IMG/VR virus record: IMGVR_UViG_3300033153_007255
Location: 1-40,505 of that record
DNA length: 40,505 bases
DNA from: a virus
Strand: one strand, 5' to 3'
In this document: one piece after another, positions 1 to 40,505 of the stretch
Numbering within the stretch: the stretch's first letter is position 1
How the letters are laid out: each line of letters opens with the position of its first letter
Made by a program: the position numbers and the translations under genes
Notes under the pieces: generated by a model
The model's input: only the letters and a program-made list of their open reading frames with translations
Database searches by the model: none
What the model was told of the DNA's origin: nothing

Positions 1-28
1 TCATAACAATACATAAACAGTCATAACA

Positions 29-202
29 CCAATTGAAACACACACAATTGGCAAAGGCCACAGACTATAGTGCAATTAGACATAAGTCCTGCTGTCCGTC
101 CCTACAACAGCAGGACTTTCTTTTTGGTCTTATATTTGGATATATCCGATATAAAATGACGGGAAAACGGGTAGTGGCCTTTGATATATGGTGCAAAGGC
201 AC
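29..202 (+). other. Non-coding segment with long-range base pairing (possible structured RNA)
   Basis: Seen: a 7-bp hairpin CCAATTG/CAATTGG (29-35 with 45-51, 9-nt loop); a 10-bp long-range pair CAAAGGCCAC (52-61) with GTGGCCTTTG (174-183) that encloses a 12-bp terminator-type hairpin (84-118); and a small GTGC-AAAG-GCAC hairpin (191-202). TCATAACA also occurs twice at 1-8 and 21-28. No convincing gene fits: the only ORF over 60 codons starts at a TTG inside the first hairpin and runs through the terminator. It could be the 3' end of an RNA whose start lies left of the window, or fortuitous pairing. Confidence 0.35.
84..125 (+). terminator. Strong rho-independent terminator, rightward
   Basis: A perfect 12-bp stem AAGTCCTGCTGT (84-95) / ACAGCAGGACTT (107-118) with an 11-nt loop runs straight into TTTCTTTTT on the plus strand. 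The minus strand has no T-tract, so it acts rightward. It implies that a plus-strand transcript enters from left of the window and stops here. Confidence 0.85.
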
Positions 203-209
203 ACTCATA

Positions 210-319
210 AATATTCAATCAAAATCATAGAATTGACTTCCTAACTTCAATATTCAATCAAAATCATAGAATTGACTTCCTAACTTCAATATTCAATCAA
301 AATCATAGAATTGACTTCC
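210..319. repeat. Three tandem 39-bp direct repeats (iteron-like)
   Basis: A 39-bp unit starting AATATTCAATCAAAATCATA is repeated head to tail at 210-248, 249-287 and 288-319, the last being the first 32 bases. The copies are identical as read. Each holds ATTC...GAAT arms and a TTGACTTCC stretch. A degenerate ATAGAATTG follows near 330. It lies in AT-rich non-coding DNA between a rightward terminator and the 3' end of the leftward operon. Iterons of a replication origin or operator copies both fit; no spacers are present, so it is not a CRISPR array. Confidence 0.8.
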
Positions 320-371
320 GAATGAAAATAGAATTGTGAATGGTTGGCACGAGGCAAAAAAAATCACAGAA

Positions 372-389
372 AAAAATCATAAGATTTTT
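372..389 (-). terminator. Weak AT-rich terminator of the left operon
   Basis: On the minus strand, AAAAATC-TTAT-GATTTTT forms a 7-bp stem with a 4-nt loop about 15 bases past the stop codon at 403. It is followed by T-rich sequence (TTTCTGTGATTTTTTTT). The stem has one G-C pair, so this is a tentative call based on position and the T-tracts. Confidence 0.4.
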
Positions 390-402
390 ACTACCTACTT
401 CA

Positions 403-837
403 CTATATAAGATCATTCCAACTCAACGGCTCTAAATTACTTTTTGTACGTGTTCCTTTCATATCACACAACTCAAAATCTATAGACATTCTTAAAATCG
501 TTCTAAGTTTATTTCGATACTCCATAACTTCAGTTTCAGTCGGTAATTCTTTATTCATAAATTGCTGACTATAATGTTGCAATACACCACTCATTGAGTT
601 TGCCATTGCCAAGCTTGCATACTTCATCATGAATTTTACAATATATCTACTAAGAGAAGGAATATCCAATTCACTGGACAAATCATACAATTCCTTTAGA
701 GTCATTTGGTCTTCACTGTTTGCAATCTCTTTCAAAAATTGCAAATATTCAATTTTTCCACCATTTTCTAATATACTCTTCTCAACTTTAGAATTATCAT
801 AATCCATGCCTTTTTTAGATTGATAACTATAACCCAT
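403..837 (-). CDS. Hypothetical protein, 144 aa
   Basis: Last gene of the leftward accessory operon. I do not recognise the family. The ATG at 837 is preceded by AAGGAG at good spacing, which supports the gene and its start. The product is soluble-looking and mostly alpha-helical in composition, with no signal peptide or membrane span. It has a helical segment with several Met and Ala residues (about 65-85), and an acidic N-terminal third. Only 12 bp separate it from the upstream gene, so the two are probably co-transcribed. Function unknown. Confidence 0.7.
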   Translation of the reverse strand: MGYSYQSKKGMDYDNSKVEKSILENGGKIEYLQFLKEIANSEDQMTLKELYDLSSELDIPSLSRYIVKFMMKYASLAMANSMSGVLQHYSQQFMNKELPTETEVMEYRNKLRTILRMSIDFELCDMKGTRTKSNLEPLSWNDLI

Positions 838-849
838 GTTCTTAACTCC

Positions 850-1647
850 TTAACTTTGAATATTAGATGGCATAAAACGTACTTCCAAGTCTGGATTAAA
901 GTGTGTTGTTGCCCATGCTCCAGAATCAACCTTCATGTTAGGGAGATAATAACAGATAAACGTGCGTTCGAAGGCTTTTGTTTCCTTTGCCTTCAACTCA
1001 AGGGCAATAGCACGAAGGGTGTCTTCGGACACCTCCCCATTCAATCGGATACTAAGACTGCGTTTGTAATGATGAAACGAACTTTCTTTAACGATTGAGT
1101 AAGTCAAAGTAGGTTTGGAGGCTGCTTGTTTTTTGGTTTTAGCAATAGCACCCTCAAGCCGTAAAACATTACTTTGCAGATCTGTGTCCGGCACATTCTC
1201 TACTATCCATTGCAACAGTGACAGTGATGATTTACAAGCATCCAGTAAATCATCATAACATGCTAATCGACGATTTATCTCATTACACTTCTCACAATCA
1301 TCAAGATTAAGACTACTCATATATGAAATCAATTCAGTTGTGCTGTATGCTTTACTCATAATAATCTCCATATAAAAAGAACATCTTATGTAATAAACTA
1401 AATATCCATCTTTTGTTGTCCAGTTAAGTTTGCGAAGTTGTGTAACATCTTCTTTTGTAATCCCTGCTTGACATAACTGCTCTATATCTATTGTATAGAT
1501 AAAATTATGATCTGCTCTTGTAATAATCTCATTATTCTTTGATATATACTTAGTGATAATCTGACATCCCTTCCATAACTTATTATCTTGCCAACTTACT
1601 GTGATGGTTTTGTCTTCTAATATGGCCTTAAATTCTTCACTTGTCAT
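850..1647 (-). CDS. Hypothetical two-part phage protein, 265 aa, with probable internal start at 1359
   Basis: The first ATG (1647) has a GGAGG box. Residues 1-90 form one unit of unknown function. Residues 97-265 look like a second unit: a helical segment containing the pattern YDDLLDACKSSL (about 128-140), common in small phage proteins from memory, then a C-terminal domain ending in a well-defined stretch around ICYYLPNMKVDSGAWATTHF (about 232-251), which I recall from uncharacterised phage and bacterial proteins. Met97 (ATG at 1357-1359) has its own GGAG box six bases upstream, so 850-1359 may also be made as a separate 169-residue protein. Function unknown. Confidence 0.75.
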   Translation of the reverse strand: MTSEEFKAILEDKTITVSWQDNKLWKGCQIITKYISKNNEIITRADHNFIYTIDIEQLCQAGITKEDVTQLRKLNWTTKDGYLVYYIRCSFYMEIIMSKAYSTTELISYMSSLNLDDCEKCNEINRRLACYDDLLDACKSSLSLLQWIVENVPDTDLQSNVLRLEGAIAKTKKQAASKPTLTYSIVKESSFHHYKRSLSIRLNGEVSEDTLRAIALELKAKETKAFERTFICYYLPNMKVDSGAWATTHFNPDLEVRFMPSNIQS

Positions 1648-1671
1648 TATTCAAACCTCCATAAAAATCAC

Positions 1672-2070
1672 TTAACTTATTTTATGATTCGATACTCTTA
1701 AACAGAAAATCAAATCTACTTGCGTAGGTGTGATTTCTGAACAATTGGGATTGGGATTGGGATTATGAATCATCTTTCCATTGCACCATACTGTACTGTG
1801 CCCTACTCCATCAGCATTCAGACCACTAACTATCAATTCAGCATCTCGAAATCTATAGTCATCAGTACTAACGCTCTCTAACGATATGGGCAACACGGAT
1901 AATCCTCGTTTATTAAGCCAAGCATGATATTCTTGCTGCCATCTGTCATTAGGATAGATGTTACAGAAATCTGGGACTTCCCATAAATCCATTTCAAAGA
2001 TAGAAGCAACGCAAGCTTGGAAGCAATTACCTACTCCTTTTCCAAATCGTGACTGAAAAACAGGTTTCAT
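1672..2070 (-). CDS. Putative papain-fold / C39-like cysteine-peptidase-type protein, 132 aa
   Basis: Near the N-terminus, VGNCFQACVASIFEM (about 13-27) places Cys16 or Cys20 at the start of a helix. Near the C-terminus, GVGHSTVWCNGKMIHNPNP supplies a His followed by a 'GK.IHNP' strand. This Cys...His...Asn/Asp-Pro order is that of papain-fold and C39-like domains, and similar small proteins occur in phages. No processing substrate is evident. The start ATG overlaps the stop of the preceding gene (TAATG) and has an AAAGGGAT box. The peptidase assignment is an inference from motif order; a catalytically inactive relative is possible. Confidence 0.6.
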   Translation of the reverse strand: MKPVFQSRFGKGVGNCFQACVASIFEMDLWEVPDFCNIYPNDRWQQEYHAWLNKRGLSVLPISLESVSTDDYRFRDAELIVSGLNADGVGHSTVWCNGKMIHNPNPNPNCSEITPTQVDLIFCLRVSNHKIS

Positions 2071-2294
2071 TATTTACATCCCTTTCTATATATTTTCAAA
2101 CAATTCTTACATTCAGGTAAAAGTGCTCCTGCACTTCCACACCACTGAAAAACCTTCTTGTCCAAAATATGTGTTCCGCAAATTGGATCGCCATGTATAT
2201 TTACAATATGGGTCAGTGTAGATTTACTTCCGGACTTATCGCCGGACATTCCAAAAAAACCAATTTGTTTATCACAATCCATAGTAATATTCAT
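2070..2294 (-). CDS. Small Cys/His-rich protein, probable zinc binder, 74 aa
   Basis: The C-terminal half carries Cys and His residues in a pattern typical of small phage zinc proteins: H..., ICGTHI, QWCG, then PECKNCLKIYRKGC, with a CxxC knuckle at the end. The ATG at 2294 follows AAAGGAG closely; a GTG one codon earlier (2297) is the alternative start. It is translationally coupled to the next gene through a TAATG overlap. Role unknown; nucleic-acid binding or host take-over functions are common for such proteins but nothing here shows it. Confidence 0.65.
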   Translation of the reverse strand: MNITMDCDKQIGFFGMSGDKSGSKSTLTHIVNIHGDPICGTHILDKKVFQWCGSAGALLPECKNCLKIYRKGCK

Positions 2295-2303
2295 CACTCC
2301 TTT

Positions 2304-2579
2304 CTATATCAATCGTGACAATTCAGACATTGATTCATGCCAAACAATCTCATCGCTATCAGCAGGCCATGTATGATTTCTATGTTTCGTTGTGGTTGCT
2401 GAGTAGCATTCATTATGACCGTGCCATTTTCCATCTATATAAGCCCAGAGCACAAAGTGTTGATATGAGTAGACTGCATATATAGATGCGGTAATAGCAC
2501 CATGAAGATGACTTCCTTGAAATGGAATGCGATTTCTGACGAAATCCTTTGCACAACTGTTAGCAATTCTTGTTTTCAT
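2304..2579 (-). CDS. Conserved hypothetical phage protein, 91 aa
   Basis: A small protein rich in aromatic residues and His. It begins MKTRIANSCAKDFV and has the core YAVYSYQHFVLWAYIDGKWH and a TTTKHRNHTWP stretch. From memory this pattern (a 'YVVYSYG.HWPL' strand followed by 'TTSKHRSQ') recurs in uncharacterised phage proteins of similar size. No catalytic motif, membrane span or signal is seen. The ribosome-binding site is weak (GGAA about 14 bases upstream), so translation may depend on the closely spaced upstream gene, 6 bp away. Confidence 0.7.
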   Translation of the reverse strand: MKTRIANSCAKDFVRNRIPFQGSHLHGAITASIYAVYSYQHFVLWAYIDGKWHGHNECYSATTTKHRNHTWPADSDEIVWHESMSELSRLI

Positions 2580-2585
2580 TGTTTT

Positions 2586-2972
2586 TTATTCCAATACTCT
2601 AATCTTATCATATGAATCCATCAACAATATACCAATTAGTAAACCATCTCGGTTTACGTGTGTGAATATCTCACCTCCGTGCATTGCTTCTATTACTTCT
2701 GATGAAAGATTCTCGAGGTTGTGTACCTTTCTTCCGTTATCAAAATACTTCTTAGGGCAAAACTTTTTATGAATTTTTGCAAGATCTTCTCGAAATACAT
2801 TCTCTATCTTTTCCATTGATACTTTGTAAATATCTACTTTTGTTACTAACTCATCTAATCTATCAGCGGCATCATTCATTAGTTGGGATGGATCACTAAT
2901 ATAAGAATGACTCCTCGCCCATAATCTTAATGCTTTCATTATTTCTGCACTTGTCATTTTTTCCTTTGCCAT
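2586..2972 (-). CDS. Hypothetical phage protein, 128 aa
   Basis: I place the start at the ATG at 2972 (MAKEKMTSAEIMKAL...) because it has an AAAGGAA box. The longer frame to 3092 would overlap the upstream gene by 40 bp and begins with unlikely sequence. The N-terminal pattern of TSAEIMKALRLWA..., then LMNDAADRLDEL, resembles the short helical segment found in many small phage proteins. The C-terminal half (HGGEIFTHVNRDG...) looks like beta strands. No known function. Confidence 0.7.
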   Translation of the reverse strand: MAKEKMTSAEIMKALRLWARSHSYISDPSQLMNDAADRLDELVTKVDIYKVSMEKIENVFREDLAKIHKKFCPKKYFDNGRKVHNLENLSSEVIEAMHGGEIFTHVNRDGLLIGILLMDSYDKIRVLE

Positions 2973-3052
2973 ATCTTTAATTCCTTTCTGCTGCAAGTGA
3001 ATATTTAATTCTAATAGATGGCATACTTCAATTTTCCTCTTAGAAACAATCT

Positions 3053-3811
3053 CTATTCTTTCACTTTGTCTAAACCATGTCTTTGCATCCAATCAACAAT
3101 AACACCCACTCTCCATTCATACTCATCGACATCTTTGTGGCTGTATTCGTGTTCTTCGGCACATCTTCTTATATTTTCTTTCCACCATTGTATATTTCTT
3201 ATTATACATCCAGATTTTATCATACCCGGAGCATAGTAGTGAATTGAGAAGGTATTTGCGTATCTGAAAAATTGTGGTGGAGAGATGTTAAGTTTGACGT
3301 TATAACCAAGTATGACATCATCACTAAGTATAACACCATCACCAAGTTTGACACTATCACCAAGCATAACACCATCACCAAGCACAACATCATTACCAAG
3401 TCTGACGCCAGTGGCAAGCATAACACTACCACCAAGTATGACATCATTACCAAGTCTGACATCATTGCCAAATCCAATATTATCGCCAAGTCTCACATAA
3501 TTACCAAGTTCGACTTTATTACCAAATGTAACACCATCATCAAGTGCAACACCATCACCAAGTCTGACATCATTACCAAGTCTGACATCATTACTAAGTC
3601 TGACATAATTACCAAGTTCAACTCTGTTACCAAGTTCGACACCATCATCAAGTATGACACCATCACCAAGTGTAACATAATCACCAAGTGTAACATAATC
3701 ACCAAGTATGACATCATCACCAAGTTTGATATGTAATCCTTCAGGTGATACATACCAATTATTACACTGCTTCCAACTTCTAATTTCTTCTACTGTCAAT
3801 ACCTTAGACAT
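3053..3811 (-). CDS. Left-handed beta-helix (hexapeptide-repeat) protein, 252 aa, 8 predicted coils
   Basis: Residues 30-173 are 24 uninterrupted six-residue repeats of the form L-G-(D/N)-x-V-x, the hallmark of left-handed beta-helices. Three hexapeptides make one coil, so 24 gives exactly eight. The N-cap (to about residue 29, WYVSPEGLHIK) and the 79-residue C-terminal domain (LNISPPQFFRY... to RHGLDKVKE, with WWKENIRRC) are nearly identical to those of the adjacent gene at 3813-4520. No acyltransferase catalytic His or carbonic-anhydrase His triad is evident, so an enzyme role is not supported; a structural or binding role, or a DNA-mimic like the right-handed pentapeptide-repeat proteins, is possible. 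Start ATG has AAAGGAA. Confidence 0.85.
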   Translation of the reverse strand: MSKVLTVEEIRSWKQCNNWYVSPEGLHIKLGDDVILGDYVTLGDYVTLGDGVILDDGVELGNRVELGNYVRLSNDVRLGNDVRLGDGVALDDGVTFGNKVELGNYVRLGDNIGFGNDVRLGNDVILGGSVMLATGVRLGNDVVLGDGVMLGDSVKLGDGVILSDDVILGYNVKLNISPPQFFRYANTFSIHYYAPGMIKSGCIIRNIQWWKENIRRCAEEHEYSHKDVDEYEWRVGVIVDWMQRHGLDKVKE

Positions 3812-3812
3812 C

Positions 3813-4520
3813 TTAATTTCCTTTCACTTTGTCTAAACCATGTCTTTGCATCCAATCAACAATAACACCCACTCTCCATTCATACTCATCGACATCTTTG
3901 TGGCTGTATTTGTGCTCTTCGGCACATCTTCTTATATTTTCTTTCCACCATTGTATATTTTTTACTATACATCCAGATTTTATCATACCTGGGGCATAGT
4001 AGTGAATTGAGAAGGTATTTGTGTATCTAAAAAATTGTGGTGGAGAGATGTTAAGTTCGACATTATTACCAAGCTTGACACCATCACCAAGTATGATAAA
4101 ATCACCAAGTCTGACTCCAGTTTCAAGTTCGACAGCATCACCAAGTCTGACATAATCACCAAGTCTGACATCATCACCAAGTTTGACACCATTGCCGAGT
4201 ATAGTACCATTACCAAGTCTGACATCATTGCCAAGTCTAATACAATCACCAAGTATGACACCACTACCAAGTATGACATCCTTATCAAATCCGATATGAT
4301 TACCAAGTCTGATGTCATTACCAAGTTTGACTCCATCACTAAGTCTAACTCTATTACCAAGTGTGATTCCATTGCCAAGTTCGACACCATCACCAAGTAT
4401 GACGCCACTACCAAGTATGACACCATCACCAAGTTTGATATGTAATCCTTCAGGTGACACATACCAATCATCATAACGCAAGTCCCAACTTCTAACCTCT
4501 TTTACTGTTACAAGTTTCAT
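3813..4520 (-). CDS. Left-handed beta-helix (hexapeptide-repeat) protein, 235 aa, 7 predicted coils
   Basis: Paralogue of the next gene downstream, and the first gene behind the leftward consensus promoter. The N-cap is followed by 21 hexapeptides (residues 30-155), exactly seven coils, then the same C-terminal domain (80 residues). The two paralogues therefore differ by exactly one coil, while individual hexapeptides have diverged. The encoding DNA is a run of 18-bp-period repeats, which opens long artefactual reading frames on both strands. ATG at 4520 follows AAAAGGAAGC. Cytoplasmic by composition: no signal peptide or membrane segment. Confidence 0.85.
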   Translation of the reverse strand: MKLVTVKEVRSWDLRYDDWYVSPEGLHIKLGDGVILGSGVILGDGVELGNGITLGNRVRLSDGVKLGNDIRLGNHIGFDKDVILGSGVILGDCIRLGNDVRLGNGTILGNGVKLGDDVRLGDYVRLGDAVELETGVRLGDFIILGDGVKLGNNVELNISPPQFFRYTNTFSIHYYAPGMIKSGCIVKNIQWWKENIRRCAEEHKYSHKDVDEYEWRVGVIVDWMQRHGLDKVKGN

Positions 4521-4568
4521 TTTCAGCTTCCTTTTTACTTTTTATGAGTTACCTTGTATCTTTTATGT

Positions 4569-4598
4569 ATTATACAGTGTAGTTATGGATGATGTCAA
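4569..4598 (-). promoter_or_regulatory. Consensus sigma70-type promoter driving the left operon
   Basis: On the minus strand a perfect TTGACA (-35; plus-strand 4593-4598) is separated by 18 bp from a perfect TATAAT (-10; 4569-4574). Expected start of RNA is near 4562, giving a leader of about 40 nt to the ATG at 4520. An A/T tract (AAAGTTTTTTT) directly upstream of the -35 box resembles an UP element. Confidence 0.85.
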
Positions 4599-4601
4599 TG
4601 A

Positions 4602-4631
4602 AAAAAACTTTTATTTCATCTAAAGTTTTTT
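4602..4631. promoter_or_regulatory. Perfect 10-bp-arm palindrome between divergent promoters (operator or paired UP elements)
   Basis: AAAAAACTTT (4602-4611) and AAAGTTTTTT (4622-4631) are exact inverse complements around a 10-bp spacer. The centre (4616.5) is within one base of the midpoint between the two -35 boxes (4598 and 4633). The arms could bind a dimeric regulator, or act as back-to-back UP elements for RNA polymerase alpha subunits. Confidence 0.65.
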
Positions 4632-4632
4632 C

Positions 4633-4661
4633 TTGACTATTATAAGACCCTCCTATATAAT
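4633..4661 (+). promoter_or_regulatory. Consensus sigma70-type promoter, rightward
   Basis: TTGACT (4633-4638), a 17-bp spacer, and a perfect TATAAT (4656-4661). Start of RNA is expected near 4668, right before the first base-paired segment of the structured RNA (4672). It is the only clear rightward promoter found ahead of the late genes. Confidence 0.85.
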
Positions 4662-4923
4662 GATATTTGAAAGTTGTGGCTTGTTGTACTTTGTGATAGG
4701 AAGTATAAGGCCGCTACAAGGAAGTTACGAGCGACATGAAGTCGTGATAGGAAATGGATTTTCCGACGGCCTAAAGAAACGGATTTCTTTGACAAGCCAC
4801 AACTATAATTTTGAAAAGTGCATATAGCTTTTTTGGAAGCTTGTATTGTGTCTCCTGTTAATGTAGAAGCGTTTTCTACATACATCATACGCAAACCGGC
4901 AGTGCAGGCTTCCTCAAAATTAT

Positions 4924-4950
4924 CACACTTTCCGAGTGTGTGTGTTTTAT
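4924..4950 (+). terminator. Possible weak terminator or RNA 3' hairpin
   Basis: CACACT (4924-4929) pairs with AGTGTG (4935-4940) across TTCCG, followed by TGTGTTTTAT. The T-tract is interrupted, so it may be a partial terminator or simply the third helix of the RNA. Confidence 0.4.
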
Positions 4951-4954
4951 GTTG

Positions 4955-4993
4955 AAGGGTGGGAGTTCATATGTGACTCCCGCCCTTTTCTTT
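4955..4993 (+). terminator. Strong rho-independent terminator ahead of the late genes
   Basis: AAGGGTGGGAGT (4955-4966) pairs with ACTCCCGCCCTT (4976-4987) as a 12-bp, GC-rich stem with one T-G wobble and a 9-nt loop, followed by TTTTCTTT. It would stop the transcript starting near 4668 after about 325 nt unless antitermination occurs. Confidence 0.85.
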
Positions 4994-5190
4994 GAAAAAA
5001 TAATAACATCGATCAATCCATGTAAAGTATGTTATTATAAGAGTTTATGTAAAATAGGCAATATGCTTTTTTGGCTTTTGTTTTTCACTTCTATTGTTTT
5101 TTCTTGAAACTCCCAAATCATCTATTATTGTGACCTTAGATCAAGTTGTTTCTTGTATGGTGAAAGGAGTGTTAAGAAAAGGATGCAGAG
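4994..5190 (+). other. Leader of the late operon without a clear promoter
   Basis: About 200 AT-rich bases between the terminator and the first late gene. I find no -35/-10 pair with proper spacing; TTGAAA (5104-5109) and TATTAT (5123-5128) are only 13 bp apart. A 14-codon frame (5062-5106) is not supported. Either late genes use a phage-specific promoter or they are reached by read-through from 4668. Confidence 0.5.
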
Positions 5191-6651
5191 ATGAAAAAGA
5201 TATTTAGCAGAATAACTATAAATCTTTCTCCAGTAACCAGAAATGACAGTATGGAGGGAAAGGATTATCTGGTTGTTCCTATGGTAATGATGACGGAGGG
5301 TGTTCATGATGGAAGTGGTGGGCCTATTTTTTATCCGGAAGAGGAGTTAAGCAAACTTCCTGCTGTTTGGAATCACAAACCTGTTGTTGTCTACCACCCT
5401 GTTGAAAATGGATCACCCATTTCGGCTTGTTCTCCTGAGGTTCTCACCGATCGAAAGATTGGTGTTATTATGAATACTGTATGGGAAGACGGCAAGCTGA
5501 AGGCAGAAGCATGGTTAGATCCTGATCGTGTTGTGGAGGTTGATAATCGAATTATGGAGGCAATAGAGGATTCTCAGATGCTGGAGTTGAGTACCGGCCT
5601 TTACTCTGAGAATGAAAGTTCTGAAGGGGAGTATAATGGGGAAGCGTATAGTTTTGTAGCGAGAAACATTGCTCCAGATCATCTTGCAGTTTTGCCGGAT
5701 CTTGTGGGTGCTTGCAGCATTGAAGATGGTGCTGGATTTTTACGTGTTAATTCCAAAGATGGAATTAAAAAGCAGAAGGTTCTTTCGGAGGGGTTTGTTA
5801 AGGATGTGATACCTTTCCTTGAAGCTGTGGGTATTGATACAAACAAACTGAGTTTTGTTGATAGTGAACTAAGTCATGAAGATGTGAGGTCTTTGCTATA
5901 TGCAAAGATTGATGATTATGCGTGGGTAGAGGCTGTTTATGATGATTACTTTATTTTTGAAAAAGATGGCAGATTATTCACTCAAGAATACACGTTAGAC
6001 ACAGATGGCAAGTTATCAGTTAAAGGGATTCCAAAGGAGGTAATCAGAAAAGTATCATATGAAGAGTTAGCAGCAAATAAGAACGTGAAATTAGGAAAGG
6101 ATGTAAAGATGGATAAAGCAAAAAAGGTTGAGGAGCTTATCAAAAACTCTGCAACTCAATGGGCCGAGGAAGATCGGGAAACCCTAATGAACATGGAAGA
6201 GAAAGTTCTTGACAAACTAACCCCAGTTGAGAATGATGATACTGAGGACAAGACTGAGGACAAGACTGAGGACAAGACTGAGGACAAGACTGAGGACAAG
6301 ACTGAGGACAAGACTGCCGATGAGCCTGTTGGTAATGCAACAGCGAAGCCTGTTAGTGTCAAGGATTATCTTGGCAGTGCTCCTCCTGAGATCAAAGAGG
6401 TTCTTACAAACGGGCTTCAGGCTTACGAGCGTGACAAGACCACACTGATTAATATCATCACGGCCAATGAGAAGAATGTGTTTACGGAGGAGGGTTTGAA
6501 GGAAAAGAGTTTGGATGAACTCCGACAAATTGCTGCTCTTGCAAGAGCAGATGACAGTGAAGATGCTGATGATTTCAGTGGTTTGAGAGATGTTGTCAAT
6601 AATGCGGCCCAGCCTCCCCTGCCTCTGCCAGTGATGTTTGAAGAGCAGTAA
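5191..6651 (+). CDS. DUF2213-type prohead protease / scaffold fusion, 486 aa
   Basis: Residues about 25-185 match the DUF2213 type of phage protein as I know it: a start with VVPMVMMTEGVHDG, the WNHKPVVVYHP block, MLELSTGLYSEN, and DHLAVLPDLVGACS. These are regarded as capsid-maturation proteases with an attached scaffold. The C-terminal half is acidic and helical, fitting a scaffold, and contains six perfect TEDK repeats (about residues 351-374) as a flexible linker. Position directly before the decoration and capsid genes agrees. Residues about 195-310 hold an extra globular segment. I did not identify the catalytic Ser/His with certainty. ATG at 5191 has AAAGGA upstream. Confidence 0.8.
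   Translation: MKKIFSRITINLSPVTRNDSMEGKDYLVVPMVMMTEGVHDGSGGPIFYPEEELSKLPAVWNHKPVVVYHPVENGSPISACSPEVLTDRKIGVIMNTVWEDGKLKAEAWLDPDRVVEVDNRIMEAIEDSQMLELSTGLYSENESSEGEYNGEAYSFVARNIAPDHLAVLPDLVGACSIEDGAGFLRVNSKDGIKKQKVLSEGFVKDVIPFLEAVGIDTNKLSFVDSELSHEDVRSLLYAKIDDYAWVEAVYDDYFIFEKDGRLFTQEYTLDTDGKLSVKGIPKEVIRKVSYEELAANKNVKLGKDVKMDKAKKVEELIKNSATQWAEEDRETLMNMEEKVLDKLTPVENDDTEDKTEDKTEDKTEDKTEDKTEDKTADEPVGNATAKPVSVKDYLGSAPPEIKEVLTNGLQAYERDKTTLINIITANEKNVFTEEGLKEKSLDELRQIAALARADDSEDADDFSGLRDVVNNAAQPPLPLPVMFEEQ
6241..6312 (+). repeat. Six perfect 12-bp tandem repeats (TEDK linker)
   Basis: ACTGAGGACAAG is repeated six times without a mismatch inside the protease/scaffold gene, encoding (TEDK)6. The perfect DNA identity points to recent slippage expansion, so copy number may vary between relatives. 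Confidence 0.95.
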
Positions 6652-6717
6652 TTATTGATGACTGGTGTGGCTCTGAAAAACGAAAAGATGTATTGTAATT
6701 AAAGAAGGAGTTGTAAG

Positions 6718-7167
6718 ATGGCAGCAAGACGAATTCATATTAAAGGTCCATATCGGCAAGAGGAAGCTAATGCGGCTGCTGCGAGTTCTGTTTATCCCGG
6801 TATGCTCGTATTGCGTGATTCAAATGGTGATGTCAATGTTCACAACACTGAAGGTGGGTATGCTGAGAGGGCTGTTGCGGCTGAGGATGCTTTGCAGGGC
6901 GACGTTGTAAGCACAGTCTATACTGCTGAGAATATCCTCACGTTTCTGCTCTTGGTTCCTGGAAGTGAGTTTTATGGGCTACTTGCTTCTGGTGAGAATG
7001 TGTCGGATGGAGATAAGGTTGTGAGTGGAGGTGATGGCACGTTTGTTGCTGAGTCGAATGTATCCAGTGGAACCACTGTGCGACAGATTATGGCAATAGT
7101 ATTGGAAGACAAAGACCTTTCGGGGAGTGGTGCTTCTGATACACTTACAAAGATGAGGATGATGTAA
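6718..7167 (+). CDS. Head decoration-type protein, 149 aa
   Basis: Lies between protease/scaffold and major capsid gene, the usual place for a capsid decoration protein. The body has the repetitive small-residue beta pattern of such proteins (YPGMLVLRDSNGDVNVH, AEDALQGDVVSTVY, PGSEFYGLLASGENVSDGD, VSGGDGTF). It presumably trims or stabilises the capsid surface. No membrane or signal segment. AGAAGGAG sits 7 bases before the ATG, one of the strongest ribosome-binding sites in the window, as expected for an abundant structural protein. Confidence 0.75.
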   Translation: MAARRIHIKGPYRQEEANAAAASSVYPGMLVLRDSNGDVNVHNTEGGYAERAVAAEDALQGDVVSTVYTAENILTFLLLVPGSEFYGLLASGENVSDGDKVVSGGDGTFVAESNVSSGTTVRQIMAIVLEDKDLSGSGASDTLTKMRMM

Positions 7168-7231
7168 TAAGTGTCTTAGTATGATCTGTTGTATGTGATT
7201 TTGAATCTTGAATTGAAAAGGAGTTAGAATA

Positions 7232-8299
7232 ATGAAAGTCAAACGCGATTTTATCCTTAACGGGCACGCGGTTGGGAATGTTGCGGCAAACCTCATGCAA
7301 CATGACTTCAATGTAAACACCCTCCGTCCGTTTATTGGCAACGATGGAAGGTCTTACTTGTCGGTCATTGGTAATGATGGAAAACTGTCCAGTGTTCCTG
7401 TAGCAAATGCTAACGCCACACTTCGTCATGAAGATTGGCTGTCAATCGATGCTGCTGTCCGCAAGGCCGCAAAACCGAGGCTGAAGGCCGTTGGTGATCT
7501 TGTCAATGCTGGATTAACTTACCGAGTTCCAAATGGCATGGGCAAGACAGTCCTTGCGTATGAGAAACAAAGTGATATTAACGATGCATCCATCAGCATG
7601 GATGGGCTGCGTGAAGGTGAGAATGATAGGCCGGAGTACGAAATCACAAACCTACCCCTGCCAATCATCCACAAAGACTTTCAGTTTAGTGCTCGTCAGC
7701 TTTCAACTTCCAGAAACAGCAACACTCCTCTGGACACCACGATGGCTGAGTTGGCTGCTCGCAAAGTTGCCGAGGAAGCGGAGAAGTTGCTGCTTGGTGA
7801 ATTGGACACATACACTTATGGTGGTGGTACGATTTATGGTTATACCAACTTCCCATCACGGCTCACAAAGACATTCACATCCCCGACTGCTGGCGGTTGG
7901 ACTGCGAGTACGTTTGTTGATGAGATCCTTGATGCTCGGCAACAACTAAGAGGTGCTTATCATTACGGCCCGTATATGTTGTATGTGAATAGTGCGTGGG
8001 ATGCCTATCTTGATGATGACTTTAAGGCTGCATCTGACATCACCTTGCGGGAACGTGTGATGAAGATTGATGGCATTTCTGGAATCAAGACGCTGGACTA
8101 TCTGAGTACCGATTATGATCTGGTTCTCCTCCAGATGACACCAGATGTTGCTCGTGAAGTTATTGGAATGGATATGACTACTGTGCAATGGGAGACAGAT
8201 GGTGGAATGTTGATCCACTTCAAAGTGATGACTATTATGGTTCCACAGATGCGTGATGACATCAACGACAATACTGGTGTTCTTCACGGCTCTGTGTAA
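7232..8299 (+). CDS. Major capsid protein, HK97 fold (encapsulin-like type), 355 aa
   Basis: Order (after protease and decoration genes), length and sequence style fit the HK97-fold major capsid protein of the group whose central region resembles encapsulins. Visible features: an N-arm (1-60), an E-loop/spine-helix region about 80-190 (AAKPRLKAVGDLVNAGLTYR, ITNLPLPIIHKDFQFSARQL, KVAEEAEKLLLGELDTYTYG), then the A-domain (about 250-340) with YGPYMLYVNSAWDAYLDDDF and the final strand IHFKVMTIMVPQMRDD. A strong AAAGGAG ribosome-binding site precedes the ATG. From memory it resembles capsid proteins classed as DUF6260; that label needs a profile search. Confidence 0.85.
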   Translation: MKVKRDFILNGHAVGNVAANLMQHDFNVNTLRPFIGNDGRSYLSVIGNDGKLSSVPVANANATLRHEDWLSIDAAVRKAAKPRLKAVGDLVNAGLTYRVPNGMGKTVLAYEKQSDINDASISMDGLREGENDRPEYEITNLPLPIIHKDFQFSARQLSTSRNSNTPLDTTMAELAARKVAEEAEKLLLGELDTYTYGGGTIYGYTNFPSRLTKTFTSPTAGGWTASTFVDEILDARQQLRGAYHYGPYMLYVNSAWDAYLDDDFKAASDITLRERVMKIDGISGIKTLDYLSTDYDLVLLQMTPDVAREVIGMDMTTVQWETDGGMLIHFKVMTIMVPQMRDDINDNTGVLHGSV

Positions 8300-8340
8300 A
8301 TAGTGAATGGGTTTGGGTTACAATGGAAAGGGCTCAGAAA

Positions 8341-8751
8341 ATGACAGTTTTTAGATTAACAGGTGGAATGCACGTTGATGAGAAGGGCGAGGTCTTTAGA
8401 TCGGGGGATCTTGTCCCTTCTCAAAAACCTCTGGATAAGATCTTCCGAAACAAGTTTATAAAAGTTTCGCAGGAAGATCTTGAGCAGGAAAAACCTCCTA
8501 TGCCAGAAAAACCTCCAATTTCAAAGGTTGCAAAAAAGAAGAAGACTGCTAAAAAGAAAAAGAGAAAGAGTAAGAAGGATTCGGAAAAAATTGTTACGGA
8601 TCAGTTTCCTGCTGCAAGTGTTGTTGATTTAGAAGTTTACCAAAAGGGCAGCCGTTACAATGTGAAGGATCCCAATACCGGAAATGTTGTAAATGCTATG
8701 ATGTTAAAGAAAGCTGAAGTTACACCTTTCTTGAAGGCATACGAGGTATAG
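8341..8751 (+). CDS. Small head-region protein with Lys-rich linker, 136 aa
   Basis: Unrecognised. A short N-terminal domain (FRLTGGMHVDEKGEVFRSGD...) joins, through a basic Pro/Lys linker (about residues 54-85, runs of K/R), to a second small domain (VVDLEVYQKGSRYNVKDP...). I chose ATG 8341 because AAAGGG lies 8 bases upstream; ATG 8323 lacks such a box. It directly follows the capsid gene, so a minor head or DNA-contacting internal protein is plausible but unproven. It ends two bases before the next start. Confidence 0.7.
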   Translation: MTVFRLTGGMHVDEKGEVFRSGDLVPSQKPLDKIFRNKFIKVSQEDLEQEKPPMPEKPPISKVAKKKKTAKKKKRKSKKDSEKIVTDQFPAASVVDLEVYQKGSRYNVKDPNTGNVVNAMMLKKAEVTPFLKAYEV

Positions 8752-8753
8752 GT

Positions 8754-9386
8754 ATGCCTATATGGACACAAGAACCAGTTTGGGATGGTAAGGATGTTTT
8801 TGTTATTGGTGGTGGAGATTCTCTACGTTTCTTCAATTGGGATTTGCTGGATGATGAGTTCACGATAGGATGTAACAATGCTTTTCAGTTAGGATCTTCG
8901 ATATGCAAGATATGTATTTTTGGAGATGTGGCTTTTTGGAAGAAGTATGAAAAGGAGTTAGAAGCTTTCGATGGTGTTGTATTCACCAACTCTCCTTCAT
9001 TGTTTCAAAAAGGTGCTAAACATCCGTGGTTGTGGGTGATGGAAAGATCGGCTATAGGTCTTCACACAACAAAGCTTGGTTGGAATAACAATGTTGGATC
9101 ATCTGCGATCAATTTGGCTTTGATTTTGGGTGCAAAGAGAGTATTCTTACTTGGCTTTGATATGTGCTTGTCAAAAGATGGGAAATCCCATTACCATGAA
9201 GGGGCTATCAGGGAGCCTAATCAAACCACTCTTAATGATTTTATCAGAGGCTTCAAGAATGTCAAGACAGATTTATCGAAGTTTCCTGATAGTGAAGTTA
9301 TAAATGTTTCTGATTGTTCAAGGTTGGATGTTTTCTCAAAAGTCGGTTTTCTTGATTTTTGGAAGGAAAGGACAAAAATATCATGA
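8754..9386 (+). CDS. DUF115 / sialyltransferase-like protein, 210 aa
   Basis: Rossmann-type start DVFVIGGGDSLRFF (about 13-26), then IGCNNAF, and the block GSSAINLALILGAKRVFLLGFDM (about 121-143), followed by a HYHEGA motif. This combination is typical of the DUF115 / GT29-42-like superfamily (nucleotide-sugar transferases or MptE-like enzymes). A second gene of this type lies at 27908-28570. Its place within the head gene block, outside the main glycan island, is unusual and suggests modification of a virion protein. Substrate unknown. GAGG about 10 bases before ATG. Confidence 0.7.
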   Translation: MPIWTQEPVWDGKDVFVIGGGDSLRFFNWDLLDDEFTIGCNNAFQLGSSICKICIFGDVAFWKKYEKELEAFDGVVFTNSPSLFQKGAKHPWLWVMERSAIGLHTTKLGWNNNVGSSAINLALILGAKRVFLLGFDMCLSKDGKSHYHEGAIREPNQTTLNDFIRGFKNVKTDLSKFPDSEVINVSDCSRLDVFSKVGFLDFWKERTKIS

Positions 9387-9949
9387 TGGAGTGGATTCAG
9401 GCTAATTATGTAGGTGTTGGAGCTATAATCACGGCATTGTACTTACTTGCTCGTGCGATTGTGGCGATTACCCCTACGGAGACGGATAATGAATGGGTGA
9501 AGAAGTATGTTCAACCTTTTGTTAGTTTGTTGAGTAAGGTGTTTGGTTTGGATTTGACGCAAGGGGTAAAAGGAAAGTCTGATGGGATGGGAATAACGAT
9601 TCTTTTATTGTTTACTGGATCGTTTCTGGTTATGGCAAACCAAGGATGCAACATTTGGAAGAATTTGGAGAAAGATCCTGAAGCACAACTTACCGCATCA
9701 GCAGATTTACTGAAAGGTGTTGTGAAGTCTTTGACTGATCTCCATAAAATGGGACAACTCGGTGAAGATGAAACACAACAGGCGGATAAACTGATAAAGA
9801 AGGCTCGTGGGTTTCTCAAAAGTTGGGAAAGTGCTTTGGAAAATGGAGAGCCGTGGAAAAACTTCCATGAGTTGTTCATAGAAGTGTTTGAAGATTTGTC
9901 GGAATTGGATGCTGACGCAAAAGGAAAGGTGGTGAATAATAATGTCTGA
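9383..9949 (+). CDS. Two-helix membrane protein of phage type, possible holin-like, 188 aa
   Basis: ATG at 9383 overlaps the preceding TGA (ATGA) and has GGAAAGGA upstream, so it is preferred over the in-frame start at 9359. First membrane span YVGVGAIITALYLLARAIVAI (near residues 7-27); second GITILLLFTGSFLVMANQGC (near 68-87), ending in a Cys that looks like a lipobox but is internal. Between them is an amphipathic stretch, and the C-terminal 100 residues are charged and helical. Similar membrane proteins occur near phage head or lysis genes, but no endolysin is in the window, so a lysis role is not established. Confidence 0.65.
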   Translation: MMEWIQANYVGVGAIITALYLLARAIVAITPTETDNEWVKKYVQPFVSLLSKVFGLDLTQGVKGKSDGMGITILLLFTGSFLVMANQGCNIWKNLEKDPEAQLTASADLLKGVVKSLTDLHKMGQLGEDETQQADKLIKKARGFLKSWESALENGEPWKNFHELFIEVFEDLSELDADAKGKVVNNNV

Positions 9950-10151
9950 TGTAGCGGGTGTTGTGTTACTAATTATGAAGTTGGTTGCTCAGGGTTTAGG
10001 AACGGCAAAGGAAGTTATGGAACTTGCCAAGAGAGTTAGGAATGGAGAGAATATTACTATTGAAGAAGCAAAAGCTGCTTTGAAGGATTTGGACGTTGAG
10101 ATTGATGAGTGGGATGCAGAAATTGGAAACTCCCCAAATACGGAAGGGTAA
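9942..10151 (+). CDS. Small helical hypothetical protein, 69 aa
   Basis: An N-terminal hydrophobic/amphipathic helix (VVLLIMKLVAQGLG) is followed by a highly charged helix-turn-helix-like segment ending in acidic residues. Starts inside the end of the previous gene (8-bp overlap) with GGAAAGGTGG upstream, so it is coupled to the membrane protein, and may act with it. No family recognised. Confidence 0.65.
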   Translation: MSDVAGVVLLIMKLVAQGLGTAKEVMELAKRVRNGENITIEEAKAALKDLDVEIDEWDAEIGNSPNTEG

Positions 10152-10154
10152 TCA

Positions 10155-10565
10155 ATGGCTGTCAGAACAACGAGTGAAGGTGTTGCTGCTATAATCGAAG
10201 TAGATAGTGATATTTCCTTGACACCTTTTATTGCTGCTGCTAATGAATTAGTAACGGAATGTTGCACTTCTGCAAGTTATACTGCAACTCGTTTAGAAAC
10301 AATTGAAAGATGGTTGGCAGCACATCTTTACTCTATTCGTGATAGACGTATAACAAGAGAAGATGTTGGAGGGGGTGTTGGTGCTAATTACGAAAGCAAG
10401 ATTGGATTAGGTTTTGACAGCTCAGAGCATGGCCAGATGGCTTTGAGGTTTGACACAGAAGGGGGACTTGCTGCATTAGATAAGCGGACACAAAAGGGAT
10501 TGAGGCCTGCTGTTACTGTCGCTTGGATGGGAACAGAGAATGAACAACTCGAAGATAATACATAA
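10155..10565 (+). CDS. Head-tail connector (adaptor-like) protein, 136 aa
   Basis: The pattern AIIEVDSDISLTPFIAAANELVTECC, then ATRLETIERWLAAHLYSIRD, is the helical layout of phage adaptor proteins (HK97 gp6 type) that bind beneath the portal. The remainder (IGLGFDSSEHGQMALRFD...) forms the typical hairpin region. Location between capsid and stopper-like genes supports it. GGAAGGG precedes the ATG. Confidence 0.7.
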   Translation: MAVRTTSEGVAAIIEVDSDISLTPFIAAANELVTECCTSASYTATRLETIERWLAAHLYSIRDRRITREDVGGGVGANYESKIGLGFDSSEHGQMALRFDTEGGLAALDKRTQKGLRPAVTVAWMGTENEQLEDNT

Positions 10566-10577
10566 AAGGAAAAAGTT

Positions 10578-10871
10578 ATGGAGTATGTTTTTATTGCAGC
10601 ATTGATTCCGTGTTATGCTTCTATTATAGCTCTTTACGCTTGGGTGACTAAGATAAAGACGGAGATAGAGAATAGGATGAATGAACACCATGAAAATTCT
10701 AATATTCATGCTGACAGCAATAATTTTATGAGGAAGGACGTTTGTGGTCAGATAGTAACAAGAATAGAAGTAAGTGTTGATGGAGCTGTGAAGTCAATGG
10801 AAAAGATGGAAAGGTCTCTTACAAAGGAATTTTCAAGTATCAGGGAGATGATAAAAGAGAGGGACTCCTAA
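10578..10871 (+). CDS. Small membrane-anchored coiled-coil protein, 97 aa
   Basis: One N-terminal membrane span (YVFIAALIPCYASIIALYAWV, residues 3-23), then a long charged helical region with heptad-like spacing (KIKTEIENRM..., VKSMEKMERSLTKEF...). This architecture is shared by inner-membrane spanins, holin accessories and many small phage membrane proteins. Without an adjacent endolysin I leave the role open. AAAAGGAAAAA precedes the ATG. Confidence 0.65.
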   Translation: MEYVFIAALIPCYASIIALYAWVTKIKTEIENRMNEHHENSNIHADSNNFMRKDVCGQIVTRIEVSVDGAVKSMEKMERSLTKEFSSIREMIKERDS

Positions 10872-10872
10872 T

Positions 10873-11235
10873 ATGAGTTTAATAACTCGTATGAGAAAAC
10901 AAACTGCTGTCTGGTGGCCTTTAACAACTGATAGCGGTGAGGTTCAGTTTGACAATTATGGGCAACCCATACATGGTGATCCCCAAGAGATAGATGTGCG
11001 ATGGGAAGACAAAACTGAAGAGATTATAGGTGTCGATGGTACGGTTGTAACCACAAGATCGAAGGTGTTTGTTGGGGAAGATATGAGTGTTGGGGATGTT
11101 TTGTTTTTGGGAGAATTGACTGACTTGACAAATGAGGATAATCCAAAGGCAAATAGTGGAGCTTATGAGGTTGTGCAGTTTAGCAAAACTCCAAATTTAA
11201 GGGCTACCGAGTTTTTGAGGATAGCGTATTTATAG
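10873..11235 (+). CDS. Head-closure / stopper-like protein, 120 aa
   Basis: A small beta-rich protein. Its layout (IDVRWEDKTEEIIGVDGTVV, then KVFVGEDMSVGDVLFLG, then a final YEVVQFSKTPNLRATEFLRIAYL) matches the common phage stopper / head-tail joining proteins that close the head after packaging. It follows the adaptor-like gene as expected. Ribosome-binding site GAGGGA. Confidence 0.7.
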   Translation: MSLITRMRKQTAVWWPLTTDSGEVQFDNYGQPIHGDPQEIDVRWEDKTEEIIGVDGTVVTTRSKVFVGEDMSVGDVLFLGELTDLTNEDNPKANSGAYEVVQFSKTPNLRATEFLRIAYL

Positions 11236-11256
11236 TATGTAGAAGGATTATCAGTA

Positions 11257-13155
11257 ATGGCGACGTATTATGTAAATGCTGCTACAGGAGATGATGGTAG
11301 ATCTACAGCAGAGGCTGCTAATCCTAATACTCCTTGGTTAACGCTTCTGGGTGCGGAAGCGAAAGCCAGTGGAGGAGATACTGTACATGTTGCTGCTGGC
11401 ACATATAAAGAAGATCATGCGAGTTTACACTGTTTCTACACGACGAAGGGAATTGAATGGATTGCTGATGGGGCTGTAGTTGTGCAGAGTGTTAGCACTT
11501 CTTATTTACTTGTTGCGGCTGGGGATGTTGTTGCCTCTTGGGATGGGTTTGAGTTTGATGGTGAAGATAACACCGATACTCTTATTTACATGAATACTGG
11601 TAGTAATACTAAGTCGTGGACTGATTGCATAATCAAAGATACATCATCTAATGGTCATTGGTTTAGAGCAGCAGCAGCCGATAATTCAGGTGGATTCGAT
11701 CATTGTACTTTCACCAACAATAATGCTTTGGATGTTGCCTTCTTCGTATACCTTTTAACGAATTTTACGCTTCACAGTTGCACTATCACGGGAACTTGTG
11801 TAGAGTTTATATATACAGGAGGAGCCAGTGGAACATTAACAGTTACTAAAAACATTTGCAATGTGAATATTACTAATAGCTCAAAGTGCTTTGTTTATAA
11901 TTCTGGTAATCAGGCTGTTGATATTTCTGATAATGATGTGACTTTTACTGGGACACCTGGACACTTTGTTAACATAGCAGGAGCAACAACTGGAGCGGTG
12001 TCTATTCAGGACAACACTCTTGATTCTGCTGTGAAGATTTTTAATAATCCCATTCAAATAATTGCAGGAACTCATGCTGTAACGATAAGCGGTAATGAGA
12101 TTACAATTACAGCAACAACTTTCATTCAAGATGTAATTGCAGTGGCTAATCAGCCAAGCCCAATAATTAACGGCAATAATATAGACACCAGAACCACAGC
12201 GAGTGGTTTTAGACACATCAGAGTTTATTCTACAGGAGTAGATTGTGGTAATCCCCAGATCACAGATAATATCTGTTATACGAGATGCACGGTATCTCAA
12301 TGTATTTTGGTTGGGGCAGATGCTACGGATGCAGGAGACAATCAACTTGATGGAGCTATCATCAGTGGTAATAGGGTTTATGGAGGGTTGTATTACAACA
12401 GGTCTGTTGGCTCCGGCTCAATCCACGGGATAGAGTATGGCTGGAATGTAGGAGCAGCAATTCACCATAACTATGTCAATGGCTGTGCTTATGGCATTGT
12501 AGTAAAGGGTGGTTCTGAAGATTATCAAGATCAGAATGGTGTCTATTGTAATCTGCTCGTTAATAATGGTTGTGATGGTTTCAGTGCAGATTCTGCCTTA
12601 CGACTCAAAGGTGTGATCAACGTCCCAGTATACGGCAATGTGTTCTATTCGGAATATGCTTACGGGTCATGGGGCGGACTGGTCAACATATCAGATGGGG
12701 ATAATGGAGATGATGACTGTACCGGATGCCTTATCAAAAATAACATCTTTTACGCTCCAAATGGCTCATTTCTGATTAACGTCGCAGATGATGGCTCGTC
12801 ATTAACTGCTGCTGATGTTGACAACAATTGCTACTGGAACGATGCTGGTAGTGGAATGGACTTTATTGAGGGTGGCACAACGTACACCAATTTTGCTGAT
12901 TGGCAAACAGCGGGCTTCGATGCGAGTGGGTTTAGTAGTAATCCTAATTGGGTTGATCCCGGCTCAGATTTTCAGCTTCAAAGCAGCTCTCCTTGTAAAA
13001 ATACAGGAGTTACTTTAGCCAGCCCATATAATATAGATTTTGCAGGCAATGATCAAGATGATTATGGGATTGGTTGGGATGTTGGAGCATATGCGTTTCT
13101 TGGTAATAATATTCCAATGATTATGCACCATCGAAAGATGATAGGAGTAAGTTGA
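11257..13155 (+). CDS. Right-handed parallel beta-helix surface protein (pectate-lyase-like tailspike type), 632 aa
   Basis: The N-terminus (MATYYVNAATGDDGRSTAEAANPNTPW..L) is the typical opening of DUF1565/pectate-lyase-like right-handed beta-helices. It is followed by irregular repeats with Asn-ladder-like turns (ITNNNAL, ISGNEITI, INGNNI, ISGNRVYGG, IKNNIFY). The helix spans nearly the whole chain and closes near residue 620. Such proteins bind or cut host polysaccharides as tailspikes, or decorate heads. I see no sequence proof of catalytic activity. Its place between stopper and tail-terminator genes is not where tailspikes normally sit. Confidence 0.8.
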   Translation: MATYYVNAATGDDGRSTAEAANPNTPWLTLLGAEAKASGGDTVHVAAGTYKEDHASLHCFYTTKGIEWIADGAVVVQSVSTSYLLVAAGDVVASWDGFEFDGEDNTDTLIYMNTGSNTKSWTDCIIKDTSSNGHWFRAAAADNSGGFDHCTFTNNNALDVAFFVYLLTNFTLHSCTITGTCVEFIYTGGASGTLTVTKNICNVNITNSSKCFVYNSGNQAVDISDNDVTFTGTPGHFVNIAGATTGAVSIQDNTLDSAVKIFNNPIQIIAGTHAVTISGNEITITATTFIQDVIAVANQPSPIINGNNIDTRTTASGFRHIRVYSTGVDCGNPQITDNICYTRCTVSQCILVGADATDAGDNQLDGAIISGNRVYGGLYYNRSVGSGSIHGIEYGWNVGAAIHHNYVNGCAYGIVVKGGSEDYQDQNGVYCNLLVNNGCDGFSADSALRLKGVINVPVYGNVFYSEYAYGSWGGLVNISDGDNGDDDCTGCLIKNNIFYAPNGSFLINVADDGSSLTAADVDNNCYWNDAGSGMDFIEGGTTYTNFADWQTAGFDASGFSSNPNWVDPGSDFQLQSSSPCKNTGVTLASPYNIDFAGNDQDDYGIGWDVGAYAFLGNNIPMIMHHRKMIGVS

Positions 13156-13156
13156 T

Positions 13157-15550
13157 ATGCAAGAATTAAGAGCTAATACAGAAGTCATAGTACGCATCGG
13201 TTCTTTCATGGATAAAGACGATGGCATTACTCCTGAGACTGGTATAACTTTGGGTGTGGCAGATGAAGCAGTATTGCTCAAACATAATGGTGCAGCAGTT
13301 GTTGATTTAACAGAATCAGGAATAATTTGGGAAGCAATTGCAGGCGATGATGGATGGTATAATCTTACTTTATCAGCCAGTCATACTGACACTGAGGGTT
13401 TACTGGATGTTAATGTGCAAGATGCATCTATATGCTTGCCCGTAACAAAATCATTTATGGTTTTGTCCGAAGCTGCATATGATTCTAAGTATGTGGCAAA
13501 AGATTCAGGATTCATGGATGTGAATGTTAAGGCTGTTGGTGGAACAGAACAATCAGCTACGGATCTTAAAGATTTTGTAGATACCGGGTATGATCCAGTA
13601 ACACATAGTATCGAACAATGTAAAGTTAATGATGACATGGTTGGGACAGATGGAGCCAACACAACTGTGCCAGATGCAGCGGGTACTGCTGCTACTTTAC
13701 ATGATGCGACTGATGAATTGATTGGTAATCTTGCAACTGGAACGGCTGCAATATCTACAGGATGTAAAACAGCCCCAGATGGATTTGTTATCAATACCGG
13801 AGCAAATGAGGGTGGGAACGAAGATAATACACACGAAGCTAATAATACTTTTCATACAATTGAAGATGTTGGCAATGCGTTGGATGTCTATTATATTTTT
13901 GATGTAGGAGGTAATGGCGTTCCGGTTACAGTAACGTGGAAGGGATATGTACAAGGTAATAATGATGATGTAGCAATTAAAGCATACAATTGGGTAACAT
14001 CTGGTTGGGAGCAAATCGGTTCAATTAGAGGTTCAACTGGGGAAACAATTCAGACTCTTACTTGGGACTTCTTATCTTCTCATGTTGGGACTGGAGCAAA
14101 TCTCGGACTCGTTCATGTTGCATTTATTTCGGCTGATATGAATAAATTAGGCACAGATAGAATTTTTGTGTCTTACGCAATTGTAACTCAATCTGTAGGC
14201 TACTCCAAAGGAGCTATTTGGGTAGATACTGTTAATGGTAGTAACGAGAATACTGAGGTATATGTTGATGGAGTAGCTGATAATCCAGTTAGTACGTGGG
14301 CGGCTGCGTTGACGTTATCTGCTGCATTGGGGATTAAAAGATTTGAAATTGCGAGTGGATCATCTATTGAGTTGACAGGCAACTCTGATAATTATGAACT
14401 TCTTGGACGGGAGTGGACATTAGCTCTTGGTGGTCAATCTATAACAGGGGCTTATATTCATGGGGCTGTTGTAACAGGAATAGGAACAGGAGTAGGAGCT
14501 CGATTCTTTTATTGTAAAATAGCACAAGGAGGAACAATTACTTTAGCGGCGTGTGGTATGATGAGTTGTGCGATGTGTGGTAGTATTGTGCTGTCATCAG
14601 CCGGATCATATTTCTTTGACGGGTGTTTTTCAGGTACGGCGGGAGCAATCATGTCTGATATTGATTTTGCTGCTGCTGGAGATACTTTTTTGAATATGAG
14701 ACATTATTCAGGTAGTATCGAAATTAAGAATATGAACGCAAATGGAACAGATGCTATGACGTTGGAAGGTGTTGGGCAACTGATCATAAATGGTGATAGT
14801 GGCTCTTCTTGTTTTGGTGGTACGATAGCAATACGCGGATGTTTTACTGTAACGGATAATACTGGAGGTGTGGTAACGCTTTTGGATGATGCTCGGTATG
14901 ATCAAACCCAGGTGCTTAATGCGGTTACTGACGATGCTACAAGGATTCATGCAAGTCAGTTGAATACTCACACGGCTATCACTCCAGCTCAAGCGGGTGA
15001 TAATATGAACCTTGCAGATGATGCAATAAAGGCTACTAAGTATGATGAGTCTACTGCATTTCCAGTTAAGAGTGATGATAGTGGGGTTACACAAATAGCT
15101 CGTGTTGGAGCACATGGTGACACACTTGAAAAACTGAGTGATGAGATCGCAGCAGTGCAAAGTGATGTTACAACAATAGCGGCAGATGTAGAAAACATCG
15201 ATGGTGATGCAATGCGAGGAACAGATGGAGCAAATACTACTGTACCTGATGTTGCTGGTACAGCAGCAGGACTTCACTCAACAACCGATGGTAAGATTGA
15301 TGGATTGAATGATCCTGCTGCCAGCGATATAGTAACAGCGATGCTTGCCGCAACAGGGATTACGGCTGGCGGAACGTGGACATTAGCAAAGTTGCTCAAG
15401 ATCACGACAGCATGGGCTGTTGGACAATGGCAGGACAAGTCAGGAGAATCAGGAACATATGAAGTGTTAGACGGTGAAGATGGAACGACGGTAATTGTAG
15501 AAGTGACTCCAAGTGATACGAGTCCTCAAAAACAAACGACCATTTTGTAG
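13157..15550 (+). CDS. Large modular fibre / surface protein, 797 aa
   Basis: Starts one base after the previous stop. Residues 1-110 form a beta domain (QELRANTEVIVRIGSFMDKD...; WYNLTLSASHTD) often seen at the N-terminus of phage structural proteins. A 25-residue motif (GTDGANTTVPD.AGTAA.LH..TD) occurs twice, at 163-187 and 688-712, bracketing the central region. Residues about 220-350 look like a jelly-roll/carbohydrate-binding domain, and 365-620 a small-residue-rich beta-solenoid. The C-terminal 90 residues include a helical segment. Likely a fibre or head decoration; receptor unknown. Confidence 0.65.
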   Translation: MQELRANTEVIVRIGSFMDKDDGITPETGITLGVADEAVLLKHNGAAVVDLTESGIIWEAIAGDDGWYNLTLSASHTDTEGLLDVNVQDASICLPVTKSFMVLSEAAYDSKYVAKDSGFMDVNVKAVGGTEQSATDLKDFVDTGYDPVTHSIEQCKVNDDMVGTDGANTTVPDAAGTAATLHDATDELIGNLATGTAAISTGCKTAPDGFVINTGANEGGNEDNTHEANNTFHTIEDVGNALDVYYIFDVGGNGVPVTVTWKGYVQGNNDDVAIKAYNWVTSGWEQIGSIRGSTGETIQTLTWDFLSSHVGTGANLGLVHVAFISADMNKLGTDRIFVSYAIVTQSVGYSKGAIWVDTVNGSNENTEVYVDGVADNPVSTWAAALTLSAALGIKRFEIASGSSIELTGNSDNYELLGREWTLALGGQSITGAYIHGAVVTGIGTGVGARFFYCKIAQGGTITLAACGMMSCAMCGSIVLSSAGSYFFDGCFSGTAGAIMSDIDFAAAGDTFLNMRHYSGSIEIKNMNANGTDAMTLEGVGQLIINGDSGSSCFGGTIAIRGCFTVTDNTGGVVTLLDDARYDQTQVLNAVTDDATRIHASQLNTHTAITPAQAGDNMNLADDAIKATKYDESTAFPVKSDDSGVTQIARVGAHGDTLEKLSDEIAAVQSDVTTIAADVENIDGDAMRGTDGANTTVPDVAGTAAGLHSTTDGKIDGLNDPAASDIVTAMLAATGITAGGTWTLAKLLKITTAWAVGQWQDKSGESGTYEVLDGEDGTTVIVEVTPSDTSPQKQTTIL

Positions 15551-15560
15551 GTATTATATA

Positions 15561-16349
15561 ATGGCGATAATAGCTGGAGACATTATAGCTCAATGCACTT
15601 GTGGGGTTTTGGAAAAGTCGGATGGAGACATCCCCGATGCTCCTGTTATCTCTTCAGTGATTGATGGTGGTGATCAAGATAGCGTTGTTGTCACGATTAC
15701 TGGATCTGGTACAATTCAGTTGTATTATAGAGAAAGATATTCATCTGAAGATTGGACGATTGGTGAGAGTAGAAGTGGGGCAGGTAGTATAACACAGACC
15801 GGATTAACTGCTGGAACTTGGTATGAATTTTATGTTACCGCCACTGCTTCAGGAATGGTTAGTGCTCCGAGTAATATAATGACATGCAGAGTAGTTAGTG
15901 ATGATGTCTCTGGCGATGTATCACCAACAGCTTTGATGAAGACATGGATTACTGGAGTAGCTGGTCTGATGTCAGACCCAAGCGACAGTGATGTTTGGCC
16001 TTTGTATATAAGTTCAATGCCACATAGTTCTGGAAGTAGAGCTAACGCAGGAGTAGTAACTGATACGGCTGGATCTCTTGATGGAAGGACGATGGATGGG
16101 GATAATTACCAGCATTACGGAATTCAGTTAATAATTAGAAGTGGTGTTTATTCTGAAGGATGGGATAAAATCACAGAAATAGCTAATGCTCTTGATGATC
16201 TTGATAATGCTGTTATTGTTGATGATGAAGGCAATAATTATACTCTGCATAGTGTTATGAGGACATCAGCAGCAGTGTATTTAGGGCCAGAAGAAGGAGC
16301 ATCGCGTAGATTTTTGTTTTCAGTGAATTTCATCATGGTTTATTCATGA
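15561..16349 (+). CDS. Tail terminator-like protein with N-terminal FN3 domain, 262 aa
   Basis: I place the start at ATG 15561 (MAIIAGD...), 10 bases after the previous stop; the longer frame overlaps that gene. Residues about 24-105 form a fibronectin type III-like domain (PDAPVISSV..., IQLYYRERYSSEDW, GLTAGTWYEFYVTATASG). The C-terminal part (ALMKTWITGVAGLM..., then YGIQLIIRSG..., ITEIANALDDLD, RFLFSVNFIMVYS) has the alpha-beta layout of tail-terminator / minor capsid 3-type proteins that cap the tail tube. FN3 domains in phage structural proteins probably add weak carbohydrate binding. The next gene overlaps by ATGA. Confidence 0.7.
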   Translation: MAIIAGDIIAQCTCGVLEKSDGDIPDAPVISSVIDGGDQDSVVVTITGSGTIQLYYRERYSSEDWTIGESRSGAGSITQTGLTAGTWYEFYVTATASGMVSAPSNIMTCRVVSDDVSGDVSPTALMKTWITGVAGLMSDPSDSDVWPLYISSMPHSSGSRANAGVVTDTAGSLDGRTMDGDNYQHYGIQLIIRSGVYSEGWDKITEIANALDDLDNAVIVDDEGNNYTLHSVMRTSAAVYLGPEEGASRRFLFSVNFIMVYS

Positions 16350-16819
16350 TTAAACAAGTAGACCTAAAATTTGATTTAACGCCTTTTATGGTTAGTTCTA
16401 AAGATATGCCCCTTAAAGCTTATCAAGGAGCTGTGTATGGTCTCAGGGCCGCTGGTGAACACCTGAGAGGCAAGGCTGAACACTATGTTCCAGTTATGTC
16501 TGGAGATTTAAGAAAAAGTGGGAAGGTTGAGCATATAGGAACATCACTTTGTCCAGCAGTGAAGGTGAATTTTGGGGCAGGATTGGAATATGCAGCCCTT
16601 GTCCATGAAGACATATCAAGAGTTCATGGAAAAGCTTTTAATATCTGGCACAAGAAGAGAATTCAAGCTGCCAGTACCGTCAAGCAGAAGAAGATGTGGT
16701 TTTATAGGAGAGAACAAGAACAGGCGAAATACTTAGAGCGGCCTCTGAGAGAAGAGAAAGTTAAGTTGATGTTGATTGTTTCAGAGGCAATGAAAAGGTT
16801 TATGTTCAGGAAGTTGTAA
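16346..16819 (+). CDS. HK97 gp10-like tail completion protein, 157 aa
   Basis: Typical elements of the HK97-gp10 / minor capsid 2 group: a helix (AYQGAVYGLRAAGEHLRGKAEHYVPVMSGDLRKS), then strands ending in AGLEYAALVHEDIS, and a late pattern YRREQEQAKYLERPLRE followed by the closing helix. These proteins join the tail tube to the head. Here the gene follows the terminator-like gene, the reverse of the common order. Start overlaps the previous stop (ATGA). Confidence 0.75.
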   Translation: MIKQVDLKFDLTPFMVSSKDMPLKAYQGAVYGLRAAGEHLRGKAEHYVPVMSGDLRKSGKVEHIGTSLCPAVKVNFGAGLEYAALVHEDISRVHGKAFNIWHKKRIQAASTVKQKKMWFYRREQEQAKYLERPLREEKVKLMLIVSEAMKRFMFRKL

Positions 16820-16841
16820 CAAATTTTGAAAGGACAGTAGC

Positions 16842-17273
16842 ATGGCTATAATGAAGGATGGATTTTCAACCACGTTCACATTTTCTTTGGCTCCGAGTGG
16901 CTTTACACTTAGGATGCATGAGCAAGAGGTGACACCTCCAGGATTTGATGGTGGTGGTTCCGTTGATTGGACGGATATGAGGAATACAAGTTTTCGTACC
17001 TTTTCTCCGAAGACATTGGTGACACTTGCTGAATGCTCTGCTGTGGTAAAGTATGATCCCTTGGTCTTGGAAGAGATCTTTGACATGATAAACGATAATC
17101 AGCAGATCACTGTGACTTTTCCTGATGATACGTTTGTCACATTTTGGGGATACATCAACTCGTTTGTGCCCGGAAATAATGTTGAAGGATCACAACCGAC
17201 AGCTACTATCACCATTATTCCAACAAATGTGAATGACAGTGATGAAGAGACAGAACCAACGTGGCCTACATAA
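16842..17273 (+). CDS. Major tail tube protein, 143 aa
   Basis: Size, beta-rich sequence and position just before the frameshifted chaperone pair and tape measure identify it as the tail tube subunit. Visible: TTFTFSLAPSGFTLRMHEQEVTPPG (strand plus loop), NTSFRTFSPKTLVTLAECSAVV, and FVTFWGYINSFVPG, the pattern of TP901-type and lambda gpV-like tube proteins. GAAAGGA ribosome-binding site. Confidence 0.75.
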   Translation: MAIMKDGFSTTFTFSLAPSGFTLRMHEQEVTPPGFDGGGSVDWTDMRNTSFRTFSPKTLVTLAECSAVVKYDPLVLEEIFDMINDNQQITVTFPDDTFVTFWGYINSFVPGNNVEGSQPTATITIIPTNVNDSDEETEPTWPT

Positions 17274-17329
17274 TAATCAATGGCAATGTGAATATATTTA
17301 ATTGGGTTTGAAAGAAAGGATTAAGTAAG

Positions 17330-17680
17330 ATGAAGTTTAGAGGCTACCTAAAGAGAATTGATGTTGAGATTGAGAAAGAAGATGGTCAGGTTACGAAGAT
17401 GGTTCTTATGGAACTAAATGGGGATCAGAGAGGTGATTACTTGAACAGCATGTCCGAGAGAATGAATATCGGGCCTGATGGTAAGCCTACTGGTGTTCCT
17501 GATTTCAAGGGACTTGAATCAAATCTTCTTAGCAAATGTCTTGTGGATGAGAATGGAAAGCCTGTGACAGTGGAGTTCGTACAGGCTCTTCCAGCTTCTA
17601 CCATACAGGGTCTCTTTGAAGCAGCGTCCGATTTAAGCGGCTTGACTGAGACGGCTGCGGAAGAAGTAAAAAAAGTTTAG
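17330..17680 (+). CDS. Tail assembly chaperone gpG-like, 116 aa
   Basis: Short protein directly upstream of the tape measure, the position of lambda gpG. The C-terminal pattern (VEFVQALPASTIQGLFEAASDLSGLT) is usual for these chaperones. The gene ends in GTA AAA AAA GTT TAG, a slippery run feeding a -1 frameshift into the overlapping frame. GAAAGGA precedes the ATG. Confidence 0.8.
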   Translation: MKFRGYLKRIDVEIEKEDGQVTKMVLMELNGDQRGDYLNSMSERMNIGPDGKPTGVPDFKGLESNLLSKCLVDENGKPVTVEFVQALPASTIQGLFEAASDLSGLTETAAEEVKKV

Positions 17681-18045
17681 AGGGCGAAGAGCTTGGATGG
17701 TATACACTTGCCGATCGCCTCGGAATGACTGTGAATGCTGTTAGAAAGGATACCTCATCTACTCAGTTTCTGAGATGGATGAGGTATCTCCAGTGGGATT
17801 TTGAAAGGGTGCATAGAGAAGATTATTATTTTGCTCAACTTGCAGCAGAAGTTCATACCGGATTGAAGGATACGAAAGGTAAGCAAATTCAGTTGACTGA
17901 TTTTATCCTCAAGTTTGGCGGTGAAAAAACTCCAAAACGTGATCTTAGTAAAGAAGAAATAACTGCAAGTCACAAGAGCTTTTGGAAGGCTGCACTTGGT
18001 TTTGGCAAGAAGAAACGTAATAAGAAGAAGAAGGGCAAAAAATGA
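17330..18045 (+). CDS. Tail assembly chaperone fusion gpGT-like, made by -1 frameshift, about 238 aa
   Basis: At 17668-17674 the zero-frame reading A AAA AAA allows a -1 slip. The new frame continues AGT TTA GAG GGC GAA... as SLEGEELGWYTLADRLGMTV without a stop to 18045. The extension contains STQFLRWMRYLQWDFERVHRE and YYFAQLAAEV, resembling lambda gpT and similar T-domains, and ends in a poly-Lys tail. The frame has no independent start with a good ribosome-binding site before 17725. It overlaps the tape-measure start by ATGA, as in many siphophages. Confidence 0.8.
17668..17719 (+). promoter_or_regulatory. -1 programmed ribosomal frameshift signal
   Basis: Slippery heptamer A AAA AAA (17668-17674) in the gpG frame. 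Eight bases downstream, GGCGA (17683-17687) can pair with TCGCC (17715-17719), extendable by a G-U, with a 27-nt loop. A slip site plus a stem at 5-9 nt is the standard -1 layout. Confidence 0.75.
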
Positions 18046-21000
18046 GTGGTGAGCTGAATGTAGGTGGTGTTAGTAGTATATTGTCTCTAAATTTAGCTCC
18101 TTGGGTTGCTGGATGGCAGAAGGCAAATGCTATTTCACAGAAGGCATCTGTTGCTATAAGCACCCAAGCTGAAAGATCTCTAAGACCTTTTGGAAGATTG
18201 TCTGATAGTTTGGGCAAGCTTAGTGGAAGGTTTCAGCAACTCGGTCAGAATATGGCGAGGTTTGGGAGGCAGATGTCTTTCGTGGTCTCCGCTCCTGTTT
18301 TGCTTTTCGGCAGTAAGGCTGTGAAAGAATATGCAGCCTTTGATGAAGCAATGACTCGTTCATTGGCTATATTTAGTAATGTAACATCCGAAAAGAGAGC
18401 TATTATGGAGAAGGAGGCTGTTCGTGTTTCTGAGCAGTCTTACTTCTCTGCTCAGAAAGTTGCTCAGGCTTATTACTATCTGGCTTCTGCTGGTATGTCT
18501 TATGAGCAATCTCTGAAAAACTTGATAGTTGTTGAGAGATTTGCCGTTGCTGGTAATTTTGATTTACAGATGGCAACATCCAGAGCAGCGAATGCTATGG
18601 CTGCATTGGGATTGAGAGTTAAAGATCCAATACAGAATATGGAGAACCTTCGAAGAGTAACTGATAACTTGATAATGGCTAACACATTGGCTGATGCTAC
18701 TACAGAGCAGTTTTCAGAGGCATTGACGAATAAAGCAGCAGCAGCTTTTAGGATGGTTGGAAAGGATGTTGAAGAGTGTGTGTCGGTTCTCGCTGCATTT
18801 GCCGATCAGGGTATGAAAGGTGAAGAAGCTGGAGAGAAAGCGGCTATTGTGATGAGAGACTTGATGCGTGTAGCCATCACACATAAAAGTTATTGGAAGA
18901 ATATTGGGATTGACATATATGATGTAGCATCAGAAAAGATGAGACCCGTTGCTGATATTATTGAGGATATTACGAATCATCTTGAAGACCTTACGGATAT
19001 GTCAAAGAAGGCAACATTTAGGATGATGGGTTTTCAAGATAGAAGTCTTATCATGTTGCAGATGTTACTTGGCACTTCTAAAAGGATGAAAGAGTATGAG
19101 GTGAAGTTGCGGAATGCAGAGGGGATGACAAACAAGGTAGCTGAGTTTACAATGAAGGCTTTTAGCTATCGGATGTCAATGTATAAAAACCAGATTATGA
19201 CGGTACTAAGGGACATTGGACTTTTTGCCTCAAAATATGTTTTGAAGATCACTGAAAAAGTGAGGAATATGGCTCGTGCTTGGTTTTATCTTTCCGATGC
19301 TGCCAAAGATGTAATTGTGAAGTTTGGTTTTATTGCTGCTGCGATTGGCCCTGTGATTCTTATTGTATCTTCTCTTGCATGGGCATTGTTTCCACTTATT
19401 AAGATTTTTGGATTGCTGGCGGGAGTGGTGTTAGGAGTAGGAAATGTTTTTGTAGGTATTGGAGCAACTCTCTTTGCTTTCATTCCTCAGATTGTATTAG
19501 TTGGAGGAGCTATAGCTGCGTTATGTGTAGTGTGGAAGGACAATTGGGGTAATATGCAAGAGACTACAAGAGATGCTGTGGTAGTGATGGCAAATATTAT
19601 TTCTCTTTGGAGTAAAACAACATTAACTGATGTGAAAAATCTTGGAGCTGATATAGCAGCAACATTTATGACAGCTCTCAGTGCTATGCAGCGAAAGTTG
19701 AAAATCACAAGTTTAGATGTATCCAAGCAGGAGCTTGAGCATGTAACAAGTAGTCTTCTTGAGTGGAGTGAAAAAGAGAATGAGAGGTTTGCTAAGTTAG
19801 CTGAAAAAGCAAGGAGTGCTACACACACTCCAAAAGAAGCTCTTCTGCGGGTGCTAACCTATGAGAAGGATAAATTTTTGAAGGAGTATAACAAAAGAAT
19901 AGATCTTATAACAGAGTTGCATGGCAAGATTAAAAAATTGGAATATGAAACAAAACCTGATTTGTCATTCAAGGAGTATTTGGCTACGAGGTATGTTGAA
20001 ATCCTTGAGGCTTTGGATATAGGGGATATGAGTGATACTTCGCAGTATGATAAGTTTGTAGCAATGATGTATGATTTAGGGACGGTTGGTGGTGAGAATC
20101 TTGAGCATGGAATGAAAGCAGTTATTGATAAGCAAGAGAATATATTTAGTACAGTTATGAAGGGGGCTTTGAAAGGTGTGAAGGGTGCTTTGGGTGGAAT
20201 AGGTGTAGTGGGTGAGCATGCAATGGAAGCTTTATTTAAACAGTTTCCCCAATTGGAAGTTTGGTCTGAGAAGGTGAAGAGTGCTTTGTTGGATTTGAAG
20301 AAGGTGACAGAAGAATTTTCAAAGGCACAGGATACAGCTAAAGATAAAATTGAAGGACTCGACAAAGCAACTACGAAATGGTTAGAAACTAATCTGAAAG
20401 GTTATCTTGACATCTTCACTGAAGCAGACTTGAAAATGGCTCAGATTCTTATGAAGATGGAGATGAAGGGTGAGAGGGCTATCTACTCTCAAAATGAGCA
20501 GTACAGAGCACGAAAGCTTGCAGAGTACCTTATGGCTGGATCAGAGAAAGTTCAGTATTTTAGTGAAGAGGAAGCAAAAGCACCAGGAGCATCTGGAGAG
20601 TATGCCAGAAAGATGAGGGCTGCTTGGTTAGAATATGTAAAAGCATTTGATGAAACATGGAAGATAATGGAAGAGAAGAAAAAGAGTATAGAAAGTTTCT
20701 ATGCTAAAACGAGTCAGTGGGGATATGAAGCCACAATGGTATGGTCTAACCTTGGTGATGTGGGGGTCAAGGTTTTTGATGGTGTTGCTAATAGTCTGAC
20801 TGATATGGCGATGACAGGGAAGGCTGCTTGGAGGGATATGGCAACGTCTATAATACATGATTTGATGCAGATTCTTATTAAAGCACAACTGGTGCGATCT
20901 TTGACAGGATTATTTCCGGGGATGGCAAATTTTCTTAGTCCTGCACGAGTTAGTCCTGAAGCAGTGGGAGCGAATGTGTCGAAGGGTACAAGTGTTAGCT

Positions 21001-21335
21001 ACTTTGGCCAGTCTCATACAGGTTATGCCGGAGCAGGTTATATGGGACATAGAGTACTGCCTTCTTATATGAATGGAACAGGTCCTCGGCTACACAATGG
21101 ATTAAGACCAGATGAGTTTAATGCAGTGTTACAGAAAGGTGAGAAAGTACTTCCAAAGGGTTCAGATACGATTGTGAATATTATAAACAAGACATCACAA
21201 CCTATGGGAGCTTCAAGTGTTGATACGACTGCTGCAAAAGATTTTATTATTGATGTTGTTCTTGAAGATCTTTCTGGTTATGGTAGTGGTAGATTGAGAA
21301 AGTTTTCTGGGAAGAAAGGTTTGGGAAGTAAATAA
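18042..21335 (+). CDS. Tail tape measure protein, 1097 aa
   Basis: Largest gene in the window, following the gpG/gpGT pair. The N-terminal third shows the TP901-type tape-measure domain (LGQNMARFGRQMSFVVSAPV..., AMTRSLAIFSNVT, VAQAYYYLASAGMSYEQSL, LADATTEQFSEAL). A long hydrophobic region (about residues 428-495) has several membrane-type segments expected for DNA ejection. The rest is charged coiled coil, then a C-terminal small-residue region (about 960-1040). At roughly 0.15 nm per residue it predicts a tail near 165 nm (rule of thumb). Start overlaps the previous stop (ATGA). Confidence 0.9.
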   Translation: MSGELNVGGVSSILSLNLAPWVAGWQKANAISQKASVAISTQAERSLRPFGRLSDSLGKLSGRFQQLGQNMARFGRQMSFVVSAPVLLFGSKAVKEYAAFDEAMTRSLAIFSNVTSEKRAIMEKEAVRVSEQSYFSAQKVAQAYYYLASAGMSYEQSLKNLIVVERFAVAGNFDLQMATSRAANAMAALGLRVKDPIQNMENLRRVTDNLIMANTLADATTEQFSEALTNKAAAAFRMVGKDVEECVSVLAAFADQGMKGEEAGEKAAIVMRDLMRVAITHKSYWKNIGIDIYDVASEKMRPVADIIEDITNHLEDLTDMSKKATFRMMGFQDRSLIMLQMLLGTSKRMKEYEVKLRNAEGMTNKVAEFTMKAFSYRMSMYKNQIMTVLRDIGLFASKYVLKITEKVRNMARAWFYLSDAAKDVIVKFGFIAAAIGPVILIVSSLAWALFPLIKIFGLLAGVVLGVGNVFVGIGATLFAFIPQIVLVGGAIAALCVVWKDNWGNMQETTRDAVVVMANIISLWSKTTLTDVKNLGADIAATFMTALSAMQRKLKITSLDVSKQELEHVTSSLLEWSEKENERFAKLAEKARSATHTPKEALLRVLTYEKDKFLKEYNKRIDLITELHGKIKKLEYETKPDLSFKEYLATRYVEILEALDIGDMSDTSQYDKFVAMMYDLGTVGGENLEHGMKAVIDKQENIFSTVMKGALKGVKGALGGIGVVGEHAMEALFKQFPQLEVWSEKVKSALLDLKKVTEEFSKAQDTAKDKIEGLDKATTKWLETNLKGYLDIFTEADLKMAQILMKMEMKGERAIYSQNEQYRARKLAEYLMAGSEKVQYFSEEEAKAPGASGEYARKMRAAWLEYVKAFDETWKIMEEKKKSIESFYAKTSQWGYEATMVWSNLGDVGVKVFDGVANSLTDMAMTGKAAWRDMATSIIHDLMQILIKAQLVRSLTGLFPGMANFLSPARVSPEAVGANVSKGTSVSYFGQSHTGYAGAGYMGHRVLPSYMNGTGPRLHNGLRPDEFNAVLQKGEKVLPKGSDTIVNIINKTSQPMGASSVDTTAAKDFIIDVVLEDLSGYGSGRLRKFSGKKGLGSK

Positions 21336-21712
21336 TGGCTTACTCTAATTTTCCAACATTAAGTAGGGATGCATCAAGACAAGGGTTTATTGAAGATGTA
21401 GATACTGATGAGCCTACACTTGAGTTCAAAAGCGATGCAGGTATTGTATTTACAAAACCAAAGAGCACTGTTGTTGCTGGTGTGTGGGAGGTGACAATGG
21501 AGCATGTATCCACAGCAGATATGGAGACTTTCAAAACATTTGAGAGAACAACTGTAAGATTTGGAGCCTTGCCTTTTAATTGGACACATCCAGTTAGTAG
21601 TACAGGTTATGTTGTGAAGTTTGTTAAGAAATCTTCTATCCAAAGCGAGGGTGATCCCCTTCGGTGGACTATTTCTTATAAAGTGAGAGAAGCTTTTCCT
21701 ACGAGTAGTTAA
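21335..21712 (+). CDS. Minor tail protein (gpM-like position), 125 aa
   Basis: Lies between tape measure and the gpL homologue, where lambda encodes gpM, and has the expected size and beta composition (SDAGIVFTKPKSTVVAGVWEV, TTVRFGALPFNWTHPVSS, WTISYKVREAF). It would sit at the tail tip ring. TAATG overlap with the tape-measure stop. Confidence 0.7.
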   Translation: MAYSNFPTLSRDASRQGFIEDVDTDEPTLEFKSDAGIVFTKPKSTVVAGVWEVTMEHVSTADMETFKTFERTTVRFGALPFNWTHPVSSTGYVVKFVKKSSIQSEGDPLRWTISYKVREAFPTSS

Positions 21713-21714
21713 TT

Positions 21715-23922
21715 ATGAAAGATTCATTACCACAACACATAAAAGAGCAGTTAAGGAAGATGTCATTAACTTATCCTTGGCTGATGTTTGCCAAAGTGAA
21801 GTTTCCTGATGGAACGGTTCTTCGCAAAGTGAATGATTGGCAAGATACATGGTATGGAGAAACGGGTGATAATGCGTATGATGATTCAGATTATCTGGGT
21901 CATTGGAAATGTGATGACAATATTGCTTCCACTGCTGTAGTGGATTCGGGACCGAACTCTAAAGATTGTACAATACAAGGCGGGAGTAATTCTGAAGATA
22001 TATCAGTTAAATCACCTCCTGGAACTGGGCATAACTATCCGGGGGGTGCTTCTGATTATGCTTCACTTGCTGCTGGCAATGGGATGTCTGTTGGAACATC
22101 AGATTTTGCAGTTGCATTTTGGTTCCGAATAGATCCAGGCACAGCTATAAACTATATATTTCAGGTTACTGATGCGGGAAAGGGATGGTATGTTGGCTTG
22201 GATGATAGTGGCAATAAAAACAAAATCAAGGCTTGGATAAATGATGATAATAATGTTTCCGCAGTTTATTCAACTACAGATGATCTTCGAGATGGGCAGT
22301 GGCATCATTGTGCAGTGAATTTTGATAGGGATGGTGATGCTACAATTTATTTGGATGGAGCGAAAGATAATGAAGGGGACATATCAACTTCTGGTGCTTC
22401 TTTAGTAGATGGGCCGGTGAGAATTGGTTATCGTGTGGTGGGATCAGTATCAGATGTAAGATATGTTTCTGGTAGATTATGGAAAGAAGATGAAATCACG
22501 GCAATATATAATGCAATCCCCGTGTCTGGATGTGTAGGATGGTGGCCCCTTGGGGAAAATGATGGACTGGTTGCGTATGACTGGAGTGGAAACCAAGCGA
22601 ATGGTACTATAAGTGAAGATGCATCAGGATTAACGGTAGCAGGAAAGCCTCGAAGAGCTTTTCTATGTGATGGCAACCAATTGATTACCATACCTCACCA
22701 TCCAAGATATTCTGCACATGGAGGAGGGACATGGTCGTTTTGGTTTAAGACTACTGAATCATCTGTTAATTACCCTGATGATAACAACTCTCGTGAATGG
22801 GCTGCAAGAGTAAATGCGGATGGTTCTGTATCATTTTATATTTTTGATGATATAGATCGGACTTATTATTGCAGAGTTACATCTTCTACTGGATATAATG
22901 ATGATGCTTGGCATCATGCAATAATAACATGGAATGGTGATGTAGATGCCACAATGAGTGGCATGAATATCTATATTGACAATATCAGTGATAAGGATAG
23001 TGCTTCTAAGAGTGCATCATGGACACGTTTGAAAGTATCGGATGCTCCATTAAGGCTGCTCGCACAACCAGATGGGAACTACCCGGTTGATGGTACGGTA
23101 TGTGATATTCGAATATTTGACCATGTAATTACATCTGCTCAGAGAGAAGAGATTTATAATAACGATGCTGGAAGTTTGGATCAGATTAGTTCTACTTTGG
23201 GAAGAGGAACTTTTAGCGTTCCACATGAGTATGGTAATTTTGCGTTTAATATCGATCCAATCAAGATTGCATCTGATGAAAGCATTCCATCAACAAAGAT
23301 AAATTTTCAGAACATCTCACGTTTTCTTTATCCTACAATATGGGAGCAGGATATTGCTGATGGGTCTGAGATTGAGTTGTCTTTGGCAAGTGCTAAATAT
23401 CTGATGGATGGGCATGAGCAGTTGTCTATGTTGTTTGATTTATTGGAGGGGGTTTTGGATTCACAGGTAGCTTCATTCACACTGAGTGTTCCTAACCTGC
23501 TTGTCAGAAGGGCATCCCCAAAAGATTATAAGTCTTACTTTTGCGGATGGGAATATAGGAGTGTGGAATGTGGTTATACTATTAGTGGTTTTACAGTAGA
23601 TGGTATTACATTATCTGGAACAGATCCGGTTTCTGTCAGAGAAACAAATCATATATTTTCAACAGGGGATTCAGTTATACTTACTGAAATCGTTGGGATA
23701 ACTCCGAGTTTGAATGGAACTTATGTGATTACAAAAGTGAATGCAGATGATTTTACTTTGGATGGCACAGATTCAAGTGATTATACTGGATCTTGGTCAA
23801 GTGGAGGTCGTGTTTCACACACTTCATGCAAGAAAACTTTGTCAGATTGTAGGCAAAGATCACAACAAGCAAGGTTTGGAGCTGAGATAGGAACAAGAAG
23901 ATCAGGTATTACATTGGTGTAG
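21715..23922 (+). CDS. gpL-like tail tip protein with two LamG domains and an iron-sulfur motif, 735 aa
   Basis: C-terminal part (about 490-735) matches the lambda gpL group: Cys610-x8-Cys619 (CGWEYRSVEC) and Cys705-x6-Cys712 (CKKTLSDC). The 9- and 7-residue steps are, from memory, those of the four cysteines binding an Fe-S cluster in gpL. Between the pairs lies about 63 extra residues forming a small beta domain (VRETNHIFSTGDSVIL... FTLDGTDSSDYTGSW). Residues about 60-265 and 275-480 are two LamG/concanavalin-like domains (LGHWKCDD, AFWFRID, DGQWHHCAVNFD; GWWPLGENDG, WSFWFKTTE, DDAWHHAIITWNGD). The N-terminal 50 residues resemble the gpL start, so the LamG pair is inserted. Likely surface-exposed sugar binding. 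Confidence 0.8.
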   Translation: MKDSLPQHIKEQLRKMSLTYPWLMFAKVKFPDGTVLRKVNDWQDTWYGETGDNAYDDSDYLGHWKCDDNIASTAVVDSGPNSKDCTIQGGSNSEDISVKSPPGTGHNYPGGASDYASLAAGNGMSVGTSDFAVAFWFRIDPGTAINYIFQVTDAGKGWYVGLDDSGNKNKIKAWINDDNNVSAVYSTTDDLRDGQWHHCAVNFDRDGDATIYLDGAKDNEGDISTSGASLVDGPVRIGYRVVGSVSDVRYVSGRLWKEDEITAIYNAIPVSGCVGWWPLGENDGLVAYDWSGNQANGTISEDASGLTVAGKPRRAFLCDGNQLITIPHHPRYSAHGGGTWSFWFKTTESSVNYPDDNNSREWAARVNADGSVSFYIFDDIDRTYYCRVTSSTGYNDDAWHHAIITWNGDVDATMSGMNIYIDNISDKDSASKSASWTRLKVSDAPLRLLAQPDGNYPVDGTVCDIRIFDHVITSAQREEIYNNDAGSLDQISSTLGRGTFSVPHEYGNFAFNIDPIKIASDESIPSTKINFQNISRFLYPTIWEQDIADGSEIELSLASAKYLMDGHEQLSMLFDLLEGVLDSQVASFTLSVPNLLVRRASPKDYKSYFCGWEYRSVECGYTISGFTVDGITLSGTDPVSVRETNHIFSTGDSVILTEIVGITPSLNGTYVITKVNADDFTLDGTDSSDYTGSWSSGGRVSHTSCKKTLSDCRQRSQQARFGAEIGTRRSGITLV

Positions 23923-23931
23923 GAGTGTGAT

Positions 23932-24348
23932 ATGATTGATGTATCAGATTTGATAGGAAAACCTTTTGCATGGGGAGGTACTGGTCCTGATAAGTGGGAT
24001 TGTGTTCATCTTTGCGTAGAAGTTAGTGGAAGACTGGGTATAAACATTCCCAAATACAATACTCTGACCTCAGCAGATGCAATAAGAGAAGCTATAAGGC
24101 AAGGTATTAGGGAAGAGTGGGAGAAGATTAAACAACCCGAGGTGGGGTGTTGGGTAACGATGGTAGTAGATACACCTTGGATCACCCATGTCGGAGTGGT
24201 TCTTGATGATTTGAGGCATTTTATTCACGTTTTGGAGAATAGACCTGTTGCTATTAACAGACTTGATGCAGTAGATTGGGAACGAAGAATTCAAGGTTAT
24301 TATAGGTATATTGGCGATGGAAACGACGGACTTAGCAACAAGAAATGA
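23932..24348 (+). CDS. NlpC/P60 tail-tip peptidase (gpK-like), 138 aa
   Basis: FAWGGTGPDKWDCVHLC places catalytic Cys24 after the usual GG...DC sequence; His86 lies in WITHVGVVL and His99 follows as the likely third residue. This is the NlpC/P60 (C40) fold, cleaving peptidoglycan stem peptides during penetration. Only the gpK C-terminal domain is present; there is no JAB metallopeptidase domain. Order gpL-gpK-gpI/J is preserved. GGAGTG lies before the ATG. Confidence 0.85.
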   Translation: MIDVSDLIGKPFAWGGTGPDKWDCVHLCVEVSGRLGINIPKYNTLTSADAIREAIRQGIREEWEKIKQPEVGCWVTMVVDTPWITHVGVVLDDLRHFIHVLENRPVAINRLDAVDWERRIQGYYRYIGDGNDGLSNKK

Positions 24349-27300
24349 TGATAAGTGCACAGTAGTTATCATTCCAGATAGGATGAGGATATACGAAAGA
24401 TCTGAATTTGCCATGAGTATTTCCATGCCTGTTGGGGACATGATCTGTTCATTTTTAAGGGACATGCCAACTGATGGATTGATATTATTTGTTGATGGTA
24501 TTGAGATCCCCTCTGAAAAGTGGTATATAGTTTATCCAAAGAAAAATTCGATAATTGTTCTTACACATAAATTGTCTGGAGGTGGAGGAGGTGGTGGTAA
24601 GGATGTGGTGCAGGTAGCATTGATGATTGGAGCTTTAGTTATCACACAGGGATTTGCTGCTGGAGGGCCTTGGGCATTCATGGGTCAGCAGCTAACCGTG
24701 GTGGGCCAAACTTTGTTTCTTGTTGGTGCAGCATATTTGGTTAGTACGATGAATTCAGGTGCACCAGGCGATTCTGGATTTGGTGAGATAAAACAGACAT
24801 CGTCGTTTGGTTGGAATGCTATGACGGTTCAGAGGCAGGGTACACCACTCCCTCTTATTTTTGGTACGGCAAAGACGCATGGGAATATAATCGCGTGTTG
24901 GACAGAATTAGATGAAGATACTGAGGGCACAAGTGAACTTCTTTATGCACTGATCTCCTTAGGCATGGGGCCGGTTTCGGATATTACTGATTTGAGAATC
25001 AATGATCAACCAATAGATGATTTTACTGATGTCAGTTATGAAATAAAGAAGGGAACAATAGATCAGACGGCTATTAGTTTGTGGAGTGATCTAAAGGTTG
25101 AGACAAGATGGATGCGTCCTATTAAGCACGGAACTCCTGTTACTTGTGTTACTCCAGATACAGGTGATTTTCATGATTTTGATATTGTGTTACGATTTCC
25201 AAAGGGGGTTTATCATGCAGAAGGTGGTGGATATAAAGAACACTCGATAGGTGTAAAAATAGAAGTAAGTGTGCATGATGCTGATTCTTGGACTACAATT
25301 TTTGATGATGATATAACTCGTGATACATCTGGGGCTTACTGGCGATCATGGTTGTGCAGTGATGCAAAGGCAGTTGTGTTAGGAACGAAGTATGATATAA
25401 AGGTTTCAAAGACATCAGCAGATGAGACAGATGGAACATATGGTGATGATGTTGTTTTGCAGGGTGTTAGGCGGATATATGAGGATGGTTTCACATACCC
25501 ACGTCAAGCAGTTGTTGCGATTAAGGCTTTAGCGAATGAAGCGTTGCAGGGTAGTTTTGATTTTTCTTGTGTTGTTGATGGTTTGATCTGTCCTGTAAGT
25601 GATGGAACTTCTTGGACCTACGCACATAGCTCAAATCCTGCTTGGGTACAGGCATGGCTTATACTTCGACCAGTGTTGTCTGGAAGTGGTCCCTATACTT
25701 TGGAAAGATTGGATGGACTTGCAGCTAATAGAGTAAATCAAACATCATTGAAAGAATTAGCAGATTTTTGTGATGAAGAAATTTCGGATGGTGAGGGAGG
25801 GACTGATAAAAGAATAGAGTTTAATGGGATATTTGAAGAGGAGAAGAGTGTTTGGGATGCTGTGGTTGAAGTGAACAAATATGCACGATCTGATCCAGTT
25901 TGGGATGCAACTACTTTTAGAGTGGTTACAGATAAAGAGCGGAGTGTTTCAAGTGCTTGCAGTATGGGCAATGTGAGAAACTATAAGTATAAGATAATTA
26001 GAAAGCAGGGACGGGCAGGCACACTGGAGTTAGAATACCAGAACGCGGCTAATGGTTATCAAATGTCTGTGTGCTCTGTTTATAACAGTAATTCTGGGGA
26101 TGTAAAGGATGTAGCTATAGAGCAAGTACGGGGTGTGACAAAAGAATGCCAACTTTGGCACTATGGGAATTACAGACTACTCCAAAACAGATATATACTT
26201 GGGGAGCATAGTTGGGAGTTGCCAATAGAAGGTTTGACATTTGAGGTTGGAGATGTTATTCGTTTTGAACATGATGTTATAAATTATGGGGATGTGGGCA
26301 GTGGTACACAAGAGTATAATACTGGAGGGAGGGTTGAAAATGTTGAGTTTTCATCAGGAAAGGATATAATCACACTGGATAGGGACATTAGAGATGCTTT
26401 AGATATAGGCACTACCTATGAATTAACTTTACGACATCAGGATGGTTCTGCAAGTGTTTGTACTATAGATTCTTGGAATGTTGCTGCACCAGTGACTTAT
26501 ACTGCGTTGACGATGGATGGTGGCTTTGATGGCCATGCACAAAAGCATGATATGTGGGCTATAGGAAAGATTGGGTATAGTTCAATCAAAGTACAAATAT
26601 CCCATATAGAAAGAGTGGGCGTTGATCATGTCAGGGTAAGGGCGTTTCCGTATGTGCCTGAGATATATGCAGGGGATGATGAAGACCCTTGGATAGCTTT
26701 AGAAGCCGTGGAAGAAGCTGTAGCAAGACGCATTCCAATAACCCGAACCCCATCTGTAATAGAGCTTAATGCAAGGATACCAAAAGATGTTGTAGGGCTT
26801 GCTTCAAGGGAACAGGTACGATGGTCAAATATATCATGGGGGGATAATGATCCTACGGGTGGGAAGGTGTCATGGAGTCCAACACAATCGGGACAACCTA
26901 TGCTATTGGAATATCAGGGGAATGTATATCAGATAGCAGCAGACAACACAGATAATAAATACATCTATTGGGACATAAACTCTTCAACAGTGTTTTTGAA
27001 TACAAATACGAAGGCCACAGCCACAGCAGTAGGAATGAAGTTGATTTGTATAAATAATGATGGAGCGGCCCGGCCTTTATCTGGAAATGATTCACAGGAT
27101 GGAGATTCTTTGGCAGACGGTAGTGTAGTTGAGGAAGTCATAGCAGATAATGCAACACATATTGAAGAATATGAAAGTGATACTGGTCCTACTTCACTTA
27201 CTAAAGAAGTTGAGACTACTGTACTTTCTGCTACAATTGTATCAGCAGGTAGACCAGTTTCAGTCTCAGCTTATGTTGCAATATCAACAGAAGAGGATAC

Positions 27301-27544
27301 TAATCCAGTAACTGCTGATGTAAATGTTTATTGGGGTACTACGTTAGTAGGTGAGATTTTGGGTGTTGAGGTACCTATTGATGGAGGTGGTGCTGGATGG
27401 GGAACGGCAATAGGAGTTATAACGGATCTTGAAGGAACTACAGGATCCGGAAGTCAAACTTTTACTATGAAAGTAGAAGCTCATGATTATGATTGTCAAG
27501 CACAAAGTATGACAATGCGTTTATCTGAATGGAATGGAAAGTAA
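24317..27544 (+). CDS. Tail tip gpI-gpJ-like fusion (central fibre / hub), 1075 aa
   Basis: Start set at ATG 24317, inside the end of the previous gene; TTG 24311 is the alternative. The first 95 residues carry an N-terminal domain, a Gly-rich linker (GGGGGGGKD) and a hydrophobic segment (about 95-145, VALMIGALVITQGF...), as in gpI-type proteins. Then PLPLIFGTAKTHGNIIACW and LYALISLGMGPVSDITDLRIND mark the gpJ hub start. Later, WDAVVEVNKYARSDPVWD and WELPIEGLTFEVGDVIRFEHD are further gpJ hub blocks. An FN3-like and a fibre region (EYQGNVYQIAADNTDN...) follow, then a terminal beta domain. The C-terminal end probably contacts the receptor. Confidence 0.85.
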   Translation: METTDLATRNDDKCTVVIIPDRMRIYERSEFAMSISMPVGDMICSFLRDMPTDGLILFVDGIEIPSEKWYIVYPKKNSIIVLTHKLSGGGGGGGKDVVQVALMIGALVITQGFAAGGPWAFMGQQLTVVGQTLFLVGAAYLVSTMNSGAPGDSGFGEIKQTSSFGWNAMTVQRQGTPLPLIFGTAKTHGNIIACWTELDEDTEGTSELLYALISLGMGPVSDITDLRINDQPIDDFTDVSYEIKKGTIDQTAISLWSDLKVETRWMRPIKHGTPVTCVTPDTGDFHDFDIVLRFPKGVYHAEGGGYKEHSIGVKIEVSVHDADSWTTIFDDDITRDTSGAYWRSWLCSDAKAVVLGTKYDIKVSKTSADETDGTYGDDVVLQGVRRIYEDGFTYPRQAVVAIKALANEALQGSFDFSCVVDGLICPVSDGTSWTYAHSSNPAWVQAWLILRPVLSGSGPYTLERLDGLAANRVNQTSLKELADFCDEEISDGEGGTDKRIEFNGIFEEEKSVWDAVVEVNKYARSDPVWDATTFRVVTDKERSVSSACSMGNVRNYKYKIIRKQGRAGTLELEYQNAANGYQMSVCSVYNSNSGDVKDVAIEQVRGVTKECQLWHYGNYRLLQNRYILGEHSWELPIEGLTFEVGDVIRFEHDVINYGDVGSGTQEYNTGGRVENVEFSSGKDIITLDRDIRDALDIGTTYELTLRHQDGSASVCTIDSWNVAAPVTYTALTMDGGFDGHAQKHDMWAIGKIGYSSIKVQISHIERVGVDHVRVRAFPYVPEIYAGDDEDPWIALEAVEEAVARRIPITRTPSVIELNARIPKDVVGLASREQVRWSNISWGDNDPTGGKVSWSPTQSGQPMLLEYQGNVYQIAADNTDNKYIYWDINSSTVFLNTNTKATATAVGMKLICINNDGAARPLSGNDSQDGDSLADGSVVEEVIADNATHIEEYESDTGPTSLTKEVETTVLSATIVSAGRPVSVSAYVAISTEEDTNPVTADVNVYWGTTLVGEILGVEVPIDGGGAGWGTAIGVITDLEGTTGSGSQTFTMKVEAHDYDCQAQSMTMRLSEWNGK

Positions 27545-27545
27545 T

Positions 27546-27908
27546 ATGAGGCATGTACATTATAGAATAAAGGACAATGATGGAAAAGTACGAATAATAG
27601 GGAAATGTTCGGAAGAGAATTTTCATTTGAAAGAAGCTGCTGATGTAGACATAGAAGTTATTAGTAAAAAGGAGTACGATCTACAAAGTGTCAAGGTTCC
27701 AGCAACGTTTAGATTTTCAGCAATGAGTATTGGTAAAGATGGTGTTCCTAAAGATTTGATTGGAGCTAAGATGGATGTAAAGCTTGATGAGCTTAAAGAT
27801 ACAATTGAGAAGCTTGAGGGTTTGGTTAATGATCTTAAGAGTAGGATTGAAGAACTTGAGAAACCCAAAGAAAGTGTTGATCCAACTCTTATAACAAACG
27901 GAAGTTAA
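27546..27908 (+). CDS. Hypothetical tail-associated coiled-coil protein, 120 aa
   Basis: Starts 2 bases after gpJ; the ATG at 27546 with GGAAAG upstream is preferred to the in-frame ATG 27534. The N-terminal half is beta-rich (VHYRIKDNDGKVRIIGK). The C-terminal 55 residues form a regular coiled coil (LDELKDTIEKLEGLVNDLK...). Its position after the host-specificity gene fits a small fibre component or fibre-assembly protein. No family recognised. Confidence 0.65.
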   Translation: MRHVHYRIKDNDGKVRIIGKCSEENFHLKEAADVDIEVISKKEYDLQSVKVPATFRFSAMSIGKDGVPKDLIGAKMDVKLDELKDTIEKLEGLVNDLKSRIEELEKPKESVDPTLITNGS

Positions 27909-28570
27909 TGATGGATAAGAGCATATGTATTGTGGGTGGTGGTCCAAGTTTGAGAGGATTTGACTTTGGATTGTTTGAAGGGCTAAACACTATAGTCACG
28001 AATAAATCTATATACAGTGTGGACCATCCAAACTATTTCATTACTGTGGATTATTCATTTTTGATTAAGATACGACATCAATTGCCGGTATTTAGGCAAA
28101 GCAAAGCCACGAAGATTTTTGTTGCGAATTTTGCATTTCCTTATATTAAAGAAGTAGATGGTGTGATACGTGATACACGTTCTAACCTATTGTACAATCT
28201 CGAGGATTTCGATTTGGTGGTTAAGGCAAGGAGAGGAGGTGATGAAGGGATTGGACAAAACTTCGCTGATTTTAGAACAGGACTGAATAGTGGATTTTGT
28301 GCATTCCAATTTTCAGTGCTTATGAGATATACGAAGATATTTTTGTTTGGCATTGATTTGACAGTCTCTAATAAATCAACACACTATCATAATGGGTACG
28401 GGGAATCAACAACATCATTTTCTAAGAAGTTATCACAGTATCTTGATTTTTGGAGGGGTGGTATACTTGAACTTCAAAAGGTTGCTCCTCATATTCAAGT
28501 GTTTTCATGCTCACCAACAAGTTCTTTGAATAACATAATACCTCAAGCAACAATAGGAGAAATAAGATGA
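27908..28570 (+). CDS. DUF115 / sialyltransferase-like protein, 220 aa
   Basis: First enzyme of the modification island. SICIVGGGPSLRGFDF (about 4-19) is the Rossmann P-loop-like start, followed by a VTNKSIYSVDHPNYFITVD block and LNSGFCAFQFSVLMRYTKIFLFGIDL (about 117-142), then a HYHNG motif. It matches the layout of the gene at 8754-9386 though the sequences have diverged. Probably a nucleotide-sugar-using transferase; acceptor unknown. TAATG overlap with the previous gene. Confidence 0.7.
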   Translation: MMDKSICIVGGGPSLRGFDFGLFEGLNTIVTNKSIYSVDHPNYFITVDYSFLIKIRHQLPVFRQSKATKIFVANFAFPYIKEVDGVIRDTRSNLLYNLEDFDLVVKARRGGDEGIGQNFADFRTGLNSGFCAFQFSVLMRYTKIFLFGIDLTVSNKSTHYHNGYGESTTSFSKKLSQYLDFWRGGILELQKVAPHIQVFSCSPTSSLNNIIPQATIGEIR

Positions 28571-29454
28571 TTGGTAAGCATGTTAAAGGAGCTGGAAAGG
28601 CTGGATTGCAGCTTCAGAAGCATACACATGTTTTCAATGCGAGTATGGTAGGCACATACAACGTAAGAAGTATGGGTGCTCGCATACGAGACTATTCCCC
28701 CTCTATAGTACTCCCGGTCAGTTCTTATTGGTTTGTGGAGATAGAAAAGGGTGGTGAGTCGTGGTTTGGATGGGCTGTGCGTGATCATACAAGTAAGCAA
28801 CGACAAAATACATTTGAAGTGCTTACGAAAAAACCCCTCCCTGTTGAGAAGTTAGCGGGACGTACATTTAACTTTTTTATTCACGAGAAATGGGATGCCG
28901 CAAAGACGGAAACGTGGGCCTCTCATCAATACTGGTTTCAGACATTTCCATTCAGTCCAGAAAAACGTGCAGACAGTGAGTTTTTGTGGAAGACCATAAA
29001 CAAGATTAAATGGAGTGGATTGAGGGTTTTGGATATAGGATGTCATTATGGTTATATGAGTTTTGAGGCGAGCAAGTTAGGAGCTACTGTAACAGGCTAT
29101 GAGCCTAACAAAACATCCTTACAGGCCGCCCGCACAATCCAGAAAAATATCATTCAGCAAGATGTTTGTTTTACAGGAGATTTTGAAAAAACTGAGCAGT
29201 ATTATGATGTGATTTTGTATCTAAGTGTGCACCATCAAATCGATCCAAGTTACGCTAATCTCAAAGAGAAAATTGAAACTCTTAAATCCAGAGTTTCCAA
29301 GTGTCTGTTTGTTGAATTGATACTGCCTCCTGTTTTCCCCAAGGGAGGCAGTATGAGTGAAAACGATATAGATGAATGCGTAGGAGGCAAAGTAATCACA
29401 ACTTACAAACACAGAGTTAGAGGTATGAGAAGGGTATATCAGGTGGATGTATGA
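28567..29454 (+). CDS. Class I SAM-dependent methyltransferase with extra N-terminal domain, 295 aa
   Basis: The SAM-binding motif LRVLDIGCHYGYMSFEASKLGA and the following acidic strand (TVTGYEPN) lie near residues 154-184; a later VILYLSVHHQI is motif IV-like. The N-terminal 130 residues are an additional domain with many aromatic residues, not recognised. In this context it may methylate a sugar or the glycosylated protein. Overlaps its neighbours by ATGA on both sides. Confidence 0.75.
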   Translation: MIGKHVKGAGKAGLQLQKHTHVFNASMVGTYNVRSMGARIRDYSPSIVLPVSSYWFVEIEKGGESWFGWAVRDHTSKQRQNTFEVLTKKPLPVEKLAGRTFNFFIHEKWDAAKTETWASHQYWFQTFPFSPEKRADSEFLWKTINKIKWSGLRVLDIGCHYGYMSFEASKLGATVTGYEPNKTSLQAARTIQKNIIQQDVCFTGDFEKTEQYYDVILYLSVHHQIDPSYANLKEKIETLKSRVSKCLFVELILPPVFPKGGSMSENDIDECVGGKVITTYKHRVRGMRRVYQVDV

Positions 29455-30302
29455 CAAGCATTTTGCAAATGCCCAAAAACGATGGGACAGTTAAGCCCTC
29501 ATACTATGAGGCGTTTTATGAATCAATAAGTCGATCAGCTCGTGTAGCTGGTATTTCAGTGATTAAAGTTCGTAATCATGACGTTTGGGCTGGTGGAAGG
29601 GTCAACGCTTACATCGCCCAACTTGATGGGCATCCATTCATTATGGATTTTTCAGATCACAAACCACTTCAATTAGATCCAAGCAAGTATGGCATTCCAT
29701 ACTTCAAGTGGCAGTACAGTTATACCTATTCCCAGCATACTCAGAATCCTTCTGTTTTTCCATTATGTGTGTTGCAAGATTTTGATTGGAAAGCATTTAG
29801 GAATGCTCAAAAATCTGTTTGTTATACAGCTATGGGGAATGTTATCACTAACAATCAACGGATAAGAGCCGGAGCTACTATACGACGTTCTAAAGTACAA
29901 GGAATTCTTAAAGAACAGTATGGATCTGAGGCTTCTTTGGAATTCAAATTCAAAGGACAGAAGGAATGGTGGGAATCGCATAATGATTGCTTAGTTGCTG
30001 TACATGTTCCCGGAGCACGAAATAATATGTTAGACAGAGGGCAATGGGAATTGATGGGATTGGGAGTGTGTGTGTTAAGTCCTGTGATTGTTACTGTGTT
30101 AGCAGGGGATCACGTGTTGATCCCTGTTCACCATTATTTACCATTAAAAGATGATTACTCTGATTTAACAGAAAAAATTGAATGGTGTAAAAAGAACCGG
30201 GAAACATGTAGGGAAATAGGAGAACGTGCTCGAGAATTATTTGACATTGTAGGACCTCCAGATGTATTTTGGAAGTATGTTCAGGGGGTGCTTTGTGGAT
30301 GA
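29451..30302 (+). CDS. Glycosyltransferase, GT-B/CAP10-like, 283 aa
   Basis: The C-terminal half has the signature of GT-B-type glycosyltransferases: VAVHVPGARNNMLDRGQWEL..., GLGVCVLSP, and HVLIPVHHYLPLKDDYSDLTEKIEW, followed by NRETCREIGERARELF. The N-terminal domain is short (HDVWAGGRVNAYIAQL). It presumably binds a nucleotide sugar; donor and acceptor cannot be told. Translationally coupled to its neighbours by overlaps. Confidence 0.7.
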   Translation: MTSILQMPKNDGTVKPSYYEAFYESISRSARVAGISVIKVRNHDVWAGGRVNAYIAQLDGHPFIMDFSDHKPLQLDPSKYGIPYFKWQYSYTYSQHTQNPSVFPLCVLQDFDWKAFRNAQKSVCYTAMGNVITNNQRIRAGATIRRSKVQGILKEQYGSEASLEFKFKGQKEWWESHNDCLVAVHVPGARNNMLDRGQWELMGLGVCVLSPVIVTVLAGDHVLIPVHHYLPLKDDYSDLTEKIEWCKKNRETCREIGERARELFDIVGPPDVFWKYVQGVLCG

Positions 30303-31086
30303 TTTTTTGAGTATATGTATGACTGTGAAAAACAGAGCAGGGTTTATGAAAGGAAAGTTAGATGAACTCCAACGAATGAACTATGATCCAAAGAAATTGG
30401 AAATCTGTGTTACAGATGGCAACTCTACTGATGATTTAGTCGGTGTGTTGAAGAAGGCTTCACCTCATTTTTTTCAGATCAAATATGCTATTTCGGATCG
30501 CACAGAACTTCCATTTGCTATACCTGAAAACAATCCAGCGTGTGACATAAATGCTCAGATTTCAAATGTTGCAACATTCGATAAAATTGTTAGGACAGAT
30601 GCTGAGGTTCGTTTCAGCCACAAAGATTCTCTACAGGTTGTTAATCAGAAACTTACAGCGGATCCAAAAGTATGTGTTTGTTTCAAGAGTTGGCATATGG
30701 CAGAAGGTTGGGATGAGAGCAAGCCAGTGAAGGGCAATACTATTTCATATGCGAAGCTATCTTTTCATTGCTCATGTTTTACTCGTTCAGCTTTTATTAA
30801 AAACAGAGGTATAGAAGAAGAGTTTGCAAAAGGTTTTGCAGCGGAGGATAATTATTTTCATTGGTGGTGGAGGAAGAACAGCAAACTTATTCATCCGCCT
30901 GCTAATCATGAAGTTTTACATATGTGGCATGGAAAGTGGCAGTCTGAAAATCGATTAAAACTAAAGCATAATTTTACACTTCCCATGTATAAAAAATTCA
31001 TGCGGGAGAATCACACTCCTAACGAAAATAACCCTGATTGGCAACGTCCAGAAATGATTAAGGAGATGCAGGTATGGAAGGCCTGA
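30295..31086 (+). CDS. Family 2-like glycosyltransferase, 263 aa
   Basis: I prefer the GTG start at 30295 (first residues MDDFLSICMTVKN) since AGGGGGTG lies directly upstream and it overlaps the previous stop by 8 bases; the ATG at 30262 would overlap by 41. GT-A features: FLSICMTVKNRAGFM at the N-terminus, LEICVTDGNSTDD (nucleotide binding) and IVRTDAEVRF (DxE metal site), then a C-terminal HMWHGKWQSENR. Confidence 0.75.
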   Translation: MDDFLSICMTVKNRAGFMKGKLDELQRMNYDPKKLEICVTDGNSTDDLVGVLKKASPHFFQIKYAISDRTELPFAIPENNPACDINAQISNVATFDKIVRTDAEVRFSHKDSLQVVNQKLTADPKVCVCFKSWHMAEGWDESKPVKGNTISYAKLSFHCSCFTRSAFIKNRGIEEEFAKGFAAEDNYFHWWWRKNSKLIHPPANHEVLHMWHGKWQSENRLKLKHNFTLPMYKKFMRENHTPNENNPDWQRPEMIKEMQVWKA

Positions 31087-31817
31087 CCGTTCACTGTATG
31101 GTTAGAAACGAGCCGTTTGTTTATTATGCGGTTAAGAGTGTGTATGATTTTGCTGATGTAATCCTGTTGTATGATACAGGCTCCTATGATCAGCATACGT
31201 TGGCTGACATTCAACTTTTACTCAAAGAGGATGTTGCCAACAAAATAGTCTTCAAAGAGGTTCCTATCGAGGTTGATGAGACTCAATGGACGACTGGTAA
31301 AGGACCAGCCAATTTTCGGAAGATGGCAGCAGCAGAAAAGGGGAAGAAAGGGAAGTGGTATTGTAGGCAGCTTCAACTTGATCATACCTCAACACGTTAT
31401 TTTATGATATTAGATGGGGATGAGGTTTGGTATCGAGCAGGTATGGAAAAATTAAAAGATACTATGAAAAATTGGCCGGAGGGTAAAATTTGTGGAAGAG
31501 TATCGTTGATTTGGTTTTATGATATGGATCATATTTTTAATACATCATGTAGTGGTAGGATTTTTCTTACAGATTCCATTGGTATTACACATTCATCCCC
31601 CGGTGAACTTCATACCATAAAAAATACTCTCATAAAAATAGGCCCGCAAAGTGATTGTACGTTTGGAGTGGGTGCGAAGTCTTATGCTCATTTTGAGACG
31701 TGGCTAAAGCCTTGGAGACGAAATGTGCATCCAGATAATATCAAACCATTTATAGGTGAATTACCTGAAGTTATGAAGGCCAATATGTCTTTTGTAGAAA
31801 GATTCAGCAACGTCTAA
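31074..31817 (+). CDS. Family 2-like glycosyltransferase, 247 aa
   Basis: GT-A fold signs: LTVHCMVRNEPFVYYAVKSV at the start, VILLYDTGSYD, and YFMILDGDEVWYRAG with a DGD metal motif near residue 107. A His-rich loop (GITHSSPGELHTIK) and YAHFETWLKPW follow. Overlaps the preceding gene by 13 bases and uses AGGAGATGCAGGT as ribosome-binding region. Sugar specificity unknown. Confidence 0.7.
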   Translation: MEGLTVHCMVRNEPFVYYAVKSVYDFADVILLYDTGSYDQHTLADIQLLLKEDVANKIVFKEVPIEVDETQWTTGKGPANFRKMAAAEKGKKGKWYCRQLQLDHTSTRYFMILDGDEVWYRAGMEKLKDTMKNWPEGKICGRVSLIWFYDMDHIFNTSCSGRIFLTDSIGITHSSPGELHTIKNTLIKIGPQSDCTFGVGAKSYAHFETWLKPWRRNVHPDNIKPFIGELPEVMKANMSFVERFSNV

Positions 31818-31844
31818 CATTTCAGTAACTAAGATTAGGAAAAT

Positions 31845-32423
31845 ATGATGATAACAGTCATTGAAGAAAAATCTATATCATTCGAAGATAATGCGTGGAG
31901 TACTAAACGTATTGTAAAGGAGGCATCTAAATATGATTCAGTGTTAGATATTGGATGTGGTGTAGGGACATTGATTAAGCAAATAAAGGCTGATGTTCGG
32001 ATTGGTGTGGATGCTTGTCCAGATGTCATAAACTCAGCATCCAAACATAGAAATAATGGTGTGATTTTTCAGATTCGTGATTTGATAAATCCAGAAAGTT
32101 TGAGTGGATTGTCTGTGGATTGTGTCGTTGGTATGGACATCATAGAACATCTTGCGATGTATGATGCTTTGATATTGTTAGAGAGATGTGATAAAATAGC
32201 TAAAAAGGAATTACTATTTTATATTCCAGTAGGAAATCATCCTCAAGATAAAGATCCCAGAGGTTTCAACAATCATTATTATCAAACCCATCGTTCTACT
32301 TGGTATCCAGAGGATATGAATGACTTAGGATATGATGTTTGGTATTACCCCAATTGGTATTTGGATGCACAACCACCTAAAGAGAAAGGAGCAATGTTTT
32401 GTCAAAAATTGATCACAACTTAG
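31845..32423 (+). CDS. Class I SAM-dependent methyltransferase, 192 aa
   Basis: Motif I YDSVLDIGCGVGTLIKQI (about residues 28-45), an acidic strand RIGVDACPDVI, and VDCVVGMDIIEHL (motif IV) are clear. The C-terminal half holds FNNHYYQTHRSTWYPEDM, as in small methyltransferases found in sugar-biosynthesis gene sets. Start ATG at 31845 (a second ATG is directly next) with TTAGGA. Confidence 0.8.
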   Translation: MMITVIEEKSISFEDNAWSTKRIVKEASKYDSVLDIGCGVGTLIKQIKADVRIGVDACPDVINSASKHRNNGVIFQIRDLINPESLSGLSVDCVVGMDIIEHLAMYDALILLERCDKIAKKELLFYIPVGNHPQDKDPRGFNNHYYQTHRSTWYPEDMNDLGYDVWYYPNWYLDAQPPKEKGAMFCQKLITT

Positions 32424-33535
32424 ATATACAGGGAGCATCTTTCCATCCTTTTGACAGCACTAAGATACTCGCTCATGGTGATAGAATGGAAGCTATTGTG
32501 AACGAGAAGTATTTACCTCCCATTGTTATGAACTTGGATGTCACTGGAAAGTGTCAGTATCATTGTCCTCATTGCCATCACAGACGCAAGCAAGTTCATG
32601 GCAAGAATTTACCGGACTTGCCAGAAAGATTAGCTCGGACACTGCCACATTTCCTTAGACATTGGGTGAAACGTGGACAGAGGGTTAAAGCTTGTTGTAT
32701 TGTTGGTAGTCAGGGGGATGCTTTGTTATATCCCGGATTACCTTCGTTACTAAGAAATTTGCACAAGGCTGGAATAGATGTTGGATTGGTGTCTAACGGT
32801 TATGGCTTCACTCATCAGTTGCTAAACCATGCTGCCTTTTACACAACCTTCACTGGGTTCTCTATGGATGCAGGTGGTCAAGGGACTTATCAACAGATTA
32901 AGAATTGTCCAGAGGATGGATGGGAAAAGGTTTGTGGAAGCATATCCCAACTTACTACTATTATTCGTGAGAACCGTTTGCGAAATGACGTGGGTTGGAA
33001 GATACTTGTACTTCCAAAATCACATGAAGAGATTTATGAGAGCTGCCGTGTAGCGAAGAGTTTGGGTTGCCGTTACGTTCAGATACGACCGGCGGATCTA
33101 CCGGACGATCAGCGATTGGAAATCAATATTGATGTGGTCGAGAATCAAATACGGATGGCCATTGATACTTTGGAGGTCCCCGGCGAGTTTGAGATTGTTG
33201 GAGTCCGACACAAATTCAGTCCAGACTACAAGAAAGTTCTTCCAAGCTACTGCTTCTTAACTCCATTGACAGTAACGATAACAAGTGATGGAAAAGCATA
33301 CGCTTGTGTAGATAGAAGATGTGATGAGTCTACGTTGTTAGTTGATTGTGCTAAGGATGGTTGGTCAGCATTGGAAGCAGTGTGGGGATCTCCACATCAC
33401 ATTGATATAGTTCATAATGTAATAAATCATGGAGGCAGTGGTCCTACTTGCAATATACGATGCTCTAACTTTGGTTATGATAAGTTTTTCAAGAATTACT
33501 TTGTAGATGACAATGTTGATAGGAATTTAATATAG
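32399..33535 (+). CDS. Radical SAM protein with SPASM-like C-terminus, 378 aa
   Basis: CxxxCxxC motif at Cys52, Cys56, Cys59 (GKCQYHCPHC) binds the radical-generating 4Fe-4S cluster; VGSQGDALLYPG replaces the usual GGE strand. The C-terminal part has further cysteines (SYCFLTP, YACVDRRCDE, CNIRCSNFGYD) in a SPASM-like arrangement for additional clusters. Starts at TTG 32399 with AAAGGAG 8 bases before, overlapping the methyltransferase by 25 bases. Substrate unknown: a sugar, a virion peptide or a cofactor are all possible. Confidence 0.8.
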   Translation: MSKIDHNLDIQGASFHPFDSTKILAHGDRMEAIVNEKYLPPIVMNLDVTGKCQYHCPHCHHRRKQVHGKNLPDLPERLARTLPHFLRHWVKRGQRVKACCIVGSQGDALLYPGLPSLLRNLHKAGIDVGLVSNGYGFTHQLLNHAAFYTTFTGFSMDAGGQGTYQQIKNCPEDGWEKVCGSISQLTTIIRENRLRNDVGWKILVLPKSHEEIYESCRVAKSLGCRYVQIRPADLPDDQRLEINIDVVENQIRMAIDTLEVPGEFEIVGVRHKFSPDYKKVLPSYCFLTPLTVTITSDGKAYACVDRRCDESTLLVDCAKDGWSALEAVWGSPHHIDIVHNVINHGGSGPTCNIRCSNFGYDKFFKNYFVDDNVDRNLI

Positions 33536-33556
33536 TAAGCTTTTGGAGCATATTTT

Positions 33557-33649
33557 ATGTATGCTGATTCCAATTTGCTTTCAACAGTCTTCTCAGTGCT
33601 TTTGATTATAACATTGTTTTTGATTATGAAAGGACCAAATGATGAGTAA
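33557..33649 (+). CDS. Small single-pass membrane peptide, 30 aa
   Basis: ATG at 33557 with GGAG 8 bases upstream opens a 30-codon frame ending at TAA 33647-33649. It fills an otherwise empty 103-base gap and overlaps the next gene start. The product is one hydrophobic helix (STVFSVLLIITLFLIM, about residues 9-24) with a short N-terminus and a charged tail (KGPNDE). Possible roles: membrane anchor for the adjacent enzymes or an inhibitor peptide. Its reality rests on start context and composition only. Confidence 0.5.
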   Translation: MYADSNLLSTVFSVLLIITLFLIMKGPNDE

Positions 33650-34256
33650 AGGAGGTTTTCTTGTTGTTGGATATTACACGAAGAACAGTATATATGAAGA
33701 TGCTGCTGAGATCTTGATAAAATCAATGTTAAAGTATAAAATTCCTTATTATGTAGAGGGTATTGAAGATAAAGGTGATTGGTGGAAGAACACACAGTTT
33801 AAGCCAACTTTTCTCATAAGGATGCTAAAAGCATTTCCAGACAAGAATATTGTTTACGTTGATTGTGATGCTGAGTTTCTAAAGTATCCTGAATTGTTTG
33901 ATACCTTTGAAGGAGATATAGGGGCATACCTTTTTGATAGAAGTTGCTATACCAAAAGTGCCGGAGGTTATGAAGTTCTTAGCGGTACGCTGTTTTTCAG
34001 GAATAATGACTTTGTAAAGAAGATACTTGATGAATGGGAACATGAATGCCTAAAGCATCTGCATGTTTGGGACCAGAAAAGTTTGGAGAGAGTTTTGAAA
34101 GGGAGATTCAAAAAACTACCCGGTGAATACTGCAAGATATTTGATAGGATGGATTCAGTAACAGACCCTGTGATCATTCATTATCAAGCAAGCAGGAAGA
34201 TAAATAAGAAGGGTGCTATGAATAGGCAGAACCGAAAAGTTAGAAGGACAAATTGA
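33639..34256 (+). CDS. GT-A type glycosyltransferase, 205 aa
   Basis: NIVYVDCDAEFLKYPELF (near residue 70) supplies the DxD motif, preceded by FKPTFLIRMLKAFP; later YEVLSGTLFFRN and WDQKSLERVL are typical of nucleotide-diphospho-sugar transferases (GT77/GT8-like clan). The C-terminal tail is strongly basic. Last gene of the rightward unit. ATG at 33639 (or 33642) with AAAGGACC. Confidence 0.75.
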   Translation: MMSKGGFLVVGYYTKNSIYEDAAEILIKSMLKYKIPYYVEGIEDKGDWWKNTQFKPTFLIRMLKAFPDKNIVYVDCDAEFLKYPELFDTFEGDIGAYLFDRSCYTKSAGGYEVLSGTLFFRNNDFVKKILDEWEHECLKHLHVWDQKSLERVLKGRFKKLPGEYCKIFDRMDSVTDPVIIHYQASRKINKKGAMNRQNRKVRRTN

Positions 34257-34260
34257 TGAT

Positions 34261-34319
34261 AAGGGTGCATATACTGAGGAGACCTTTCCACAAACCCATC
34301 TCCGAAGTTATGCACCCTT
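34261..34319. terminator. Large stem-loop between convergent operons
   Basis: AAGGGTGCATA (34261-34271) pairs with TATGCACCCTT (34309-34319), 11 bp; inside the 37-nt loop GGAGA (34278-34282) can pair with TCTCC (34299-34303). It lies between the last rightward gene (stop 34256) and the last leftward gene (stop 34327). No strong T-tract follows on either strand, so termination is inferred from position. Confidence 0.5.
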
Positions 34320-34326
34320 TAGAAGT

Positions 34327-34488
34327 TTAGGAAGGCAAGCTCATTTGCCAAGTCTTGTCTACATTTTTCTTCTTTCTTCCCACAAACCATCTATCATTGT
34401 GAATAGTCCAGCCAAGGATGAGTTTGATAATATCTATCCATGTGAGGTATGCCCTATCACCAGCAAACGCATCATAATGTACCTTCAT
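34327..34488 (-). CDS. Small hypothetical protein at the end of the recombination operon, 53 aa
   Basis: ATG at 34488 overlaps the preceding TGA (ATGA), the standard coupling in this operon, and the frame runs to TAA at 34327-34329. The product (MKVHYDAFAGDRAYLTWIDIIKL start) has a mid hydrophobic segment (WIDIIKLILGWTI) and a basic tail (GRKKKNVDK). Short proteins of this style occur near phage recombination genes, but I cannot name a family. Confidence 0.6.
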   Translation of the reverse strand: MKVHYDAFAGDRAYLTWIDIIKLILGWTIHNDRWFVGRKKKNVDKTWQMSLPS

Positions 34489-35051
34489 AATCTAATCACC
34501 TTTCCTATTTCATATTCTCTATCATGTGTAATGATTAAAAACTGTATCCCGATGTTTTCAGCCATCTCTTCCAGCATTTGTCGTACATTATCCTTATACT
34601 CAGCGGATACGAACTTAAACGGTTCGTCAAGCACCATAAACCGCCGTAGACGTGGCCGATACAGGCACAGACAAGCCACACGAACGCCAAACGCTGCTAT
34701 GTCGGCAATACCACCACCTGCCGCTGATAACGGGTCTATTTCCAGCCCATTGCGTACAAAAACCACACGAGCTTCAGTCTTTCCACGCTTCTTTTCAAAT
34801 ATAATTCTGAATTCATATGGCTTATTGAATACTGTGCTTAAACAACTGGAGACAACATCAGATATTTGGCGGTGGGCTTCTTGTTGGACATTCTTGGCTA
34901 TTTCCTGAATAATAGCTTGGGCTTCTTTAGAAGCTTTTAAGTGTTTATTCTCTTCTTTTCTTTTACGCTTTTCATCCTTCAGTGATTTCTTTTCGTGCAG
35001 ATATTCAGAATAAAGTATATTTAATCTTTTCTTATACTTCTTTATGTTCAC
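34485..35051 (-). CDS. Rad50/SbcC C-terminal ATPase half (split), 188 aa
   Basis: Start chosen at GTG 35051, which overlaps the stop of the coiled-coil gene (GTGA) with GGGGAG upstream. After about 75 residues of coiled coil come the elements missing from the N-terminal half: an ABC-signature-like PLSAAGGGIADIAAF (about 108-122), Walker B FMVLDEPFKFV (about 140-150) and the switch His in FLIITHD. Together with 36196-37107 it makes one Rad50-type head. Function: ATP-driven control of the Mre11 nuclease at DNA ends. Confidence 0.8.
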   Translation of the reverse strand: MNIKKYKKRLNILYSEYLHEKKSLKDEKRKRKEENKHLKASKEAQAIIQEIAKNVQQEAHRQISDVVSSCLSTVFNKPYEFRIIFEKKRGKTEARVVFVRNGLEIDPLSAAGGGIADIAAFGVRVACLCLYRPRLRRFMVLDEPFKFVSAEYKDNVRQMLEEMAENIGIQFLIITHDREYEIGKVIRL

Positions 35052-35290
35052 AGAAGCTCTCCCCACTGTTCTTCAAATTCTTTGAGAGCTTTATCAAGCT
35101 CTTTCTTCACTTTCTTTTTTCTCTTCTTTAATTCTGCAAGTTTCTTCTTTGCTTCAGATAGATTCTTACACCCGTGTTTTTCTTCAAGCTGTTTCAGGGT
35201 TTGCTTCAGAGCTCCTTTATATTCATCTCTCTTTTTCTTTTGGGTTTCTAATCGTTGTTTGATACTCTTGAATCTTTCTAAGATAGTCAT
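35048..35290 (-). CDS. Short coiled-coil protein between Mre11 and Rad50-C, 80 aa
   Basis: Almost entirely Lys/Glu/Leu coiled coil, with a short hinge (EKHGCKNLSEA, about 37-47) near its middle. Its place between the Mre11-like gene (abutting) and the Rad50 C-terminal half (GTGA overlap) suggests it supplies part of the returning coiled-coil arm of the split Rad50. I know similar coiled-coil frames with a 'GC.(N/T)L.EA' hinge from phage operons; no name is established. Confidence 0.7.
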   Translation of the reverse strand: MTILERFKSIKQRLETQKKKRDEYKGALKQTLKQLEEKHGCKNLSEAKKKLAELKKRKKKVKKELDKALKEFEEQWGELL

Positions 35291-36226
35291 CTAACTCTCC
35301 AAAGATTTTCTCACAATATCTATAACTATCTGAGAGACCTTGTGTGATTCAACGTATCTCTTCACCAACTCTTCAAATTCCAGGTTTAATTCACTAAGGG
35401 ATCCAAGCTGTTCAAAAAATGTACTGAGGTCTATACCATCAATAGTTGCATCACCTTTAAGTTCTATAAACTTCTCTCTATCTGTGTTAAGCTTCTCTGA
35501 TTTTACAGAACCGTCTTCATATATTATGCCTACTTGTGGTTCGTAATCCTTTTCATCACTACGTCTTCTTATTAAACAGCCACAATTGATTATAGTTGTT
35601 ACCCCTCTCTTAATTATAAATCCATCATGGTTATCCCCAAATATGACAACATCTAATCCACCAAAGTCCTGCCCATTGATATGGCAATCTTTTGTTATTT
35701 TGGATTCTACAGGGGCTCCTTTATATTTATGACTTCCATCATATACATACTGATGAGCCATAACTATTTCAAGGTCCTCGCATGTATCTTCCCCATCGTA
35801 TATAAATCCATACGGAACACCTTCAACGTAGCTGTTGTAAAATCCAGCATATTTATTTGGATGTATTATACGAATCACATCAGCTAACTCAAGAGTAAAT
35901 AATGAGCTTTTTTCTATCAGTTTATAATCATGATGTGGGAGGTCGTGCTGACCGGCAATCACAAATATTGCTTGCGTGGATTTCCTGAATGTTTTTATTG
36001 CGAAGTTTACAAGTTCCGGCGGACTATTCCATTTGTGAAACAAATCACCAGCTATCAATATGGGACATTCATATTTCTTTGCTTTTTTAATAACCTGTAC
36101 AACAGCTTTATACTGAGCTTCCAACCAATCAGGTTCATTAGACCTCCAGATAGGAGATGTAAGACTCAAATGAATATCACTGCAACAGATAGCGATTACT
36201 TTATTCGTTGACCGCAAGTTGGACAT
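35291..36226 (-). CDS. Mre11/SbcD-like DNA repair exonuclease, 311 aa
   Basis: All calcineurin-type metallophosphatase motifs are present: CSDIHLS (about 15-21), AGDLFHKWN (about 59-67), AGQHDLPHH, a MAHQYV His, and FGDNHDGF. With the Rad50 halves it would process DNA ends and hairpins, as gp46/47 do in T4. The start ATG lies inside the codons of the Rad50 zinc hook (31-base overlap). The C-terminal 80 residues form the usual Rad50-binding helical tail. Confidence 0.85.
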   Translation of the reverse strand: MSNLRSTNKVIAICCSDIHLSLTSPIWRSNEPDWLEAQYKAVVQVIKKAKKYECPILIAGDLFHKWNSPPELVNFAIKTFRKSTQAIFVIAGQHDLPHHDYKLIEKSSLFTLELADVIRIIHPNKYAGFYNSYVEGVPYGFIYDGEDTCEDLEIVMAHQYVYDGSHKYKGAPVESKITKDCHINGQDFGGLDVVIFGDNHDGFIIKRGVTTIINCGCLIRRRSDEKDYEPQVGIIYEDGSVKSEKLNTDREKFIELKGDATIDGIDLSTFFEQLGSLSELNLEFEELVKRYVESHKVSQIVIDIVRKSLES

Positions 36227-37107
36227 ATTTCACCTATAGCTTTTAGTTCTGATTTTAGTTTTGTAACAATTGCTTTAGTTTCACTTACTCTTTTTTCTGA
36301 TGCTACTGCTTGCGACACTAAGGATTGGAGTTGGTTGTAGGTTCTGTTTAGTTTATCTGATGTTTGCATTGCAGATTCTATATGACTTGTTGAAGGTATA
36401 CTTTTGGTGTCTATTTTTCCTTTCTGTTCTTTAATATCACTTACAAATCCTTTTAACTTTTCTATGTCTTCTTGAATTGTTTGCAGATTCTTGCTTATCT
36501 GGAGAATATTGTCAAAGCTTTTTTTTGCATCTACTGTAAAATCTAATTGCTTCTTTCTTTTGGTATGCTCTGTAATCCTTTCTTCTATCACGGACAATTT
36601 AGAATTGGACTCCCTTATGATAGAAGCTACTTTGGACATTGCCACATCCATTTGATCTATATTAACTATTTTGTTGAGCTGTCGGGATACTTCAGGAGGT
36701 GACAAGTGTAACCAAAATGGGGCATCGTGTTGTTGTTGTATATTGATTTCAGGGGATAGTCTCAGAAGTGCTTGTACTTCATCCGGAACCACCCCCCTTC
36801 CAAAACTTTCGAGTATGTGTTTTTTTCTTCTGTGCCTAATCACATATTTGTTTTCTCTATTTAACCCTTTCACTCTTTTCACAAAAGATTTGCCAAAAGA
36901 CATCGTAACAGTTGTCTTTTTCTTTCCATCAGTTATAAAAGCATTTCCTGATGGTTGGTTAGCTATGACAAATCTTGCAGCCCTAACTATAGAGCTTTTG
37001 CCTTCGTCGCTTGGACCTACGATCGTTGTGATCTTTGGATCGAGATCTATTTTTATTCTTCCGTGTTTTTGGAAGTTTCGCAGTTCTATGCTTTTTAACT
37101 TTTTCAT
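36196..37107 (-). CDS. Rad50/SbcC N-terminal ATPase half (split at the zinc hook), 303 aa
   Basis: Begins with the typical LKSIELRNFQKHGRI strand and Walker A GPSDEGKSS (residues 31-39), then the Q-loop region INIQQQHDAPFWL, followed by a coiled-coil arm (about 155-285). It ends with CPTCGQRIK: Cys295 and Cys298 are the Rad50 zinc-hook CxxC, and the protein stops five residues later. There is no Walker B or signature motif; these are in 34485-35051. Its start overlaps the preceding gene by 125 bases. Confidence 0.85.
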   Translation of the reverse strand: MKKLKSIELRNFQKHGRIKIDLDPKITTIVGPSDEGKSSIVRAARFVIANQPSGNAFITDGKKKTTVTMSFGKSFVKRVKGLNRENKYVIRHRRKKHILESFGRGVVPDEVQALLRLSPEINIQQQHDAPFWLHLSPPEVSRQLNKIVNIDQMDVAMSKVASIIRESNSKLSVIEERITEHTKRKKQLDFTVDAKKSFDNILQISKNLQTIQEDIEKLKGFVSDIKEQKGKIDTKSIPSTSHIESAMQTSDKLNRTYNQLQSLVSQAVASEKRVSETKAIVTKLKSELKAIGEICPTCGQRIK

Positions 37108-37312
37108 CTATCAGATCCCATCTAATGCCGAGTACATTAAGGTCATCAGTTCCATATAGAAGTTCCCTTATCTTTTTCTCGGTTTGCATTTTGATATTGA
37201 ACCAATCTATATAACAGGGAAACGGCATAGGAACAATGCGAGATTGTATATCAGCTACCGTCCATTTTTTCATTAGTTTGCGAAGTTGTTTGTATTTCTC
37301 TTTCTGTGTCAT
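36983..37312 (-). CDS. Hypothetical protein with basic overlapping tail, 109 aa
   Basis: The first 70 residues (KEKYKQLRKLMKKWTVADI...CYIDWFNIK) look like an ordinary small phage protein. The last 42 codons are read in another frame across the start of the Rad50 N-terminal gene and encode an Arg/Lys/Asn-rich tail (KTRKNKNRSRSKDHNDRRSK). Start overlaps the previous stop. Function unknown; the tail could bind nucleic acid or simply be a late stop codon. Confidence 0.55.
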   Translation of the reverse strand: MTQKEKYKQLRKLMKKWTVADIQSRIVPMPFPCYIDWFNIKMQTEKKIRELLYGTDDLNVLGIRWDLIDEKVKKHRTAKLPKTRKNKNRSRSKDHNDRRSKRRRQKLYS

Positions 37313-37617
37313 TACATCTTTCTTTCAATCAAATGCCATACATGACGACCATTTGAAGAAACACAAGTGCCGTGATAAGTTAATGTGTATTCATCAACAT
37401 TGACGAGTGCGTATCCCGTACACAGTAACATCATCTCTCTATCTTCTGTAGATTCTGGTGAATTAAAAGCATACCAGATGCGGGCCAATCCGTAGTCATA
37501 TGCAATATGAATTATTTGTGAACCTTTTGGAAGTGTTATTTTATTCCATATGTTAGGTATAATTATTCGACACTCCTGCACAGTTAATTTGCCATTCCAT
37601 AAAAGCTCAATGCTCAT
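37312..37617 (-). CDS. Small conserved phage protein (DUF7352-like), 101 aa
   Basis: The sequence layout TLPKGSQIIHIAYDYGLARIWYAF, then LLCTGYAL, then YHGTCVSSNGRHVWHLIER is that of a widespread small phage family that I associate with DUF7352, of unknown function. All beta, no signal peptide. ATGA overlap with the preceding nuclease gene and stop/start contact with the next. Confidence 0.7.
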   Translation of the reverse strand: MSIELLWNGKLTVQECRIIIPNIWNKITLPKGSQIIHIAYDYGLARIWYAFNSPESTEDREMMLLCTGYALVNVDEYTLTYHGTCVSSNGRHVWHLIERKM

Positions 37618-38195
37618 TGTCTCTGCTCCGCTATATAGATTATGTCTTTTGGTTTTACAATTTTGGTGAATGCTAAAAATGGGAATACTGTAATGCCAAC
37701 ATCTTTACTTCCTATACGTGTTCTGATCATTGCATAGGGTCTGCAAAACCTTTTCTTTGCTGTAGGCACTAACATAGAAAACATACATGTGGGTGTGATG
37801 ACCATGATATTTCTATTTTGCCTTCTAATAATAACCATCCAAGATAGTGTTTTTTCTGTTATGTGACTGTATATAGCTTGTGAGATGAAATTCTCATATT
37901 GTGGTTTACTCGTGGACAACTTATCTATCATTTCTCCTATATGACTCCCTTTATAGCCCGTCTTCATTTCTATGTTGAAAACATCTATTAGGGGTTGTCC
38001 TATAGGATCGGCAGCTTGGACATCGCCACCTTGCCCAAACGTCTGCTTATTCTTCTTAGATCTAACTGTGGATCTTGCACCACTACCAGAAGTTCTCCAG
38101 AAAATATCATCTCTTTTCCCCTTTGACCACCAGAGGCTTAATTCTTTACATATCTTTCTCTCGAACGCACTACCTTTCCTTTTTCCATTACTCAT
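37614..38195 (-). CDS. PD-(D/E)XK nuclease, Holliday-junction-resolvase-like, 193 aa
   Basis: N-terminal KGSAFERKICKELSLWW gives the first acidic residue (Glu12); GQGGDVQAADP gives Asp58; and FNIEMKTGYKG gives Glu76-x-Lys78, the PD-(D/E)XK core. WRTSGSGARSTVR lies between. It would cut branched DNA or recombination intermediates, in keeping with the RecA, SbcCD and exonuclease neighbours. ATG 38195 with AAAGGAGA, overlapping the exonuclease gene by 8 bases. Confidence 0.75.
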   Translation of the reverse strand: MSNGKRKGSAFERKICKELSLWWSKGKRDDIFWRTSGSGARSTVRSKKNKQTFGQGGDVQAADPIGQPLIDVFNIEMKTGYKGSHIGEMIDKLSTSKPQYENFISQAIYSHITEKTLSWMVIIRRQNRNIMVITPTCMFSMLVPTAKKRFCRPYAMIRTRIGSKDVGITVFPFLAFTKIVKPKDIIYIAEQRQ

Positions 38196-39060
38196 GATGT
38201 CTCTCCTTTCTTTTCAGCTTATCGAAATCTCTTCGCAGACTTGTGAATCCAAGTTTCTTGCACATCTTGTTCCATTCTTTTCTTGACAATTTATCTTCCA
38301 TTAGCTGAGGTGTTTTAACACCAACAAGAGGAAGTCCTACTAACTTCAAAGTATCATAGATCTGCCCGTTTTCATCTGCTTTCATAATTGCTTGATATTT
38401 TTTAGATGTCTTTTTCAAATCACCCATTAAGAATTTGATAGCGGTTTGTTCTCCTATCCCTTTTACACCTTGTATAGAATCAGAAGAACATCCTGCAAGA
38501 GCTTTTACTTCGGCCCACCTGTCCGGTTGTATATGATAATGGCTTATGAATTTTTGCTTCGTTATCAGCCTACGTTTCGTTGGAATCCATATTGATGTAT
38601 AGTTATTTAGAAGTTGGTACATATCTTGATCTGCTGTTACTATGATAATGTGATCTGACATTCTTACAGAGCCCTTGCATATCGCAGCAATGAGGTCATC
38701 TGCTTCGTATCCCCTATGCTGAAAGTTATTGACAAGACCTATTTTGGGGAGGTATCTTTTTCTGATTTCCTTTCGTTGTTTGCAGAAACCTAAAAAAGAT
38801 CCCTTTTCTTCATCAGACATCTCTAACTGACGTTTCTTCCTGTTAGCTTTATAAGTTGGTTCGATGTCTTTTCTTATAGAATGTTTTGAATCCCAACAAA
38901 AGACAATGTGATTTGTATGAAAGAATCTTTTCAGATTAATCACATCTCTAAAGAATCCGTATGTTACACCTGTTGCATTTTCTTTGTGATGCATCCAATC
39001 CATAGAGTACAAAGCTCTATGGCAAAGGAAATCACAATCAAGTATCAGCCAAGTTCTCAT
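38188..39060 (-). CDS. 5'-3' exonuclease / FEN (T4 RNase H, T5 D15 type), 290 aa
   Basis: PIN/FEN features in order: TWLILDCDFLCHRAL (Asp8, Asp10), IVFCWDSKHSIRKD, YEADDLIAAI (acidic pair), IIIVTADQDMYQLL, and the H3TH motif LAGCSSDSIQGVKGIGEQTA with the SDSIQGVKGIG core. It would remove RNA primers and flaps in phage replication. The C-terminal end is basic. Good overall length for a stand-alone exonuclease. Confidence 0.85.
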   Translation of the reverse strand: MRTWLILDCDFLCHRALYSMDWMHHKENATGVTYGFFRDVINLKRFFHTNHIVFCWDSKHSIRKDIEPTYKANRKKRQLEMSDEEKGSFLGFCKQRKEIRKRYLPKIGLVNNFQHRGYEADDLIAAICKGSVRMSDHIIIVTADQDMYQLLNNYTSIWIPTKRRLITKQKFISHYHIQPDRWAEVKALAGCSSDSIQGVKGIGEQTAIKFLMGDLKKTSKKYQAIMKADENGQIYDTLKLVGLPLVGVKTPQLMEDKLSRKEWNKMCKKLGFTSLRRDFDKLKRKERHHE

Positions 39061-39061
39061 T

Positions 39062-39412
39062 TTATCCGCCGACTTTTATCCACAGTCTCTTGACACTTAT
39101 TCGTTGGATTACTGTATACTCTTCTCTTGAACGCATATTCCTTATAAACATTCTTTCTGTGGTATTTAACTTGCTCATACATCTGGTTGACATTGCCACA
39201 ACTCTTTCATGGCATTCTTTATTTAAGGTTCTCTTTTGTTTTTTTCTCTTGGGTTCAGTTCTCGGACGCTTAATATCTTTTACATTCCCACAAGAAGGGC
39301 AAGGGGGTCTGTTTACATCAGTCCCACTCCATCCAAATCTCTTTCCACATTTCTCACATTGGGCATCACAGAAGGAAACAGCCCTGTCTCTTTTTGTTTC
39401 TATGACTTTCAT
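39062..39412 (-). CDS. Zinc-ribbon protein, 116 aa
   Basis: Two knuckles, CEKCGKRFGW and PCPSCGNVK (four cysteines, about 19-43), form a zinc ribbon. Another pair, Cys15 and Cys19, precedes it. The remainder is a basic linker (RTEPKRKKQKRT) and a helical C-terminus. Lies between the RecA-like gene (ATGA overlap) and the exonuclease, so a DNA-binding accessory or transcription-related protein is likely; exact role unknown. Confidence 0.7.
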   Translation of the reverse strand: MKVIETKRDRAVSFCDAQCEKCGKRFGWSGTDVNRPPCPSCGNVKDIKRPRTEPKRKKQKRTLNKECHERVVAMSTRCMSKLNTTERMFIRNMRSREEYTVIQRISVKRLWIKVGG

Positions 39413-40482
39413 TCATACCTCCTTTTTCTCTTGATATCACAAGCACTTTCAATTTCATCCCACACATCCTGAACAAGCTCCCTCATGTCCTGTTCCATGT
39501 TTTTTGATTCTATTTTTTTTATCAAACCCTCTCTGGTTCCTTTGTAATCAAATTCTGGAGCAGTTACTTTAGCATCACTCCCTTTCCAATGGTTCTCTTC
39601 AATGAGCCACTCAACACAACTCCCTATATCATCTATACCTACTGATGGGTATATAATCATAGGGAGTTCTCTTTCTTTTCCCGTCAATCTATTTTTCTTG
39701 ATTTTTAGTTTGCAGTTGACGCCTATCCATCGCTTCTTGCCTTTTACTGTTTTCGTTTTCTTTCTCTTGATACTCGACCATATCTCTAAGCAAGCATAAA
39801 AGCGGAGGGCATGTCCACCACTTCGATTTTTCCTTTCAAAGCCATATCCGATATTATCTCGTGTTTGGTTGATTACTATTAGAATGGAATCTGTATATTG
39901 CAATGGATCTAAAATCAGTCTGAGGTTGGAGGCATTCACCTTTGCTTTTCCATCTCCCATACTTCCAGTAGTTTTCTTCCCTGCCCTGTGTGCCTTTTTT
40001 GTATCATCAAACTTAGCCATCTCTAACTTGCTGCTCAGGCTGTCCATTGAATCTAATATATATATGAATGGCTCTCCCTTTTCAATAGCATCGTGAACAT
40101 GATAATAAAACTCTTCAATAGTTTTTGAGCATATTGGTTGACCGTCTTTGGATGTTCTCGGAGGTTCTATTTTCTTAAAAACTTTATCACCGAAGAACTT
40201 TTCGATGTCCATCAAGGCTCCTTTTTCACTGTTGTCAAATATAAATCTATGCTTTTTGAAGTCTCTGTTTTTACAAGCTTCAGCTAAACAGGTCAGTGAA
40301 AGGAATGTCTTACCGCTTTTTGAATCACCAACTATGAAATAGTAATGTCCTCCTGCAAAACCTCTTCTAACATTATCAGAACAGGCTAAGTTGAGGAGAG
40401 AGCTTCCAGTAGATAAGAATATTCTTGGTTCTTGTTTCTTGTTCCGTTTGGAACGTAAGATCTTTTTCAACCTTTTATTCAT
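39409..40482 (-). CDS. RecA/UvsX-like recombinase, 357 aa
   Basis: A basic N-terminus is followed by LSTGSSLLNLACS, Walker A GDSKSGKT (residues 52-59), FIYILDSMDSL (Walker B), ILIVINQTRDNIG (L1-near strand with the sensor Gln) and RSGGHALRFYACLEIW. This is the RecA/UvsX core layout for strand exchange. The long Lys-rich tract (IKRKKTKTVKGKKR) would be in the DNA-binding face. ATG 40482 with AAAGGAT; its upstream context is at the window edge, so operon start is not seen. Confidence 0.8.
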   Translation of the reverse strand: MNKRLKKILRSKRNKKQEPRIFLSTGSSLLNLACSDNVRRGFAGGHYYFIVGDSKSGKTFLSLTCLAEACKNRDFKKHRFIFDNSEKGALMDIEKFFGDKVFKKIEPPRTSKDGQPICSKTIEEFYYHVHDAIEKGEPFIYILDSMDSLSSKLEMAKFDDTKKAHRAGKKTTGSMGDGKAKVNASNLRLILDPLQYTDSILIVINQTRDNIGYGFERKNRSGGHALRFYACLEIWSSIKRKKTKTVKGKKRWIGVNCKLKIKKNRLTGKERELPMIIYPSVGIDDIGSCVEWLIEENHWKGSDAKVTAPEFDYKGTREGLIKKIESKNMEQDMRELVQDVWDEIESACDIKRKRRYE

Positions 40483-40505
40483 ATATATCCTTTGTGCCGG
40501 AGCGT

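Follow-up and report, generated by a model that had tools for sequence, protein, structure and literature searches.

A predicted structured RNA with its own transcription signals upstream of a phage head operon, a possible decoy for the host regulator CsrA

The window analysed here is a 40.5-kb tailed-phage record, possibly incomplete, in which minus-strand genes occupy the part left of 4520 and a head-tail operon, encoding DUF2213/head protease, decoration, capsid, tape measure and tail fibre proteins, runs on the plus strand from 5191. The 670-bp gap that separates them holds two divergent promoters and raises the question of whether it also encodes an RNA of its own and, if so, what that RNA might do. 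To our knowledge, only a small number of phage non-coding RNAs have been described outside model phages, mostly through conservation; the one considered here is visible by its fold and signals only. A sequence-only reading had proposed a multi-helix non-coding RNA at 4668-4993 (Table 1). Among the surrounding genes, we note a sialyltransferase-like protein (phrog_4603; 8754-9386) within the head operon; glycosyltransferases, methyltransferases and a radical-SAM protein form a cluster (27908-34256) beyond the tail fibre gene.

Table 1. Coordinates of the RNA, its putative functional sites and the neighbouring transcription signals
Feature	Position	Strand	Basis or remark
Minus-strand promoter, TTGACA-18-TATAAT	4598-4569	-	consensus scan, 12/12 positions
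Perfect inverted repeat AAAAAACTTT-10-AAAGTTTTTT, 10-bp arms	4602-4631		between divergent promoters
Promoter P1: T-tract, -35 TTGACT (4633-4638), 17-bp spacer, -10 TATAAT (4656-4661)	4626-4661	+	consensus scan
Predicted transcript of structured RNA, ~326 nt	4668-4993	+	promoter, terminators, MFE z -7.26
Domain 1: 14-pair closing stem, multibranch loop, hairpins 4685-4706, 4708-4772 (branched), 4773-4789	4672-4804	+	z -5.8
Two GTGATAGGAA copies	4693-4702, 4744-4753	+	first in hairpin loop, GG/A at closing base; second GGA paired
Single-stranded GGA within CUACAAGGAAGU	4720-4722	+	unpaired probability 0.86
AUGGAU loop on 4-5 bp stem, AYGGAY type	4754-4759	+	GGA unpaired probability 0.97
ACGGAU loop on 6-7 bp stem, AYGGAY type	4779-4784	+	loop/stem scan, unpaired probability
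Domain 2: 10-bp outer stem 4805-4814/4914-4923, 12-pair stem 4835-4846/4902-4913, inner 8-bp hairpin	4805-4923	+	z -4.0
First terminator-like hairpin, 7 bp, then TGTGTTTTAT	4924-4940	+	signal scan
Intrinsic terminator: 14-pair stem-loop 4954-4987, then TTTTCTTT	4954-4993	+	about -23 kcal/mol
Promoter P2 of head operon, TTGAAA-16-TATTGT (5104-5131)	5097-5131	+	promoter-like, 9/12 positions
DUF2213/putative head maturation protease gene	5191-6651	+	first of head operon; outside RNA

We found that the predicted minimum free energy (MFE) of 4668-4993 (-116.2 kcal/mol) was far below that of 100 dinucleotide shuffles (-80.4 +/- 4.9 kcal/mol), none of which folded as well, and that each domain was more stable than its shuffles when folded separately (4668-4810 and 4804-4925; Table 1). 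The earlier claim of pairing far beyond chance is therefore supported, and a fold energy no different from that of shuffled sequence is excluded. In a coarse scan for structure across the window (291 stretches of 140 nt from both strands, each against 16 shuffles), ranks 1-3 went to those that begin at 4672, 4668 and 4908, two of them having been placed deliberately on the feature and the third having fallen there by the regular grid. A separate segment in the 3' part of the tail-fibre J gene (27290-27460) also holds an unusually stable RNA fold (z -3.8).

The architecture agrees largely with that first described. The closing stem of domain 1 consists of 13 nt that are 100% complementary (4672-4684/4792-4804) plus U4685-G4791, giving 13 Watson-Crick pairs and one G-U as claimed, and the further helices reported inside it are likewise present, among them a stem (4708-4713/4767-4772) that encloses two hairpins. 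In domain 2, nested 9-bp and 8-bp stems had been claimed; the inner 8-bp stem was recovered, but the outer one comprises 12 pairs in the MFE structure rather than 9. A perfect 10-bp stem (4805-4814/4914-4923), overlooked in that reading, begins one base after domain 1. No unpaired base separates the successive units 4672-4804, 4805-4923 and 4924-4940, an arrangement that would favour coaxial stacking.

Helices that abut without linkers over 4672-4940, together with the very high stability and the lack of a match to any known family, would suit an ornate RNA with a structural or scaffold role, as represented by GOLLD and ROOL, or an undescribed phage class, in which the folded body is the active part. 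Phages do carry ornate RNAs of this kind (PMC12286853), and the likeness to GOLLD and ROOL lies in a large, elaborate phage RNA fold whose function is not known. However, the RNA in the window is considerably shorter (GOLLD often exceeds 800 nt), has no tRNA island nearby, matches neither Rfam model, and has no relatives revealing conservation; we consider this explanation unlikely.

Transcription signals bracket the fold. The sigma-70 promoter claimed ahead of the RNA (TTGACT-17-TATAAT) matches the consensus at 11 of 12 positions, and its predicted start at ~4668 lies four bases 5' of the first helix. The intrinsic terminator claimed 3' of the RNA was also found (a 14-pair stem at 4954-4987, then TTTTCTTT) and, with the hairpin at 4924-4940, makes up two tandem terminators. 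P2, which shares the 5' flank TTTTTTCTTGA with P1, is positioned downstream of both terminators and ahead of the head genes. That the RNA has a promoter and terminators of its own, with a second promoter preceding the head operon, speaks for an independent transcript; given its 326-nt body and the placing of P2 after the terminators, an independent RNA is more likely than an obligatory leader.

On the other side of P1, the -35 boxes of the two divergent promoters lie ~35 bp apart, and the palindrome between them is a candidate operator, through which the RNA and the minus-strand operon would be controlled together. We considered that no functional RNA is made at all, and that the palindromes work as DNA (an operator, a packaging or a replication site) or survive from an insertion that is decaying, as an orphan sequence between divergent promoters with a perfect palindrome adjoining it might suggest. 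This is very improbable, given helices that are nested and non-overlapping, a promoter and terminators correctly oriented on one strand, and the strongest structure signal in the window. Elsewhere, a 39-bp unit (AATATTCAATCAAAATCATAGAATTGACTTCCTAACTTC) is repeated three times in tandem in a non-coding end region (210-326), perhaps as iterons or an origin. The minus-strand genes nearest the gap (3053-4520) are two neighbouring paralogues of hexapeptide (left-handed beta-helix) repeats with a common C-terminal tail ending in WMQRHGLDKVK; with these proteins as bait, an IMG/VR scan for this tail found no relative.

Neither protein-coding content nor a known RNA family accounts for the region. Two ORFs with TTG starts overlap the RNA (4633-4827 on the plus strand and 4640-4894 on the minus strand), but they are insubstantial and neither has a PHROG match, consistent with the view that no ORF fits and lending no support to a translated ORF. 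Similarly, an Rfam search (cmscan, at gathering thresholds and at E <= 10) yielded no family, in agreement with the failure to recognise a described class. Specifically, the RNA matched none of the CsrB, CsrC and RsmX/Y/Z models, and the TwoAYGGAY (RF01731) covariance model gave no match in the window at E <= 10. The best cmscan match, the L20 leader, scored 21 bits (gathering threshold, 58.7) and is a chance match resting mainly on the terminator. Searches for a tRNA or tmRNA identity found none, none of Rfam's self-cleaving ribozyme families matched, and a retron or DGR was rejected as no reverse transcriptase occurs among the annotated proteins of the window. Thus, the fold of 4668-4993 is real and exceptional, transcription signals accompany it, and coding content is lacking. 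From this we infer an RNA that is transcribed, independent and functional; that it is an independent structured transcript is highly probable.

An RNA with an independent promoter and terminator could be a trans-acting antisense sRNA that base-pairs with mRNAs of the host or the phage through a loop or through its linker-free junctions, the remainder serving as scaffold. Antisense regulation is a common role of phage and prophage sRNAs (PMC12197685). Against this, the RNA is mostly paired (mean unpaired probability 0.33), and we saw neither a long single-stranded seed nor a U-rich site for Hfq; such a function seems doubtful.

The search for homologues returned the window alone. Nucleotide searches found no DNA homologue of the RNA in phages and plasmids (distant mode) or, by 21-mer, in IMG/VR. 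We gathered relatives through their capsid, DUF2213 and RecA-like proteins (~35-65% protein identity to the phage), and scanned the whole records of ~50-85 of these with one covariance model per domain (R1 for domain 1, R2 for domain 2), which recovered only the window itself; both models were built from one sequence, and strongly diverged homologues could therefore escape them, while very close records may have lain outside the set searched. The motif that had been described as occurring twice and looking conserved, GTGATAGGAA, is indeed present at 4693 and 4744 and nowhere else in the window, but its doubling is not a recurring signature: as a family signature it gave six matches, all repeats or unrelated sequences without a common fold. 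The motif pair GATAGGAA..TACAAGGAAG gave 16 matches, and none fit R1. Thus, of the proposed dedicated phage RNA, the computations uphold structure, own promoter and terminator, and the lack of an Rfam family, but not conservation. A better interpretation of GTGATAGGAA is that it belongs to a group of A(N)GGA sites within domain 1.

Domain 1 contains five GGA triplets, all in A(N)GGA contexts and three of them unpaired (probability 0.86-1.0). The GGA at 4720-4722 lies in CUACAAGGAAGU, close to the CsrA SELEX consensus, RUACARGGAUGU. The most specific hint at function comes from two stem-borne AYGGAY loops (AAAGAA-ACGGAU-UUCUUU and GGAA-AUGGAU-UUUCC). The high-affinity target of CsrA/RsmE is an ANGGAX hexaloop seated immediately on a stem, and ACGGAU, the same hexanucleotide as the loop at 4779-4784, is the loop of the hcnA-RsmE complex (PMC4005645).

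Two or more AYGGAY hairpins were rare in structure-preserving shuffles (P 0.00025, for a motif chosen after the sequence had been inspected). The background of such hairpins was 0.075 per kb per strand, from which the chance of two in 143 nt is ~6e-5, and 3.6 Mb of strand contained nine such pairs. Simple GGA enrichment was weak (P 0.015-0.19 by test; loop tests, P 0.04-0.10). GGA density was 2.2 per 100 nt (7 in 326 nt), or 3.5 in domain 1, compared to 6.0 in the control E. coli CsrB (22 in 369) and 5.7 in CsrC (14 in 246). Among the relatives, 7 of 586 intergenic strand-stretches (~1%) carried at least two ANGGAN hairpins; the top one (L177), the sole one inspected as a CsrB-like RNA, resembles a ribosome-binding site and gene start.

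We place first, as a speculative reading with a regulated late-operon leader as its close rival, that the phage makes this sRNA as a small decoy to occupy the host regulator CsrA/RsmA. A host-type promoter would make a phage sRNA of ~326 nt, which the two tandem terminators would end before the head operon. Domain 1 would display the AUGGAU and ACGGAU stem-capped loops, one single-stranded AAGGA and one AUAGGA loop, and with these four sites one or two CsrA dimers could bind. CsrA would thereby be drawn off host or phage mRNAs, releasing those messages during infection, while the long closing stem and the stacked domain 2 might hold the sites in place and shield the RNA from nucleases. The decoy reading is weakened by the low GGA density, the weak plain enrichment, the post hoc choice of motif and the lack of a TwoAYGGAY match and of a csrA gene in the window; it also gives domain 2 no role in function and has no homologue in which the loops are seen conserved.

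We found no csrA gene within the window. csrA homologues (PF02599, above cut-off) occur in 6 of 50 relatives (L190-L195), a frequency not clearly above that in unrelated control records (1 of 22), and thus they show only that such phages meet the Csr pathway. A phage-encoded CsrA decoy RNA was not found in the literature searched, by which its absence is not proven.

The rival reading is that transcription from P1 halts at the terminators until read-through into the head genes is permitted, either by a phage factor or by the folded RNA itself through an action on RNA polymerase. Lambda pR'/6S RNA/tR' (with Q) and HK022 put are precedents for read-through of a leader. The order of promoter, leader, terminator and first head gene is as expected for this reading, and 21 of the relatives' 99 DUF2213 loci carry a terminator no more than 300 nt ahead of the gene, compared to 0 of 90 for the decoration gene and 4 of 98 for the capsid gene, counting terminator-like hairpins at the same distance (Fisher 4.5e-7 and 4e-4; these values overstate independence because the loci are interrelated). 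A transcription boundary thus recurs in the relatives in the gap ahead of DUF2213, and the RNA in the window sits there. Furthermore, several relatives (L003, L013/L119, L099, L117, L132, L019 and L043) show a promoter, 30-60 nt, a terminator and then the gene, and several of the relatives' leaders have a similar T-tract promoter and a common TGTAGGARCC.

We also note that in five relatives (L099 2748, L117 2741, L119 2887, L132 2886 and L003 7853) a short conserved leader directly precedes the DUF2213 gene and combines the T-tract promoter, TGTAGGARCC and a terminator, AAAAGGRCCAC..GTGGTCCTTTT; the AGGAGCC in such leaders could pair with the terminator 3' arm, making a possible attenuator.

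However, in the window the terminators are followed by a promoter-like P2 belonging to the head operon, and there is no second copy of the element. Antiterminator pairing with the terminator arms is too weak, the best leader-arm duplexes reaching about -9 to -12 kcal/mol compared to -23 for the terminator. Moreover, the relatives' leaders resemble the RNA in neither sequence nor fold, and most relatives lack such a leader. A regulated leader is a possibility that we hold as tentatively as the decoy. The likeness to the lambda 6S RNA/pR'-tR' leader and HK022 put lies in a structured RNA with a strong promoter and a terminator just before structural genes; the differences are the second promoter after the terminator, the lack of a sequence relation and the single copy.

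For the decoy reading, the nearest comparison is TwoAYGGAY RNA (RF01731), which has two AYGGAY hairpin loops and an outer stem in ~130-170 nt. It was proposed as a CsrA-sequestering sRNA because of its two AYGGAY hairpins (PMC4333381), the same ground as here. In contrast to that RNA, the hairpins in the window lie in separate branches of a multiloop closed by 14 pairs, a second domain follows, the RNA is phage-encoded, and the model finds no match. CsrB/CsrC and RsmZ/RsmY are likewise stand-alone sRNAs of similar length (CsrB, 369 nt) with a promoter, an intrinsic terminator and A(N)GGA sites, both looped and single-stranded. A sponge of the CsrB/RsmZ type would be expected to carry at least one high-affinity ANGGAX hexaloop on a stem, as this RNA does with ACGGAU and AUGGAU, but also ~6 GGA per 100 nt rather than 2.2, and Rfam does not link the RNA to them.

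In some hosts, metabolism, motility and CRISPR-Cas are under Csr/Rsm control. If the RNA titrates CsrA, phages would steer these processes via RNA instead of protein. Many phage-encoded RsmA homologues have been reported (PMC8450108), and these share with a decoy a phage acting on the host Csr/Rsm pathway. A phage-encoded RNA that removes host CsrA/RsmA from action, which we think rather unlikely, would be their mirror image: the phage proteins supply CsrA activity, whereas a decoy RNA would do the opposite.
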